Shown in pieces: positions 1 to 64,000 of a stretch of 64,000 nucleotides of DNA. The notes under the pieces are model-generated. The model was not told the DNA's origin, did no database searches, and worked only from the letters and a program-made list of their open reading frames with translations. How positions within the stretch are numbered: position 1 is the stretch's first letter; each line of letters opens with the position of its first letter. Location of the stretch: positions 62,001 through 126,000 of the forward strand of contig JAHFRU010000002.1 of NCBI GenBank assembly GCA_023266115.1. The letters are read 5' to 3'. The stretch is from Gammaproteobacteria bacterium (GTDB lineage Bacteria > Pseudomonadota > Gammaproteobacteria > VBWC01). Position numbers and translations under genes: made by a program.

Positions 1-4103
<4,103 letters not shown>

Positions 4104-4208
4104 CGCCGGTAACGGGAATGCGCGGTGGCCGTGCCGCCCATTTCCGGATTGCGAGCGGTGGCAAGTGAAGGATGGGAAAGAAATATGTAAATTAAACATG
4201 GAATTCGC

Positions 4209-4237
4209 TTGACAGGTCCCTGGCAGGATTCTAGAAT
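4209..4237 (+). promoter_or_regulatory. Sigma-70 promoter of the str operon
   Basis: A perfect -35 TTGACA (4209-4214) is separated by 17 bases from a -10 TAGAAT (4232-4237; 5 of 6 consensus bases). An AT-rich stretch just upstream (about 4179-4200) could act as an UP element. Transcription would start near 4244, giving a leader of about 130 bases before rpsL. It lies in the 274-base rpoC-rpsL gap (4104-4377), where I see no convincing terminator or other gene. Confidence 0.8.
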
Positions 4238-4377
4238 TTCGCCTCTTTGGTTAGGGCTATGCAACTCCCCTGCCAAATTCAAATTCAAGGCTTAAGCGTT
4301 CACCCGTTTCGTCCCGTAAATCGCGGGCAGAAAAATGGCTGAGCGCTTAAATATATTTTGGGTAGAGCAAAATACGA

Positions 4378-4752
4378 ATGGCTACAGTTAATCAATTAGT
4401 AAGAAAGCCTCGGGACCGCCAGACGGAGAAGAGCAACGTGCCGGCGCTGCAGGGATGTCCTCAGAAACGTGGTGTGTGTACCCGTGTCTATACTACGACG
4501 CCGAAAAAACCGAACTCGGCCCTGCGCAAGGTCGCACGCGTGCGCTTGACGAATGGTATGGAAGTGACGACCTACATCGGCGGTGAGGGGCATAATCTTC
4601 AGGAGCACTCGGTTGTTCTGATTCGCGGCGGGCGGGTCAAGGATCTGCCGGGCGTTCGCTATCACACAGTACGGGGAAGCCTGGATACGTCGGGTGTCGA
4701 TGGCCGGCGCCAGGGTCGTTCCAAATATGGCGCAAAGCGTCCGAAAGCCTGA
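4378..4752 (+). CDS. rpsL: 30S ribosomal protein S12
   Basis: S12 lines the decoding centre of the small subunit and controls tRNA selection accuracy. At 124 residues it has the normal family length. The conserved [12 protein letters not shown] loop (K43) and [13 protein letters not shown] loop (K88, followed by Asp89, which is methylthiolated in E. coli) are intact. Lysine at both classic streptomycin-resistance positions predicts the sensitive wild-type state. It is the first gene of the str cluster, about 130 bases after the promoter, and rpsG follows after 40 bases. The ATG start gives the canonical [13 protein letters not shown]-terminus. Confidence 0.99.
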
Positions 4753-4792
4753 TCGAAACCTAAACACCGCCGGGAAGAACGAGTAAGCACAC

Positions 4793-5263
4793 ATGTCACG
4801 TAGAAGAGTCAGTGCAAAACGGGTAATTCTCCCCGATCCGAAATTTCACAACGAAATTCTCGCGAAGTTCGTCAACGTCGTGATGAAGTCGGGTAAGAAA
4901 TCGGTCGCCGAGCGCATTGTTTACGGTGCGCTGGATGAGGTGGCCAAGAAGGGTAGCGAGGACGTACTGGCGGCCTTTAACAAGGCGCTGGACAACATAC
5001 GCCCGGTCGTTGAGGTGAAGTCGCGGCGCGTGGGCGGAGCGACGTACCAGGTTCCGGTCGAGGTGCGCGCGTCCCGCCGGACAGCGCTCGCGATGCGCTG
5101 GCTCGTTGAGTCGGCGCGCGGACGCAGCGAGAAGACCATGGGCTCGCGGCTGGCGAGCGAGATACTGGATGCCTGCGAAAGTCGCGGCACCGCGGTCAAG
5201 AAGCGCGAAGACATGCATCGTATGGCCGAGGCCAACAAAGCGTTCTCGCATTTCCGCTGGTAA
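4793..5263 (+). CDS. rpsG: 30S ribosomal protein S7
   Basis: S7 nucleates assembly of the 30S head by binding the 3' domain of 16S rRNA, and it contacts E-site tRNA. Its 156 residues match the usual bacterial length. The N-terminus ([18 protein letters not shown]) and the central [13 protein letters not shown] hairpin are conserved. In E. coli this protein autoregulates the str operon through the rpsL-rpsG gap. Here that gap is 40 bases and I could not assign the operator structure by eye. fusA follows after 29 bases. Confidence 0.99.
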
Positions 5264-5292
5264 CCGTTACGTAGATCGATAAAGGGCAGATC

Positions 5293-7392
<2,100 letters not shown>

Positions 7393-7442
7393 GTTTCCTG
7401 TCCGATAAATTCAGACGTATATAGTTAAAGGGGTAGAGAGTC

Positions 7443-8633
7443 GTGTCCAAGGAAAAATTTGAGCGAAAGAAGCCGCACGTAAACGTCGGCACGATCGGTC
7501 ACGTAGACCACGGCAAGACGACGCTGACAGCGGCGCTGACGAAAGTGCTGGCGGAGAAATTTGGCGGATCGTTTATCGCGTACGACCAGATCGACAAAGC
7601 GCCGGAAGAAAAAGCCCGCGGCATCACGATATCCACCTCGCACGTCGAATACGAAAGCGCCAAGCGCCACTACGCCCACGTTGACTGCCCGGGACATGCA
7701 GACTACGTCAAAAACATGATCACCGGAGCCGCCCAGATGGACGGCGCCGTACTGGTCGTCAGCGCAGCCGACGGCCCGATGCCGCAGACGCGCGAACACA
7801 TCCTACTGTCGCGCCAGGTCGGCGTCCCCTACATCGTCGTCTTCCTCAACAAAGCCGACATGGTGGATGATGCCGAACTGCTCGAACTCGTCGAAATGGA
7901 AGTCCGCGAACTGCTCGACTCCTACAGTTTCCCGGGTGACGCCACCCCGATCATCACCGGCTCCGCGCTCAAAGCCCTCGAAGGCGACCAAAGCGACATC
8001 GGCGTCCCGGCCATCCTCAAGCTGGTCGACGCGATGGACAGCTACATCCCCGAGCCCGAGCGCGCCATCGACGGCGACTACCTGATGCCCGTCGAAGACG
8101 TCTTCTCCATCTCTGGACGTGGCACCGTCGTCACCGGCCGCATTGAACGCGGCATCGTCAAAGTCGGCGACGAAGTCGAAATCGTCGGCCTCAAAGACAC
8201 CCAAAAGACCATCGTCACCGGCGTCGAAATGTTCCGCAAACTGCTCGACCAGGGCCAGGCCGGCGACAACTGCGGCGTGCTGCTGCGCGGCACCAAGCGC
8301 GACGACGTCGAACGAGGCCAGGTACTGGCCAAGCCCGGCTCCATCAAGCCGCACACCCAGTTTGAAGCCGAGATCTACGTCCTGAGCAAGGAAGAAGGCG
8401 GGCGACACACCCCGTTTTTCAAAGGCTACCGGCCCCAGTTCTACTTCCGGACCACCGACGTCACGGGCGAAATGGACCTGCCGGAAGGCGTGGAAATGGT
8501 CATGCCGGGCGACAACATCAAAGTGACGGTGACACTGATTGCGCCGATCGCGATGGAAGACGGGTTGCGTTTTGCGGTACGTGAAGGTGGACGTACCGTC
8601 GGCGCCGGTGTCGTTACCAAGATTCTTGCATAG
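7443..8633 (+). CDS. tuf: Elongation factor Tu
   Basis: GTPase that delivers aminoacyl-tRNA to the ribosomal A site. It has 396 residues and a GTG start. Motifs are GHVDHGKT (P-loop), DCPGHADY (G3) and NKAD (G4), followed by the two beta-barrel domains; the end is GVVTKILA. Codon use is odd: from about 7560 to 8510 the gene strongly prefers C-ending codons together with GAA and AAA, while both ends and the flanking genes use more GGT, CGT, GAT and GAG. This mosaic could reflect gene conversion with a second tuf copy elsewhere, or selection for expression. rpsJ follows after only 11 bases, so str and S10 genes appear joined. Confidence 0.99.
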
Positions 8634-8644
8634 GTTTTAATGTC

Positions 8645-8959
8645 ATGAGCAATAGCCAGAGAATACGCATCCGTCTTAAGGCCTTTGATCATCGCCTGAT
8701 CGATCAGTCGGCGCTGGAGATTGCCGAAACGGCAAAGCGTACCGGGGCGCATGTGCGCGGGCCGATTCCGTTGCCGACCAAGAAAGAGCGGTTCACGATC
8801 CTGATCTCGCCGCACGTGAACAAGGATGCGCGCGATCAGTATGAGCTGCGCACCCATAAGCGTTTAATGGATATTGTGGATCCGACGGACAAGACGGTGG
8901 ATGCGCTGATGAAACTGGATCTGGCGGCCGGCGTGGACGTGCAGATCAAGCTGAATTAA
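8645..8959 (+). CDS. rpsJ: 30S ribosomal protein S10 (NusE)
   Basis: S10 sits in the 30S head and, as NusE, joins the NusB antitermination complex and couples RNA polymerase to the ribosome via NusG. Its 104 residues (start [20 protein letters not shown]) match the family. The conserved [15 protein letters not shown] loop that contacts 16S rRNA is intact. It begins 11 bases after tuf, leaving no room for the long L4-controlled leader that precedes rpsJ in E. coli. Confidence 0.99.
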
Positions 8960-9006
8960 TGCGTGCTTCGCGCGCGTTGTCTTGAGATGTTAAGAGGCTA
9001 TCGGTA

Positions 9007-9660
9007 ATGGCAATAGGTTTAGTCGGTCGCAAGTGCGGTATGACGCGGGTCTTTCTTGAAGACGGCCGCGCGATTCCCGTAACGGTCGTGGAGATTACGC
9101 CAAACCGCGTAACCCAGATCAAGGTTGAAGGCGGCGACGGATACCGCGCGCTGCAGGTGACGACGGGCACGCGCCGCGCGTCGCGGGTGACCCGGCCGAT
9201 GGCCGGGCATTTTGCCAAAGCCGGCGTCGAAGCGGGTCGTGGCACATGGGAATTTCGGTTGGAAGCGGGCGAGGGCGAAGGTATCAATGTTGGCCAGGAG
9301 CTCAAGGTCGATCAGTTTGCCGCCGGTCAGAAAGTCGATGTTATCGGAACATCCATCGGCAAGGGTTTTGCCGGCGTGATCAAACGCTATCATTTTGCCG
9401 CGCAGGACGCGACGCACGGTAACTCGCTTTCGCACCGCGCCCCAGGTTCTATTGGACAACGGCAGTCACCCGGTCGCGTGTTCAAGGGCAAGAAAATGGC
9501 CGGTCATCTCGGTAACGCACGTCGTACCACGCAAAATCTCGAGGTCGTACGGGTCGATGCTGAGCGTAACGTTTTGTTGATCAAGGGAGCGATCCCCGGA
9601 GCGGCCGGCTCGGACGTTATCGTACGTCCGGCAATTAAGGCCAGGCCGGTATCCGAATAG
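9007..9660 (+). CDS. rplC: 50S ribosomal protein L3
   Basis: Early-assembly 50S protein whose long extension reaches the peptidyl-transferase centre. It has 217 residues, starting [16 protein letters not shown]. The glutamine-rich segment [20 protein letters not shown], which carries the glutamine methylated by PrmB in E. coli, is present near residues 144-163. It follows rpsJ by 47 bases and is followed by rplD after an 11-base gap. Confidence 0.99.
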
Positions 9661-9671
9661 AGGTGAGTGTA

Positions 9672-10289
9672 GTGGAGATTAGTGTCTTAACAGCTAGCGG
9701 CGAATCAAAGGGAACCCTGAAGGTTTCCGACAACGCGTTCGGTCGCGAATTCAATGAGCCGCTGATTCATCAGGTTATAACCGCCTATCTCGCTGGTGGC
9801 CGTGCAGGTACCCGCGCCCACAAGAATCGCAGCGATGTGCGAGGTGGTGGCCGCAAACCCTGGAAACAGAAGGGCAGCGGTCGAGCGCGCGTAGGGACTA
9901 TTCGCAGTCCGCTGTGGCGCGGGGGCGGCAAGACGTTCGCTGCGCGGACAGCGGATTACACCCAGAAGATTAACAAGAAGATGTATCGCGGTGCGCTGCA
10001 GTCCATTTTGTCCGAGCTGGTACGACAAGCCAGAATGGTCGTTATCGACAATTTGTCCCTGGAGACGCCGAAGACCAAGGAGCTTGCCAGCAAGCTTGCG
10101 CAGCTTGGCGTCAGCAAAGCGCTGATTGTGACCGATCAGCTCGACAATAATCTTGTATTGGCGGCCCGTAACCTGCCGCATGTCGACGTGATCGGCGTTA
10201 ATGAAATTGATCCGGTGCGCTTGGTCGGATTTGACAAAATCTTGATATCTGCCGCGGCGGTCAAGCAGCTGGAAGAGAGGTTCGCATGA
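9672..10289 (+). CDS. rplD: 50S ribosomal protein L4
   Basis: Binds 23S rRNA, lines the exit tunnel, and in enterics represses the S10 operon. I chose GTG at 9672 ([12 protein letters not shown]; 205 residues) because the sequence GAGGTGA at 9660-9666 is an excellent Shine-Dalgarno five bases upstream and E. coli L4 also begins with Met-Glu. An in-frame GTG at 9663 would add three residues but would overlap that site. The conserved [18 protein letters not shown] tunnel loop is present. The stop overlaps the rplW start by ATGA, implying translational coupling. Confidence 0.97.
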
Positions 10290-10579
10290 ATCAGGAGCGA
10301 CTTTCCAAAATTATTGTAGCCCCGCATGTGTCGGAAAAGAGTACCGTCGCGGCGGACAAGAATCACCAGCATGTTTTCCGGGTGCTGACGGATGCATCCA
10401 AGCGGGAGATCAGGGATGCCGTCGAGCAGTTATTTAACGTGAAGGTAGATTCAGTCACCACGTTGGTCACGCGCGGCAAGGTTAAGCGCGCCGGCGCCGG
10501 ATTTGGTAAACGAGCGAATTTCAAGAAGGCCTATGTCCGTCTGCAACCCGGGCACGACATTGATATTCTTCGGCAGTAA
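10286..10579 (+). CDS. rplW: 50S ribosomal protein L23
   Basis: L23 sits at the tunnel exit and is the docking site for trigger factor and SRP. It has 97 residues. The segment [20 protein letters not shown] and the later RGKVKRAG loop are typical of bacterial L23. It starts within the stop codon of rplD (ATGA), and rplB begins 29 bases after it. Confidence 0.98.
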
Positions 10580-10608
10580 CTAGGTAGCAGAGAAACAGGA
10601 TTCGAGAG

Positions 10609-11436
10609 ATGGCTCTTGTAAAAGCAAAACCAACGTCCGCTGGACGCCGTTTCGTTGTTCGCGTGGTTACGCCTGACCTCCATAAAGGTGAGCCGCATCG
10701 CGCTCTGATTGAAAAGAAGAACCGGACCGGCGGTCGGAACAACGATGGCCGGATCACTGTTCGGCATCAGGGTGGTGGACATAAGCAGCACTATCGACTG
10801 GTCGATTTTAAGCGTAATAAAGACGGTATTCCGGCAAGGATAGAGCGCATAGAATATGATCCGAATCGCAGCGCGCATCTGGCGTTGCTGTTGTATGCGG
10901 ACGGCGAAAGGCGGTACATCATTGCGCCGAAGGGTGCAGCCGCCGGACTGGAATTGGTGTCGGGTAACGATGCCCCGATCAAGAGCGGCAACTGTTTGCC
11001 GCTGCGGCATATCCCGGTGGGTACGACGGTGCATTGCATTGAATTGAAGTCCGGCAAGGGCGCGCAGATCGCGCGTAGTGCCGGGGCGTCGGTGCAGCTT
11101 GTGAGCAAGGAAGGCGCCTATGCGACGCTCAGGCTGCGCTCTGGTGAGATGCGCAAGATACAGATTGAGTGTCGCGCCACCATCGGCGAAGTCGGTAATG
11201 AGGAGCACAACCTGCGGTCGTATGGTAAGGCAGGGGCCAGGCGCTGGCTGGGCATACGCCCGACGGTGCGTGGCGTTGCCATGAACCCCGTGGATCATCC
11301 TCACGGCGGCGGCGAAGGAAAGACCTCTGGCGGCCGGCATCCGGTATCGCCGTGGGGCACGCCGACGAAGGGATACAAGACACGTCGTAACAAGCGTACC
11401 GGCGACATGATTGCGCGTGATCGCAGACGCAAGTAG
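10609..11436 (+). CDS. rplB: 50S ribosomal protein L2
   Basis: L2 is needed for subunit association and supports the peptidyl-transferase centre. It has 275 residues. Conserved blocks include [20 protein letters not shown] near the N-terminus and [17 protein letters not shown] near residues 225-241, which contains the highly conserved histidine near the active site. It is followed by a 49-base gap and rpsS. Confidence 0.99.
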
Positions 11437-11485
11437 CCACGAGATTTTTGAGTCGTATTCGTTAAGGAATTATTGAGGATAACAA

Positions 11486-11758
11486 GTGCCACGTTCACTG
11501 AAAAAAGGGCCATTTGTCGATTTGCACCTCGCGAAAAAAGTCGAGGAAGCGAATACTGTCAAGAGTAAGAAGCCTATAAAGACCTGGTCGCGTCGCTCGG
11601 TCGTCATTCCGGACATGATAGGGTTGACGATAGCGGTACATAACGGTCGCCTGCACGTGCCGGTGCTCGTCAGTGAAAACATGGTGGGTCACAAGCTCGG
11701 TGAATTTTCGGCTACCCGAACGTTCAAGGGGCATGTTGCCACGAAAACGGTGAAATAG
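11486..11758 (+). CDS. rpsS: 30S ribosomal protein S19
   Basis: S19 forms a complex with S13 in the 30S head and bridges to the 50S subunit. It has 90 residues with a GTG start giving [15 protein letters not shown], and the conserved [16 protein letters not shown] segment near the C-terminus. A Shine-Dalgarno-like TTGAGGA lies just upstream. rplV follows after a 14-base gap. Confidence 0.99.
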
Positions 11759-11772
11759 CTTGGGACATGACG

Positions 11773-12105
11773 ATGGAAGTAGATGCTAAATTGAAGTTTG
11801 CACGCATTTCTGCGCAAAAGGGTCGCCTGGTTGCGGATCAGATTCGCGGATTGCCCGTAGAGCGCGCGCTGCAACTGCTCGAGTTCAGCCCGAAGAAGGC
11901 AGCGACGATGATCAAAAAGGTACTCGAATCGGCTATTGCCAATGCGGAACACAATGCCGGCGCGGACGTCGATGAGCTGAAGGTATCGCGTATTTTGGTT
12001 GATGAAGGTCCGTCGCAAAAGCGCTGGAGCCCGCGGGCAAGGGGTAGCGCGAACCGTATTTTGAAGCGCACCAGCCATATTATTGTGGCGGTTTCCGATG
12101 AATAA
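11773..12105 (+). CDS. rplV: 50S ribosomal protein L22
   Basis: L22 contacts all domains of 23S rRNA, and its beta-hairpin forms part of the exit-tunnel constriction. I chose ATG at 11773 ([20 protein letters not shown]): the GGGA at 11762-11765 then has a seven-base spacing and the length becomes 110 residues, the same as E. coli L22. An ATG two codons earlier (11767) is too close to that site. The hairpin region [17 protein letters not shown] is present. Confidence 0.97.
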
Positions 12106-12120
12106 CTCAGAGAGTTTGTA

Positions 12121-12801
12121 ATGGGTCAGAAAGTACATCCAACTGGAATACGTCTGGGTATCATCAAGGACTGGACGTCGACTTGGTACGCGGGATCGAA
12201 GGATTATGCCGATTATCTGAATACCGACCTGGCGGTGCGGGCCTTCTTGAAACAGAAGTTATCCCAGGCGTCTGTCAGTCGTATCCAGATAGCGCGGCCG
12301 GCACGTAACGCGCGTATTACGATCCACACTGCGCGACCCGGCATCGTTATCGGCAAGAAAGGCGAAGATGTCGAAGCGCTGCGCAAGCAGGTCGCCGCGA
12401 TGATGGGTGTGCCGGTACACATCAGTATCGAAGAGATCCGCAAGCCGGAGCTGGATGCGCAACTTGTCGCCGAGAGCGTGTCGCAGCAGATTGAGCGGCG
12501 TATCATGTTTCGCCGCGCAATGAAACGCGCTGTTGCGAACACGATGCGGCTGGGCGGGCAAGGAATCAAGATACGGGTGGCTGGTCGTTTGAACAACTCG
12601 GAGATTGCACGTTCAGAGTGGTATCGTGAGGGCCGCGTTCCGTTGCATACACTGCGTGCCGATATAGATTACGGCTTCTCGAAGGCAATTACGACATCGG
12701 GTGTTATCGGGGTGAAAGTGTGGATCTTCAAAGGTGAAGTGTTCGGCGCCCAGGAAGAAGAGGCTAGCGCCAGTGCGGAGCCGGCAGCTGCTGCGAGCTA
12801 A
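12121..12801 (+). CDS. rpsC: 30S ribosomal protein S3
   Basis: S3 lines the mRNA entry channel and contributes to the ribosomal helicase activity. It has 226 residues. The start [18 protein letters not shown] is canonical, and the KH domain motif [17 protein letters not shown] lies near residues 75-90. The C-terminal tail is Ala/Glu-rich ([15 protein letters not shown]), as in many proteobacteria. rplP follows after 13 bases. Confidence 0.99.
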
Positions 12802-12814
12802 TTAGGAATTCGAC

Positions 12815-13228
12815 ATGCTTCAACCGAAACGAACAAAATTTCGTAAACAGTTCAAGGGACGCAATCGTGGCGTGGCGTCGCGTGGCAATAAGGTCAGCTT
12901 CGGCGAGTACGGGCTGAAAGCGACGACGCGCGGCCGCGTCACCGCCCGCCAGATAGAGGCGGCACGTCGAGCGATGACCCGCTATGTAAAGCGCGGTGGC
13001 CGCGTCTGGATACGCGTGTTCCCGGACAAGCCGATCACCAAGAAGCCCCTCGAAGTGCGCATGGGTAAAGGTAAAGGCAACGTAGAATACTGGGTTGCCC
13101 AAATCAAGCCTGGTCACATGCTCTATGAGATGGAAGGCGTGACGGAGGAGGTGGCACGCGAGGCGTTCAAGCTGGCCTCCGCGAAGCTACCGGTGTTAAC
13201 GACATTTGTAACGCGGACAGTAATGTGA
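12815..13228 (+). CDS. rplP: 50S ribosomal protein L16
   Basis: L16 organises the A-site side of the peptidyl-transferase centre. It has 137 residues. [19 protein letters not shown] opens the protein, and [18 protein letters not shown] holds the conserved loop near the arginine hydroxylated in E. coli. The stop overlaps the GTG of rpmC (GTGA), so the two are probably translationally coupled. Confidence 0.99.
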
Positions 13229-13425
13229 GCACAGCAAGCGAATACAGAATTAAAACGGTGCCGGAGCTGAAACAGGAGCTTCAGGCGCTGCTGCGCGAGC
13301 AGTTCAATCTACGCATGCAGCGGGGATCCGGCCAACTGTCCAAGCCTCACCAGATGAAGGCCGGGCGGCGCAATATTGCGCGGATCAAGACCTTATTGAA
13401 GGAAAAAGCGGATAGCGAGTCATGA
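13225..13425 (+). CDS. rpmC: 50S ribosomal protein L29
   Basis: Small two-helix protein at the tunnel exit beside L23. It has 66 residues and starts with GTG inside the stop of rplP. The segment [20 protein letters not shown] is the family signature. Its end overlaps the ATG of rpsQ by four bases (ATGA), so rplP, rpmC and rpsQ form a tightly coupled trio. Confidence 0.98.
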
Positions 13426-13685
13426 GTGACGCACCGAAAAAAGCAGCCCGTACGGTGACTGGCCGAGTGGTCAGTGACAAGATGGACAAGACGATTACCG
13501 TTCTGATCGAGCGCCGCGTGCGCCATCCGATATATGGCAAGATCGTCCGGCGTAGCACCAAGCTGCACGCTCACGACGAGCAGAACGAATGTGGTGAAGG
13601 CGATACCGTGATCATCGAACAATGTCGGCCGCTGTCGAAGAGCAAGTCATGGCGTCTGGTGAAGATCGAGGAACGGGCGAAGTAA
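13422..13685 (+). CDS. rpsQ: 30S ribosomal protein S17
   Basis: Primary 16S rRNA binding protein with an OB fold. It has 87 residues. [20 protein letters not shown] and [20 protein letters not shown] are typical S17 blocks. The ATG overlaps the rpmC stop. The gap to rplN is 24 bases, too short to hold the separate spc promoter found here in E. coli. Confidence 0.99.
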
Positions 13686-13709
13686 TCTACGGATTTTGGG
13701 GAAACAGTA

Positions 13710-14078
13710 ATGATTCAGATGCAGACCGTTCTGGACGTGGCCGACAATAGCGGCGCCCGCCAGGTAATGTGTATCAAGGTGCTCGGCGGCTCGAAGCGCC
13801 GTTACGCCCGTATTGGCGACGTCATCAAGGTCAGCATCAAGGACGCAATTCCACGCGGTAAGGTCAAGAAAGGCGAGGTTTACGACGCCGTCGTCGTACG
13901 TACCCGTAAGGGCGTGCGCCGGCCGGACGGATCGGTAATCCGGTTTGATGGTAATGCGGCGGTATTGCTGAATAACCAGCTTCAGCCCATTGGCACCCGT
14001 ATCTTCGGGCCCGTGACTCGCGAGCTGCGTACGGAGCGCTTTATGAGGATCATCTCGCTGGCGCCGGAAGTGCTTTGA
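13710..14078 (+). CDS. rplN: 50S ribosomal protein L14
   Basis: L14 forms an intersubunit bridge with 16S rRNA and is the docking site of the silencing factor RsfS. It has 122 residues. The start [20 protein letters not shown] and the block [20 protein letters not shown] are conserved. A 64-base gap to rplX follows, with no clear promoter or terminator seen. Confidence 0.99.
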
Positions 14079-14142
14079 GTTTGCGCTTTGGGCCAAGTGC
14101 GGTATGGGGTTGACGGTTTAGATTGGCTTGCAGGTTAGTGAA

Positions 14143-14460
14143 ATGAAAAAGATCAGAAAAGATGACGAAGTGATCGTGATTGCCGGCAGGGATAAGGGCA
14201 AAACGGGTACGGTTTTGCGTGTCCAGACGGACGATCGGCTCCTTGTCTCTGGCGTCAACATGGTGAAGCGCCACACCAAACCCAACCCGACGCGCGGTGT
14301 GGGGGGTGGCATAGTCGAAAAGGAAATGCCGATCCAGATATCGAATGTCGCGCTGCTTAATCCGATCACCAAGCGGGCAGACAAGGTCGCGTTCCGGGTA
14401 TTGGAAGACGGCCGAAAAGTACGGTATTTCAAATCAAATAATGAAGTAGTGGATATCTGA
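14143..14460 (+). CDS. rplX: 50S ribosomal protein L24
   Basis: Assembly initiator of the 50S subunit with a KOW motif. I chose ATG at 14143 ([20 protein letters not shown]; 105 residues) because the upstream AGGTTAGTGA can serve as Shine-Dalgarno and E. coli L24 starts at the same place. A TTG at 14128 would extend it by five residues and is less likely. [20 protein letters not shown] is the second conserved block. rplE follows after 4 bases. Confidence 0.97.
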
Positions 14461-14464
14461 CGAC

Positions 14465-15004
14465 ATGGCACGTTTGCAGAAACATTATAACGACACCGTC
14501 ATCAAGCAGTTGACCGAACAGTTCGGTTACAAGAGCGCGATGCAGGTTCCGCGGATCACGAAAGTCACGTTGAACATGGGCGTTGGCGAGGCCGTTGGCG
14601 ACAAGAAAATTATCGATAACGCAGTCGCCGATATGACGGCGATTGCGGGCCAGAAGCCGATCGTGACGCGTGCGCGCAAGTCAGTGGCAGGGTTCAAAAT
14701 TCGCGAGGAATGGCCCATTGGATGCAAGGTCACCTTGCGGCGTGAGAAGATGTATGAATTTCTTGATCGCCTGATCAGTATCGCGATCCCGCGTATCCGT
14801 GATTTTCGTGGCCTGAATCCGCGGTCGTTCGACGGGCGCGGCAACTACAGCCTCGGGGTTCGCGAACAGATTATTTTTCCGGAAATCCAATACGACAAGA
14901 TCGATGCATTGCGCGGTATGGATATCACCATTACGACCACGGCACTGTCGGATGAAGAAGCGCGCGCCTTGCTTGTGGCATTTAGTTTTCCGTTGAGGAG
15001 CTGA
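14465..15004 (+). CDS. rplE: 50S ribosomal protein L5
   Basis: L5 binds 5S rRNA in the central protuberance and contacts P-site tRNA. It has 179 residues. Conserved blocks are [15 protein letters not shown] and the C-terminal [20 protein letters not shown]. It is followed by rpsN after 9 bases. Confidence 0.99.
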
Positions 15005-15013
15005 GGAACGACG

Positions 15014-15319
15014 ATGGCAAAGACATCGATGGTCAACCGTGAAGTGAAACGTCTGCGGACAGTACGTAAGTACGCAACCAGGCGTGCGGACCTGAAGGAA
15101 AAGTTACGGAATCCGAATCTGCCGGTCGAGGAACGCGACGAGCTGCGGCGCAAGTTTCAGTCACTGCCGCGCGATGCCGGTCCCAGCAGGATGAGAAGCC
15201 GTTGCCGCTTGAGCGGCAGATCCCATGGTTACTATCGAAAATTTGGTCTCGGTCGGAATCAGCTGCGCGAAGCGGCAATGCGCGGAGATTGTCCGGGACT
15301 GGTGAAGGCCAGTTGGTAG
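15014..15319 (+). CDS. rpsN: 30S ribosomal protein S14 (zinc-free type)
   Basis: S14 helps assemble the 30S head near the decoding site. At 101 residues it is the long, cysteine-poor form; the CxxC pairs of the short zinc form are absent, although one cysteine occurs in [20 protein letters not shown]. This form works independently of zinc supply. It sits between rplE and rpsH as usual. Confidence 0.98.
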
Positions 15320-15348
15320 TTCATTACTTAAGTTGGTGAATATAGCTT

Positions 15349-15744
15349 ATGAGCATGACTGATCCCATTGCGGATATGTTGACCCGTATCAGGAACGCGC
15401 AGATGGTCAAGAAGGCGCGAGTGAGTATGCCGTCGTCGACGCTGAAGGTCGCGATTGCCGAAGTGCTTAAGGAAGAAGGCTATATAGGCGAATTCTCGGT
15501 CGAGGGCAGCGGTCCGGGTCGTATGCTGCAAATCGGTCTCAAGTATTATGAGGAAAGACCGGTCATTGAACACATACAGCGTGTGAGCCGCCCTGGACTG
15601 CGCATTTATATGAGTAAGGATGAATTGCCCAAGGTTCAGGGTGGATTGGGTATTGCCATAATCTCGACCCCCAAAGGCGTGATGACAGACCGCTCCGCGC
15701 GGGCTGCCGGCCACGGCGGCGAAATACTGTGTACCGTTTCTTAA
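15349..15744 (+). CDS. rpsH: 30S ribosomal protein S8
   Basis: Central-domain 16S rRNA binder and, in E. coli, translational repressor of the spc operon. It has 131 residues, starting [18 protein letters not shown]. The C-terminal [20 protein letters not shown] is the conserved RNA-binding part. I could not identify the S8 operator by eye. Confidence 0.99.
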
Positions 15745-15757
15745 GGATTTTGTAGTT

Positions 15758-16291
15758 ATGGCGCGAACGTCAAATCAGGTTACAACGGTTGCCAAGGGTG
15801 TGGACGTGGTGATCGACGGGCAACTTGTCAGAATCAAGGGGCCGAAGGGTCAGCTGGAGCATATGGTTCACGAGAAGATCGCCGTCGGGCGGCAGGACAG
15901 CGTCCTCAACTTCTCCCCGCGTAATAAAGAGAACGCTGCTGTTGCGCTGGCGGGTACCACGTGCGCGTTGATCAAGAACATGATGCGTGGTGTGAGCGCC
16001 GGGTTTGAAAAGAAACTCACGTTGATCGGCGTCGGATATCGCGCGCAGGCTCAGGGCAAGAAACTCAACCTGACCCTGGGTTTTTCCCACCCGGTGGTTT
16101 TTGAAATACCGGATGGTGTAAGCATCGATACGCCAAGTCAGACGGAAATCATCGTTAAGGGCATCGATAAACAGCAGGTCGGGCAGGTCGCCGCAACGAT
16201 ACGTGGATATCGCCCGCCTGAGCCGTACAAGGGTAAGGGCGTGCGTTACGCGGATGAAAAAATCATCCTGAAAGAAGCGAAGAAGAAATAA
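15758..16291 (+). CDS. rplF: 50S ribosomal protein L6
   Basis: L6 sits near the factor-binding region beside the sarcin-ricin loop. It has 177 residues. [20 protein letters not shown] and [19 protein letters not shown] are diagnostic. It follows rpsH by 13 bases, and rplR begins 11 bases after it. Confidence 0.99.
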
Positions 16292-16302
16292 GGATAGAAG
16301 TC

Positions 16303-16662
16303 GTGGACAACAAGAAGCAATCTCGAATTCGTCGTGCGCGCCGCAGTCGCGCCAAAATCCGCGAACTGGGTGCGCATCGCCTGTGTATCTATCGTTCGCC
16401 GCGGCATATCTACGCGCAGCTGATCGCGCCGAACGGTTCAGAGGTGGTGGCGAGCGCCTCCACTCTGGATAAGGAGATACGGCAACAGTTGACCGGTGCA
16501 ACCGGGAATATCGCAGCGGCGCAGGTCGTTGGTGCGGCGGTGGCTAAGCGTGCCGCGAAAGCCGGCATCACGAAAATAGCTTTTGATCGTTCCGGGTACA
16601 GATATCATGGCCGCATCAAGGCGCTAGCCGATGCCGCACGTGAAAATGGCTTGCAATTCTAA
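16303..16662 (+). CDS. rplR: 50S ribosomal protein L18
   Basis: 5S rRNA-binding protein of the central protuberance. It has 119 residues with a GTG start ([20 protein letters not shown]). The blocks [20 protein letters not shown] and [20 protein letters not shown] are conserved. rpsE follows after 8 bases. Confidence 0.99.
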
Positions 16663-16670
16663 GGATATAG

Positions 16671-17180
16671 ATGATGGTTAGTTTTGATGCGCCGCAGTCG
16701 GGGGAAGATCTTCAGGAAAAGCTGGTAAACGTCAACCGCGTCGCCAAGGTAGTGAAAGGCGGGCGGCTGTTTGGCTTCACGGCGCTGGCCGTTGTCGGCG
16801 ACGGGAACGGCAGAATCGGTTTTGGTCGTGGCAAGGCGCGCGAAGTGCCGGCGGCGATCCAGAAAGCGCTGGAGCAGGCGCGCCGTAACATTATCAGTGT
16901 GCCGCTGAAAGAGGGGACGTTGCAGTATCCGATCAAGTCGTCCCACGGTGCGGCGACTGTTTTCATGCAGCCGGCGTCGTCTGGTACGGGCATTATCGCC
17001 GGTGGCGCGATGCGGGCCGTCTTTGAGGTTATGGGTGTACGTGATGTGCTGGCCAAATGCATAGGCAGCCGCAACCCGGTGAACGTCGTGCGTGCCACGG
17101 TTCGTGGCCTGAAGGGTATGACGGACCCGGAGCGGGTGGCCGCCAAACGCGGTAAAACGGTTAAAGAAATTCTGGGGTAG
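16671..17180 (+). CDS. rpsE: 30S ribosomal protein S5
   Basis: S5 controls decoding fidelity and mRNA entry together with S3 and S4. It has 169 residues. The [20 protein letters not shown] block (with the spectinomycin-loop region) and [10 protein letters not shown] end are typical. Two ATGs lie in tandem (16671 and 16674). AAGGA at about 16661-16665 could serve either, so the first residue is uncertain by one. Confidence 0.98.
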
Positions 17181-17183
17181 AAG

Positions 17184-17372
17184 ATGGCCGGCAACTCTAA
17201 AATCAAAGTGACATTGACGCGCAGTTTTCATGGGCGGCTGGCATCGCATAAGGCGTGCGTCAGGGGCCTCGGTTTACGTCGAATTAACCATACTGTCGAG
17301 GTGATCGACACGCCGGCGGTGCGCGGGATGATTATCAAGATTGCCTATATGGTCAGCGTTAAGGAAGGTTAA
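17184..17372 (+). CDS. rpmD: 50S ribosomal protein L30
   Basis: Small 50S protein, 62 residues. The core [20 protein letters not shown] is the family signature. It starts 3 bases after rpsE and ends 2 bases before rplO, so it is probably translated by coupled re-initiation. Confidence 0.98.
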
Positions 17373-17374
17373 CC

Positions 17375-17809
17375 ATGCGTCTCAACTCACTCAGGCCCGC
17401 GAAGGGCAGCAAGCAGGTAAGGCGGCGCCCAGGTCGTGGTATCGGATCCGGGCTAGGCAAAACCGGCGGACGTGGTCACAAGGGTCAAACCTCTCGTGCT
17501 GGCGGGTATCACAAGGTCGGATTCGAAGGCGGTCAGATGCCTCTGCAGCGCCGCCTGCCGAAGATCGGTTTCGTGTCACGTCGCGCCAAACGGACCGAAG
17601 AGGTTCGTTTAACGGAATTGTCCAAGGTTGCGGGCGACGTGGTGACCCTGGAGGCACTGCGTTCCGCAGGCGTCATCGGCCAGCAGGTGACGCGCGCCAA
17701 GGTGATAGCGTCGGGCAAGGTGTCGAAGGCGGTCACGCTGCAAGGCGTGGCGGTTACAAAAGGCGCCCGTGCAGCCATTGAAGCGGCCGGCGGACGGATT
17801 GAGGAATAA
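17375..17809 (+). CDS. rplO: 50S ribosomal protein L15
   Basis: Late-assembly 50S protein. It has 144 residues. The glycine- and basic-rich N-terminus [20 protein letters not shown] and the block [15 protein letters not shown] are diagnostic. secY begins at the very next base after the stop codon. Confidence 0.99.
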
Positions 17810-19165
17810 GTGGCCGCATCCAGATCAGCGCTAGCGGCAAGTCTGGCGGGTTCAGGCAGTTTTCATGAGCTGAAAGGCCGTTTGCTGTTTGTGCTGGGTG
17901 CGCTGATCGTTTTCCGCGTCGGAGCGCACATTCCTGTTCCGGGGATTGATCCTGTCGCATTGCAGGCCTTGTTTGAACAGCAGCGCGGCACGATTCTCGA
18001 CATGTTCAACATGTTTTCCGGCGGGGCGCTCGGGCGTTTGACGGTATTTGCTCTGGGAGTCATGCCGTATATCTCGGCATCTATCATCATGCAATTGCTG
18101 ACGGTAGTATCGCCGACGCTCGAGCAGATGAAGAAGGAAGGCGAGGCTGGACGCCGCAAGATTACTCAGTACACCCGCTATGGCACGGTGTTTCTGGCGA
18201 TGTTCCAGGCGATTGGCATATCGATTGCCCTGGAAAGCATGCGGGCCGGTAGCCTGCCGGTCGTGATTGAGCCGGGCATCGGCTTCAGGTTTATCGCAGC
18301 GGTCACGCTTGTCACGGGCACGATGTTTTTGATGTGGCTTGGTGAGCAGGTGACCGAGCGTGGTATTGGTAATGGCATTTCGCTGATCATCTTTTCCGGT
18401 ATCGTAGCAGGATTGCCCGCGGCGATCGGCGGCACACTGGAACTCGCCAGCACCGGGGAGTTGAACTGGCTGACCGTGCTTGTTCTTCTGGCGCTGGCCA
18501 GTGGCGTGACTTGGTTCGTCGTATTCGTGGAACGCGGCCAACGACGTATCACGGTGAACTATGCGAAGCGGCAGCAGGGTCGCCGTATCTACGCCGGGCA
18601 ATCGAGTCATTTGCCGCTCAAGATCAACATGGCAGGTGTGATTCCGCCGATCTTCGCCTCGAGTATCATCCTGTTTCCCAGCACGCTGGGAAGCTGGTTC
18701 GGACAGGCTGAGGGTTTGGGGTGGCTGAGCGACCTCGCGTCGACATTGTCGCCGGGCCAGCCGGTTTACGTTATTTTTTACGCGATTGCGATTATATTTT
18801 TCTGTTTTTTCTACACCGCCCTCGTATTTAATCCGAAGGATACGGCGGAGAACCTGAAAAAGTCCGGGGCGTTCATTCCGGGTATACGGCCGGGCGAGCA
18901 GACGACCCGCTATATTGATTCCGTCATGACACGGCTGACCGCAGCAGGCGCCATATATATAACAGGGGTATGTCTGTTGCCGGAGTTTCTAATTGTTTAC
19001 TGGAATGTCCCGTTTTACTTCGGCGGAACATCGTTGCTGATCATCGTGGTGGTCGTCATGGATTTTATGAGCCAGGTTCAGGCGCACCTGATGTCACACC
19101 AGTATGAAGGGCTGCTGAAAAAGGCGAACCTGAAAGGTCACGGCAGGTCAGGCCTGATGCGCTGA
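17810..19165 (+). CDS. secY: Preprotein translocase subunit SecY
   Basis: Channel-forming subunit of the SecYEG translocon in the inner membrane. It has 451 residues and starts with GTG directly after the rplO stop. About ten membrane segments are visible. Family marks include the plug/TM2 region ([20 protein letters not shown]), the cytosolic loop [16 protein letters not shown], and the C-terminal region ending GRSGLMR. It lies at the end of the spc cluster, as in most bacteria, with rpmJ just downstream. Confidence 0.99.
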
Positions 19166-19192
19166 AAATTAATTCGTTAGTGGAGAAATATC

Positions 19193-19306
19193 ATGAAAGT
19201 TCGTGCATCGGTGAAGAAAATATGCCGGAATTGCAAAGTTATTCGTCGCGGCGGTGTGGTGCGGGTCATATGCTCGAACGGTCGGCACAAGCAGCGCCAG
19301 GGCTAG
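19193..19306 (+). CDS. rpmJ: 50S ribosomal protein L36 (zinc type)
   Basis: Very small 50S protein of 37 residues, [15 protein letters not shown] followed by a basic segment, ending HKQRQG. Cys11, Cys14, Cys27 and His32 form the expected CCCH zinc site, so this is the zinc-requiring form; no zinc-free copy is in the window. It starts 27 bases after secY, with GGAG upstream. It closes the spc cluster; a likely promoter for the alpha cluster lies in the 95 bases that follow. Confidence 0.97.
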
Positions 19307-19328
19307 GCGCCGGATTTCGGGGTTTTGA

Positions 19329-19356
19329 TTGATTTTGGCGTGTGGCACAGTATAAA
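19329..19356 (+). promoter_or_regulatory. Probable promoter of the alpha operon
   Basis: In the rpmJ-rpsM gap, TATAAA at 19351-19356 (followed by AT) resembles a -10 box, and TTGATT at 19329-19334 is a plausible -35 with 16 bases between. Transcription would start near 19363, leaving about 40 bases before rpsM. E. coli also has a promoter at this position. In E. coli, S4 represses the operon through a pseudoknot in this leader; I could not fold it by eye. Confidence 0.5.
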
Positions 19357-19401
19357 ATCGCCTATTTTTCAGTTAGGTCGGTGATCTAGAGGATAGTCTT
19401 G

Positions 19402-19758
19402 ATGGCACGTATAGTTGGCGTAAATATACCGGTAAACAAGCACGCGGAAATCGCGTTGACGTCGATTTACGGCGTCGGTCGGTCGCGCGCGCGTCAAATT
19501 TGTTCAGCGGCCGGTGTTAGTCCCGCCGCCAAGATCAAGGACCTTTCCGAAGGCGAAATCGAAGGCCTGCGTACCGAGGTCGCCAGGTTTCGCGTCGAAG
19601 GTGATTTGCGCCGCGAGATCTCGATGAATATTAAGCGTTTGATGGATCTTGGCGCCTATCGCGGGTTGCGTCATCGGCGCGGTCTGCCAGTGCGCGGTCA
19701 GCGCACCCGAACCAACGCGCGTACCCGCAAGGGTCCGCCCAAGGCCATTAGAAAATAA
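19402..19758 (+). CDS. rpsM: 30S ribosomal protein S13
   Basis: Head protein that forms intersubunit bridges with 50S and touches P-site tRNA. I chose ATG at 19402 ([19 protein letters not shown]; 118 residues, equal to E. coli) with AGAGGA at 19388-19393 as Shine-Dalgarno. A TTG one codon earlier is unlikely. The tail [19 protein letters not shown] is conserved. It is the first gene of the alpha cluster. Confidence 0.98.
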
Positions 19759-19777
19759 CCGGAGTGTATGAACTAGT

Positions 19778-20167
19778 ATGGCGAAGGTAAGCACACGGCC
19801 CCGCAAGCGGGTCAAGAAGAGCGTTTCGGATGCGATAGCGCATATCTACTCGACGTTTAACAATACGATCGTCACGATCACCGACCGCCAGGGAAACACC
19901 CTGGGCTGGGCGACGTCGGGGGGGTCCGGATTCCGTGGCTCACGCAAGAGCACGCCTTTTGCGGCGCAGGTAGCGGCCGAGACCGCGGCCCGTGCTGTCA
20001 AGGAATTCGGTGTAACGAATCTTGATGTACTGGTCAAGGGTCCGGGGCCGGGCCGTGATTCTGCCGTGCGAGCGCTGCATTCGTCCGGACTTAAAATCAA
20101 TTCGATCAGTGACACGACGCCGATTCCGCATAACGGATGTCGCCCCCCCAAGAGACGCAGGGTTTAA
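19778..20167 (+). CDS. rpsK: 30S ribosomal protein S11
   Basis: Platform protein near the E site that contacts S7 and mRNA. It has 129 residues. [20 protein letters not shown] and [19 protein letters not shown] are diagnostic. It follows rpsM by 19 bases and precedes rpsD by 16 bases. Confidence 0.99.
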
Positions 20168-20183
20168 GAACGGAGTGTAATAC

Positions 20184-20810
20184 GTGGCAAAGTATATTGG
20201 ATCCAAATGTCGTTTGTGCCGTCGTCAGGGCCAGAAACTCTTTCTGAAGGGCGAAAAGTGCTATACATCGAAATGCGCGGTCGAGAACAGAAGTTTCCCG
20301 CCGGGCCAACACGGCCAGAGACGCACCCGCATTACCGATTACGGAACCCAGTTGCGCGAAAAGCAGAAATTGCGCTGGATTTATGGCGTTCTTGAGCGTC
20401 AGTTTCGCCGTTATTACAAAGAGGCATCGCGGCGTAAAGGGGCCACCGGTGAGGCGTTGTTGCAACTTCTTGAGGGGCGGCTCGACAACGTCGTCTACCG
20501 GATGGGGTTTGGCGCGTCGCGGACGGAAGCTCGGCAGCTCGTACGGCATAACGGGGTGACGGTAAATGCCAGGAAGGTAAATATTCCGAGTTACCAGGTG
20601 ACGCCGAACGACGTGATCGCCGTTTCCGAGCACGCGAAGCAGCAATTACGCGTCAAGGCTGCGGTGCAGGTCGCGCAGCAGCGAGATGTCGTTGACTGGA
20701 TCGAGATGGATTTTGAAAAAATGCAGGGTATTTTCAAGACGCGTCCGGAGCGCAGCGATCTGCCCGCAGAGATCAACGAGCACTTGGTTGTTGAGTTGTA
20801 TTCGAAATAA
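20184..20810 (+). CDS. rpsD: 30S ribosomal protein S4 (cysteine-rich form)
   Basis: Primary 16S rRNA binder that nucleates the 5' domain and affects accuracy. It has 208 residues with a GTG start ([17 protein letters not shown]). The N-terminal region carries four cysteines (C9, C12, then two in GEKCYTSKC), a pattern that forms a zinc finger in Thermus S4 but is lost in E. coli S4. The S4 RNA-binding domain [20 protein letters not shown] lies mid-protein. Confidence 0.99.
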
Positions 20811-20878
20811 GTCAGTAATTGGCGTCAGCATCATGATCTGATGCGATCGGTTACCAGTCCTGACAGAGAGGATTTTTC

Positions 20879-21883
20879 ATGACGCGCAAAGTAACAGAGT
20901 TTTTGAAGCCACGAATTGTTGATCTGCAGATATTCAGCAATTCCCATGCAAAGGTAACGCTGGAGCCTTTGGAACGCGGTTTTGGCCACACGCTGGGCAA
21001 CGCATTACGGCGCATTTTGCTGTCGTCGATGCCGGGCAGTGCCGTGACCGAGGTCGAGATAAACGGCGTGCTTCACGAGTACACGACGATTGAGGGTGTC
21101 CAGGAGGACGTTATCGATGTCGTATTAAATTTGAAGGGACTCGCGTTTATTTTGCACGACCGCGATTCGGTGTCCTTGACGCTTAAGAAGAAGGGGCCGG
21201 GCCCGGTGCGCGCGAGCGACATTGAACTCACCCATGATATCGAACTTGTCAATCCTGAACATTTGATTGCCAACCTGACCAATTCGGGCGAGTTGAACAT
21301 GACCCTGAAGGTGGAGAAGGGGCGTGGTTATCAGCCGGCGAGTGTTCGTGAGGACAGTGAGCAGGAGCGTCCTATAGGCGTCCTGCAGCTCGATGCCTCG
21401 TTCAGCCCGGTTTCGCGAGTTTCGTATGTAGTCGAGAGCGCGCGCGTCGAGCAGCGTACCGACCTCGACAAGCTGGTGATAGACCTCGTGACCAACGGCA
21501 CCATCGAGCCGGAAGAAGCGATACGCCGCGCGGCCACGATTCTTAAGGACCAGCTCACGGTATTTGTCGACCTGCAAAGCAAGGATGAAACCTTGCCGGC
21601 GCGTCCGGAACAGGAGATCGACCCAATTCTGCTGCGCCCGGTGGACGACCTCGAACTGACCGTGCGGTCGGCGAATTGTCTGAAGGCGGAAAATATCTAT
21701 TACATCGGTGATCTGATCCAGCGTACCGAAGTCGAGTTGTTGAAGACCCCTAATCTGGGCAAAAAGTCACTGACAGAAATCAAGGACGTGCTCGCGACCA
21801 ACGGCCTGTCGCTGGGGATGCGGCTGGAGAACTGGCCGCCCCCCGGTTTGAAGGCGCCGGAAGAAGAGAAAGCAACTGCCTGA
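20879..21883 (+). CDS. rpoA: RNA polymerase alpha subunit
   Basis: Dimerises to scaffold assembly of RNA polymerase; its C-terminal domain binds UP elements and activators. It has 334 residues. The assembly domain shows [20 protein letters not shown], and the C-terminal domain shows [19 protein letters not shown], including the DNA-contacting helix region. This CTD is the expected target of PhoB-type activators encoded later in the window. rpsD lies 68 bases upstream and rplQ 28 bases downstream. Confidence 0.99.
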
Positions 21884-21911
21884 TCGAGTAGGGTAAACCG
21901 GAGTTTAAGAA

Positions 21912-22307
21912 ATGCGTCATCGTAACAGTGGCCGACAACTGAGCCGCAACAGCAGTCACCGCAAGGCCATGTTCAGGAACATGGCTACATCGTTGCTGAA
22001 ACATGAGATCATCCGCACCACGGTGCCGAAGGCGAAGGAGTTGCGTCGTGTGGCGGAACCCCTCATTACGCTGGCCAAGAACGACAGCGTAGCGAAGCGT
22101 CGTCTCGCCTATAGCAGATTGCGCGACCGCGAGATCGTCACTAAATTGTTCAGTGAGTTGGGGCCGCGCTACAAGGCACGTCCCGGCGGCTATCTGCGGA
22201 TACTGAAGACCGGTTTCCGGGTCGGTGATAACGCGCCGATGGCGATTGTCGAGTTGGTTGATCGTCCGCAACCCGGCTCGGCCGGCGAGGAATCCTCCGC
22301 GGAGTAG
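21912..22307 (+). CDS. rplQ: 50S ribosomal protein L17
   Basis: 50S protein near the tunnel exit. It has 131 residues, with the canonical start [20 protein letters not shown]. The acidic C-terminal tail (AGEESSAE) is species-variable. It is the last gene of the alpha cluster, with a strong terminator 18 bases after its stop. Confidence 0.99.
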
Positions 22308-22324
22308 ACGGAATAGCCGAATAG

Positions 22325-22353
22325 AAAAACCGGGCATCTGCCCGGTTTTTTAT
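22325..22353 (+). terminator. Rho-independent terminator of the alpha operon
   Basis: The hairpin AAACCGGGCA-TCT-TGCCCGGTTT-type stem, with a three- to four-base loop, is followed by TTTTTAT. It ends the long ribosomal transcript directly after rplQ. Confidence 0.85.
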
Positions 22354-22419
22354 TTGAGTCTACCTGCTCATGGTCGATACGCGAATGACCATCGAACGCC
22401 GGCCGCCGTTTGGCAACAG

Positions 22420-23190
22420 ATGCTGGTGATATATACAGACTTCGGCATTGGCCCGTATACGGGGCAGGTCAAGGCCGTATTGTGTCGTCAGGCGCCCGGC
22501 GTCCCGGTCATTGACCTGGCTTGCGACGCGCCATCATGTAATCCGCAGGCGTCTGCCTATCTGCTTGCTGCGTTACTGGAACCCATCCCCCAGGATGCGG
22601 TTGTTCTGGGAGTCGTGGACCCCGGCGTCGGTAACGACCATCGCAAACCCGTCATCGTTAACGTTGATGGCCGCTGGTTCGTCGGGCCGGACAACGGGCT
22701 GTTCAGTGTCGTCGCGATGCGCGGTCGGGAGCTGAATTGCTGGGACGTCGAGTGGTTGCCAGCGCATCTGTCAGCCAGCTTTCATGGCCGCGATCTTTTC
22801 GCACCGCTTGCCGCTCGGCTCGCCCGCGGTGGTGATCCCCCGGGACAGGAGCGCCGACCGGCAGATTTGGTGGGCAATGACTGGCCCGCAGATCTTCATC
22901 AGATCATTTACATCGACTATTTTGGAAACGCGGTGACGGGAGTTCGCGCATCCAGTGTGGCGGCCGGCGCGCGCGTCAGCGTTGGTGGCATTACGCTGCC
23001 GCGGGCATGCACTTTTTCAGACGTGCCAGCGGGTGGCGGATTCTGTTATAAGAACGCCTTCGGGTTGCTTGAAATTGCCGTTAATTGCGGGCGGGCAGAC
23101 GCCGTGTTCAGCGTCGGAATCGGGGACGCGGTCGATGTTATGGACCAGGGCCAAGTAGCTTGTTCCGCAAAGTCATCGCGCAACGAGTGA
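22420..23190 (+). CDS. SAM hydroxide adenosyltransferase family protein (DUF62)
   Basis: Members of this family (PF01887) hydrolyse S-adenosylmethionine to adenosine and methionine; relatives are SAM-dependent halogenases. The 256-residue protein shows the family motifs in order: YTDFG at the N-terminus, DPGVG near residue 67, PDNGL near residue 91, and SFHGRDLFAPLAA near residue 122. Its C-terminal domain carries YIDYFGNAVTG and a YKNAFGLLEIAVN motif. I placed the start at ATG 22420 because YTDFG normally begins within a few residues of the N-terminus; its ribosome site is weak. The family assignment is secure, but the in vivo role is inferred. Confidence 0.9.
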   Translation: MLVIYTDFGIGPYTGQVKAVLCRQAPGVPVIDLACDAPSCNPQASAYLLAALLEPIPQDAVVLGVVDPGVGNDHRKPVIVNVDGRWFVGPDNGLFSVVAMRGRELNCWDVEWLPAHLSASFHGRDLFAPLAARLARGGDPPGQERRPADLVGNDWPADLHQIIYIDYFGNAVTGVRASSVAAGARVSVGGITLPRACTFSDVPAGGGFCYKNAFGLLEIAVNCGRADAVFSVGIGDAVDVMDQGQVACSAKSSRNE

Positions 23191-23257
23191 CGGCTGGTTT
23201 GTCGTGCCAGCAAACGCACACTATGCAACGTACTGGAAACGCGACGGTAACACCGCT

Positions 23258-24462
23258 ATGACCAATGTATTCGCCAAGTGGTACCGAAAGTATTTCTCTG
23301 ATCCGGAGAGCGTTATCCTGGCGGTACTGCTGCTGGCCGGGCTCGCCGTGGTTGTTTTCATGGGCGATATGCTGGCGCCTGTGCTGGCCGCTGCGATTGT
23401 CGCCTACCTCCTTGAAGGGCTGGTGCACATGCTCGAGCGTTATGGCGCGCCGCGATTCCCGACCGTCATGGTTGTGTTCGTGATATTTCTGGCGTTCTTG
23501 CTGGTCGTCACGTTCGGCTTTATTCCGTTGTTGTCGCGGCAGTTGACGCAGTTGGTACACGAACTGCCAAACATGATTGCGCAGGGGCAGCAGGCGCTGC
23601 TGCGGCTTCCCGAACTCTATCCGAACTTTGTTTCGGAGGATCAGGTAAAGGAACTGTCGGTGGCGATCCGGACTGCTGTCGGGTCGTTGGGACAGCGCGT
23701 CGCGTCGTTATCGCTGGCCTCTATCGCCGGGTTATTTGCGTTGCTGGTTTATCTGGTACTGGTGCCGGTACTCGTATTCTTTTTTCTCAAGGACAAGGCG
23801 CAGATATTTCAGTGGCTGGGCGGCGTTTTGCCCCGTGAGCGCAAACTCGCGATGCGGCTATGGAATGAAATGAGAATCTGCAGATCGGTAATTACGTCCG
23901 CGGAAAGTTTACCGAGATACTGATTGTTGGCAGTGTGAGTTATCTAGTCTTCGTGCTGATGGGGCTGAATTTCGCCATGTTGCTCGGCGCGCTGGTGGGG
24001 CTCTCGGTCATTATTCCGTATATCGGCGCTGCCGTAGTCACGGTACCGGTCGCGTTGATCGCGTATTTTCAATGGGGATGGAGTGCTGATCTGGCGTGTT
24101 TGATGGTTGCCTACGGCATTATCCAGGCGCTTGATGGCAACGTGCTGGTGCCATTGCTGTTCTTAGAGGCGGTGAATCTTCACCCCGTCGCGATCATCGT
24201 GGCAGTGCTGGTGTTCGGCGGTGTCTGGGGTTTCTGGGGGGTGTTTTTTGCGATACCGCTCGCGACGCTGGTCAAGGCGATCCTGAATTCATGGCCCAGG
24301 GTTGAGGATGCCGTGGCGGACGCGACGACCTGGCGTCGTACGGCTGGCACGTGTGTCACGCGGGGATCTGCTGCACGCAGGTCAGCTTTACAGCCCCTTG
24401 GCCGCCGCGAGCACTTCGTCTACATGCCCGGCGACCTTGACCTTGCGCCATTCGTTGCGTAG
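23258..24462 (+). pseudogene. perM: PerM / AI-2E-family permease, frameshifted
   Basis: A multi-membrane-segment transporter of the AI-2E exporter (PerM, UPF0118) family, broken by a frameshift. The first half begins MTNVFAKWYRKYF and runs to WNEM. Two extra bases (AG at 23873-23874) shift the frame and bring a stop at 23921-23923. Removing them restores [19 protein letters not shown] and the conserved second half ([19 protein letters not shown]), for about 400 residues in all. The restored C-terminus also runs past the usual family end and overlaps bcp by 75 bases. This is either a real, probably recent, mutation or an assembly error. E. coli also has perM in the same chromosomal neighbourhood as bcp. 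Confidence 0.85.
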
Positions 24463-24855
24463 CACGCCTTTTCCATCGATCAGGAAGGTGCTGCGTTCAA
24501 TGCCGATGACCTGCTTGCCATACATGTTCTTCGGTTTGATGACGTCAAATATCCTGCAGGCGGTTTCATCGGCGTCGGAAAGCAGATCGAACGGAAATTC
24601 CTGCCGGCCCTTGAAGTTCTCGTGCGACTTGATGGTATCGCGGGATATCCCCAATACGACGGTGTTGGCACGCCGGAACCTGGCGTGATTATCACGAAAT
24701 CCCTGTCCCTCCAGCGTGCATCCGGGCGTGTTGTCCTTCGGGTAGAAATACAGCACAACATTGTGTCCCTTGAGCGCCGATAGCCTGACCTTCTTGTCGC
24801 CGGTAGCCGGTAGCTCAAAGTCTGGGACGGGTTTGCCGGTGGTTGCTGTCGTCAT
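24388..24855 (-). CDS. bcp: Thiol peroxidase, Bcp/PrxQ family
   Basis: Peroxiredoxin that reduces hydrogen peroxide and organic hydroperoxides. It has 155 residues. The peroxidatic cysteine lies in [13 protein letters not shown] (Cys46). The resolving cysteine found five residues later in E. coli Bcp is replaced (GQGFRDN), so it would need another cysteine (the one in ETACRIFDV) or an external thiol. The C-terminal block [17 protein letters not shown] is typical. It converges on and overlaps the damaged perM, and is divergent from dapA across 367 bases. Confidence 0.96.
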
Positions 24856-25222
24856 GGTTTGATCTCCTGGGCCTGCGTGACTGTTTACGGCATGTTGCCG
24901 GCGGTGCCGCCGCTGCTGTTTCGATTATGTAATAGTATCGCGCTGCGATTTCGCTAACGCCAGCGCTGCCGCCAGATTCATCCCCTCACAAAGCTTCATG
25001 AATTGATGAAGCCGAGCGGGGATCGTTAATCGGCGGGACTAGTTAACCGGTTACCTCAAACGCGCCCATCGGTGCCGCGCTGCCTTCCAGCGGTTAATTC
25101 GCGGCAGGCTACGCGGATCGGTGTACGAGCGAAAAAACCAGCGAATTGCCGCCGGTTGACGTCCTTGTTTTCAGGACGGCCCCTGCGTAACATGAAGCCG
25201 TTTTCTTTAGCGGAGAGTATCC
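24856..25222. other. Divergent intergenic region bcp/dapA
   Basis: 367 bases without a supported gene. In E. coli gcvR lies between bcp and dapA; I see no coding remnant of it here. Two symmetric sequences stand out: a hairpin GCTTCAT/ATGAAGC (24993-24999 with 25006-25012, six-base loop) and the palindrome TAACCGGTTA (25044-25053). Either could be an operator, but nothing identifies the binding protein. GGAGAG before 25223 is the dapA ribosome site. Confidence 0.5.
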
Positions 25223-26098
25223 ATGTTTCACGGCAGTATCGTGGCGTTGGTGACGCCCATGCACGCTGATGGCGCGGTTGATCACGAAAGCCTCGAAAAA
25301 CTCGTCGAATTTCATGTCAATAATGGCACCGACGGGATCGTCGCCATGGGTACCACCGGCGAAAGCGCGACGTTTGACGAAAAGGAACACTGCGGCGTCA
25401 TTCGTGATGTCGTCCGGATGGTGCGTGGGCGCATTCCGGTAATCGCCGGCACCGGGGCAAATTCAACACGTGAGGCGATTGATCTGACGCGCTGCGGCAT
25501 GCAGGGAGGCGCGGACGCCTGTCTGCTGGTGACTCCGTATTACAACAAGCCGACGCAAGAAGGGCTGTTCCTCCATCACAAGCGGGTGGCCGAAACGGTG
25601 CCGATTCCGCAGATTCTCTACAACGTACCGGGACGCACCTGTTGTGACATGTTGCCGGAAACGGTGGAGCGTCTGTCATCTATTCCCAATATCGTTGGCA
25701 TCAAGGAGGCCACCGGTGATCTCGATCGTGCGCGCGAGATACTGAAGCGTTGCGGTGACCGGCTGGATCTTTACAGCGGTGACGATGCGACCGCGATGGA
25801 ATTTATTTTTCTGGGGGGCAAGGGCGATATCTCGGTGACGGCGAATGTTGCACCCGCGGCGATGCACGCGATGTGTGCCGCGGCACTGGCGGGTGATCGG
25901 AGCAAGGCTGAGGAAATTAACGGTGGCATCGCCGAGCTGCATAAGGTCTTGTTCGTCGAGTCCAATCCGATTCCGGTGAAATGGGCGCTCCACGAAATGG
26001 GGTTGATACCGCCCGGCATACGCCTGCCGTTGACCCCGCTCGCAGTCCGGTACCACGACCCGGTGCGAAAAGCCTTGAAAAATGCAGGTGCGCTCTGA
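25223..26098 (+). CDS. dapA: 4-hydroxy-tetrahydrodipicolinate synthase
   Basis: Condenses pyruvate with aspartate semialdehyde, the first committed step to lysine and meso-diaminopimelate for peptidoglycan. It has 291 residues. The family motifs are GTTGES (residues about 43-48), the catalytic tyrosine in YNVPGRT (about 133), and the Schiff-base lysine in GIKEATGD (about 161). The start follows GGAGAG. The stop overlaps the next gene as TGATG, so the small lipoprotein is translationally coupled. The order dapA-bamC-purC matches E. coli. Confidence 0.99.
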
Positions 26099-26376
26099 TG
26101 GCGTTCGTCATACGCTTATTGCATCGTGGTGTGCTGTTCTGGCTATTGGCGGGTAGTATCTGGCTGAGTGGCTGCGCGTCCTACGCCGACAAGAATGTGG
26201 CGTACCGGGACAGTCGGGTATCGCCGGTGCTCGAGGTGCCCGCCGGACTGGATACGCCTGTGGCCGAACGCCCGCTGACGATACCGGGTGCCCCGGCGGC
26301 CGAGCCGATGTCCGATGACGAGCCCCTCGACGTACGTGCGCCAAGTATCCTCGATGAGGAGCCGGCCGGACCGTGA
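26098..26376 (+). CDS. bamC: Miniature BamC-like outer-membrane lipoprotein
   Basis: 92-residue lipoprotein: a hydrophobic signal peptide, lipobox WLSGC with the lipidated Cys26, then a proline-rich acidic tail without predicted folds. Its place between dapA and purC is exactly that of bamC (nlpB) in E. coli, and the tail ([17 protein letters not shown], then PLDVRAPS) resembles the unstructured N-terminal stretch of E. coli BamC that wraps BamD. Both globular helix-grip domains of E. coli BamC (about 344 residues in all) are missing. This looks like a naturally short form rather than a broken gene, since no remnant follows. Orthology is inferred from position and local similarity. Confidence 0.72.
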
Positions 26377-26464
26377 CTGCGCGGAATTTTTGTCATTTCC
26401 CGACCGTGTATCGGGTAAAATGGCGTCAGGCAAAACCCGTCGTACAGTCACAGGAATTTTGACC

Positions 26465-27178
26465 ATGCACACCGGCACCCCGATATATTCCGGGAAGGCG
26501 AAGACGCTTTACACCACCGACGATCCGGACAAGCTGATCATGGGGTTCCGTGACGATACGTCAGCATTCGACGGTCGCAAGCTCGCGCAACTCAGCCGCA
26601 AGGGAAAGATCAATAACAGGTTTAACGCGTTCATCATGGCCAAGTTGGCCGAAGCCGGTATCCCGACGCATTTTGAACACCTGTTGTCGGATACGGAATC
26701 GCTGGTCAAGAAGCTGCATATGATTCCGATCGAGTGTGTCGTGCGGAATCTGACGGCCGGCAGTGTCTGCCGCCGTCTTGGGGTGAAGGAAGGCATTGCG
26801 CTTGATCCCCCGACGTTCGAGTTTTTTTTGAAGAACGACGAGTTGCACGATCCGATGGTCAATGATTACTTGATCCGCTCATTCAACTGGGCGAGCGATG
26901 CCGATATTGCCAGAATGAAGGAGCTGACGTTCCGGGTGAATGCGGTGCTGAAGGATCTGTTTTTCGCTGCCGGAATTCTGCTCGTCGATTACAAGCTCGA
27001 ATTCGGCCGCTATCACAACGAGGTCGTGCTCGGTGACGAGTTCACGCCTGACGGCTGCCGGTTGTGGGATGCCGCGACCCGGGAGAAGCTGGACAAAGAC
27101 CGCTTTCGCCAGGATCTTGGTGGCGTCGTCGAGGCGTACGAGGAAGTGGCGCGCCGGCTTGGCATTGGCATTCAGTAA
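26465..27178 (+). CDS. purC: SAICAR synthetase
   Basis: Phosphoribosylaminoimidazole-succinocarboxamide synthase, which joins aspartate to CAIR with ATP in purine synthesis. It has 237 residues, the usual bacterial length. Motifs include [24 protein letters not shown] and [11 protein letters not shown] at the N-terminal ATP-binding part. I chose ATG 26465 ([16 protein letters not shown]); longer in-frame starts would run back into the lipoprotein gene. It is followed 96 bases later by purL, another step of the same pathway. Confidence 0.98.
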
Positions 27179-27274
27179 CGGTCGCCCGGCCCGGCTTGCC
27201 AGGGCAGTTGCAGAACTGGCCGGCATCGCGCCGGCGTCTGTAATCACGCGAATCATAACCCAGATCGAACTGTC

Positions 27275-30200
27275 ATGATCCGGCTGAACGGTAAACCGGT
27301 ATTTTCCCAATTTCGGCTGGACAGGCTCGTGCGCCGTGCGCGCGAGATCGTGCCCGACGTCACGCGCGTCACGACGACCTACTGCTATTTCGTCGATGCC
27401 GAGCCGCGCCTGACAACGGAACAACGAGACCTGGTCGGGACGCTGATTGACGAAGCCCCGGAGTCTGCGCCGGGTGAACCGGCGCCGTTGCTCGTGGTGC
27501 CGAGGCCGGGGACGATACCGCCGTGGTCATCGAAGGCGCTCGATATTCTTCACCTGTGCGGGTTGACGAACGTACGGGCGATTTTCCGCGGACGTCTGTT
27601 CCAGTTCCGGTATTCAAATGACCAACCGGCCAGCGAGCACGACGTCGGTCAGTTGTCCGGACTGGTACATGATCGCATGACGGAGACAGTCATGACCGGG
27701 TTCGACGATGCCGACGTGTTGTTTCGGCGCACCGAGCCGGCTGCTCTCGAAACGGTAGACGTCATCAACGGCGGTACACAGGCGCTGATCACGGCGAATC
27801 GTGACAAAGGTCTCGCGTTGTCAGCGGACGAGATCGACTATCTTGTCGATAGCTACCGTGCGCTCGGACGCAATCCAACCGATATCGAGCTGATGATGTT
27901 TGCGCAGGCGAACTCCGAACATTGTCGTCACAAGATATTCAATGCCGACTGGATCGTCGATGGCGTAGCGCGTGATAAATCGCTGTTTGCGATGATCCGC
28001 AACACCGCGGCCAGCAGCCCGGACGGGGTGCTGTCGGCCTATCGAGACAATGCCGCGGTGATTGCAGGAACCCTGTGCGAGCGATTCTTTCCCGACGCGC
28101 TGACGCGGGCTTATGCCTCTCATCACGAGGAGGCGCATATCCTCATCAAGGTCGAGACGCACAATCATCCGACGGCGATATCGCCTTACCCGGGTGCGGC
28201 GACCGGGTGCGGCGGCGAAATACGGGACGAGGGTGCCACCGGGCGCGGCGCCAGACCCAAGGCCGGACTGGCAGGATTTTCCGTGTCCAACCTGCTGTTG
28301 CCCGGTGCGCAACGTCCCTGGGAAACTGACTATGGCCGTCCGGCGCATCTCATGTCGGCCCTCGATATCATGCTTGAGGGTCCGCTGGGCGCGGCCGGGT
28401 TCAACAACGAATTCGGCCGGCCGAACATCGCCGGCTATTTCCGTACCTACGAGGAACAGGTGCGGGGTCCGCACGGAGCCGAACTGCGCGGTTATCACAA
28501 ACCGATCATGATCGCCGGCGGTATCGGCATGATCCGTCCGGCGCACGTGCACAAGCAGCAGGTGCCGCCGGGTGCGCCGATCGTCGTGCTGGGCGGGCCG
28601 GCAATGCTGATCGGCCTGGGCGGCGGTGCGGCGTCGTCAATGGCCAGCGGGGCGAGCCGGTCCGAGCTGGATTTTGCATCGGTGCAACGTGACAACCCGG
28701 AAATGCAGCGGCGTTGTCAGGAGGTCATCGACCGGTGCTGGCAGCGTGGTGACGACAACCCGATACTCTCTATCCACGATGTCGGCGCCGGTGGATTGTC
28801 GAATGCGGTGCCCGAGATCGTCAATGACAGTGCTCGCGGTGCGCGCATCGAAATGCGCGCCATCCCGAACGATGATCCCGGCATGTCGCCGCTCGAGATC
28901 TGGTGCAATGAAGCGCAGGAGCGCTACGTGCTGGTAGTGGCCCCGGGGCGTCTGAAGGAATTCCGGGACATCTGCCGGCGCGAACGTTGCCCGTACGCCG
29001 TTGTCGGTGAGGTCAACGACGACAGGCAATTGATCGTCGGCGATGGTTATTTCGATAATCTGCCGATCGACATACCGATGTCGCTGTTGTTTGGCAAGGC
29101 GCCGAAGATGTTGCGCGATGTCACGCATCATCCGTTTCACAAGGATGAACTCGATACCGCGTCGCTGGATATCGCGGAAGCGGCGCGGCGGATTCTGCTA
29201 TTGCCGGTCGTCGCGGACAAGACCTTTCTGGTGACGATAGGTGATCGCAGCGTCGGCGGGATGGTGACGCGTGATCAAATGGTCGGTCCATGGCAGGTGC
29301 CGGTCGCCGACGTCGGCGTCACCTGCGGCGGGTTTCATGGTTACAGCGGCGAAGCGATGGCGATCGGCGAGCGCGCGCCGATCGCGCTGGTGCATCCGGC
29401 CGCATCGGGTCGCATGGCGATCGGCGAGGCGATCACCAACATTGCGGCGGCACGTATTGCCAAAATCGGCGATATCAAACTGTCGGCGAACTGGATGGCG
29501 GCGGTCGGACATCCGGGCGAGGACGCCGGCCTGTATGAAACGGTCCGGTCGGTGGCTATGGAGTTGTGCCCCGCGCTGGGTATCGCCATTCCGGTCGGCA
29601 AGGATTCGCTGTCGATGAAAACCGTCTGGAGACAGGGTCGCGAGGAGCGTGTCATGGCGGCGCCGTTGTCGCTGATCGTCAGCGCGTTTGCGCCGGTTAC
29701 GGATGTGCGCCGCACGTTGACCCCGCAACTGGTGGCTACCCGAGGCGATACCGACCTGATCCTGATTGACCTGGGCAAAGGCCGTAACCGGCTCGGCGGG
29801 TCGGCGCTGGCGCAAGTCTACAAGCAGATCGGGCACCGCCCTCCCGATCTTGACGATCCGCGCGCGGTGAAGACGTTCTTCGACGTTATTCAGTCACTGA
29901 ACGCCGATGGGCTGATACTGGCCTATCACGATCGCTCGGACGGCGGCCTGTTCGTGACCCTGTGCGAAATGGCGTTTGCCGGCCACGTGGGCATTGCAAT
30001 CGATCTGGACGACCTCGGACGTGATCTCGCCGCGACGCTGTTCTGCGAGGAACTCGGCGCTGTCCTGCAGGTCCGGCACTGCGATACGGATACCGTGTTA
30101 CAGGTGTTACGCGAGAACGGTATCGACCGCCACGCCCACATCGTTGGCACGGTGAGTGACGACGACCGCGTGGTATTTTCGCATGGCGGCCGCGCAGTGC

Positions 30201-31168
30201 TGGAGGATACGCGAACCGGTTTTCAGCGTTTGTGGTCGGAGACGACGTGGCGCATGCAGGGTTTGCGGGACAATCCCGATTGTGCGCAGCAGGAATACGA
30301 TCGCATCCTGGATCGTGATGATCCCGGTCTGAATGTCCGTCTGACCTTTGATCCGAACGACGATGTCACGGCGCCGTTCGCCGGCCGCAGCGCCCGGCCA
30401 CGTGTTGCGATATTGCGCGAGCAGGGCGTCAACGGTCACGTTGAGATGGCGGCGGCGTTCGACCGCGCACGGTTCGAGGCGGTCGATGTCCACATGAGCG
30501 ATATCCTGTCGGGAGCCGTATCGTTGCAGGAGTTTCACGGCCTGGTGGCATGCGGCGGCTTTTCCTACGGCGACGTATTGGGCGCCGGGCGCGGCTGGGC
30601 CAGCACCATTTTGTTCAATGCCCGCGCGCGCGATGAATTTTCCGCGTTCTTCGAGCGTCGTGATTCGTTCGCGCTCGGTGTGTGCAACGGCTGCCAGATG
30701 ATGTCGCATCTGTATCAATCGATTCCAGGTGCTGCGCAGTGGCCGCAGTTCGTGCGTAACCTGTCGGAACAGTTCGAGGCGCGCTTCGCGCTGGTGCGGG
30801 TACGGCCGTCACGATCGCTCTTCCTGAACGGTATGGGAGGGTCCGTTATGCCGGTAGCGGTCGCGCACGGCGAAGGGCGCGTGGTGTTCCGTCATGCGAC
30901 GGATCACAGGGCGTTGCAGGACGGCGGCCAGGTGGCGCTCGAATATGTCGATAATCACGGCTCAGCCACTGAGCGTTACCCGTTTAATCCCGGCGGTTCT
31001 CCGCAGGGCATTACCGGTCTGACGACGCCCGACGGTCGATTCACGATCATGATGCCGCATCCCGAGCGTGTCTTTCGCACCGTGCAGCATTCGTGGCATC
31101 CCGGTGACTGGGGTGAGGACGGGCCGTGGTTGCGTATGTTCCGGAATGCGCGGACGCAACTCGGATGA
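27275..31168 (+). CDS. purL: Phosphoribosylformylglycinamidine synthase (large single-chain)
   Basis: Converts FGAR, glutamine and ATP to FGAM in purine synthesis. It is the 1297-residue single-chain form of proteobacteria. The order is an N-terminal domain, the AANSEHCRH-type core ([13 protein letters not shown]), two ATP-binding halves with [19 protein letters not shown], and a C-terminal glutamine amidotransferase domain with the nucleophile in [10 protein letters not shown] and the catalytic PHPERVFR. The start at ATG 27275 gives [15 protein letters not shown], aligning with the E. coli N-terminus. No purM or purN is adjacent. Confidence 0.99.
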
Positions 31169-31258
31169 TCGTTGTGGCATTGGATGACGGACACGCCATG
31201 ATAGAGTGCCATCTGTTACCGCTGTTTTTTTTAAACCGGGCTTTTCCAGGCAGCTAGC

Positions 31259-32839
31259 ATGTCTCATTACACCGACGAAATGTCGCGGCGGCGGACGTTC
31301 GCGATTATCTCGCACCCCGACGCCGGTAAAACCACCATTACCGAGAAACTGTTGCTGTTCGGTGGGGCGATTCAGCTCGCCGGTACCGTCAAGGGACGCA
31401 AGGCGGCCCGTCACGCGACGTCGGACTGGATGGCGCTGGAAAAGGAGCGCGGCATTTCGGTCACGTCTTCCGTGATGCAGTTTCCCTACCAGGACAAGAT
31501 CGTCAATCTGCTCGATACGCCCGGCCACGCCGATTTCTCCGAGGACACCTACCGCACGCTGACGGCGGTGGATTCTGCGCTGATGGTGATCGACAGCGCC
31601 AAGGGTGTCGAGGAACGCACCATCAAGCTGATGGAAGTATGCCGGCTGCGGGATACGCCGATACTGACTTATATCAACAAGCTTGATCGCGATGGCCGGG
31701 AGCCGGTCGATCTGCTTGATGAAATCGAGACGGTGCTTAACATCCGCTGTGCCCCTGTCACCTGGCCGATAGGCATGGGCAAGCATTTTAAAGGCGTATT
31801 TCATATCCTCAACGACCGCGTGCATCTATTCAGTGCTTCGCACAGCGGCAAGATCCGCATGGGTGAGGTCGTGGACGGATTGCACAACTCCCGGCTGGAC
31901 GAGCTGCTCGGTGATGCGGCGAAGGAATTACGTAATGAAATCGAGCTCGTCAAAGGCGCGAGTAACGCCTTTGATCGTTCGGCCTATCTGGCGGGCGCGC
32001 TGACACCGGTTTTTTTCGGGTCGGCGATTAATAACTTCGGCGTCGAGGAGCTGCTCAACACCTTCGTCGGGTACGCGCCGCCGCCCAAGGTGCATGCGAC
32101 GACGACACGTCTGGTTTCGGCCGACGAGGAAAAATTCTCCGGCTTTGTGTTCAAGATTCAGGCCAATATGGACCCCCAGCACCGGGACCGCATTGCGTTC
32201 CTGCGTATCTGTTCGGGCGAATACCGGAAGGGCATGAAGATGCGTCACGTCAGACTCGGCAGGGATGTACTGATCGCCAACGCGGTGACGTTCCGCGCCG
32301 GGGAGCGCGAGCAGGCCGACGATGCGTGTGCGGGTGACATCATTGGCCTGCACAATCACGGTACGATCCAGATCGGAGATACCTTTACGCAGGGTGAGGA
32401 ACTGAAATTCACCGGTATTCCAAATTTTGCGCCGGAACTGTTTCGCCGCGCGGTGTTGCGTGACCCGTTGCGTATGAAGGCCTTATTGAAAGGCCTTGAA
32501 CAGCTCTCGGAGGAAGGCGCTACCCAGCTGTTCCGGCCGCTGACCAGTAACGATCTGATATTGGGTGCCATCGGGGTGTTGCAGTTCGAGGTAGTCGCCT
32601 ATCGATTAAAACACGAATACAGTGTTGATTGCGTATTTGAGCCGGTGAACGTTGTGACGGCGAGGTGGGTATCGTGCAAGGACGCCAGGCGGCTGGGTGA
32701 GTTTCGCGTGAAGGCGCAGGATAATCTCGCGCTCGATAGCGCGGGAAGTCTCGCCTATATCGCGCCGACGCGCGTTAATCTTCAGGTGATCATGGAACGC
32801 TGGCCAGAGATCGAGTTTCACACGACCCGTGAGCATTGA
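31259..32839 (+). CDS. prfC: Peptide chain release factor 3
   Basis: Translational GTPase that removes RF1/RF2 from the ribosome after termination. It has 526 residues. GTPase motifs: [31 protein letters not shown] and YINKLDRDG. The segment [13 protein letters not shown] distinguishes RF3 from EF-G. It lies 90 bases after purL and has no obvious own terminator; a weak five-base stem near 32851 has no T-run. Confidence 0.98.
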
Positions 32840-32999
32840 GTGGTGTTAGGCGGTTACGTCAACCGGGTACGGAGTTATTTGTTAAATAGTGTCAAAACCC
32901 TGTGATTGGTGTTGAGTCGCGTCGGTATATTTGTCATCGTATACGTATGTTCACAGATTGACGTGAAACGACACAGCGGTAAATCTAACGGAGAACAAA

Positions 33000-33719
33000 A
33001 TGAACAGGAATTTCGGAGCTATTGTGATTGCTTTCGGAGTCGCGTCGCTGGGCGTGGCACACGCCGCGGAACCGGTGAAACCATGGGCAGGCGAGGTAGA
33101 GGCCGGTATCATCGTTACCAGCGGTAATACGGACACGCAAAACATCAGCGCCAAGGCGAAGGTGGTCAACAACCGCGACAAATGGCGGCATACCGGCAAG
33201 CTCGAGGCGTTGCAAAGTGAAAACACCAACGTTACGACGGCTGAACGTTACCTGGCTTCAGGCAAGAGCGATTATAAACTCACCGATATTGATTACCTGT
33301 TCGGTACCATCGATTACGAAGACGACAAGTTCAGCGGCTACGACTATCGTGCCACCGAGGTTCTCGGTTATGGACGGCGCGTATTGAGTACGCCGTCGAT
33401 GACGCTGGAACTCGAAGTCGGTGCCGGTTCCCGTCAGAGCAAGCTGACCAGTAGCGGTGATACGAATAGCGAGGGACTCGCGCGCCTGGCCGGTAATTAC
33501 AACTGGAAGATCAGTGATACCACCACCTTTAGTGAAGAATTGACGGTCGACGCTGGCAGCGATTCGACGATATCCAAATCGGTCACCGGTCTTAAATCCC
33601 AGGTTGCCGGTAATCTGGCAACCAGGATCACGCTGACGGTCAAGAACACGTCCGACGTTCCGGTCGGCGTTGAGAAGACCGACAGGGAAACCGCCGTGAC
33701 CCTCGTCTACGGTTTCTAA
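33000..33719 (+). CDS. DUF481-family outer membrane protein
   Basis: 239 residues with a Sec signal peptide (cleavage likely after GVAHA, about residue 22), then the DUF481 pattern WAGEVEAGIIVTSGNTDTQN and repeated amphipathic beta strands ending in aromatic Phe (VTLVYGF), as expected for an outer-membrane barrel. Its E. coli relative YdiY is acid-induced, but no function is established for the family. It is monocistronic: 160 bases separate it from prfC and a terminator follows at once. Confidence 0.85.
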   Translation: MNRNFGAIVIAFGVASLGVAHAAEPVKPWAGEVEAGIIVTSGNTDTQNISAKAKVVNNRDKWRHTGKLEALQSENTNVTTAERYLASGKSDYKLTDIDYLFGTIDYEDDKFSGYDYRATEVLGYGRRVLSTPSMTLELEVGAGSRQSKLTSSGDTNSEGLARLAGNYNWKISDTTTFSEELTVDAGSDSTISKSVTGLKSQVAGNLATRITLTVKNTSDVPVGVEKTDRETAVTLVYGF

Positions 33720-33733
33720 TATTTCTGCAATTT

Positions 33734-33766
33734 AAAAAAACCAGCCGAACGGCTGGCTTTTTTATT
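33734..33766 (+). terminator. Rho-independent terminator after the DUF481 gene
   Basis: AAAAAAACCAGCC-GAAC-GGCTGGCTTTTTTA: a six-base GC stem (33741-33746 with 33751-33756) flanked by an A-run and a T-run, so it could work in both directions. No minus-strand gene runs into it. Confidence 0.85.
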
Positions 33767-33998
33767 GTTTAAATCCGCTTCCACCTGTCGTTGTCACGAC
33801 CCTGGTCAGGTGACGCGAATTGCCGCCCAACGGTTAAATTGACAGGGTGGCGATCTCAGTGCCCGGATGGCGGGCATCTCTATCGTGCCGAGTACGGTAT
33901 TGACCGCCTGGAATGGCGTCGCCGGTTCGGATGGCCGAAACGTATGCCATTCGAGGAAACCACGTATAGGCGGTCCGGGCTTGCGGTTTCGGATCCAT
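33767..33998. other. Intergenic region upstream of phoB
   Basis: About 230 bases between the DUF481 terminator and the phoB promoter. An open frame from 33791 exists but has no ribosome site, no recognisable similarity and no family-like composition, so I treat it as non-coding. I see no other structure. Confidence 0.5.
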
Positions 33999-34032
33999 CT
34001 GTCATAAATACGCAATAAATTTGTAATATAAG
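33999..34032 (+). promoter_or_regulatory. Pho box and -10 of phoB
   Basis: CTGTCATAAATACGCAAT (33999-34016) matches the 18-base Pho box, and eleven-base periodicity continues (TGTCATAAATA, CGCAATAAATT, TGTAATATAAG). Ten bases after the box lies the -10 hexamer TATAAG (34027-34032). This is the same spacing as the E. coli phoA promoter. It implies autoregulation of phoBR by phosphorylated PhoB. The start would be near 34039, about 30 bases before phoB. Confidence 0.8.
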
Positions 34033-34069
34033 GATATGCCATTGACTTGGGGATAAAATCAGGGGGTTT

Positions 34070-34765
34070 ATGGCAGCCACAGTTTTGATTGTCGAGGACG
34101 AGTCGGCCATCTGTGAGATGGTCAGTTTCGCATTGTCCCGGTCTGGCTATGACTGCCATGTGGCGATGGACGTGGAACAGGCCCGTCGGATTATTATGCA
34201 GCAGCGTCCTGATCTGATTTTGTTGGACTGGATGTTGCCGGGCGAAACCGGTCTGCAGTTCGCGCGGCGACTGAAACAAGACCGCTATACGCGGGAAATC
34301 CCGATTATTATGCTGACTGCCCGGGGTGAGGAGGGTGATAAGGTCAGCGGACTGGAGGCCGGAGCGGATGATTACATCGCCAAGCCGTTCTCGCCGAAGG
34401 AACTGATGGCGCGTATTAAGGCCGTGTTGCGCCGAGTCGCGCCCCATGCAGCCAACGAGATCGTTCAGGTGGGCGCTCTGCTGCTGGACCCTGGAACTCA
34501 TCGTGTTATCGCGGATGCCAAAGAATTGCGGGTGGGGCCGACCGAGTTCCGGCTGTTGAATTTCCTGATGACGCATCCTGAGCATGTGTTCAGCCGGGCG
34601 CAGCTACTCGATAATGTCTGGGGAACCGGTGTATATATCGACGAGCGCACCGTCGACGTCCACATCCGCCGCCTCAGGGAGTCACTGATGCCTGCGAAGT
34701 GTGAGGAAATGATTCAGACGGTGCGCGGCGTAGGTTACCGCTTTTCAACGCAGGATCCGTCTTGA
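34070..34765 (+). CDS. phoB: Phosphate regulon response regulator PhoB
   Basis: OmpR-class regulator, 231 residues. The receiver domain shows the acidic pocket (VEDES), the phosphorylation site in LILLDWMLPGETG (about Asp54), and LTARGEEGDK and DDYIAKPFSPKEL with the conserved lysine. The C-terminal winged helix has RVGPTEFRLLNFLMTHPEHV. It is assigned to PhoB rather than another OmpR member by sequence similarity and by phoR and pst genes downstream. A GGGGG stretch precedes the ATG. The stop overlaps the phoR start (TTGA). Confidence 0.97.
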   Translation: MAATVLIVEDESAICEMVSFALSRSGYDCHVAMDVEQARRIIMQQRPDLILLDWMLPGETGLQFARRLKQDRYTREIPIIMLTARGEEGDKVSGLEAGADDYIAKPFSPKELMARIKAVLRRVAPHAANEIVQVGALLLDPGTHRVIADAKELRVGPTEFRLLNFLMTHPEHVFSRAQLLDNVWGTGVYIDERTVDVHIRRLRESLMPAKCEEMIQTVRGVGYRFSTQDPS

Positions 34766-36087
34766 CCAGCGGCTGGACGACCGAAGTACGCCGCTTTGCG
34801 GTCGTTGTTGCGATAGCTCTGCTGGCGGGATTGATCACAGGACGGTGGGGTCTGTCGCTGGCGCTCGCGGCGGGCGTCGCTCTTGGCTGGCTGCTTTATA
34901 ACCTGGTGCGCCTGACGTCGTGGCTCGGCCGTCGTGATAAATCCTTGCCGCCGGTGTCATCCGGTGTCTGGGGCGAGGTTTTCGACAACATCTACCGTCT
35001 CCAGCGGCGTGACCGGCAGCGCAAGCGGCGCCTTTCACGGATGCTCGGCCAGTTTCAGCAGTCCGCCGCTGCGATGCCGGACGCGTCGGTGGTGCTGGGA
35101 TCCTCCGGCGAGATCCAGTGGTTTAACGAGGCGGCGCGGAATCTGCTCGGCATACGCTCGAAGGATGTCGGTCAGCGTATCGCGAACCTGGTGCGGTTCC
35201 CCGCATTTCAGGCGTTCGTGGCCGATGACAGGGAAGGGGTAATTGAATTGCAGTCCCCCGTTGATGCGAGTATTGCGCTGCACTGTCAGATCGTTCGTTA
35301 TGGCGACGAGCAGAGGTTGCTGATCGCCCGCGATGTTTCGTTGCTGCATCGCCTTGAACAGATACGTACCGACTTTGTCGCCAACGTATCCCATGAAATG
35401 CGCACCCCGTTGACGGTGCTGCATGGGTATCTCGAGACATTGACGGCCAGCGCGGCCGACACGCCTGCGGCATGGCGCCGGCCGCTGGAGCGCATGTACG
35501 AGCAGTCGCTGCGCATGCAGACGCTGGTCAATGATCTGCTGATTCTGACACGGCTTGAGACCGAGGGTCGCGGCGATCATGCGATGCCGGTCGCGGTCCC
35601 GGAAATGCTGTCCCGGATCCACATGGATGCCGTGGCGCTGAGTGGCGAGCGCGAGCACCGATTCAAACTCGACATCGACGCGAGTCTTTGGGTGAATGGC
35701 AGTCCGAACGAGCTGCAAAGCGCTTTCTCGAATATCGTATTCAATGCAATCCAGTACACTCCGGAACGCGGCGAGGTTGCGATTCGATGGTACTCGAATG
35801 TGGCCGGCGCGCATCTTGAGGTCGTCGACGATGGTATCGGCATTCCCGAACATCATATCCCGCGTCTTACCGAGCGGTTTTATCGTGTGGATATCGCGCG
35901 ATCCAGACGTACCGGTGGCACCGGCCTCGGTCTGGCCATTGTCAAGCACGTGTTGCAGCGACATGGCGGTGAGCTTGAGATCAGGAGCAGCGAGGGAAAC
36001 GGTAGCACGTTCATCTGTCATTTTCCGCCAGATGCGGTAGTCAATCGCGACGCGGGGCAGACGACCCAGGCGGGGCAGCGCCCATGA
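34762..36087 (+). CDS. phoR: Phosphate regulon sensor kinase PhoR
   Basis: Membrane histidine kinase that phosphorylates PhoB when phosphate is scarce. It has 441 residues. Two membrane segments (about residues 10-50), a PAS domain (AAMPDASVVLGSSGEIQWFN), the dimerisation/phosphoacceptor helix with the H-box FVANVSHEMRTPLTV, and the catalytic domain with NAIQYTPERG (N-box) and GTGLGLAIVKHVL (G2). No periplasmic loop of any size is seen, as expected of PhoR, which senses through PstSCAB-PhoU. The start is TTG, overlapping the phoB stop; no better start is near. Confidence 0.97.
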   Translation: MTSGWTTEVRRFAVVVAIALLAGLITGRWGLSLALAAGVALGWLLYNLVRLTSWLGRRDKSLPPVSSGVWGEVFDNIYRLQRRDRQRKRRLSRMLGQFQQSAAAMPDASVVLGSSGEIQWFNEAARNLLGIRSKDVGQRIANLVRFPAFQAFVADDREGVIELQSPVDASIALHCQIVRYGDEQRLLIARDVSLLHRLEQIRTDFVANVSHEMRTPLTVLHGYLETLTASAADTPAAWRRPLERMYEQSLRMQTLVNDLLILTRLETEGRGDHAMPVAVPEMLSRIHMDAVALSGEREHRFKLDIDASLWVNGSPNELQSAFSNIVFNAIQYTPERGEVAIRWYSNVAGAHLEVVDDGIGIPEHHIPRLTERFYRVDIARSRRTGGTGLGLAIVKHVLQRHGGELEIRSSEGNGSTFICHFPPDAVVNRDAGQTTQAGQRP

Positions 36088-36121
36088 CGTGAAATTTCAG
36101 CGGATCCCGCTTTCATGAACT

Positions 36122-36167
36122 CGTCACGACGCTGTCATCATATTGTCATTTCTCCGCTACATATTAT
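36122..36167 (+). promoter_or_regulatory. Pho box and -10 of pstS
   Basis: Three tandem eleven-base units: CGTCACGACGC (36122-36132), TGTCATCATAT (36133-36143) and TGTCATTTCTC (36144-36154). The best 18-base box is 36132-36149. A -10 candidate TATTAT lies at 36162-36167. It sits in the 133-base gap between phoR and pstS, indicating direct PhoB control of pstS and possibly the porin after it. Confidence 0.8.
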
Positions 36168-36220
36168 CGGCGTGTTTATCGGACGTAAATTTTTGAATTA
36201 TTTGACGGGGGATCGCGATA

Positions 36221-37195
36221 ATGTTGATACAGACAATAAGAGGAATGCTGGTCGTTTTTGCGGTCGGGATGCTACCGGCGTCGGTGCTGGCCACGGATTC
36301 GTCGGGCACGGGTTTGGCTGAATACAGCCCGGTCAGCGGTGTGTCCGGCAACCTGTCCAGCGTTGGTTCGGATACGCTCGCCAACCTGATGACGTTATGG
36401 GCCGAGGAATTCAAGCGTCTTTATCCCAATGTTAATGTCCAGATTCAGGCGGCCGGGTCGTCGACTGCGCCGCCGGCATTGACCGAGGGAACGGCCAGTC
36501 TTGGTCCAATGAGCCGCCAGATGAAAGACAATGAAATCGAGGCGTTTGAAAAGAAGTTCGGTTACAAACCGACCGCGATCCGCGTCGCCATCGATGCGCT
36601 GTCAATCTTTGTGCACAAGGATAATCCGATCAAGGGCTTGACGATACCGCAGGTGGATGCGGTGTTTTCGTCGACCCGTAAGTGCGGTGCGGAAGCCGAC
36701 GCGCGTAACTGGGGTGACGTTGGTCTGACCGGCGCCTGGGCGAGTCGCAGCATTCAGATGTATGGCCGTAACTCGGTGTCTGGCACCTACGGTTACTTCA
36801 AGGACGAAGCGCTGTGCAAGGGAGACTTCAAGAACACGGTCAACGAACAGCCCGGTTCCGCTTCGGTGGTCCAGTCCGTGTCGGCGTCGCTGAACGGTAT
36901 TGGTTACTCGGGGATCGGCTACAGAACTTCCGGCGTCAGGGCGATACCGCTGGCCAAAAAGGCCGGGGAGCCTTATGTCGAGGCGACGCCGGAGAACGCG
37001 ATCAAGGGCGCCTATCCGTTGTCGAGATTTCTGTATGTCTATGTCAACAAGCACCCGAACAAGCCGCTGCCGCCGCTGGAGCGCGAGTTTCTCCGGATGG
37101 TGATGTCGAAGGCCGGCCAGCAGGTTGTTGTCAAGGATGGGTATATTCCGTTACCGGCCAAGGTGGCGGGTGTCGAGTCAGGCAAGCTGAATTGA
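36221..37195 (+). CDS. pstS: Phosphate ABC transporter, periplasmic binding protein
   Basis: Binds phosphate in the periplasm and hands it to PstCA. It has 324 residues, with a signal peptide (cleavage about after VLATD region, residue 25). The phosphate-binding patterns are [12 protein letters not shown] near the mature N-terminus, [11 protein letters not shown], and [13 protein letters not shown]. It resembles the PstS/SphX branch. It is preceded by a Pho box. The porin gene begins 68 bases later with no terminator between, so the two may be co-transcribed. Confidence 0.95.
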
Positions 37196-37263
37196 TGCTT
37201 GTGACATTAACGATAGTTGAGATAGTTGAAACACGTGTGTTAAAAAAACAGGGGGAAACGAGA

Positions 37264-38304
37264 ATGAAGTCTTGCAGGAGTGTTATTGCAGTAGCTGTCA
37301 CCGCGTTGCTCGCGGCACCGGTGATCGCCCAGGCCGAGGCCGAAGTTTACGGCAACGTGCGCGTATCCGCCGGCATAGTCAGCGATGACAACCCGGGCGC
37401 GGCCGCCGAGGACAGCAAGTTCAGCGTGACCAGTCACGCGTCACGGCTGGGGTTCAAGGGCTCTGACGATCTTGGCGATGGCCTGAGCGCGATCTGGCAG
37501 ATCGAGAGCCAGGTCGACTTCGACGACAGTAGCGGCGGTTTGTTTGACGGCATGCGCAATACCTTCGTCGGTCTGAAGGGCGACTTCGGTAAAGTGATCG
37601 CCGGTCGGCATGATACGCCTTACAAACTGGCTGCCAAGGACGCCGATATCTTTGTCGATTCACACGCCGACTATACGGGCGCCGTGCTGTCCAAGACACA
37701 TGACACACGGTTTGACAACCTGGTTGCCTATTTTTCCCCGACATGGTCCGGTTTGAATTTTATCGTTGGTGTGTCGGGCGACACGGCGAATGATGATCTT
37801 CCGGATGCTGCCAATACCGACAAGAAGGATGCCGCAAGCGGTGAGGTCACCTATGAAATCGGACCGGTTTCAGCGAGCATCGCTGCACAGAAAATCAGTA
37901 ATGGTACCGGTAATCCTGACAAGAAGGCCGCCAAGGCAGGCGTCATCTACAGGCTGGATAATGTCACCCGCTTTGCGTTTGTCTATGAAAACGCCAAGGA
38001 AGGTGCGCCACTGGATCAGAACGCCCTCTACCTGAGTGCCGCGCATGACTTCGGCGGCATGACATTGAAGGGTGCGCTCGGGCAGAAGGGCGAGACGGCG
38101 AGCGGCGCGAACGACGGCAGCGATTTTGCGGCGCTGGGTCTGTACAAGACCATGTCCAAGACGACCGAGCTTTATGCGCTATACACACAGACCGCGAATG
38201 ACACGGGAGGTACGAACGGGCTGGCCGAAGTGAGTCCAGGATTCGCCGACAAGACCACCAACGCGCTGGTGGTGGGGATCAACCTCAACTTCTCGTCGAA
38301 GTAG
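37264..38304 (+). CDS. Gram-negative general-type porin
   Basis: 346-residue outer-membrane beta-barrel of the Porin_4/OmpC-like class. A Sec signal peptide ends at VIAQAEA (about residue 25); the mature start EVYGNVRVSAGI and the block SRLGFKGSDDLGDGLSAIWQ are the diagnostic neisserial/burkholderial-type porin pattern. The C-terminus is VVGINLNFSSK, one residue past a clean aromatic end. Its position between pstS and pstC suggests a role in phosphate entry, as PhoE or OprP serve elsewhere, but this is inferred from context; the sequence is not OprP-like. The CAGGGGGAAACGAG before ATG 37264 supplies a ribosome site. Confidence 0.9.
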   Translation: MKSCRSVIAVAVTALLAAPVIAQAEAEVYGNVRVSAGIVSDDNPGAAAEDSKFSVTSHASRLGFKGSDDLGDGLSAIWQIESQVDFDDSSGGLFDGMRNTFVGLKGDFGKVIAGRHDTPYKLAAKDADIFVDSHADYTGAVLSKTHDTRFDNLVAYFSPTWSGLNFIVGVSGDTANDDLPDAANTDKKDAASGEVTYEIGPVSASIAAQKISNGTGNPDKKAAKAGVIYRLDNVTRFAFVYENAKEGAPLDQNALYLSAAHDFGGMTLKGALGQKGETASGANDGSDFAALGLYKTMSKTTELYALYTQTANDTGGTNGLAEVSPGFADKTTNALVVGINLNFSSK

Positions 38305-38341
38305 CCCCGGCGGAATCCGGGGTCCGGCAGGGCAACACGGA

Positions 38342-38364
38342 AACGGGGCCGAAAGGCCCCGTTC
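38342..38364 (+). terminator. Stem-loop after the porin gene
   Basis: AACGGGGCC-GAAA-GGCCCCGTT forms a nine-base perfect stem with a GNRA loop, but no T-run follows, so it may stabilise the pstS-porin mRNA or act as a weak or Rho-aided terminator. A second short stem (CCCCGG/CCGGGG) lies just before it, after the porin stop. Confidence 0.55.
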
Positions 38365-38392
38365 ATCGGTTGTTAGGTATGCCCAGGGCGGG

Positions 38393-38426
38393 GTGTCATC
38401 GTATTGTAATAATCGACCCCTATCCT
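38393..38426 (+). promoter_or_regulatory. Pho box and -10 of pstC
   Basis: GTGTCATCGTATTGTAAT (38393-38410) is a Pho box; exactly ten bases later is the -10 candidate TATCCT (38421-38426), the phoA-type spacing also seen at phoB. The predicted transcription start (38433-38434) coincides with the A of the pstC ATG at 38434, so the transcript would have essentially no 5' leader. Confidence 0.72.
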
Positions 38427-38433
38427 GCGCGCC

Positions 38434-40716
38434 ATGCCGAACCGCCCCGCAAGCGCCCGTCCCGTGTCTGCCCCAGGTCGGCGTAAGGGCGCGGCGCTAT
38501 GGCGCTGGCGCAATGCCAAGGACGTCTCGGCGCGCCACGCGATGCGGTTGGGCGGCATCAGTGTCATCGTCGCGATACTGCTGATCTTTTTCTATCTGCT
38601 CTATGTGGTGTTTCCGCTGTTCGTGCCCGCAAGCATCAAGCGGGCGGGCGGGTATGCGGTTCCGGCGTCGGGCGCCGGCCGTACAGTGCACCTCGCCATC
38701 GAGGAACAGTCGCGCATTGCCGTGCGTATTACGGATAGTGGCCGTGCGGTTTTTTTTGACGCGAGCAACGGGAACGTGATCAGCGATGTCGCGTTGCCGG
38801 TGCCCGGCGGCGTCAGGATAACCAGTTTTGCCGCCGGCGACCCGGCGGGACGACTCTTTGCGTTCGGTCTCAGTGACGGCACGGCGCTCGTTGCCCGGCA
38901 CGACTATCGCACGGTTTATGCGGATACCGGCTCGACGATACTCCCCAACATCGATTATCCGCTCGGTGATAAACCGGTCGTCGTTGATGACCGCCGCAGG
39001 GCATTGGTGCAACTGGCGATAGAGGAGTCGGGCGACGAAACGACAATCGCCGCTGCCACCGGCGACAACGACGTCTTATTGAACCACGTTAGCCGGGAGA
39101 AATCGTTCCTGGACGAGGATGAGGCGACGATCAAGCGTACCCGCGCGAGCGTTTCTGTCGAGCAAATGAAGATCCGGGCACTGCTGCTTACCGAAGAACA
39201 GAATACGCTGTACGTCGTTGGCGAGAAGGGCGGGGTCGCGTATTTCGATATTCGGGACAAGCAGCTACCGCAACTGTTGCAACGGATTAACGTTACGGAG
39301 GAATCGGCCCGGACCACGTCGGTCAGCATGCTCGCGGGAGGCATCTCGTTGTTGATCGGCGATTCATCGGGCAGATTGACCCAATGGTTTCCGGTGCGTG
39401 ACGAACGTAACAGCCGTGCGCTGACATTTATTCGCGAATTCCATGATCAACGCTCGCTGATCAGTGCGATCGCGGCGGAGCACGGGCGCAAGGGATTCAT
39501 CGCCGCCGACCAGTCCGGGCGCATCGGTCTTTATCACGCCACGGCACATCGTACGCTGTTGGTGGAAAAGATCGGCGAGCAGGCGATCGAAACGCTGGCC
39601 ATGGCGCCGCGCGGGAATGCCTTGTTGGCGGAGGATCAGGCAGGGCAGATATTGTTCTGGCGCATACACAACGAGCATCCCGAGGCTTCGTGGTCTGCGT
39701 TATGGCAGAAAGTCTGGTACGAGAGTTATGACAAGCCGGATTATATCTGGCAGTCGTCGTCCGCCAGCAATGACTTCGAGCCGAAGTTCAGCCTGACGCC
39801 ATTGACGTTTGGCACGATCAAGGCGGCCTTCTACGCGATGATATTCGCGATCCCGCTTGCGCTGCTCGGTGCGATCTATACAGCCTACTTCATGGCGCCG
39901 AGAATGCGGCAGTACGTCAAGCCCGGCATCGAGATCATGGAAGCCTTGCCGACGGTGATTCTGGGTTTTCTGGCGGGATTGTGGCTGGCGCCGTTTATCG
40001 AAGCGCATTTGCCGGGGTTTTTTCTGGCACTGATCGCGTTGCCGACCGGCGTACTGGTGTTCGCGTATTGCTGGGGCCGTTTGCCGCCGGGAATCGCGAG
40101 CTGGATACCGGACGGATGGCACGCCGCCGGGCTGATACCGGTGCTGTGCGCCGTTGCCTGGCTGTCGTTCTTCAGCGGCGGGCCGGTAATCGAACAGGCG
40201 TTGTTCGGCGGCGACCTGCACGGCTGGTTGACCGCGCGCGGCATCGGCTTCGATCAGCGCAACTCCCTCGTTGTCGGTCTGGCCATGGGCTTTGCGGTGG
40301 TCCCGATGATGTTCTCGATCGCTGAGGATGCCGTATTCAGCGTTCCCGGGCATCTGACGCGTGGCTCACTGGCCCTCGGGGCGACGCCGTGGCAGACGCT
40401 GGTGCGGGTCGTTCTGTTGACGGCCAGCCCGGGAATTTTCTCGGCGATCATGATCGGGCTCGGCCGGGCGGTAGGCGAGACAATGATCGTATTGATGGCT
40501 ACCGGTAATACGCCGGTCATGGATATGTCTTTCTTTGCCGGCATGCGCACCTTGTCGGCCAATATCGCGGTTGAGATGCCCGAGGCGGAGGTCAGCAGCA
40601 CGCATTACCGGATCCTGTTTCTGGCGGCCCTGGTGCTGTTTATGTTTACGTTTCTTGTCAATACGCTGGCGGAAATCGTTCGTCAGCGCTTGCGCAAGAA
40701 GTACAGCAGTCTTTAG
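38434..40716 (+). CDS. pstC: Phosphate ABC transporter permease PstC, large form
   Basis: Inner-membrane channel subunit. At 760 residues it is more than twice the E. coli PstC length. Residues about 40-64 form a first membrane helix (GGISVIVAILLIFFYLLYVV). Residues about 70-445 form a large domain of repeated short beta segments (GNVISDVALPVPGG, FAFGLSDGTALVARHD, IGLYHATAHRTLLVEK) that resembles a beta-propeller and would be periplasmic. The permease core starts about residue 455 and contains the ABC coupling region RGSLALGATPWQTLVRVVL. No Shine-Dalgarno precedes the ATG, consistent with a leaderless message; ATG 38540 is an alternative start. pstA follows 10 bases after the stop. Confidence 0.92.
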   Translation: MPNRPASARPVSAPGRRKGAALWRWRNAKDVSARHAMRLGGISVIVAILLIFFYLLYVVFPLFVPASIKRAGGYAVPASGAGRTVHLAIEEQSRIAVRITDSGRAVFFDASNGNVISDVALPVPGGVRITSFAAGDPAGRLFAFGLSDGTALVARHDYRTVYADTGSTILPNIDYPLGDKPVVVDDRRRALVQLAIEESGDETTIAAATGDNDVLLNHVSREKSFLDEDEATIKRTRASVSVEQMKIRALLLTEEQNTLYVVGEKGGVAYFDIRDKQLPQLLQRINVTEESARTTSVSMLAGGISLLIGDSSGRLTQWFPVRDERNSRALTFIREFHDQRSLISAIAAEHGRKGFIAADQSGRIGLYHATAHRTLLVEKIGEQAIETLAMAPRGNALLAEDQAGQILFWRIHNEHPEASWSALWQKVWYESYDKPDYIWQSSSASNDFEPKFSLTPLTFGTIKAAFYAMIFAIPLALLGAIYTAYFMAPRMRQYVKPGIEIMEALPTVILGFLAGLWLAPFIEAHLPGFFLALIALPTGVLVFAYCWGRLPPGIASWIPDGWHAAGLIPVLCAVAWLSFFSGGPVIEQALFGGDLHGWLTARGIGFDQRNSLVVGLAMGFAVVPMMFSIAEDAVFSVPGHLTRGSLALGATPWQTLVRVVLLTASPGIFSAIMIGLGRAVGETMIVLMATGNTPVMDMSFFAGMRTLSANIAVEMPEAEVSSTHYRILFLAALVLFMFTFLVNTLAEIVRQRLRKKYSSL

Positions 40717-40726
40717 GAGCATCACG

Positions 40727-42379
40727 ATGCGTCAGTGGTTTCGTAGCGGTACTCCATGGATATGGCTGACGGCGGCGGCGGTCAGCGCGAGCCTGATCAT
40801 GGTCATCGGCCTGGTGTCGCTGATTGCGATTCGCGGTCTCGGCTACTTCTGGCCGAATGAAGTGCTGGATATCCAGTATCGCAATGCGGACCGCCACACT
40901 GTCCGCATCATTGGTGAACGGTATGACGATGAGCGGGTTTCCGCCAGCCGTCTTCGTGAGTCCGGTGTTGATCTGACGACGAATGCCGACCAGATTGGAC
41001 GCTACCTGATCAAGACCGGCAACCGGGATGTCGGCGGGCTGGATTTTCGCTGGCTGATCGAGCCGGACATCGCCACGATTGAGCGGCCGGGCGATGTCGC
41101 GGTGATCGAACGGAGAGAGTGGGGGAATCTGTACGGTTTTTTGATAGCGCTCAAGCAGGGTGGTCAGGTGGTGGCGGAAGGCGACCAGGCGTGGCCGGCG
41201 CTGGCGCAGCGTCTCGATCGTGCCCGTGATCTGTTCGCACAAATACGCGCGGTCCAGAAAGATGCAATGGGCGAGGTCAATTACGGTCTGGAGAAGCTCC
41301 GGTTGCGGGAGCGGTTGCAGGAAATCCGCGGCGAAAACGACCCGGAGCGACGACTCGAAATCGTCGCGCAACGCCAGGAGTTAGAGGCACGCTACGCGGA
41401 CCTTGAACAGCGACTGGTTGGGCTGTCTGAGGCCATCGCCCGCGACAGTATCGTCGTACAGACCGCGGACGGCGCAATCGTCGAAGTGCCGCTGGCAAAG
41501 ACCGTCAGGATTTTCCGGCCGAACAGTATGGGGCTGACCGGAAAAATCGCTCACTACCTGGAGAAGCTCTCGGAGTTTGTCAGTGACGACCCGCGCGAGG
41601 CGAATACCGAGGGCGGCATCTTTCCGGCTATTTTTGGCACGGTATTGATGGTCATCATCATGTCGGTGATTGTGACGCCTTTCGGCGTGATAGCCGCCGT
41701 GTACTTGAGGGAGTATGCCCGGCAGGGTGTGGTGACCCGTCTGGTTCGCATCGCTGTCAACAATCTTGCCGGCGTACCAGCGATTGTTTACGGCGTATTC
41801 GGTCTGGGTTTTTTCGTCTATTTCGTCGGTGGTGGCATCGACCAGTGGATGTTTCCCGAGTCATTGCCGGCACCGACGTTCGGTACGCCGGGCATACTGT
41901 GGGCGTCGTTGACACTGGCAATCCTGACGCTGCCAGTGGTCATTGTCGCCACCGAGGAAGGCTTGGCGCGTATCCCGCGTTCGATAAGAGAGGGTAGCCT
42001 CGCGCTCGGTGCAACCAAGGCCGAGACGTTGTGGCGTACGGTGCTGCCGATGGCGAGTCCGGCGATGATGACCGGTCTGATACTCGCGGTTGCCCGCGCC
42101 GCAGGCGAGGTCGCGCCGTTGATGCTGGTCGGCGTTGTCAAACTGGCGCCGTCAATGCCGCTTGACGGAGACTTTCCGTTTCTGCATCTCGATCGAAAGT
42201 TCATGCATCTCGGGTTTCATATCTATGATGTCGGATTTCAAAGTCCGAATGTGGAAGCGGCCCGGCCGCTGGTATATGCCACCGCGCTGTTGCTGGTATT
42301 GGTGATTCTGGTACTCAATCTGGCGGCAATCGCGATACGAAACCGTCTGCGCGAAAAATACCGCTCCCTCGAAAGCTAG
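40727..42379 (+). CDS. pstA: Phosphate ABC transporter permease PstA, large form
   Basis: Second channel subunit, 550 residues against about 300 in E. coli. I chose ATG 40727 (MRQWFRSGTPWIW) with TTAGGAG as ribosome site. After one membrane helix (about 12-40), residues about 45-290 form an extra domain that includes a charged coiled-coil (RERLQEIRGENDPERRLEIV, about 195-240). The permease core begins near residue 295 (GGIFPAIFGTVLMVIIMSVI) and carries the coupling motif REGSLALGATKAETLWRTVL. It pairs with the enlarged PstC. pstB follows after 12 bases. Confidence 0.93.
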   Translation: MRQWFRSGTPWIWLTAAAVSASLIMVIGLVSLIAIRGLGYFWPNEVLDIQYRNADRHTVRIIGERYDDERVSASRLRESGVDLTTNADQIGRYLIKTGNRDVGGLDFRWLIEPDIATIERPGDVAVIERREWGNLYGFLIALKQGGQVVAEGDQAWPALAQRLDRARDLFAQIRAVQKDAMGEVNYGLEKLRLRERLQEIRGENDPERRLEIVAQRQELEARYADLEQRLVGLSEAIARDSIVVQTADGAIVEVPLAKTVRIFRPNSMGLTGKIAHYLEKLSEFVSDDPREANTEGGIFPAIFGTVLMVIIMSVIVTPFGVIAAVYLREYARQGVVTRLVRIAVNNLAGVPAIVYGVFGLGFFVYFVGGGIDQWMFPESLPAPTFGTPGILWASLTLAILTLPVVIVATEEGLARIPRSIREGSLALGATKAETLWRTVLPMASPAMMTGLILAVARAAGEVAPLMLVGVVKLAPSMPLDGDFPFLHLDRKFMHLGFHIYDVGFQSPNVEAARPLVYATALLLVLVILVLNLAAIAIRNRLREKYRSLES

Positions 42380-42391
42380 GAAACTCCCACT

Positions 42392-43249
42392 ATGCAGGAT
42401 ACTAACAACTTAAAAAATACGCCCCGACCGTTGACGCACGGTATCGATATCTCGGCCCTGGATTGTCACGACCGCATCGTGACACGTGGAGCCGAAGAGT
42501 CATGTATCCAGACGGAAACGCTTAATTTTTACTACGGCGCGAAGCAGGCGCTGAAGGATATCAACATTACGCTGCCGAAATATCGCGTCTCGGCCTTTAT
42601 TGGCCCCAGCGGTTGTGGTAAATCAACGCTGCTGCGCTGTTTCAATCGAATGAACGATCTGATTGATGACGTCCGTATAGACGGAACCATCTTGCTGGAC
42701 GGGACCGATATCCTGGCGCGGGACGTCAATGTCGCTGAGCTGCGGAGGCGAGTGGGCATGGTATTCCAGAAGCCCAACCCGTTTCCCAAGTCAATTTATG
42801 AGAATGTTGCGTATGGTTTACGCATTAACGGCGTCAATAAACGACGCTATCTGGATGAGGTGGTCGAAAAGGCCCTGCGTGATGCTGCATTATGGGATGA
42901 GGTGAAAGACCGGTTGAACGAAAGCGCGCTGTCTTTATCCGGCGGTCAGCAGCAACGGCTCGTCATCGCGCGGGCCATTGCGGTGGAGCCGGAAGTGCTG
43001 CTGCTCGATGAGCCGGCATCCGCGCTCGATCCGATTTCGACATTAAAGATTGAGGAGCTGGTTTATGAACTTAAATCGCGCTATACGATCGTTATAGTGA
43101 CGCACAATATGCAACAGGCGGCGCGGGTATCCGATTACACGGCGTTCATGTATATGGGCGAGATGATCGAGTTCGACAGTGCTGTCACCCTGTTCACGAA
43201 CCCGCGTGACAGAAGGACCGAGGATTATATTACCGGCCGTTACGGGTAG
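42392..43249 (+). CDS. pstB: Phosphate ABC transporter ATPase
   Basis: ATPase that powers PstCA. It has 285 residues. Walker [10 protein letters not shown], the signature [14 protein letters not shown], Walker [14 protein letters not shown], and H-loop [11 protein letters not shown] are all intact. An N-terminal extension of about 35 residues precedes the ABC fold. Its own Shine-Dalgarno (AGGAAA) lies by the pstA stop. phoU follows after 71 bases. Confidence 0.98.
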
Positions 43250-43320
43250 TCTTGGGCCTGACTGGATGCCGCGCCATGACGCGGCGCTGACCGATTGTTG
43301 GAGAATTGAAGGAGAAAACT

Positions 43321-44046
43321 ATGCCACGTGCGGGATCGGGTGATCATATTTCCCATCGATACGATGAGGAACTGGAAGATATACGAAACCACGTGCTCAA
43401 GATGGGCGGGTTGGTCGAGCAACAGCTGGCCGATGCGATTATGGCTTCGGTGGAAGGCGATATAACGCTGGCGGAAAAAGTCGTGACCAGCGATTACAAG
43501 GTCAATGCGATGGAAGTCGCCATCGACGAAGAGTGCACGCGCATCATTGCCCGTCGCCAGCCGGCAGCCAGCGATTTGCGCCTGATCATCGCCATCATCA
43601 AAACCATCACCGACCTGGAACGTATTGGCGATGAGGCCGAGCGGGTGGGGCGCATGGTTGTTCAGCTGACACAGAATGAACGGACGAGCAAGGGCCAGGT
43701 CGAGATTCAGCACCTGGGTACCCACGTCCGGCAGATGTTACACGACGCACTGGACGCGTTCGCGCGTATGGATGCCGAGGCGGCGGTGCGTGTTGCACAG
43801 GAGGATATCAAGGTCGATCAGGAGTACGAGGGGATAATGCGACAGCTGATCATGTTCATGATGGAGGACCCGCGATCGATACCGTGGGTACTCGAAGTTA
43901 TCTGGTCCGCCCGGGCATTGGAGAGAATTGGCGACCGGGCATGCAATATCTGCGAATACGTCGTCTATCTGGCCAAGGGCAAGGACGTGCGGCATACCAG
44001 CCTGGAGCAGATGGAGAAGGAGGCGCGGTCCGAAAAGAATCGCTAG
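43321..44046 (+). CDS. phoU: Phosphate signalling protein PhoU
   Basis: Negative regulator that links PstSCAB transport state to PhoR. It has 241 residues of two similar three-helix bundles, each with the metal-binding pattern ([13 protein letters not shown] in the first and [14 protein letters not shown] in the second). I chose ATG 43321 because GAAGGAG lies just upstream; a TTG at 43306 would place that site inside the gene. It is the last gene of the pst operon and ends at a strong terminator. Confidence 0.97.
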
Positions 44047-44102
44047 GCGCCCGATTCAGGGCCCTCAGTGCGTGGCCCGGGAATAGCGGGCCTGTATTGT
44101 GC

Positions 44103-44142
44103 AGAAAGCCCGGTTACGGCGATACGTAACCGGGCTTTCTTG
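44103..44142. terminator. Bidirectional terminator between phoU and mscL
   Basis: A perfect 16-base stem (44103-44118 with 44125-44140; arms AGAAAGCCCGGTTACG and its complement) encloses a six-base loop GCGATA. The arms supply an A-run and T-run on both strands, so it can end phoU transcripts from the left and mscL transcripts from the right. Confidence 0.88.
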
Positions 44143-44168
44143 CGTCAGCGTTTCAGTTTATTAAAGTG

Positions 44169-44615
44169 TCAGAGCTGCGACGTGCAGTTCGGGCAGCGTT
44201 TCGCCTTGATGGGGATCTTCGTCATGCAGAACTGACATTCTTTCTCGGTCGGTACCGCCGGTGGCGCTTCTTCCGCTGTCTTGAGTTTGTTTAATCCACG
44301 AATCAGCATAAACACAGCAAATGCGACGATCAGGAAACTGATGACGCTGTTGAAAAACTTGCCATAGGCGACAGTAACCGCGCCCGCGGCTTTCGCTACA
44401 TCAAGTGTGGCATAGGGAGCGGCGGTGGCGCCTTCCTTTACAATTAGGAAGAGATTGCTGAAATCGACGCCGCCGAGCAAAATACCGATCGGCGGCATAA
44501 GCACATCATCCACTAGTGATTTGACGATCGCGCCGAAGGCCGCGCCGATAATGATACCGACCGCCATATCGACGACGTTGCCCCGCATTGCAAATTTCTT
44601 GAATTCGTTAAACAT
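44169..44615 (-). CDS. mscL: Large-conductance mechanosensitive channel with a cysteine tail
   Basis: Pressure-release channel of the inner membrane that opens on osmotic downshock. It has 148 residues. The N-terminal [19 protein letters not shown] and the pore helix [20 protein letters not shown] are canonical. After TM2 the usual cytoplasmic helix is followed by a [18 protein letters not shown] tail, four cysteines in two CxxC pairs like a zinc ribbon; E. coli MscL lacks this. I chose the ATG at 44615 because AGGAGA stands just before it. It lies 37 bases after the ompA-like gene on the same strand. Confidence 0.97.
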
Positions 44616-44652
44616 GTCTTTCTCCTGGTTGTGCCGCGTTGGTTCGGTGGCT

Positions 44653-45948
44653 TTAATTTCCAATGATGCGAAGTTCGACTCGGCGATTTTCCGCTCGTCC
44701 TTCATCTGTGGCGTTGTTTGTTACCGGATTAGCCGGACCATACCCCTTGGAGACTATTCTACTCGCGTCAACGCCCTGACTGACCAGGTATAGCCGTACG
44801 GCTTCGGCACGCTGCCGGGACAAACGCACATTGTGTTGTGCGGAGCCGGTGTTATCGGTATGACCGGCGACCTCGATGCGCAGGTTCGGGTGTTTGCGCA
44901 GAATGTCGGCCATGTTGTCGAGCACCGCGTGCGAAGCTACCGCCAGCGCAACTGAGTTATTCCGGAACAAGACGCCCTTCAGGATGACACGCTGGGCAAT
45001 AACAACACAACCGCGTTCATCGACTACGTCACCTTTGCCGGTGTTGAGGCAGGCATCCCCGGCATCGACCACACCGTCGCCGTCACTGTCGGGCTCGCAG
45101 CCGGTAGTGTTGACTGCCACGCCGGCCGGAGTCCCCGGGCAGCGGTCCCTGCTGTCCACGACGCCATCGCCGTCACTGTCGGCTTCGCATCCATCCGCAT
45201 GTACGGAAATTCCTTTCGAAGTTCCGGGGCATTTGTCATGCATGTCGTTAATGCCGTCGCCATCGCTGTCGGTGATCAGCGCGCAGCCGCTGGTATCTAC
45301 ATGCGTTGCCGGTGGTGTCGCCGGACAACGATCGACGTTATCGGCGACACCGTCACCATCGGAGTCCTTTGACGTCGTGGAGATCGTGGCCGTCGATCCG
45401 GAATTTCCGAACGGGATCGCGAACCCTAGGTTCACTATCCAGTCAGAGTAACCACGTTCGCTGGCAACGCTCTTGTTGTCGTCGTTCCACCGGTTACGGA
45501 CCTCGAAGCGCAGTGCCGTGCTGGCATCGGTAAAATCTGTCATGATTCCCGCGCCGACACTTGCCATGACGCCGGTGCTGACGTTGCCGGCAACCCGGGT
45601 CCGCAGTCCACCTACGCCGACGAGGCCATAGGGCGAAAAACGTGCGCCGCGCGTAAAGAAATACAAGCCATCGATTCCGACGCCGCGCTGCCGGTACTCC
45701 CCCGCGGTATTGGTCAGATCAAGACGGTCAGCCGATATGTTCAATTCAACGTTCCATGCACCGCTGATCACCTGCCCGATACCGAGCTGTACCGCTCCAC
45801 CGTTGTCCGCCGCACGCTCGTCGTCGGCAACCACATAGCCGAGCATCGGGCTGAAGTAGCGCTGGCCGGGGCTGTCGCCGCTGGCAATTGCCAGAGAACT
45901 CAACGAAAATATCGCGGCTACCGCTGGAATTAGTGTTGTTTTTTTCAT
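44653..45948 (-). CDS. OmpA-family outer membrane protein with calcium-type repeats
   Basis: 431 residues. A signal peptide ([20 protein letters not shown]), then an eight-stranded-barrel-like domain of about 190 residues, then four thrombospondin type 3-like repeats ([15 protein letters not shown] and similar) that bind calcium in other proteins, then an OmpA C-terminal peptidoglycan-binding domain ([20 protein letters not shown], with Asp and Arg ligands). Likely anchors the outer membrane to the wall. The start was taken at the signal peptide Met at 45948. An extended -10 promoter lies about 50 bases upstream, and mscL follows. Confidence 0.93.
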
Positions 45949-45997
45949 GGTGCCGTGAGCCCCGGTTTGGAAACTATGGTGAACAAATGCTTGGCGT

Positions 45998-46006
45998 ATT
46001 GTAGCA
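45998..46006 (-). promoter_or_regulatory. Extended -10 promoter of the ompA-like gene and mscL
   Basis: Read on the minus strand the sequence is TGCTACAAT, an extended -10 element (TG, one base, then TACAAT with 5 of 6 matches). No good -35 is seen, which is usual for extended -10 promoters. The leader to the start at 45948 would be about 43 bases. Confidence 0.5.
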
Positions 46007-46142
46007 ACACGTGGTGGCGCCAATTGTTAAACAAGGTTACAGGCGCGCGGATACCCGGGGTCGGCTGCGCCGGTGCTTATAATGTGCGTGGTTGTTCCTT
46101 TGTGAAAAGGTGTGGCGATATCTTCTACTGTAACGGGAAGAC

Positions 46143-46331
46143 ATGATTACGGATGGGGGGGCTCCGCCTGTTTTCGCCAGGGATGTCATGAACGATCGCC
46201 GGGCGGGCTGGAAGGTGATCAGCTTGATATCGGCGGACGTAATGGAATTTGCGGCGAATGGCAAGAAGGTAAGCGAGGCCCTGGGCCCGGCAGACGTTCC
46301 ATCCGTCGAAGCCATGGCTGACAATTCTTGA
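46143..46331 (+). CDS. Possible small protein upstream of the YjgR-like ATPase
   Basis: A 62-codon frame ([14 protein letters not shown], ending MADNS) preceded by GGGAAG with a seven-base spacing and ending 19 bases before the next gene. I recognise no family, and there is no signal peptide or membrane segment. It occupies part of the 402-base gap 45949-46350, in which I see nothing else beyond the minus-strand promoter. It may well be non-coding. Confidence 0.2.
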
Positions 46332-46350
46332 ATTAAAGCGGGAGGTAGTG

Positions 46351-47814
46351 ATGACGCAGGACAACCGGATTTTCGTGGGGGGGGGCGGCAACCTGCCAAT
46401 GTATCTTGCGCTCGGCCTGGCCAATCGACACGGGCTGGTCACCGGCGCTACGGGTACCGGAAAAACCGTATCGCTACAGATACTGGCGGAAGGTTTCTCG
46501 GCGCAGGGCGTGCCCGTTTTCATGGCCGATGTGAAAGGCGATCTTTCCGGCATCAGTCAGCCGGGGGTACCGAAGAAGGGTCTGGAAGATCGTGCCATTG
46601 CCATTGGCATGGATGGCTACGGGTATCGGTCATACCCGGTCATATTCTGGGATTTGCTGGGTGAGCAGGGCCATCCGGTCCGCACCACCGTTTCGGATAT
46701 GGGGCCGTTGCTGCTGTCTCGCCTGCTCGAGCTAAACGATACCCAGGAAGGTGTGCTCAACATTGTGTTCAAAGTGGCAGACGACGAAGGCCTGCTGTTG
46801 CTCGATTTCGCGGATCTGAAGTCTCTGCTTCAATATGTGGGTGATAACAGCTCAACATTGACGACCCGATATGGCAACGTCAGCAGTGCATCAGTAGGCG
46901 CCATCCAGCGGCGCCTGCTCGTACTGGAACAGCAGGGCGGAGCCAAATTCTTTGGCGAGCCGGCGCTCGACCTGTATGACATGATGCGCGTCGATCATAA
47001 CGGTTATGGCTTTATTAACATTCTCGCGGCGGACGTGCTGATGCAGCGCCCGCGCCTGTATGCGACCTTTCTGTTGTGGTTGCTGGCCGAGTTATTTGAA
47101 GAACTCCCGGAGGTCGGTGATCCGGAGAAACCGCGTCTCGTTTTCTTCTTCGACGAAGCGCATCTGCTTTTTGATGACGCGCCGAAGCCGCTGTTGGAGA
47201 AAGTCGAACAGGTGGTTCGTCTGATACGGTCAAAGGGTGTCGGCGTATATTTCGTGACACAAAATCCGCTGGACATTCCGGATCAGGTGCTAGGTCAGTT
47301 GGGTAACCGGATACAGCATGCGTTGCGTGCCTACACGCCACGTGATCAGAAAGCGATACGGGCAGCGGCCCAGACGTTTCGGGTGAATCCTGGGCTCGAC
47401 ACCGAACGTGTTATTACGGAGCTCGGGTTGGGTGAGGCGCTGGTTTCGCTGCTTGAAGACAAAGGAGTGCCGAGCATCGTTCAGCGCACGCTTATCCGGC
47501 CGCCGTCTTCACGTCTCGGGCCGGTGTCTGCCGACGAACGGAAGGCCGTGATCGGTCAGAGTCCAATTCGTGGCCGTTACGAGAATGTTGTCGATCGCAT
47601 GTCGGCGCATGAGAATTTGAGAGCACGTGCGGAACAGGCCGAGAAGCGGGCGGCAGCGCAGGCCTCGGAGCAGCAGGCGAATCCGGCCCGGAAAACGCGT
47701 GAGCGCCAGGGAGTCGTTGAAACGATGGCGAAGAGTGTCGCAAGCACGATAGGGCGCGGTATCGGCCAGCAGATCGTCCGGGGCATACTCGGATCGATAT
47801 TCAAGGGGCGCTAG
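46351..47814 (+). CDS. yjgR: HerA/FtsK-like ATPase of the DUF853 (YjgR) family
   Basis: 487 residues. Walker A GATGTGKT (about residues 31-38), a Walker B region [15 protein letters not shown] (about 260-274) and a conserved [20 protein letters not shown] sensor block show a P-loop ATPase close to HerA DNA-translocating helicases. The C-terminus is a charged alanine-rich helix ending in [14 protein letters not shown]. The start is ATG 46351 with GGAGG at 46341-46345; a GTG one codon earlier is less likely. The family is widespread but its role is not established. A DUF3465 gene follows after 24 bases. Confidence 0.92.
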
Positions 47815-47838
47815 TGTTTCTGCGCTCATCTGCTTGAG

Positions 47839-48294
47839 GTGAAAATTACCAGGGCCGTGGCCATCCGTCGCGTCGGGGTAATTGCGCTGCTCGTCGCGGG
47901 CGGATTTTTGGGTGCCGGTTACCTTGGGGAAAAGCCTACTGTCGGCGGCGGTTTTACAAGCGACGCGTCGGCGACGGTTTTTGATGCGTTTACCAGTAAG
48001 CGTTCGGGCGTCTGGGTTAACGCGCGTGGAAAGGTAACTCGCTTGCTGCCCGATGACAAAGACGGCTCACGTCACCAGCGGTTTATCGTTGCGTTCGAGA
48101 ATGGCCGCACCGTTCTGATCAGCCACAATATCGATTTGGCACATCGTTTGCCGTTGCGCTCCGGTGATGCCGTGTCGTTACGTGGCCGTTACGAATATAA
48201 TGATCGTGGCGGCGTCATTCACTGGACGCACCACGATCCCGGCGGTGGTCTCGAAGGCGGCTGGATAGAACATGCGGGGCAGCGTTATCGGTGA
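47839..48294 (+). CDS. DUF3465 exported protein
   Basis: Up to 151 residues: a hydrophobic N-terminal signal or anchor (VGVIALLVAGGFLGAGYLG), then the DUF3465 core with HQRFIVAFENGRTVLISHNI, GDAVSLRGRYEYNDRGGVIH and a histidine-rich WTHHDPGGGLEGGW end. The fold looks OB-like. The start is uncertain: GTG 47839 gives the length stated, GTG 47857 would fit the signal peptide equally well, and neither has a well-spaced ribosome site. No function is known for the family. Confidence 0.85.
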   Translation: MKITRAVAIRRVGVIALLVAGGFLGAGYLGEKPTVGGGFTSDASATVFDAFTSKRSGVWVNARGKVTRLLPDDKDGSRHQRFIVAFENGRTVLISHNIDLAHRLPLRSGDAVSLRGRYEYNDRGGVIHWTHHDPGGGLEGGWIEHAGQRYR

Positions 48295-48350
48295 AGCGGA
48301 TGGTGGTGGGATGCCCCCGGTTACGTCGACCGGAGGCGATCCGATTGTCG

Positions 48351-48758
48351 CTAGTGGGTAATGACAGGTTCCAGGCGTTGGGCATGATCGATCCAGCGGG
48401 CAACTGTTTTCGCGCTGGGCGTCTGCCGGACCAGATTCTTTTCGGCGTTGACCTCCTGCATCTTTTGCGCAAGATTTTCGCTGTTGCGATTACGTAGTTC
48501 CTTGATGCTGTCGACCCCCGAGGCCTCGAGCAGTTCGGAATACTGGCGTGAAACGCCCTTGATACGGAACAGATCCGCCATGTTGATCCAGTCGAGCAAC
48601 TGTCGTTCATTGATGCCGGTTTTTGCCGCGAGTTGCTGGCGGTTCTCGCGGTTGCTTCCGGCGTTCAACAGGTCGCTGGTGGTTTTGATGCCGAACGAAT
48701 GCAATTTGGTGGCATAGGCTGGCCCTATACCCTCTATCTCGTCGATTTTGTATGCCAT
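48351..48758 (-). CDS. DUF4332 helix-hairpin-helix protein
   Basis: 135 residues, cytoplasmic, helical. It begins MAYKIDEIEGIGPAYATKLH, a helix-hairpin-helix-type motif (EGIGPAYA), followed by a second copy region (FRIKGVSRQYSELLEASGVD), the DUF4332 pattern. Such motifs bind DNA non-specifically, but no role is established. It lies 29 bases after the next gene on the same strand, so the two are probably one operon. Confidence 0.85.
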   Translation of the reverse strand: MAYKIDEIEGIGPAYATKLHSFGIKTTSDLLNAGSNRENRQQLAAKTGINERQLLDWINMADLFRIKGVSRQYSELLEASGVDSIKELRNRNSENLAQKMQEVNAEKNLVRQTPSAKTVARWIDHAQRLEPVITH

Positions 48759-48787
48759 AGGCGTACTCCTCTTAAACGATCGTTGAT

Positions 48788-49180
48788 CTAGCCGAGCAGT
48801 CCTTTCGCCATGCCGGCAAGGCCGCCCGAATTTCCCTTCAGTCCGGAGATGAGCCCGCTGGCCAGCGCGCCGCCATTCTTTTTCAGGAAGTCGACGAGCA
48901 CCGGGATTGTCGTCATCAAGCCTCCCCGAACGGCTTCTTCGTTAACGCCGAACCGGGAGGCGAGCGATGCAATATCGATTCCGTCAAGCATGGATGACAG
49001 GGTGTTTTCGTCTGTGGCGACCTTCATCAGGTCGACGTTGCCGCTTTGCAGCGATTTGATCAGCTGTTGTCCAGCCTCCGGCAAAAACTTTTGCGCCTGC
49101 TCCATCGAGAAACCGCTGGATGTCAGTTCGCTTACTAACGTGCTTCCTTTGGCGGCTAAAAATGTATCGATCAGATTCAT
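48788..49180 (-). CDS. Small helical protein of unknown function
   Basis: 130 residues, no signal peptide or clear membrane segment. The middle (VNEEAVRGGLMTTIPVLVDF) and the glycine-rich end (GLISGLKGNSGGLAGMAKGL) recall DUF937/DUF2780-type small bacterial proteins, but I am not certain of the family. The start ATG at 49180 follows AGGAGA on the minus strand. It is the first gene of a two-gene unit with the DUF4332 gene. Confidence 0.75.
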   Translation of the reverse strand: MNLIDTFLAAKGSTLVSELTSSGFSMEQAQKFLPEAGQQLIKSLQSGNVDLMKVATDENTLSSMLDGIDIASLASRFGVNEEAVRGGLMTTIPVLVDFLKKNGGALASGLISGLKGNSGGLAGMAKGLLG

Positions 49181-49658
49181 GACAGGATCTCCTTGTCGTC
49201 GTTTGTGGAAATCGGATTTCTCAATTTACGTTTACACGCTGTACCGAGGAAATTCAGCCTAGTGGGTGTCGCGGCAAAAGGACATGCTACGAGCGGCGAA
49301 ATCACAAAATTTCACAAACGACAGGTTGTCCGCCGTCCAGTCGGTGGCGTGGGTCGGCCGGTAGCCGAAGCGGAGTCGGCACGGCGCAGTGGTCAAAAAT
49401 CAACACACCGATAATCAGTACGTTAAGTGAATCTATCGGCAAATTCCTTTGCCTGTTCATGCGCGATTCAGCTCGCAACGCTAATATGCGATAATCGCAC
49501 AAACGCTTAATTAGCGGCGCTTTATTGGCCGGTGACCCGGTCATGCGTAGTCGTTCTGGCAGTTTGGCCGCGGACACATGCACAACCGGACATAAATAGC
49601 GCGCGGGACCGCGCTGACCGGGGCGCCTACAGGCACGGGGTTACCTCAGGGGATACCA
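49181..49658. other. Intergenic region before an orphan response regulator
   Basis: 478 bases without a supported gene; a minus-strand frame from 49583 lacks family features and a ribosome site. A perfect palindrome TGCGAT-A-ATCGCA lies at 49487-49499, and an AT-rich CGCT/AGCG hairpin at about 49504-49516. Both lie about 150 bases before the response regulator gene and could be operators. AGGGGATACCA precedes the ATG at 49659. Confidence 0.5.
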
Positions 49659-50402
49659 ATGAGAATAGGGCTACTGGAAGATGATATACACCAGGCGCAA
49701 TTAATGGAGGTCTGGCTGGATGCGGCGGGCCATACCTGCAAACGGTTTACGCGCGGTGAGGATTTTCTCCGTACGGTTAAACGCGAAAGTTTCGATCTGG
49801 TGATTCTCGACTGGGTTCTTCCGGATATTAACGGTGATGACGTCGTAGACTGGTTGCGTACCAATCTTGACTGGCATATTCCGGTCCTGTTTGTGTCCGT
49901 CAAGGAGAGCGAAGAGGATATTGTGCATGCGCTGCAGAAGGGCGCGGACGATTACATGGTCAAACCCGTCAGGCCGCTCGAGATGCTGGCGCGTATTACA
50001 GCGTTAAGCCGTCGCGCCGGTTCGCAGAACGAGATCGACAAAAGCCTGTCGATCGGAGAATTCCAGATCGATCTCGCCGCCAGTGCCTTTTCACGTAACG
50101 ATGAGCCCATCGACCTCACCCAGAAGGAATTCGATCTTGCGGTATTTTTGTTTAAAAATACCGGGCGCTTGTTATCGCGCAAGCACCTGATGGAGAGTGT
50201 CTGGGGTCAGCGCGCCGACCTGAACACGCGCACCGTGGATACCCATATCAGTCGCTTACGTAACAAGCTGTCGCTGACCCCGGAAAACGGCTGGCGGCTA
50301 AGCTCGATTTACCAGCACGGCTACCGGCTCGAACGGACTGATCAGACCAGGGAGTCACCGGGGCACAGGTTGGCTGGCGCGCCGGCCGGTACGATGCTGT
50401 AG
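49659..50402 (+). CDS. Orphan OmpR-class response regulator
   Basis: 247 residues. Receiver domain with the LEDD acidic pocket, the phosphorylation site in FDLVILDWVLPDINGDD (about Asp51), FVSVKESEED and DDYMVKPVRPLEM. The winged-helix domain has IDLTQKEFDLAVFLFKNTGR and the recognition region RTVDTHISRLRNKLSL. No histidine kinase is adjacent; downstream lies valS on the other strand. A 25-residue tail past the winged helix is unusual. Its stop is 24 bases from the valS stop, with no obvious terminator. Confidence 0.93.
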   Translation: MRIGLLEDDIHQAQLMEVWLDAAGHTCKRFTRGEDFLRTVKRESFDLVILDWVLPDINGDDVVDWLRTNLDWHIPVLFVSVKESEEDIVHALQKGADDYMVKPVRPLEMLARITALSRRAGSQNEIDKSLSIGEFQIDLAASAFSRNDEPIDLTQKEFDLAVFLFKNTGRLLSRKHLMESVWGQRADLNTRTVDTHISRLRNKLSLTPENGWRLSSIYQHGYRLERTDQTRESPGHRLAGAPAGTML

Positions 50403-50426
50403 CAGGGCCAGGTGGATCGACGCTGG

Positions 50427-53249
50427 TTAAATCGTTTGAAAGCGCCGGTGCTGTTCGTTCAGTTGTTGCAGCGATGAACGCATTTCGTCAACCCGTTGCT
50501 GTTCTTTAGCCACGACGTCGGCCGGCGCGCGTTCCGCAAAGCCGGGGTTGCCGAGCTTGTTTTCGCTGCGCGAGAGCATTCCCTGCAGTTTCTCGATTTC
50601 CCTGGTCAGCCGGTCCAGTTCCGCCTGTTTGTCGATCAGGCCGGCAAGCGGAATGAGTATCTTCGTATCACCGACCAGGGCAATGGCGGCTTCCGGGGGA
50701 GTAGCGGTGTTGTCCAGCCAGGTGATGTGTTCGATGCGCGCCAGCGACATTAACAGGGCGCGGGTGTTGTCCAGTCGCTTGAGATCTGCGTCGCTTCCGT
50801 TCTGCAGCAGTACCGGCAGTGTCTTTGATGGGGCGATGTTCATGCCGCTGCGTATCTTGCGCACGCCGAGAACGAATTCCTGCACCCACTCGATTTCTCT
50901 CAGTGAGTCATGATCGATAAGGGCAGTCTCCGCCGCGGGGTAGGGTTGCAGCATGATGGTCGCGCCGGTCTTGCCGGCCAGCGGCGCCACGCGCTGCCAG
51001 ATTTCTTCCGAAATAAATGGCATCAGTGGATGAACGAGACGTAGCATCGCCTCGAGCACCCTGACCAGCGTGCGACGTGTTCCGCGTTGCGCCGGTGCGC
51101 GCGTAGCAGTGGAGGTCAGTACCGGTTTTGCCAGTTCCAGGTACCAGTCGCAGTATTCATTCCAGGTAAATTCGTATATCGCCTGGGCCATCAGGTCGAA
51201 GCGGTAGATTTTGACGGCATCGGCGACACGGGCCTCGCATTGTTGCAGGCGCGAAATAATCCAGCGGTCAGCGAGGCTCAGTTCCACGTCGCCACCGTGC
51301 TGTCCGCAATCCTGATTTTCCGTGTTCATCAGGACGTAGCGCGCCGCGTTCCATAGTTTGTTGCAGAAATTTCGATAACCGTCGATACGTCCCATATCGA
51401 AGTTGATGTCGCGTCCGGTCGAGGCCAGCGCGGCAAACGTGAAGCGCAGCGCATCCGTGCCGAATGCCGGAATGCCGTCGGCAAAATCCTTGCGCGTTGA
51501 TTTGTCGATTTGTTTCGCCATTTGCGGTTGCATCAGGCCGGCGGTGCGCTTGGTAACGAGCTCGTCGAGTGTGATCCCATCGATCAGATCGATGGGATCA
51601 AGCACATTCCCCTTGGACTTGGACATCTTCTCACCGTGGGCGTCGCGTACCAGTCCGTGAATATAGACCTCGCGAAACGGTACCTCGCCGGTGAACTTGA
51701 GGCCCATCATGATCATGCGCGCGACCCAGAAGAAAATGATGTCAAAGCCGGTGACCAGTACGCTGGTCGGGTAAAACGCTTTCAGGTCGCGCGTCTGCTC
51801 CGGCCAGCCGAGTGTCGAGAACGGCCACAATGCCGACGAGAACCACGTGTCGAGTACGTCCTGATCCTGTGACAGGGCGATATCGTTACCGAGATTGTGT
51901 TTGGCGCGGACCTCGTCTTCGGAGCGGCCAACGTAGACACCGCCCTTGTCGTCGTACCAGGCCGGTATCCGGTGGCCCCACCAGATCTGGCGTGAAATGC
52001 ACCAGTCCTGAATGTTGCGCATCCACTCGAAATAGGTGTTCTTCCAGTTGTCGGGGACAAAACGTATCGCGCCGGATTCGACGGCCGCTATCGCCGGTTC
52101 GGCCAGTGGCTGAGCTCTTACGTACCATTGGTCGGTCAGGTACGGTTCGATAATCGCTCCGGAACGGTCGCCACGCGGCGCCATCAGTTTGTGCGGTTCG
52201 GTCTTGTCGAGCAGGCCGATCGCGTCGAGATCACTGACGATCTGCTTGCGTGCAGCAAAGCGGTCCAGTCCGCGATAATTCCCGGGAACAAGATCCTTGC
52301 TCGGATCAGCGGAGTCGCTATCGTGCAGGTGCGCGCTGATATCGAAGATATTGATCAGGCCGTTGTTCGGTAACTGCTGCAGCGCGCTTTCGTCGCGGTG
52401 TCGCTGCCAGACACTGTAGTCGTTGAAGTCGTGTGCCGGTGTGATCTTGACGCAGCCGGTACCGAAGGCAGGGTCGACATAGTCATCGGCGATCACCGGA
52501 ATGCGCCGGCCGGTCAGCGGCAGTTCAACCTGCTGACCGATCAGGTGCTTGTAACGTTCATCGCCCGGATGTACGGCGATGGCGCAATCACCGAGCAGGG
52601 TTTCCGGGCGGGTCGTCGCGACTGTCAGGTGACCGGAGCCATCGGCGAGCGGATAGCGCATGTGCCACAGAAAGCCGTTTTCTTCCTCTGCTATGACTTC
52701 CAGATCGGACACGGCGGTATGCAGTACCGGGTCCCAGTTGACCAGCCGCTTGCCACGATAGATCAAACCTTCCTCATACAGCCGCACGAACACTTCTTTC
52801 ACGGCATCGGATAAGCCGTCGTCCATCGTGAACCGTTCGCGAGACCAGTCCAGCGATGCGCCCATGCGTCGGAGTTGCCGGGTGATATGGCCGCCGGACT
52901 GCTCCTTCCATTGCCACACCTGGTGGATAAACGCCTCGCGGCCGAGATCGTGGCGCGTCTTGCCCTCGACGGCGAGCAGGCGCTCGACGACCATCTGTGT
53001 CGCGATGCCGGCGTGGTCGGTGCCCGCCTGCCACAGCGTATTGTCGCCAGACATACGGTGATAGCGGATCAGCGCATCCATCAGCGTGTCCTGGAAGGCA
53101 TGACCCATGTGCAGCGAGCCGGTCACGTTCGGCGGCGGGATCATGATGCAGAACGGCGATCCGTTGCCCGACGGCCTGAAATAACCGTTGTCTTCCCAGG
53201 TCTGGTACCAGTGTTGCTCGATGGCGTGAGGGTCGTAGGTTTTTTCCAT
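50427..53249 (-). CDS. valS: Valyl-tRNA synthetase
   Basis: Charges tRNA-Val and edits mis-activated threonine. It has 940 residues. Class I motifs: [20 protein letters not shown] (HIGH box) and [14 protein letters not shown] (KMSKS). A C-terminal coiled-coil arm ([20 protein letters not shown]) closes the protein. I chose the ATG at 53249 ([16 protein letters not shown]), which matches the E. coli start; a GTG two codons earlier is less likely. A perfect 13-base hairpin lies inside the gene at 51572-51600. It is last in the pepA-holC-valS set. Confidence 0.99.
51572..51600. repeat. Perfect 13-base inverted repeat inside valS
   Basis: TGATCCCATCGAT, loop CAG, then ATCGATGGGATCA. It encodes the conserved DPIDLIDGI segment after the KMSKS loop. 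It would fold strongly in the valS mRNA but has no T-run. Confidence 0.9.
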
Positions 53250-53293
53250 AGTCACAGAGATCGCGTCAGCTTCCGATACGGCAGTCAGGCCGC

Positions 53294-53728
53294 TCAGGAT
53301 GGTATGGCGTGGGTTTCCGGCTCGCAGCCATTGTCTTTGTAAAAGCGAAACCGGTCACGGCCGGATTTTTTGGTGTCCTCGTGCTGATCGATGATCTCGG
53401 CGACGCGCTGATAACTCCGGAAAATATCGGGCACGGCATTCGTGAGATTGACCAGCAGGTCCGTGGCCTCGCCCGGATGGTGCTGCTCGCCGATAACTAC
53501 CGGCGGCGCGTCCGTGGCGGGGGTTGCTCCGGACGATGTATGTGGAACGAAACTGCCGGCACGAAACGTCCAGAGCAACTCGTCGAGCAGGACGGTCTGT
53601 TCGCGATTCGCCGTCTGGATAAAGACCCGATGGCCGGCACGATAGGCCTTTTCCGCCAGGCGACAAGCGAATCGCAGCCGATCGGTCGGAGCGCCGGCCT
53701 GCAAGATATAGAAATCGACGCGTGCCAT
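53294..53728 (-). CDS. holC: DNA polymerase III chi subunit
   Basis: Links the clamp-loader (via psi) to single-stranded DNA-binding protein. It has 144 residues. The N-terminus ([20 protein letters not shown]) and the central region [20 protein letters not shown] fit HolC, as does its position between pepA and valS, the same as in E. coli. The C-terminal tail carries [20 protein letters not shown] short gap (38 bases) leads to valS. Confidence 0.95.
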
Positions 53729-53771
53729 ACGCCTCTAACGATTCACGGCGACGTAGACATCGGACTTTGTC

Positions 53772-55286
53772 TTATGCCTGGGCGCCACGACCTTTCTCTG
53801 TGCTGCGATCGATTAGATACTGTGTCAGCAATGGCACCGGCCGTCCGGTCGCCCCCTTTTTGGCGCCGGACAGCCATGCCGTCCCGGCGATATCCAGGTG
53901 TGCCCAGTGAAACTTCTTGGTGAAACGTGCGAGAAAACAGGCGGCGGTAATGGTGCCGGCTTCACGGCCGCCGACGTTTTGCATATCGGCAAAGTTACTC
54001 TTGATCTGCTCCTGATATTCTTCCCACAACGGCAATTCCCAGGCACGGTCGCCGCTGGTCTTGCCGGCGTTCAACAACTGATGCGCGAGCGGCGCATGAT
54101 TGCCGAGCAGGCCGCTGGCGTGTGCCCCCAGCGCGACGACACACGCGCCGGTCAGCGTCGCAATATCGATGACCACATCCGGATCGAAGCGTTCGGCATA
54201 CGTCAGCGCGTCGCACAGGATCAGACGCCCTTCGGCATCGGTGTTGATCACCTCGATCGTTTGTCCCGACATGCTGGTAACGATATCGCCGGGTTTGGTG
54301 GCGGTTCCTGACGGCAGATTCTCGGTAGCGGGTATTACGCCGACGATGTTCAGCGGCAGTTTGAGATCGGCCGCCGCCGACAGCGTGCCGAGTACACTTG
54401 CCGCGCCGCACATGTCGAATTTCATCTCATCCATCGCGGCGCCGGGCTTCAGCGAAATACCGCCGGAGTCAAACGTCACTCCCTTGCCAACCAGCGCAAT
54501 CGGCTTATCTTTCTTTTTCGCTCCCTTATATTGCAGCACGATCAGCTTTGCCGGTTCCGCGCTGCCGCGGGCCACGGAGAGCAACGATCCCATGCCGAGC
54601 TTTTTCATGTCGGCCGCTTCCAGCACCTCGACCTTGATACTGCGATGACGTTTGGCGAGCGCAGTCGCCTGTTCGGCCAGATGGGTCGGTGTGCAGATAT
54701 TGCCGGGACGGTTTGCCAGGTCCTTCGCCAGGGCAACGCCGTCAGCAATCGCGACTCCTTCCCTGGCGGCCGATTCGCCGTCCGGCAGGTCGCTGCGTTG
54801 TGGCAGCGCCAGCACGAGTTTGCGCAATGGCGGTCGGGTCTCGTCCTTCTTGGATTTTAGTTCTTCGAAGCGGTACAGCGCGTCGCGGGTTGCCTCAACA
54901 GCCTGCCGTACCCGCCAGCGTATATCGCGGCCCTTGACGTGGATCTCCACCAGATAGGACACGGCTTCCAGCGCGCCTGTCTCGTGCAGCGTCGTTGCCG
55001 CCGTCGCGACGATCTTGCGATACTGGTTATCAGTGAGTTCGCGTTCCTTGCCGCAGCCGACCAGCAGCACCCGGTCACACAGCGTATTGGGGATATTGTG
55101 CAACAACAGCGTCTGGCCTACCTTGCCCTCAAGGTCGCCGCGCCGCAGAAAGTTGGTCAAGTAGCCATCCGAGGCCTGATCCAGCTCCTCGCCGGACGGC
55201 GACAGGCGCCGCGGTGCGAAGACACCGATAACGACACATGCAGTACGCTGTTTTTCCGGATTGCCACTCTTTACAATAAACTCCAT
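53772..55286 (-). CDS. pepA: Leucyl aminopeptidase PepA
   Basis: M17 metallo-aminopeptidase that releases N-terminal residues; E. coli PepA also binds DNA as a regulator. It has 504 residues. The metal-binding and active-site block is [17 protein letters not shown], with MKFDMCGAA and [18 protein letters not shown]. The N-terminus [19 protein letters not shown] matches E. coli. GAGGA precedes the ATG. It begins the pepA-holC-valS set and is divergent from lptF across 181 bases. Confidence 0.99.
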
Positions 55287-55467
55287 ACAGTCCTCTTCAG
55301 GTGCAGTGTGTTCGAGACCAGGCGGTTACCCGTTCGATCCGTAAACCATCACCGTGGCCCGGCGTGGCGACAGGATCACCTGTGAAAATTTTTGCGTCGT
55401 GCCAGTTTACCCCAAGAATAGCGGATTTTCATAACATTTCCGCGCATTGCCGCGCGCGGCGCAAGCC

Positions 55468-56565
55468 ATGATGATCATCAACCGCTATATCATGAAAGAA
55501 GTACTGGTGACGCTGCTCGGCGTGTTGGTCATCCTGTTCCTGATATATCTCAGTACGCGGTTTATCCAGTTTCTTGAGGCGGCGGCGGCGGGGATGCTGC
55601 CGACGAACGTCGTATTGACACTGCTTGGGCTCAAGACGCTCAGCGCCCTGGCGGATTTGTTGCCCTACTCGCTTTATATTGCGGTGCTGCTTGCCTTCGG
55701 CCGTTTGTACAAAGACAGCGAAATGGTGGCCCTGGCCGCGTGCGGTATCGGGACGCGGAAGATTGTGCGGGTAATTATCGGCTTCTCGACAATGACTGCG
55801 GTAATCGTCGGCGTCACGTCGCTGTATTTCGCGCCCTGGGCCGAGGAACAGAGTTCACGGATACGCGATCAGGTAAGGGCGTCTTCCGAGATCGTCGGAC
55901 TGGCGCCGGGGCGGTTCAGCGAGTCCGTCGACGGTAACGGCGTGTTCTTTGCCGAGGAGATTTCACGGGACGGACAATCCTTGCGCAATATCTTTATTCA
56001 GGCCAATCGCGACAAGAGTGTCGAGACACTGTCGTCGGAGCACGGTGCTTTCGTGACCGATCCGGAAACGGGCAGCCGCTTTCTGGTACTGAAAAACGGC
56101 TACCGGTACGAGTGGCAGCCGGGCGTGCCACAGGTCAATATCGTTCAGTTCGAGGAGCACGGTGTGCTGCTGCGGGAACGGGAAGTCGAGAAGTCGACGC
56201 GGCGGCACGAGGCCCGCGCCACGGATACCTTGCTGGCAAGCGATGACCGGACCGAGATCGCTGAATTGCAGCGTCGCGTTTCCATGCCGGTAATAACGAT
56301 TCTGCTTGGCCTGCTTGCCGTCCCGTTAAGCCGCACCTCACCACGGCGAGGCCGCTACGCGAAGCTGTTCACGGCGATACTGATCCTGGTGATCTACAGC
56401 AATATACTTGGCGTGGCCCAGTCGTGGTTCGAACGCGGCGTTACGCCTCAGTCCCTGGGTTTCTGGTGGGTACATGTGGTGTTTCTGGTATTCGTGTTGA
56501 TTGTTTATGTCCGCCAGATGGGCCTGACGTGGACGATACGCGTGCTCGCGGGCAAGGATGTATGA
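55468..56565 (+). CDS. lptF: LPS export permease LptF
   Basis: Inner-membrane half of the LptB2FG ABC transporter that extracts lipopolysaccharide for transport to the outer membrane. It has 365 residues, three membrane segments at each end and a periplasmic jellyroll in the middle. The N-terminal NRYIMKEVLVTLLGVL and the SMPVITILLGLLAVPLSRTS after the jellyroll are typical. Two ATGs (55468 and 55471) are possible; no good ribosome site separates them. The stop overlaps lptG (ATGA). The ATPase lptB is not in the window. Confidence 0.97.
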   Translation: MMIINRYIMKEVLVTLLGVLVILFLIYLSTRFIQFLEAAAAGMLPTNVVLTLLGLKTLSALADLLPYSLYIAVLLAFGRLYKDSEMVALAACGIGTRKIVRVIIGFSTMTAVIVGVTSLYFAPWAEEQSSRIRDQVRASSEIVGLAPGRFSESVDGNGVFFAEEISRDGQSLRNIFIQANRDKSVETLSSEHGAFVTDPETGSRFLVLKNGYRYEWQPGVPQVNIVQFEEHGVLLREREVEKSTRRHEARATDTLLASDDRTEIAELQRRVSMPVITILLGLLAVPLSRTSPRRGRYAKLFTAILILVIYSNILGVAQSWFERGVTPQSLGFWWVHVVFLVFVLIVYVRQMGLTWTIRVLAGKDV

Positions 56566-57626
56566 AGACGATTGACCGTTATATCGCGAGATCGGTCGCC
56601 GCCAGTTCGTTTCTGGTACTGGTCGTGCTGTTGGCGTTGTTTTCGCTGGCCACGCTGGTTGGCGAACTCCAGGATGTCGGCAAGGGCAACTATGGCGTGT
56701 TCGATGTCGTACAGGTGACACTGCTGAGCCTGCCGGGCCTGACCTACCAGCTTATGCCGCTGGTCGCGCTGCTCGGCACGACGCTGGGTCTGGGGATGCT
56801 GGCGCTCAACAATGAACTCGTCGTTCTGCGGGCGTCGGGAATCTCGCTGGGTCGCGTGGTGATGTCGGTCATGCGCGTCGGGCTGGTGCTGATCGTGATT
56901 GCTATCGTGCTGGGTGAATGGGTGGCGCCGCGCACGGAACAGCTCGGCCAGAGTCTGCGCGCTACGGCCTTGCATGAGCCCGTTATGTTGAAGACGGACA
57001 AGGGTTTCTGGGCGCGTGATGGCAAGCGTTTCATTAATATCCGGCAGATTTTCCCCGATGGGCGGCTGGGTGATATACGAATTTTCGAGCTGGACGACAA
57101 ATACCGGTTGCGCGAAACGGTACGCGCGGCGACCGCTTCCTATCAGGGCGACGAGTGGTTGCTCGAGGACATTGTGCGGACCGTGATCGGCGACGGGCAG
57201 GTGACCACCGACAGACTGCCTGAGGCCTCATGGCAATCGTTGATCGATCCCGCTTTGATCGATGTCGTCACCGTCAATCCGGAGAAATTGTCAACGTGGG
57301 GATTGTATAAATACATCGAGTACCTGCATGACAACAGCCTGGCCGCCGGCCGGTATGAGCTGGCGTTGTGGGGAAAGATCATGGCGCCTGTCGCGACCGG
57401 CGTCATGGTGTTTCTGGCGGTGCCTTTTATCTTCGGCTCGTTACGGTCGGTCAGCATTACCCAGCGCATCCTTGTCAGCGCATTTATCGGTATTGGCTTC
57501 CATATTTTCAACCAGACGGTCAATTACGTCGCGCTGGTGTACGATTTCTATCCGGTCGTCAGCGCGGTGTTGCCGACCTTGCTGTTTTTTTTAGTCGCCT
57601 TGTTATTGCTGCGACGGGCAAGCTAG
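56562..57626 (+). CDS. lptG: LPS export permease LptG
   Basis: Partner of LptF in LPS extraction. It has 354 residues. MKTIDRYIARSVAASSFLVL opens the first membrane helix, and LNNELVVLRASGISLGRVVM is the conserved coupling region. The C-terminal helices follow SVSITQRILVSAFIGIGFHI. It starts in the stop codon of lptF, so the pair is translationally coupled. Confidence 0.97.
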   Translation: MKTIDRYIARSVAASSFLVLVVLLALFSLATLVGELQDVGKGNYGVFDVVQVTLLSLPGLTYQLMPLVALLGTTLGLGMLALNNELVVLRASGISLGRVVMSVMRVGLVLIVIAIVLGEWVAPRTEQLGQSLRATALHEPVMLKTDKGFWARDGKRFINIRQIFPDGRLGDIRIFELDDKYRLRETVRAATASYQGDEWLLEDIVRTVIGDGQVTTDRLPEASWQSLIDPALIDVVTVNPEKLSTWGLYKYIEYLHDNSLAAGRYELALWGKIMAPVATGVMVFLAVPFIFGSLRSVSITQRILVSAFIGIGFHIFNQTVNYVALVYDFYPVVSAVLPTLLFFLVALLLLRRAS

Positions 57627-57845
57627 CGGTACAGACATACCCGGGTTGGTCGCTTGCAGAACGCGACCCCGCATTTTGCCGTGACCGGAGTGATCACGCG
57701 TGGACGCTGTCGGTCGGGATGCGCCTTTTTTGATCCGGTACGCCGTGTGGTTTCCTGATGGATCAGCGCCAGGATATTGCGTTGGCAGAAACTAAATACA
57801 CGTGCAGTCTGGTATAAATATTACGCCCACACCAAGGAGAATCGA
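57627..57845. other. Intergenic region after lptG
   Basis: 219 bases. A stem GGTCGC/GCGACC (57648-57653 with 57663-57668) lies 22 bases after the lptG stop and is followed by a weak T-run (TTTT), so it may end lptFG transcription. TATAAA at 57813-57818 is a possible -10 for the next gene, though I find no good -35. Confidence 0.45.
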
Positions 57846-58427
57846 ATGGCACGTACTTCGTCCACGATGCTGGAGCTTGGAACAGTAGCCCTGCAATTTT
57901 CGTTAACCGAGCCGGCAACCGGGAAACGGCGGTCGCTTGCGGAATTCCGCGGAGCGCCGGGTTTGCTGGTGATGTTTATCTGCAACCACTGTCCCTATGT
58001 TATGCATATACGGGCGGCGCTGGCGGACTTCGCCCGGGAATACCACGACAAAGGTCTGGCGATTGTCGGGATAAATTCGAACGACGTTGCGAACTATCCG
58101 GATGACAGCCCCGAGAAAATGAAGCAGGAAGTCACGGCGACGGGTTATACGTTTCCCTATCTTTACGATGAGGCACAAAGTGTCGCCAGGGCCTATCGTG
58201 CGGCGTGCACACCGGATTTCTTTTTGTTCGATAGCTCGCTCAGGCTGGTCTATCGAGGTCAGTTCGATGACAGCCGGCCCCGCAACGGGCTGGTGGTGAC
58301 CGGCGCCGATTTGCGGGCGGCTGCAGATGCGCTGCTGGCCGGCCGCGTGATCAGCGCCGTCCAGACGCCCAGTCTCGGCTGTAACATCAAGTGGCAGCCG
58401 GGCAACGAACCGGATTACTACGGTTGA
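57846..58427 (+). CDS. Thioredoxin-fold redox protein (AhpC/TSA-like)
   Basis: 193-residue cytoplasmic thioredoxin-like protein. The strand-helix FICNHCPYVMHIRAALADFA carries a CxxC-type active site (CNHC), as in thioredoxin-like peroxiredoxin relatives annotated as AhpC/TSA-family proteins. Then come VGINSNDVANYPDDSPEKMK and ACTPDFFLFDSSLRLVYRGQ, with a cis-Pro thioredoxin signature. The ribosome site AAGGAGA precedes ATG 57846. Substrate unknown. Confidence 0.88.
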   Translation: MARTSSTMLELGTVALQFSLTEPATGKRRSLAEFRGAPGLLVMFICNHCPYVMHIRAALADFAREYHDKGLAIVGINSNDVANYPDDSPEKMKQEVTATGYTFPYLYDEAQSVARAYRAACTPDFFLFDSSLRLVYRGQFDDSRPRNGLVVTGADLRAAADALLAGRVISAVQTPSLGCNIKWQPGNEPDYYG

Positions 58428-58455
58428 TGCCGGCGTCGCAGGGGCGAAAACCGGT

Positions 58456-58977
58456 TTGGTTTTTGACTATTACGGGAAGTTGACGCGGCAGCAGCAGCGC
58501 GTCTACCAGGCCAGCGACGAGATCACGCTGGTTCGTCTGAACGACAGCGAATCGCTGATCCCCGTTGTGGCCGCGCTTGGCGCGGCCCTGCGCGCAGCGC
58601 ATCGCGCCAATACACAAAAGGCCTGTCAGAAGCTGGCGCAGGCATTGTCGGACGATTTGAAGATACAGCGTCTGAACGTCCGGGTGCTGTCCGCGCGACC
58701 GCACGATAGCAACGGCGAGCTGCATGGGATGTACGAGCCGCGCCATGGCGTCAAACCGGGCAAGATAACGGTATGGATGCGCACGGCACGGCAGCAGCGC
58801 GTCGTGGCGTTCCGGACGTTTCTACATGAGTTCGGCCACCATCTCGATTACGAGCTGCTAAAGCTCGCCGATTCATTCCACACCGAGGGATTCTTCAAGC
58901 GCGAATCGAGCCTGTTTCGCCAGCTGGTGCCACGCAAGAAGACCATCAGGAAACCGGTCCAGGGAAGCGCTGATTAA
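58456..58977 (+). CDS. HExxH-motif metallopeptidase-like protein
   Basis: 173 residues. FRTFLHEFGHHLDYELLKL contains HEFGH, a zincin zinc-binding helix, so a metal-dependent hydrolase is likely, but the third ligand is not evident. The N-terminus VFDYYGKLTRQQQRVYQASD resembles a small proteobacterial family annotated as hypothetical metallopeptidase. The only in-frame start I find is TTG 58456, with AGGGG some bases upstream. It follows the thioredoxin-like gene within 28 bases, so the two are probably co-transcribed. Confidence 0.75.
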   Translation: MVFDYYGKLTRQQQRVYQASDEITLVRLNDSESLIPVVAALGAALRAAHRANTQKACQKLAQALSDDLKIQRLNVRVLSARPHDSNGELHGMYEPRHGVKPGKITVWMRTARQQRVVAFRTFLHEFGHHLDYELLKLADSFHTEGFFKRESSLFRQLVPRKKTIRKPVQGSAD

Positions 58978-58986
58978 TTTCTTGTC

Positions 58987-59073
58987 CGTCATTCCCGTGC
59001 GAGCGGAAGCCCATCCACGGGCTCGTTCGCTGCGCGCAGGCTGCCTCTGTGAAAACCGGGGGCCGGAATGACG
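58987..59073. repeat. Short inverted-repeat (REP/MITE-like) element
   Basis: The ends CGTCATTCC (58987-58995) and GGAATGACG (59065-59073) are exact complements, enclosing about 70 bases of partly symmetric GC-rich sequence (GTGCGAGCGGAAGCCCATC and others). Elements with these CGTCATTCC ends are common between genes in proteobacteria. It lies between the metallopeptidase and the miaE stop. Confidence 0.7.
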
Positions 59074-59137
59074 ATGCATCAGAGGTTCCGTGGCGGCAGG
59101 TCGTTGCCGCAGGCGGCGCGGGAGGGTGGTGGCAACG

Positions 59138-59722
59138 CTAGTGCAGCGACGGTCGCCATTCGAGCGACTCGAGAATCTCCGCTTCGGCCCGGGCAATCTG
59201 ATGCAGGCGATCGTAGACGGTGTTTTCGTCAAAGCACTCAAGTGCCATGTCGACGAATACATGGCCGTGTTTGGCCTCCGCTGCCCACAGGTCGCGGTAG
59301 AAATGCTTGAGATGCGTGTCCTGCAGTGCTGCTGAAATCAGGCGGAAACGCTCCGCGCCACGGCATTCGATGATGGACGCGAGCAGCAACTGGTCGAGAA
59401 AGCCCTCGTCCCGGCCATGGCGCCGCAGGGCCAGCAATTTATTCACGTAAGGATCGCGCGTATCCGGTATTGCCGCGACGCCGCGGCTTAACATGAGTTC
59501 GTAAACCTGGCGAAAATGTTCGAGCTCTTCCTGGGCCAGTTCAATGAGGCGCGGGATAATGCCGGTCCGGTCCGGATATTTGACGACCAGGCTCATCGCG
59601 AGCGCGGACGCCTTGCGTTCGCAGTTGGCGTGGTCCGCCAGGAACTCGTCAAAGTTGTTCAGAATGGTCGCAACCCATTCCGGCGCGGTTCGCACGTACA
59701 GGTCGATCGATTTTTTGGCCAC
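59138..59722 (-). CDS. miaE: MiaE-like tRNA hydroxylase
   Basis: Diiron, ferritin-like protein that hydroxylates 2-methylthio-isopentenyl-adenosine at tRNA position 37. It has 194 residues of helices. The iron-ligand patterns are EELEHFRQVYELM in one helix pair and ECRGAERFR and EAKHGHVFV in the other. The start is GTG at 59722. No miaB or miaA is in the window. Confidence 0.92.
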   Translation of the reverse strand: MAKKSIDLYVRTAPEWVATILNNFDEFLADHANCERKASALAMSLVVKYPDRTGIIPRLIELAQEELEHFRQVYELMLSRGVAAIPDTRDPYVNKLLALRRHGRDEGFLDQLLLASIIECRGAERFRLISAALQDTHLKHFYRDLWAAEAKHGHVFVDMALECFDENTVYDRLHQIARAEAEILESLEWRPSLH

Positions 59723-59963
59723 GTTATTTGTTCCGGGATTGCCATGTTGAGCGCCCGCGCGGCGGGGACGCCGGTGTGCCGGGTGCCCGGCCTGGAATTA
59801 TCGCCGAAAGGATACGCTGAATCAGCCGGTGAACGAGGGCAGGGGGTACGCAGTTACGCGACCCGCCTGTATATGAGCGCCCTGCGCACAGAATATTCCG
59901 GACCGGAGACCCGTGGTGGTGGTTTTAGATAAGCATGTTCCCGCTTGCCGGCGTGCAGCACGT
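59723..59963. other. Intergenic region
   Basis: 241 bases between two minus-strand genes. I see no gene, clear promoter or terminator. Confidence 0.4.
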
Positions 59964-60335
59964 TCATATCCATACCGGCATTGGACGAGTGCCGATGAGG
60001 CTGACGATGCCGCGGGCGATCCGGTATATCCACCACAACCCGACGCCGCCCCACAACACGTAGCCAATACCATAGTACAGCGAGCCGAAGCCCATCATAC
60101 CGACAACGACCGATGCGATGAAGGTACGAGCCAGCCACTCATGGTGACTGCGCAACGTCGTCACGGCTTGCGGAAGTGCCGCGACTTCGGACTCCGTAAG
60201 CTTTTTGAATTTACGGGTGTTGATCAGGCTGATGACAAACCCGATCGGCGCTGTAAACAACAGCAGGTACAGCAGGTACGTTATCCAGAGCGTGCGCCGC
60301 TGTTCATGCAGGGTTTCTTCGCTGGGGTTTTCCAT
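59964..60335 (-). CDS. Small inner-membrane protein of unknown function
   Basis: 123 residues with a short charged N-terminus (MENPSEETLHEQRRT), one membrane segment (LWITYLLYLLLFTAPIGFVI), a cytoplasmic basic loop (NTRKFKKLTESE), and two more segments near the end (FIASVVVGMMGFGSLYYGIG and VLWGGVGLWWIYRIARGIVS). A good ribosome site (AGGAGA) precedes the ATG at 60335. I do not recognise a family beyond uncharacterised membrane proteins. Confidence 0.75.
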   Translation of the reverse strand: MENPSEETLHEQRRTLWITYLLYLLLFTAPIGFVISLINTRKFKKLTESEVAALPQAVTTLRSHHEWLARTFIASVVVGMMGFGSLYYGIGYVLWGGVGLWWIYRIARGIVSLIGTRPMPVWI

Positions 60336-60891
60336 GGGGTATTCTCCTGCTCAGACTGGTGTATATCGCTTGGGTATATTCTCTATTGCCGACGACGTTT
60401 ATGTCGAGTCTACTTAATAAGACAGCGCAACCGCGACATATGCGTCAGGGGAGCCGTATTATTTTTTGCCCGCGGCGCATGCGACGTCATTGCATGTGGT
60501 ACGCGGGTTGCCGCTGGCCGGGGCAAGGTCGCGCTGCAATCTCGCGCGCAATAGGGCGATCGCCGCCGGTTGCACAGCCGGCGGTAAAAAAGGCGAGCAA
60601 GCCGGGCAAGCTTACCGCGACGGTATGACATGGTCCCGGGATCATTGTCTGCTCCAGAACGAATCTGGCCGCGATGCTGATATCGATAACCGGTGGATCG
60701 GCCGCGCCGCCCAGCGCGATGTTTTGAGCGGTCATATTTCCGTAAAAACAGTTGGATAGTGGCGGGGCGCAGGTTTTATGCCGCGTCAGTTCATCTGTCC
60801 CGGCCCGGTTCCCTCTTCCCAGCGGCGCGCGGAAGGCGTACTTTCTTGGGCTTACGGTTTGCTGCCGGTACGGGGTTGGTTCGCACGGGTA
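60336..60891. other. Gene-poor stretch before the thiopurine methyltransferase
   Basis: 556 bases with no confidently supported gene. It includes the weak lipoprotein candidate at 60487-60645 (minus). Several open frames exist on both strands but lack family features. An ATG at 60778 reads into the methyltransferase but would add 38 residues without similarity. Confidence 0.45.
60487..60645 (-). CDS. Possible 52-residue lipoprotein
   Basis: A short frame (MIPGPCHTVAVSLPGLLAF) with a hydrophobic stretch and a lipobox-like FFTAGC (Cys24), then a short polar tail. GGAG stands six bases before the ATG. The n-region has no Lys or Arg, which weakens the lipoprotein reading. I recognise no family. 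Confidence 0.25.
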   Translation of the reverse strand: MIPGPCHTVAVSLPGLLAFFTAGCATGGDRPIAREIAARPCPGQRQPAYHMQ

Positions 60892-61551
60892 ATGCGCGGC
60901 GATTTCTGGTTAAAGCGTTGGGAAGATAACGAGATACGGTTTCATCAGGATCGTATCAACCGTTATCTTGAGCGATTCTGGCCACGGCTGGGTCTCGGGC
61001 GCGGGGACCGTGTGTTCGTGCCGCTATGCGGCAAGAGCCAAGATTTGCTGTGGCTGCATGAACAGGGGCATCCGGTGCTGGGCGTCGAGATCAGTCCGAT
61101 CGCCGTCAAGGCCTTTTTTGCCGAGAATCATCTGGAGCCCGGCTGCCGCGTGGGACCGCGCTTTACCCGCTGGACCCATGGTTCGACCGAATTGCTGTGC
61201 GGCGATTTTTTTGATCTCGGCGTGCTGGATACCCAGGACGTCGTCGCCGTCTATGATCGCGCCTCACTGGTTGCGTTCCCGCATGCCGAGCGCCGGAATT
61301 ATGTCCGTCATCTGACGTCGCTGTTGACCGATAACGTCCGCATGCTGCTGGTGACGACCGACTTTCCGTCGCACGAAATGGACGGCCCGCCGTTTTCTGT
61401 CGGTGAGGAAGAGGTGTGCGAGCTATACAAGGACGCGTTTAATGTGTGTCTCGTGCATGTCCAGGATGCCCTGGCCGACTATCCGCACTTTCGCGAGCGC
61501 GGCTTGACCCGGTTCGAAGAGAAGGTTTACCTGTTGACCAGTAAGGACTGA
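60892..61551 (+). CDS. tpm: Thiopurine S-methyltransferase
   Basis: SAM-dependent methyltransferase of the TPMT family; bacterial members methylate selenium and tellurium compounds as well as thiopurines. It has 219 residues from ATG 60892 (MRGDFWLKRWEDNEIRFHQD), chosen because the family begins at this FW-motif. SAM-binding patterns: VFVPLCGKSQDLLWLHEQGH (motif I), VLGVEISPIAV, and VVAVYDRASLVAFPHAERR. Start alternatives upstream lack family similarity. Confidence 0.95.
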   Translation: MRGDFWLKRWEDNEIRFHQDRINRYLERFWPRLGLGRGDRVFVPLCGKSQDLLWLHEQGHPVLGVEISPIAVKAFFAENHLEPGCRVGPRFTRWTHGSTELLCGDFFDLGVLDTQDVVAVYDRASLVAFPHAERRNYVRHLTSLLTDNVRMLLVTTDFPSHEMDGPPFSVGEEEVCELYKDAFNVCLVHVQDALADYPHFRERGLTRFEEKVYLLTSKD

Positions 61552-61569
61552 ATCAGGGGTGGCGAGATC

Positions 61570-62250
61570 GTGAACGTACTGGTGACCGGCGCCAATCGTG
61601 GTATCGGCCTGGGCTTCGTCAAACACTATTTGAATGGCGGGCACGATGTATGGGCCTGCTTCCGCCAGGACCCCGGTGGCCTGAAGGAACTCGATACGCG
61701 ACGTCTGCGGCAGCTGCGCTGGGATGTCACCGAGGACAAGGACGAAGAATTTCTTGTCGCCGCCGGCATACCGGAGCAGCTGGACCTGCTGATTAATAAC
61801 GCCGGCATCTATGGGCCGGACGGCGATGGCCAGACGCTGGAAAACATCACTGCGCAAACCATGCGCGAGGTGTTCGACGTAGATTGCGTCGGTGCGCTGC
61901 AGGTGACGCAGGTGCTATGGAAGCGTATGTGCGTGCATGGCGGCGTTATCGCCAACGTCAGTTCGAAGATGGGCTCGTCTGCCGACAACAGCAGTGGCGG
62001 TTGTTATGCCTACCGCGCGGCCAAGGCCGCGCTGGTGATTTGCAGCAAGTCCATGGCGATTGATCTGGCGCCACATGGTATCGACGTCGTTACCCTGCAT
62101 CCCGGTTGGGTACGTACCGATATGACTGACCATAACGGTTTGATCACAGTCGCGGAGTCCGTTACCGGTATGGCGCGGGTGATCGAGCGGATCGCCGATT
62201 TTTCGCCGGGCGCATTTGTCGCGTTTGACGGCAAGATCGTACCCTACTGA
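61570..62250 (+). CDS. Short-chain dehydrogenase/reductase
   Basis: 226-residue NAD(P)-dependent oxidoreductase with Rossmann fold. VTGANRGIGLGFVKHYLNGG is the nucleotide site, LLINNAGIYGPDGD the NNAG motif, the Ser lies in IANVSSKMGS, and the catalytic Tyr and Lys in YAYRAAKAAL. The sequence is close to C-factor-type SDRs. GTG start, 18 bases after tpm. The substrate is unknown. Confidence 0.92.
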   Translation: MNVLVTGANRGIGLGFVKHYLNGGHDVWACFRQDPGGLKELDTRRLRQLRWDVTEDKDEEFLVAAGIPEQLDLLINNAGIYGPDGDGQTLENITAQTMREVFDVDCVGALQVTQVLWKRMCVHGGVIANVSSKMGSSADNSSGGCYAYRAAKAALVICSKSMAIDLAPHGIDVVTLHPGWVRTDMTDHNGLITVAESVTGMARVIERIADFSPGAFVAFDGKIVPY

Positions 62251-62364
62251 TTTTGTCTAGCCGCAGGCGTGCCGGGGGATGCCGGCTGCATGGGGGCGAC
62301 GGGTTTGCTGATCATGCCGCGGAGCGGTTATTCTGCACTGTCTCGCTGTGGATCGGAGTGATAT

Positions 62365-62856
62365 ATGCTTGCGAATCCTGCCGGAAAGAAGGCCGGCGAT
62401 GTCCCCGCCGGGAAGACCGCCGGCGCCCGGTGCATGACCGTCGCTGTCCTCGAAAAGGAATTGCAGGATACCGACGACGAACTGGCGCATGTCAAGCGGG
62501 CGCAGGCCGGCATCATTGCCAAGCTGGAGAGGTTGGAGAAAATCCTGGTGAATGTCGCAGCGCCGGTGCGCGCCGCGGGCATTACGCCACGGCGGTCATT
62601 GCACGGGTTTGTCGACTGGTTTTCCCCGCGTGTCACGCGGCTCGCTGCGTTATCGGACAAATTCTGGCCGGCCAGCAAGCACCGTGTGTACGGGGCGTTG
62701 ATCATCCTGGATGTTCTCGCCTGGCTACTGTCCTGGAGTAGTGCGTCCTTATTTTTGTTCGGGGTGATCATGCTGGTGGTGTTTCTTGAATCGCTGAAGT
62801 TTGCCGGCATGCAGTTTGTGTATCGGTATCACGACGCGCGCAAGCGCTTGCGCTGA
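62365..62856 (+). CDS. Coiled-coil membrane protein of unknown function
   Basis: 163 residues: a charged N-terminus with a coiled-coil (VLEKELQDTDDELAHVKRAQ, about 28-60), a linker, then two membrane segments near the C-terminus (ALIILDVLAWLLSWSSASLF and LFGVIMLVVFLESLKFAGMQ). GGAGTGA lies seven bases before the ATG at 62365. No family is recognised. Confidence 0.65.
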   Translation: MLANPAGKKAGDVPAGKTAGARCMTVAVLEKELQDTDDELAHVKRAQAGIIAKLERLEKILVNVAAPVRAAGITPRRSLHGFVDWFSPRVTRLAALSDKFWPASKHRVYGALIILDVLAWLLSWSSASLFLFGVIMLVVFLESLKFAGMQFVYRYHDARKRLR

Positions 62857-62908
62857 CCGTCGGGCGCCCTGAATATCACGTTATAATCGAACGATGGGTC
62901 TTTAGCCG

Positions 62909-63145
62909 GTGAAAGAGCAGCGTTTTTATCTGAATATTCCGGCTCACCGCTACCTTTCTTACTATGAGGGCGTCGCGAAGAATGTGATCGCGACCGCGCA
63001 TGACGGTACGACCGTGCAGTTTCCGGCCGAATCGCTCCGACGCTTTCTGACGCATGACGGGGTGCGTGGCGAATTCCGCTTGTGTTACGACGATGCAAAC
63101 CGGCTGATCAGTATCGAAAGGCTGGGCGACACCGGCGGCAAGTAG
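62909..63145 (+). CDS. DUF2835 small protein
   Basis: 78-residue protein of the DUF2835 family: FYLNIPAHRYLSYYEGVAKN, TVQFPAESLRRFLTHDGVRG and the ending RLISIERLG. The start is GTG 62909. TATAAT at 62882-62887 is a possible -10, but I see no -35 at the right distance. Function unknown. It converges on the lytic transglycosylase gene. Confidence 0.85.
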   Translation: MKEQRFYLNIPAHRYLSYYEGVAKNVIATAHDGTTVQFPAESLRRFLTHDGVRGEFRLCYDDANRLISIERLGDTGGK

Positions 63146-63175
63146 TGCTGCCGCCGAATTGGCGCCAGCAACCCC

Positions 63176-64000
63176 CTAGTCAGGCTGTTTGGTGATCGGC
63201 GGCATGCGGGTGTGCAACGGGATGGGCGTTTGGCCCAGCCGTCGCTCGTAGATCGGTGTGTAGGCGAACACGTTCTGCAGGTAACCGCGCGTTTCATAGA
63301 ACGGGATGGTTTCCACCCATAGATCCACCGGCACCGGACCAGCAACCGGTAGCCAGCGGCGGACACGTTGATCGCCGGCGTTATACGCCGCCGTTGCCAG
63401 CACCGGGTGTCCGCCGAACCGGTCCAGCAGTTTGCGCAGGTAGGCGATGCCCAGGTTGATATTGGTGTCGGCATGCAATAGCTGAGCAGTACTGGTCAGC
63501 CGAATGTCGGCGGTCTTCGCCAGACGCCGCGCGGTTTCGGGCATCAGTTGCATCAGTCCCAGTGCGCCGGCGGGCGAGCGCACATCCTCGGTAAACGCGC
63601 TTTCCTGCCGGATGATTGCGAACGCCAGTGCCGGATCCACCTTGCGGCGCTCGGCCTGCTCGAGCACCTGTGCACGGAAGGCAAGCGGGAATCGCAGCTC
63701 GAGGTCGTCGTCGTGCTTGGTGCCGGCGACAGCGAAGATTGCGCGATCATGCCACTCCCATTGCTGCGCCAGTTTCGCTGCGCGCTGGCGCTGGTCATCA
63801 TCAAGGCCTCGCGTAGCGTGATACCACTCGCGACGCGCGTCGACCATGCGCTCGAGCAGTAAAAGCTCGCGCGCGCGGCGGATACCGGGGATATTCTCAA
63901 TCGCGACGAGTCCATCGCGCGGGTAATCGAGCGGTTGTTCCTGAAACTGGTATGGAGTTTCCAGCCGGTCCGCGGCAAGAAAACCGTAGTAGTGGCGTAG
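63176..64000 (-). CDS. slt: Soluble lytic murein transglycosylase (partial, C-terminal part)
   Basis: Periplasmic Slt70-type enzyme that cleaves peptidoglycan glycan strands with formation of 1,6-anhydro-muramic acid. 274 residues are visible, open to the window edge; the N-terminal two-thirds lies beyond position 64000. Visible parts: a linker region YYGFLAADRLE at the edge, then the SLT catalytic domain with the catalytic Glu in FAIIRQESAFTEDVRSPAG, GLMQLMPETAR, and ATAAYNAGDQRVRRWLP. The C-terminal end is MPPITKQPD. Confidence 0.95.
   Translation of the reverse strand, partial: LRHYYGFLAADRLETPYQFQEQPLDYPRDGLVAIENIPGIRRARELLLLERMVDARREWYHATRGLDDDQRQRAAKLAQQWEWHDRAIFAVAGTKHDDDLELRFPLAFRAQVLEQAERRKVDPALAFAIIRQESAFTEDVRSPAGALGLMQLMPETARRLAKTADIRLTSTAQLLHADTNINLGIAYLRKLLDRFGGHPVLATAAYNAGDQRVRRWLPVAGPVPVDLWVETIPFYETRGYLQNVFAYTPIYERRLGQTPIPLHTRMPPITKQPD

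Follow-up and report, generated by a model that had tools for sequence, protein, structure and literature searches.

How is a phosphate-transporter gene expressed when its predicted promoter ends on the start codon itself? The question is raised by pstC in a 64,000-nucleotide stretch of gammaproteobacterial DNA (contig JAHFRU010000002.1, hereafter the window). In PhoB-dependent promoters, the Pho box replaces the −35 element. A preliminary description of the window had proposed that a promoter of this kind yields a leaderless pstC message, which might be an unusual control point. The locus was analysed base by base and compared with pstC loci across the class. We consider it highly probable (about 0.85) that pstC has its own PhoB-driven promoter ending on the start codon, that its mRNA is leaderless, and that this is an old arrangement kept in much of the class.

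Organization of the phosphate locus

The plus strand of the window carries phoB-phoR-pstS-porin-pstC-pstA-pstB-phoU in this order, as assigned from open reading frames and from domain and NCBIfam profile matches. The cognate regulators PhoB and PhoR are both encoded at 34070-36087, with NCBIfam profiles above cut-off. The features are as follows:

34070-34765, plus strand: phoB (TIGR02154, above cut-off)
34762-36087, plus strand: phoR (TIGR02966, above cut-off; TTG start)
36132-36149, plus strand: pstS Pho box CTGTCATCATATTGTCAT, about 71 nt upstream of the pstS ATG; pstS is leadered, with a Shine-Dalgarno (SD) sequence
36221-37195, plus strand: pstS, phosphate-binding protein (TIGR02136)
37264-38304, plus strand: porin gene between pstS and pstC (Porin_4)
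38342-38363, plus strand: hairpin AACGGGGCC-GAAA-GGCCCCGTT between the porin gene and the Pho box; weak T-tail; kept in the nearest relative
38393-38410, plus strand: Pho box GTGTCATCGTATTGTAAT, two TGTMAY half-sites (sequence match)
38411-38420, plus strand: 10-nt spacer AATCGACCCC between the Pho box and the −10 element; identical in the nearest relative
38421-38426, plus strand: −10 element TATCCT, exactly +10 from the Pho box (by sequence; TANNNT at +10 in relatives)
38427-38433, plus strand: 7-nt discriminator GCGCGCC, without SD (anti-SD energy +0.4)
38434-38436, plus strand: pstC start codon ATG, its A the predicted transcription start (from the nearest relative, the class loci and the blind search)
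38434-40716, plus strand: pstC, long form, 760 aa, with a beta-propeller-like region ahead of the permease domain
40727-42379, plus strand: pstA (TIGR00974; start placed from its SD, −6.5)
42392-43249, plus strand: pstB ATPase (ABC_tran)
43321-44046, plus strand: phoU (PhoU domain; ATG with a strong SD)

The pstC product scored 182.7 bits against NCBIfam TIGR02138 (cut-off 196.45), the match being split over two stretches in the long form. TIGR02138 is the best equivalog for this product, and the gene order is consistent with it. The region before the permease domain in the 760-aa protein matches eukaryotic beta-propeller models weakly. The porin gene has a strong SD and presumably belongs to the pstS unit.

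Predicted promoter and start codon of pstC

The preliminary description had placed a Pho box ending at 38410, ten bases and then TATCCT ahead of pstC, and this was borne out exactly. The box consists of two direct half-sites spaced 11 nt, GTGTCAT and TTGTAAT with CGTA between them. The pstC ATG follows TATCCT after 7 nt, and its A lies 8 nt past the −10 element and is preceded by C. An A at this distance with a pyrimidine before it is a usual transcription start point. The sigma70 scanner called no promoter (−35/−10 pair) in the pstC start region, as is expected of promoters in which a Pho box substitutes for the −35 element.

The claim that no ribosome-binding site precedes the gene also held, the anti-SD duplex energy at the ATG being +0.4 kcal/mol; the neighbouring genes have −8.8 (phoB), −8.6 (pstS), −9.4 (porin) and −8.8 kcal/mol (phoU ATG). 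Scoring relied on standard motifs: TATAAT, the consensus of the Pho box and an anti-SD 9-mer. No ATG, GTG or TTG start is possible between the Pho box and ATG 38434 because of an in-frame TAA at 38410, and the same in-frame stop bars starts there in the nearest relative.

That relative is a gammaproteobacterial MAG (VBWC01000003.1) whose PstC is 96% identical to that of the window. Positions 38394-38450 are unchanged between the two (0/57 changes, vs 10/88 just upstream and 8/89 just downstream). The sole change in the box, at 38393, gives the relative a perfect first half-site, CTGTCAT. Six of the eight changes in 38451-38539 are concentrated at 38451-38463, and the GTG at 38464 is retained.

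Chance expectation was measured in the window's own genome (3,103,553 bases, or 3.10 Mb, in 46 contigs). With three mismatches or fewer from the consensus allowed, the Pho box alone occurs at 551 places vs 482 for the reversed control; by itself it is not unusual and is weak evidence. Only pstC matches the composite TGTMAY-N5-TGTMAY-N10-TANNNT exactly anywhere in the genome, and pstS is among the three places with one mismatch; at up to two mismatches there are 25 places vs 15 for the reversed pattern. What is distinctive is the combination of box, spacing, −10 element and ATG, together with its recurrence in relatives.

Recurrence of the geometry across the class

Of 369 genomes of the window's class, 118 encode the long PstC. 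Eight were dropped for want of an N-terminus or upstream DNA (G305, G009, G046, G139, G053, G246, G035 and G354), leaving 110 loci in 57 families with usable upstream DNA. A strict rule was applied, which required a box score of 11 or more, TANNNT at +10 from the box, and an ATG in the pstC frame at a distance of 21-26 nt from it. The comparison of pstC upstream regions that the preliminary description had suggested showed the geometry to recur, in 53 of the 110 loci and 30 of the 57 families; the other 57 loci fall outside the strict rule. Among named loci 19 of 80 satisfy it, including Methylobacter tundripaludum, Methylovulum psychrotolerans, M. miyakonense, Oceanospirillum multiglobuliferum and Dasania sp., and 61 fall outside, including betaproteobacterial loci, six Thioalkalivibrio and several Methylococcales.

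Each component was also scored separately. Of the 110 loci, 74 have a Pho box of at least 12/14 within 200 nt (Markov null 0.5%); on the reverse strand, used as a control, such boxes occur in 8 of 110, which is above the Markov null. In 66 of the 74 loci with a strong box, TANNNT begins at +10, and any other single offset has it in at most 5. Where an ATG follows the box at 21-26 nt, it shares the pstC frame in 48 cases (47 loci) and is out of frame in 3; by family, among the 41 with a box, the counts are 28 and 3. This frame test is independent of the assumed start, since the frame was taken from the downstream protein match.

When 51 loci were classed as leaderless-type from box and ATG alone, the T, the A and the final T of the −10 element were each found in 50 of them. 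The −10 element had played no part in choosing these loci. Start codons at the equivalent spot are 48 ATG, 1 GTG and 1 TTG, in agreement with the AUG preference of leaderless messages (PMC3616915). In three loci (genomes G295, G052 and G190; L215, L212 and L223) the boxes overlap, at least three half-sites lie upstream of pstC, and the half-site pair that sets the −10 spacing differs.

In a search that ignored gene annotation, 340 genomes were scanned for the complete pattern, with its closing ATG 6 or 7 nt beyond the −10 element, and matches were assigned to pstC by position against the long-PstC list. Of 35 exact matches (21 and 14), 30 were pstC (19 and 11). The other five are Pho promoters or chance matches; their ATG either begins a reading frame of 6, 34, 13 or 12 codons or precedes in frame an SD-led pstS start. 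Among the one-mismatch matches that were classified, ppk1 follows a Pho box and −10 element at leaderless spacing in two genomes of family f113 (L290:2040 and L291), and phoB does so in one genome (G303, L292:1040).

The pstS gene served as a control from the same loci. It lies upstream of pstC in 70 of 110; of the 65 usable cases, 47 have a box scoring 12 or more. Its box-to-start distances run from 10 to 153 nt, and none of the 47 falls at 21-26 nt. An SD of −4.5 or below precedes 60% of the 65 pstS starts, chosen by the rough rule of expected protein length, vs 4% of the 51 leaderless-type pstC starts. On the strength of these controls (reversed patterns, shuffles, out-of-frame ATGs and pstS), we reject chance as the source of the geometry.

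Proposed mechanism and alternative explanations

The sequence evidence argues strongly for a leaderless pstC message. Phosphorylated PhoB on the box would take the role of the −35 element and position RNA polymerase on TATCCT, as at a sigma70 promoter, and transcription would begin on the A of ATG 38434 or up to about 3 nt away. Mapped PhoB boxes that overlap the −35 region in Sinorhizobium meliloti sit 22-25 nt upstream of the transcription start site (TSS) (PMC3616915). The box-to-ATG distance here is the same, which would put the 5' end on the AUG or no more than about 3 nt from it. If the mRNA is leaderless, translation must use recognition of the 5' AUG and not SD pairing. We infer PhoB binding, the exact 5' end and translation from the 5' AUG from this geometry, and induction under phosphate limitation is predicted.

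An alternative is that the promoter is real and the ATG at +1 incidental, with translation from GTG 38464 or from an internal ATG on a leadered mRNA. The changes in the early codons of the close pair and the conservation of GTG 38464 in the nearest relative are in its favour. However, the GTG has no SD (+0.1). The internal ATG, which the preliminary description had put at 38540 and had considered as a start with its own ribosome site, actually lies at 38542 and scores only −1.7; translation from it is not favoured on this evidence, since a start there would delete a segment of about residues 24-34 common to most relatives. Across families the +1 ATG is locked to the pstC frame. An SD-led in-frame alternative start downstream, ahead of the conserved core, was found in none of the 51 leaderless-type loci, 31 of which have no alternative start of any kind. 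This makes downstream translation highly improbable. Expression of pstC mainly by read-through of the pstS-porin unit, with a box that only adds transcript or binds PhoB inertly, also appears improbable. It fits the operon-like order of pstS, porin and pstC on one strand and the hairpin at 38342-38363, which the terminator scanner did not call as a terminator in the window; moreover, many PhoB sites in E. coli are transcriptionally inert (PMC10294691). Those inert sites, however, are described there as intragenic and poorly conserved, while box, spacing and −10 element are here conserved jointly. Within 160 nt upstream of the box, 18 of 50 leaderless-type loci have a strong terminator-like hairpin vs 0 of 150 shuffles, and in these loci pstC therefore resembles an independent transcription unit. 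In Pseudomonas aeruginosa, PhoB binds a pstC promoter that contains a Pho box (PMC4971064).

Closer to the preferred reading, and a refinement of it more than a rival, is a very short leader (1-8 nt) or a mixture of 5' ends. With the −10 element fixed at +10 and the box-to-ATG distance ranging from 21 to 26 nt across leaderless-type loci, a fixed start point would leave some genomes with leaders of 0-4 nt. On the other side, the A of the window's ATG occupies the usual start position described above, and we regard this variant as unlikely. For the leaderless message itself, two benefits can be hypothesized. Because its AUG has no SD, PstC may be made solely from the PhoB-driven pstC message, and transcripts reading through from the leadered pstS unit would then yield none. 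Initiation at a 5' AUG may also continue when ribosomes and initiation factors are scarce in phosphate starvation. A stronger version, which we hold only tentatively and think doubtful, is a conserved device in which read-through mRNA would remain untranslated, 70S-type initiation at the 5' AUG would proceed while SD-led translation falls, and promoter and translation mode would have been selected together. Were this so, it would explain why pstC is foremost among the leaderless Pho genes of the class.

Relation to known systems

The predicted pstC promoter shares with PhoB-dependent promoters of the E. coli type and of S. meliloti two TGTMAY half-sites, the lack of a −35 element, a −10 element about 10 nt downstream and a box 22-25 nt from the TSS, which for pstC is a predicted one (PMC3616915). 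Those promoters as a rule feed SD leaders, as that of pstS does here, whereas the pstC promoter would end on the start codon. The P. aeruginosa pstC promoter, with its Pho box, was described by Nikata in 1996 and Jensen in 2006, as cited in PMC4971064; it is bound by PhoB, and the passages of PMC4971064 that treat it do not mention a leaderless transcript.

Bacterial leaderless mRNAs, of which 171 were reported in S. meliloti (PMC3616915), have a 5' AUG, a −10 element directly before the start codon and no SD, as in the predicted pstC message (PMC3616915 and PMC3160421). Zheng (2011) found leaderless genes of gamma-Proteobacteria mainly in Xanthomonadales and Legionellales and proposed loss elsewhere (PMC3160421). 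In contrast, a single gene here keeps the leaderless signature in 30 of the 57 sampled families of the window's class. No report of a leaderless pstC was recognized in the open-access literature searched, and a TSS table elsewhere may already hold one.

Leaderless mRNAs in this class are usually regarded as scattered exceptions. A regulated gene with leaderless geometry over tens of families would provide a natural, inducible model for the purpose of leaderless translation, and lineages in which the same Pho promoter is followed by a leader and SD, such as Thioalkalivibrio, offer ready comparisons. The arrangement further suggests that PstC and PstS each have their supply governed by a promoter and a translation mode of their own.

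History and exceptions

In a FastTree phylogeny of 109 PstC proteins, the leaderless label is confined to one part (37 of 71 rows) and is absent from the other (0 of 38), where betaproteobacteria, Thioalkalivibrio and family f128 are found. The label needs 18 changes on this tree vs a shuffled mean of 30.9, a count that is soft, given the weakly supported deep split and the long branches. Taken at face value, 18 changes mean that leaderlessness was gained or lost many times, or that loci were misscored. Some loci keep the Pho promoter with a leader, some of them with an SD, at box-to-ATG distances of 45-60 (for example G241, G128 and G222), and leaderlessness is therefore not essential to pstC. 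In the simpler but tentative history, pstC was leaderless first, and some lineages then lost the box or acquired a leader. The best reading of these sequences is that the leaderless pstC unit is probably old in the class, was retained in much of it, and was lost or acquired a leader in some lineages.

Several Methylococcales have an eroded Pho box and yet no SD, and two of these loci (L088 and L090) have a good −10 element six bases before the ATG, as if leaderlessness outlasts the Pho box.
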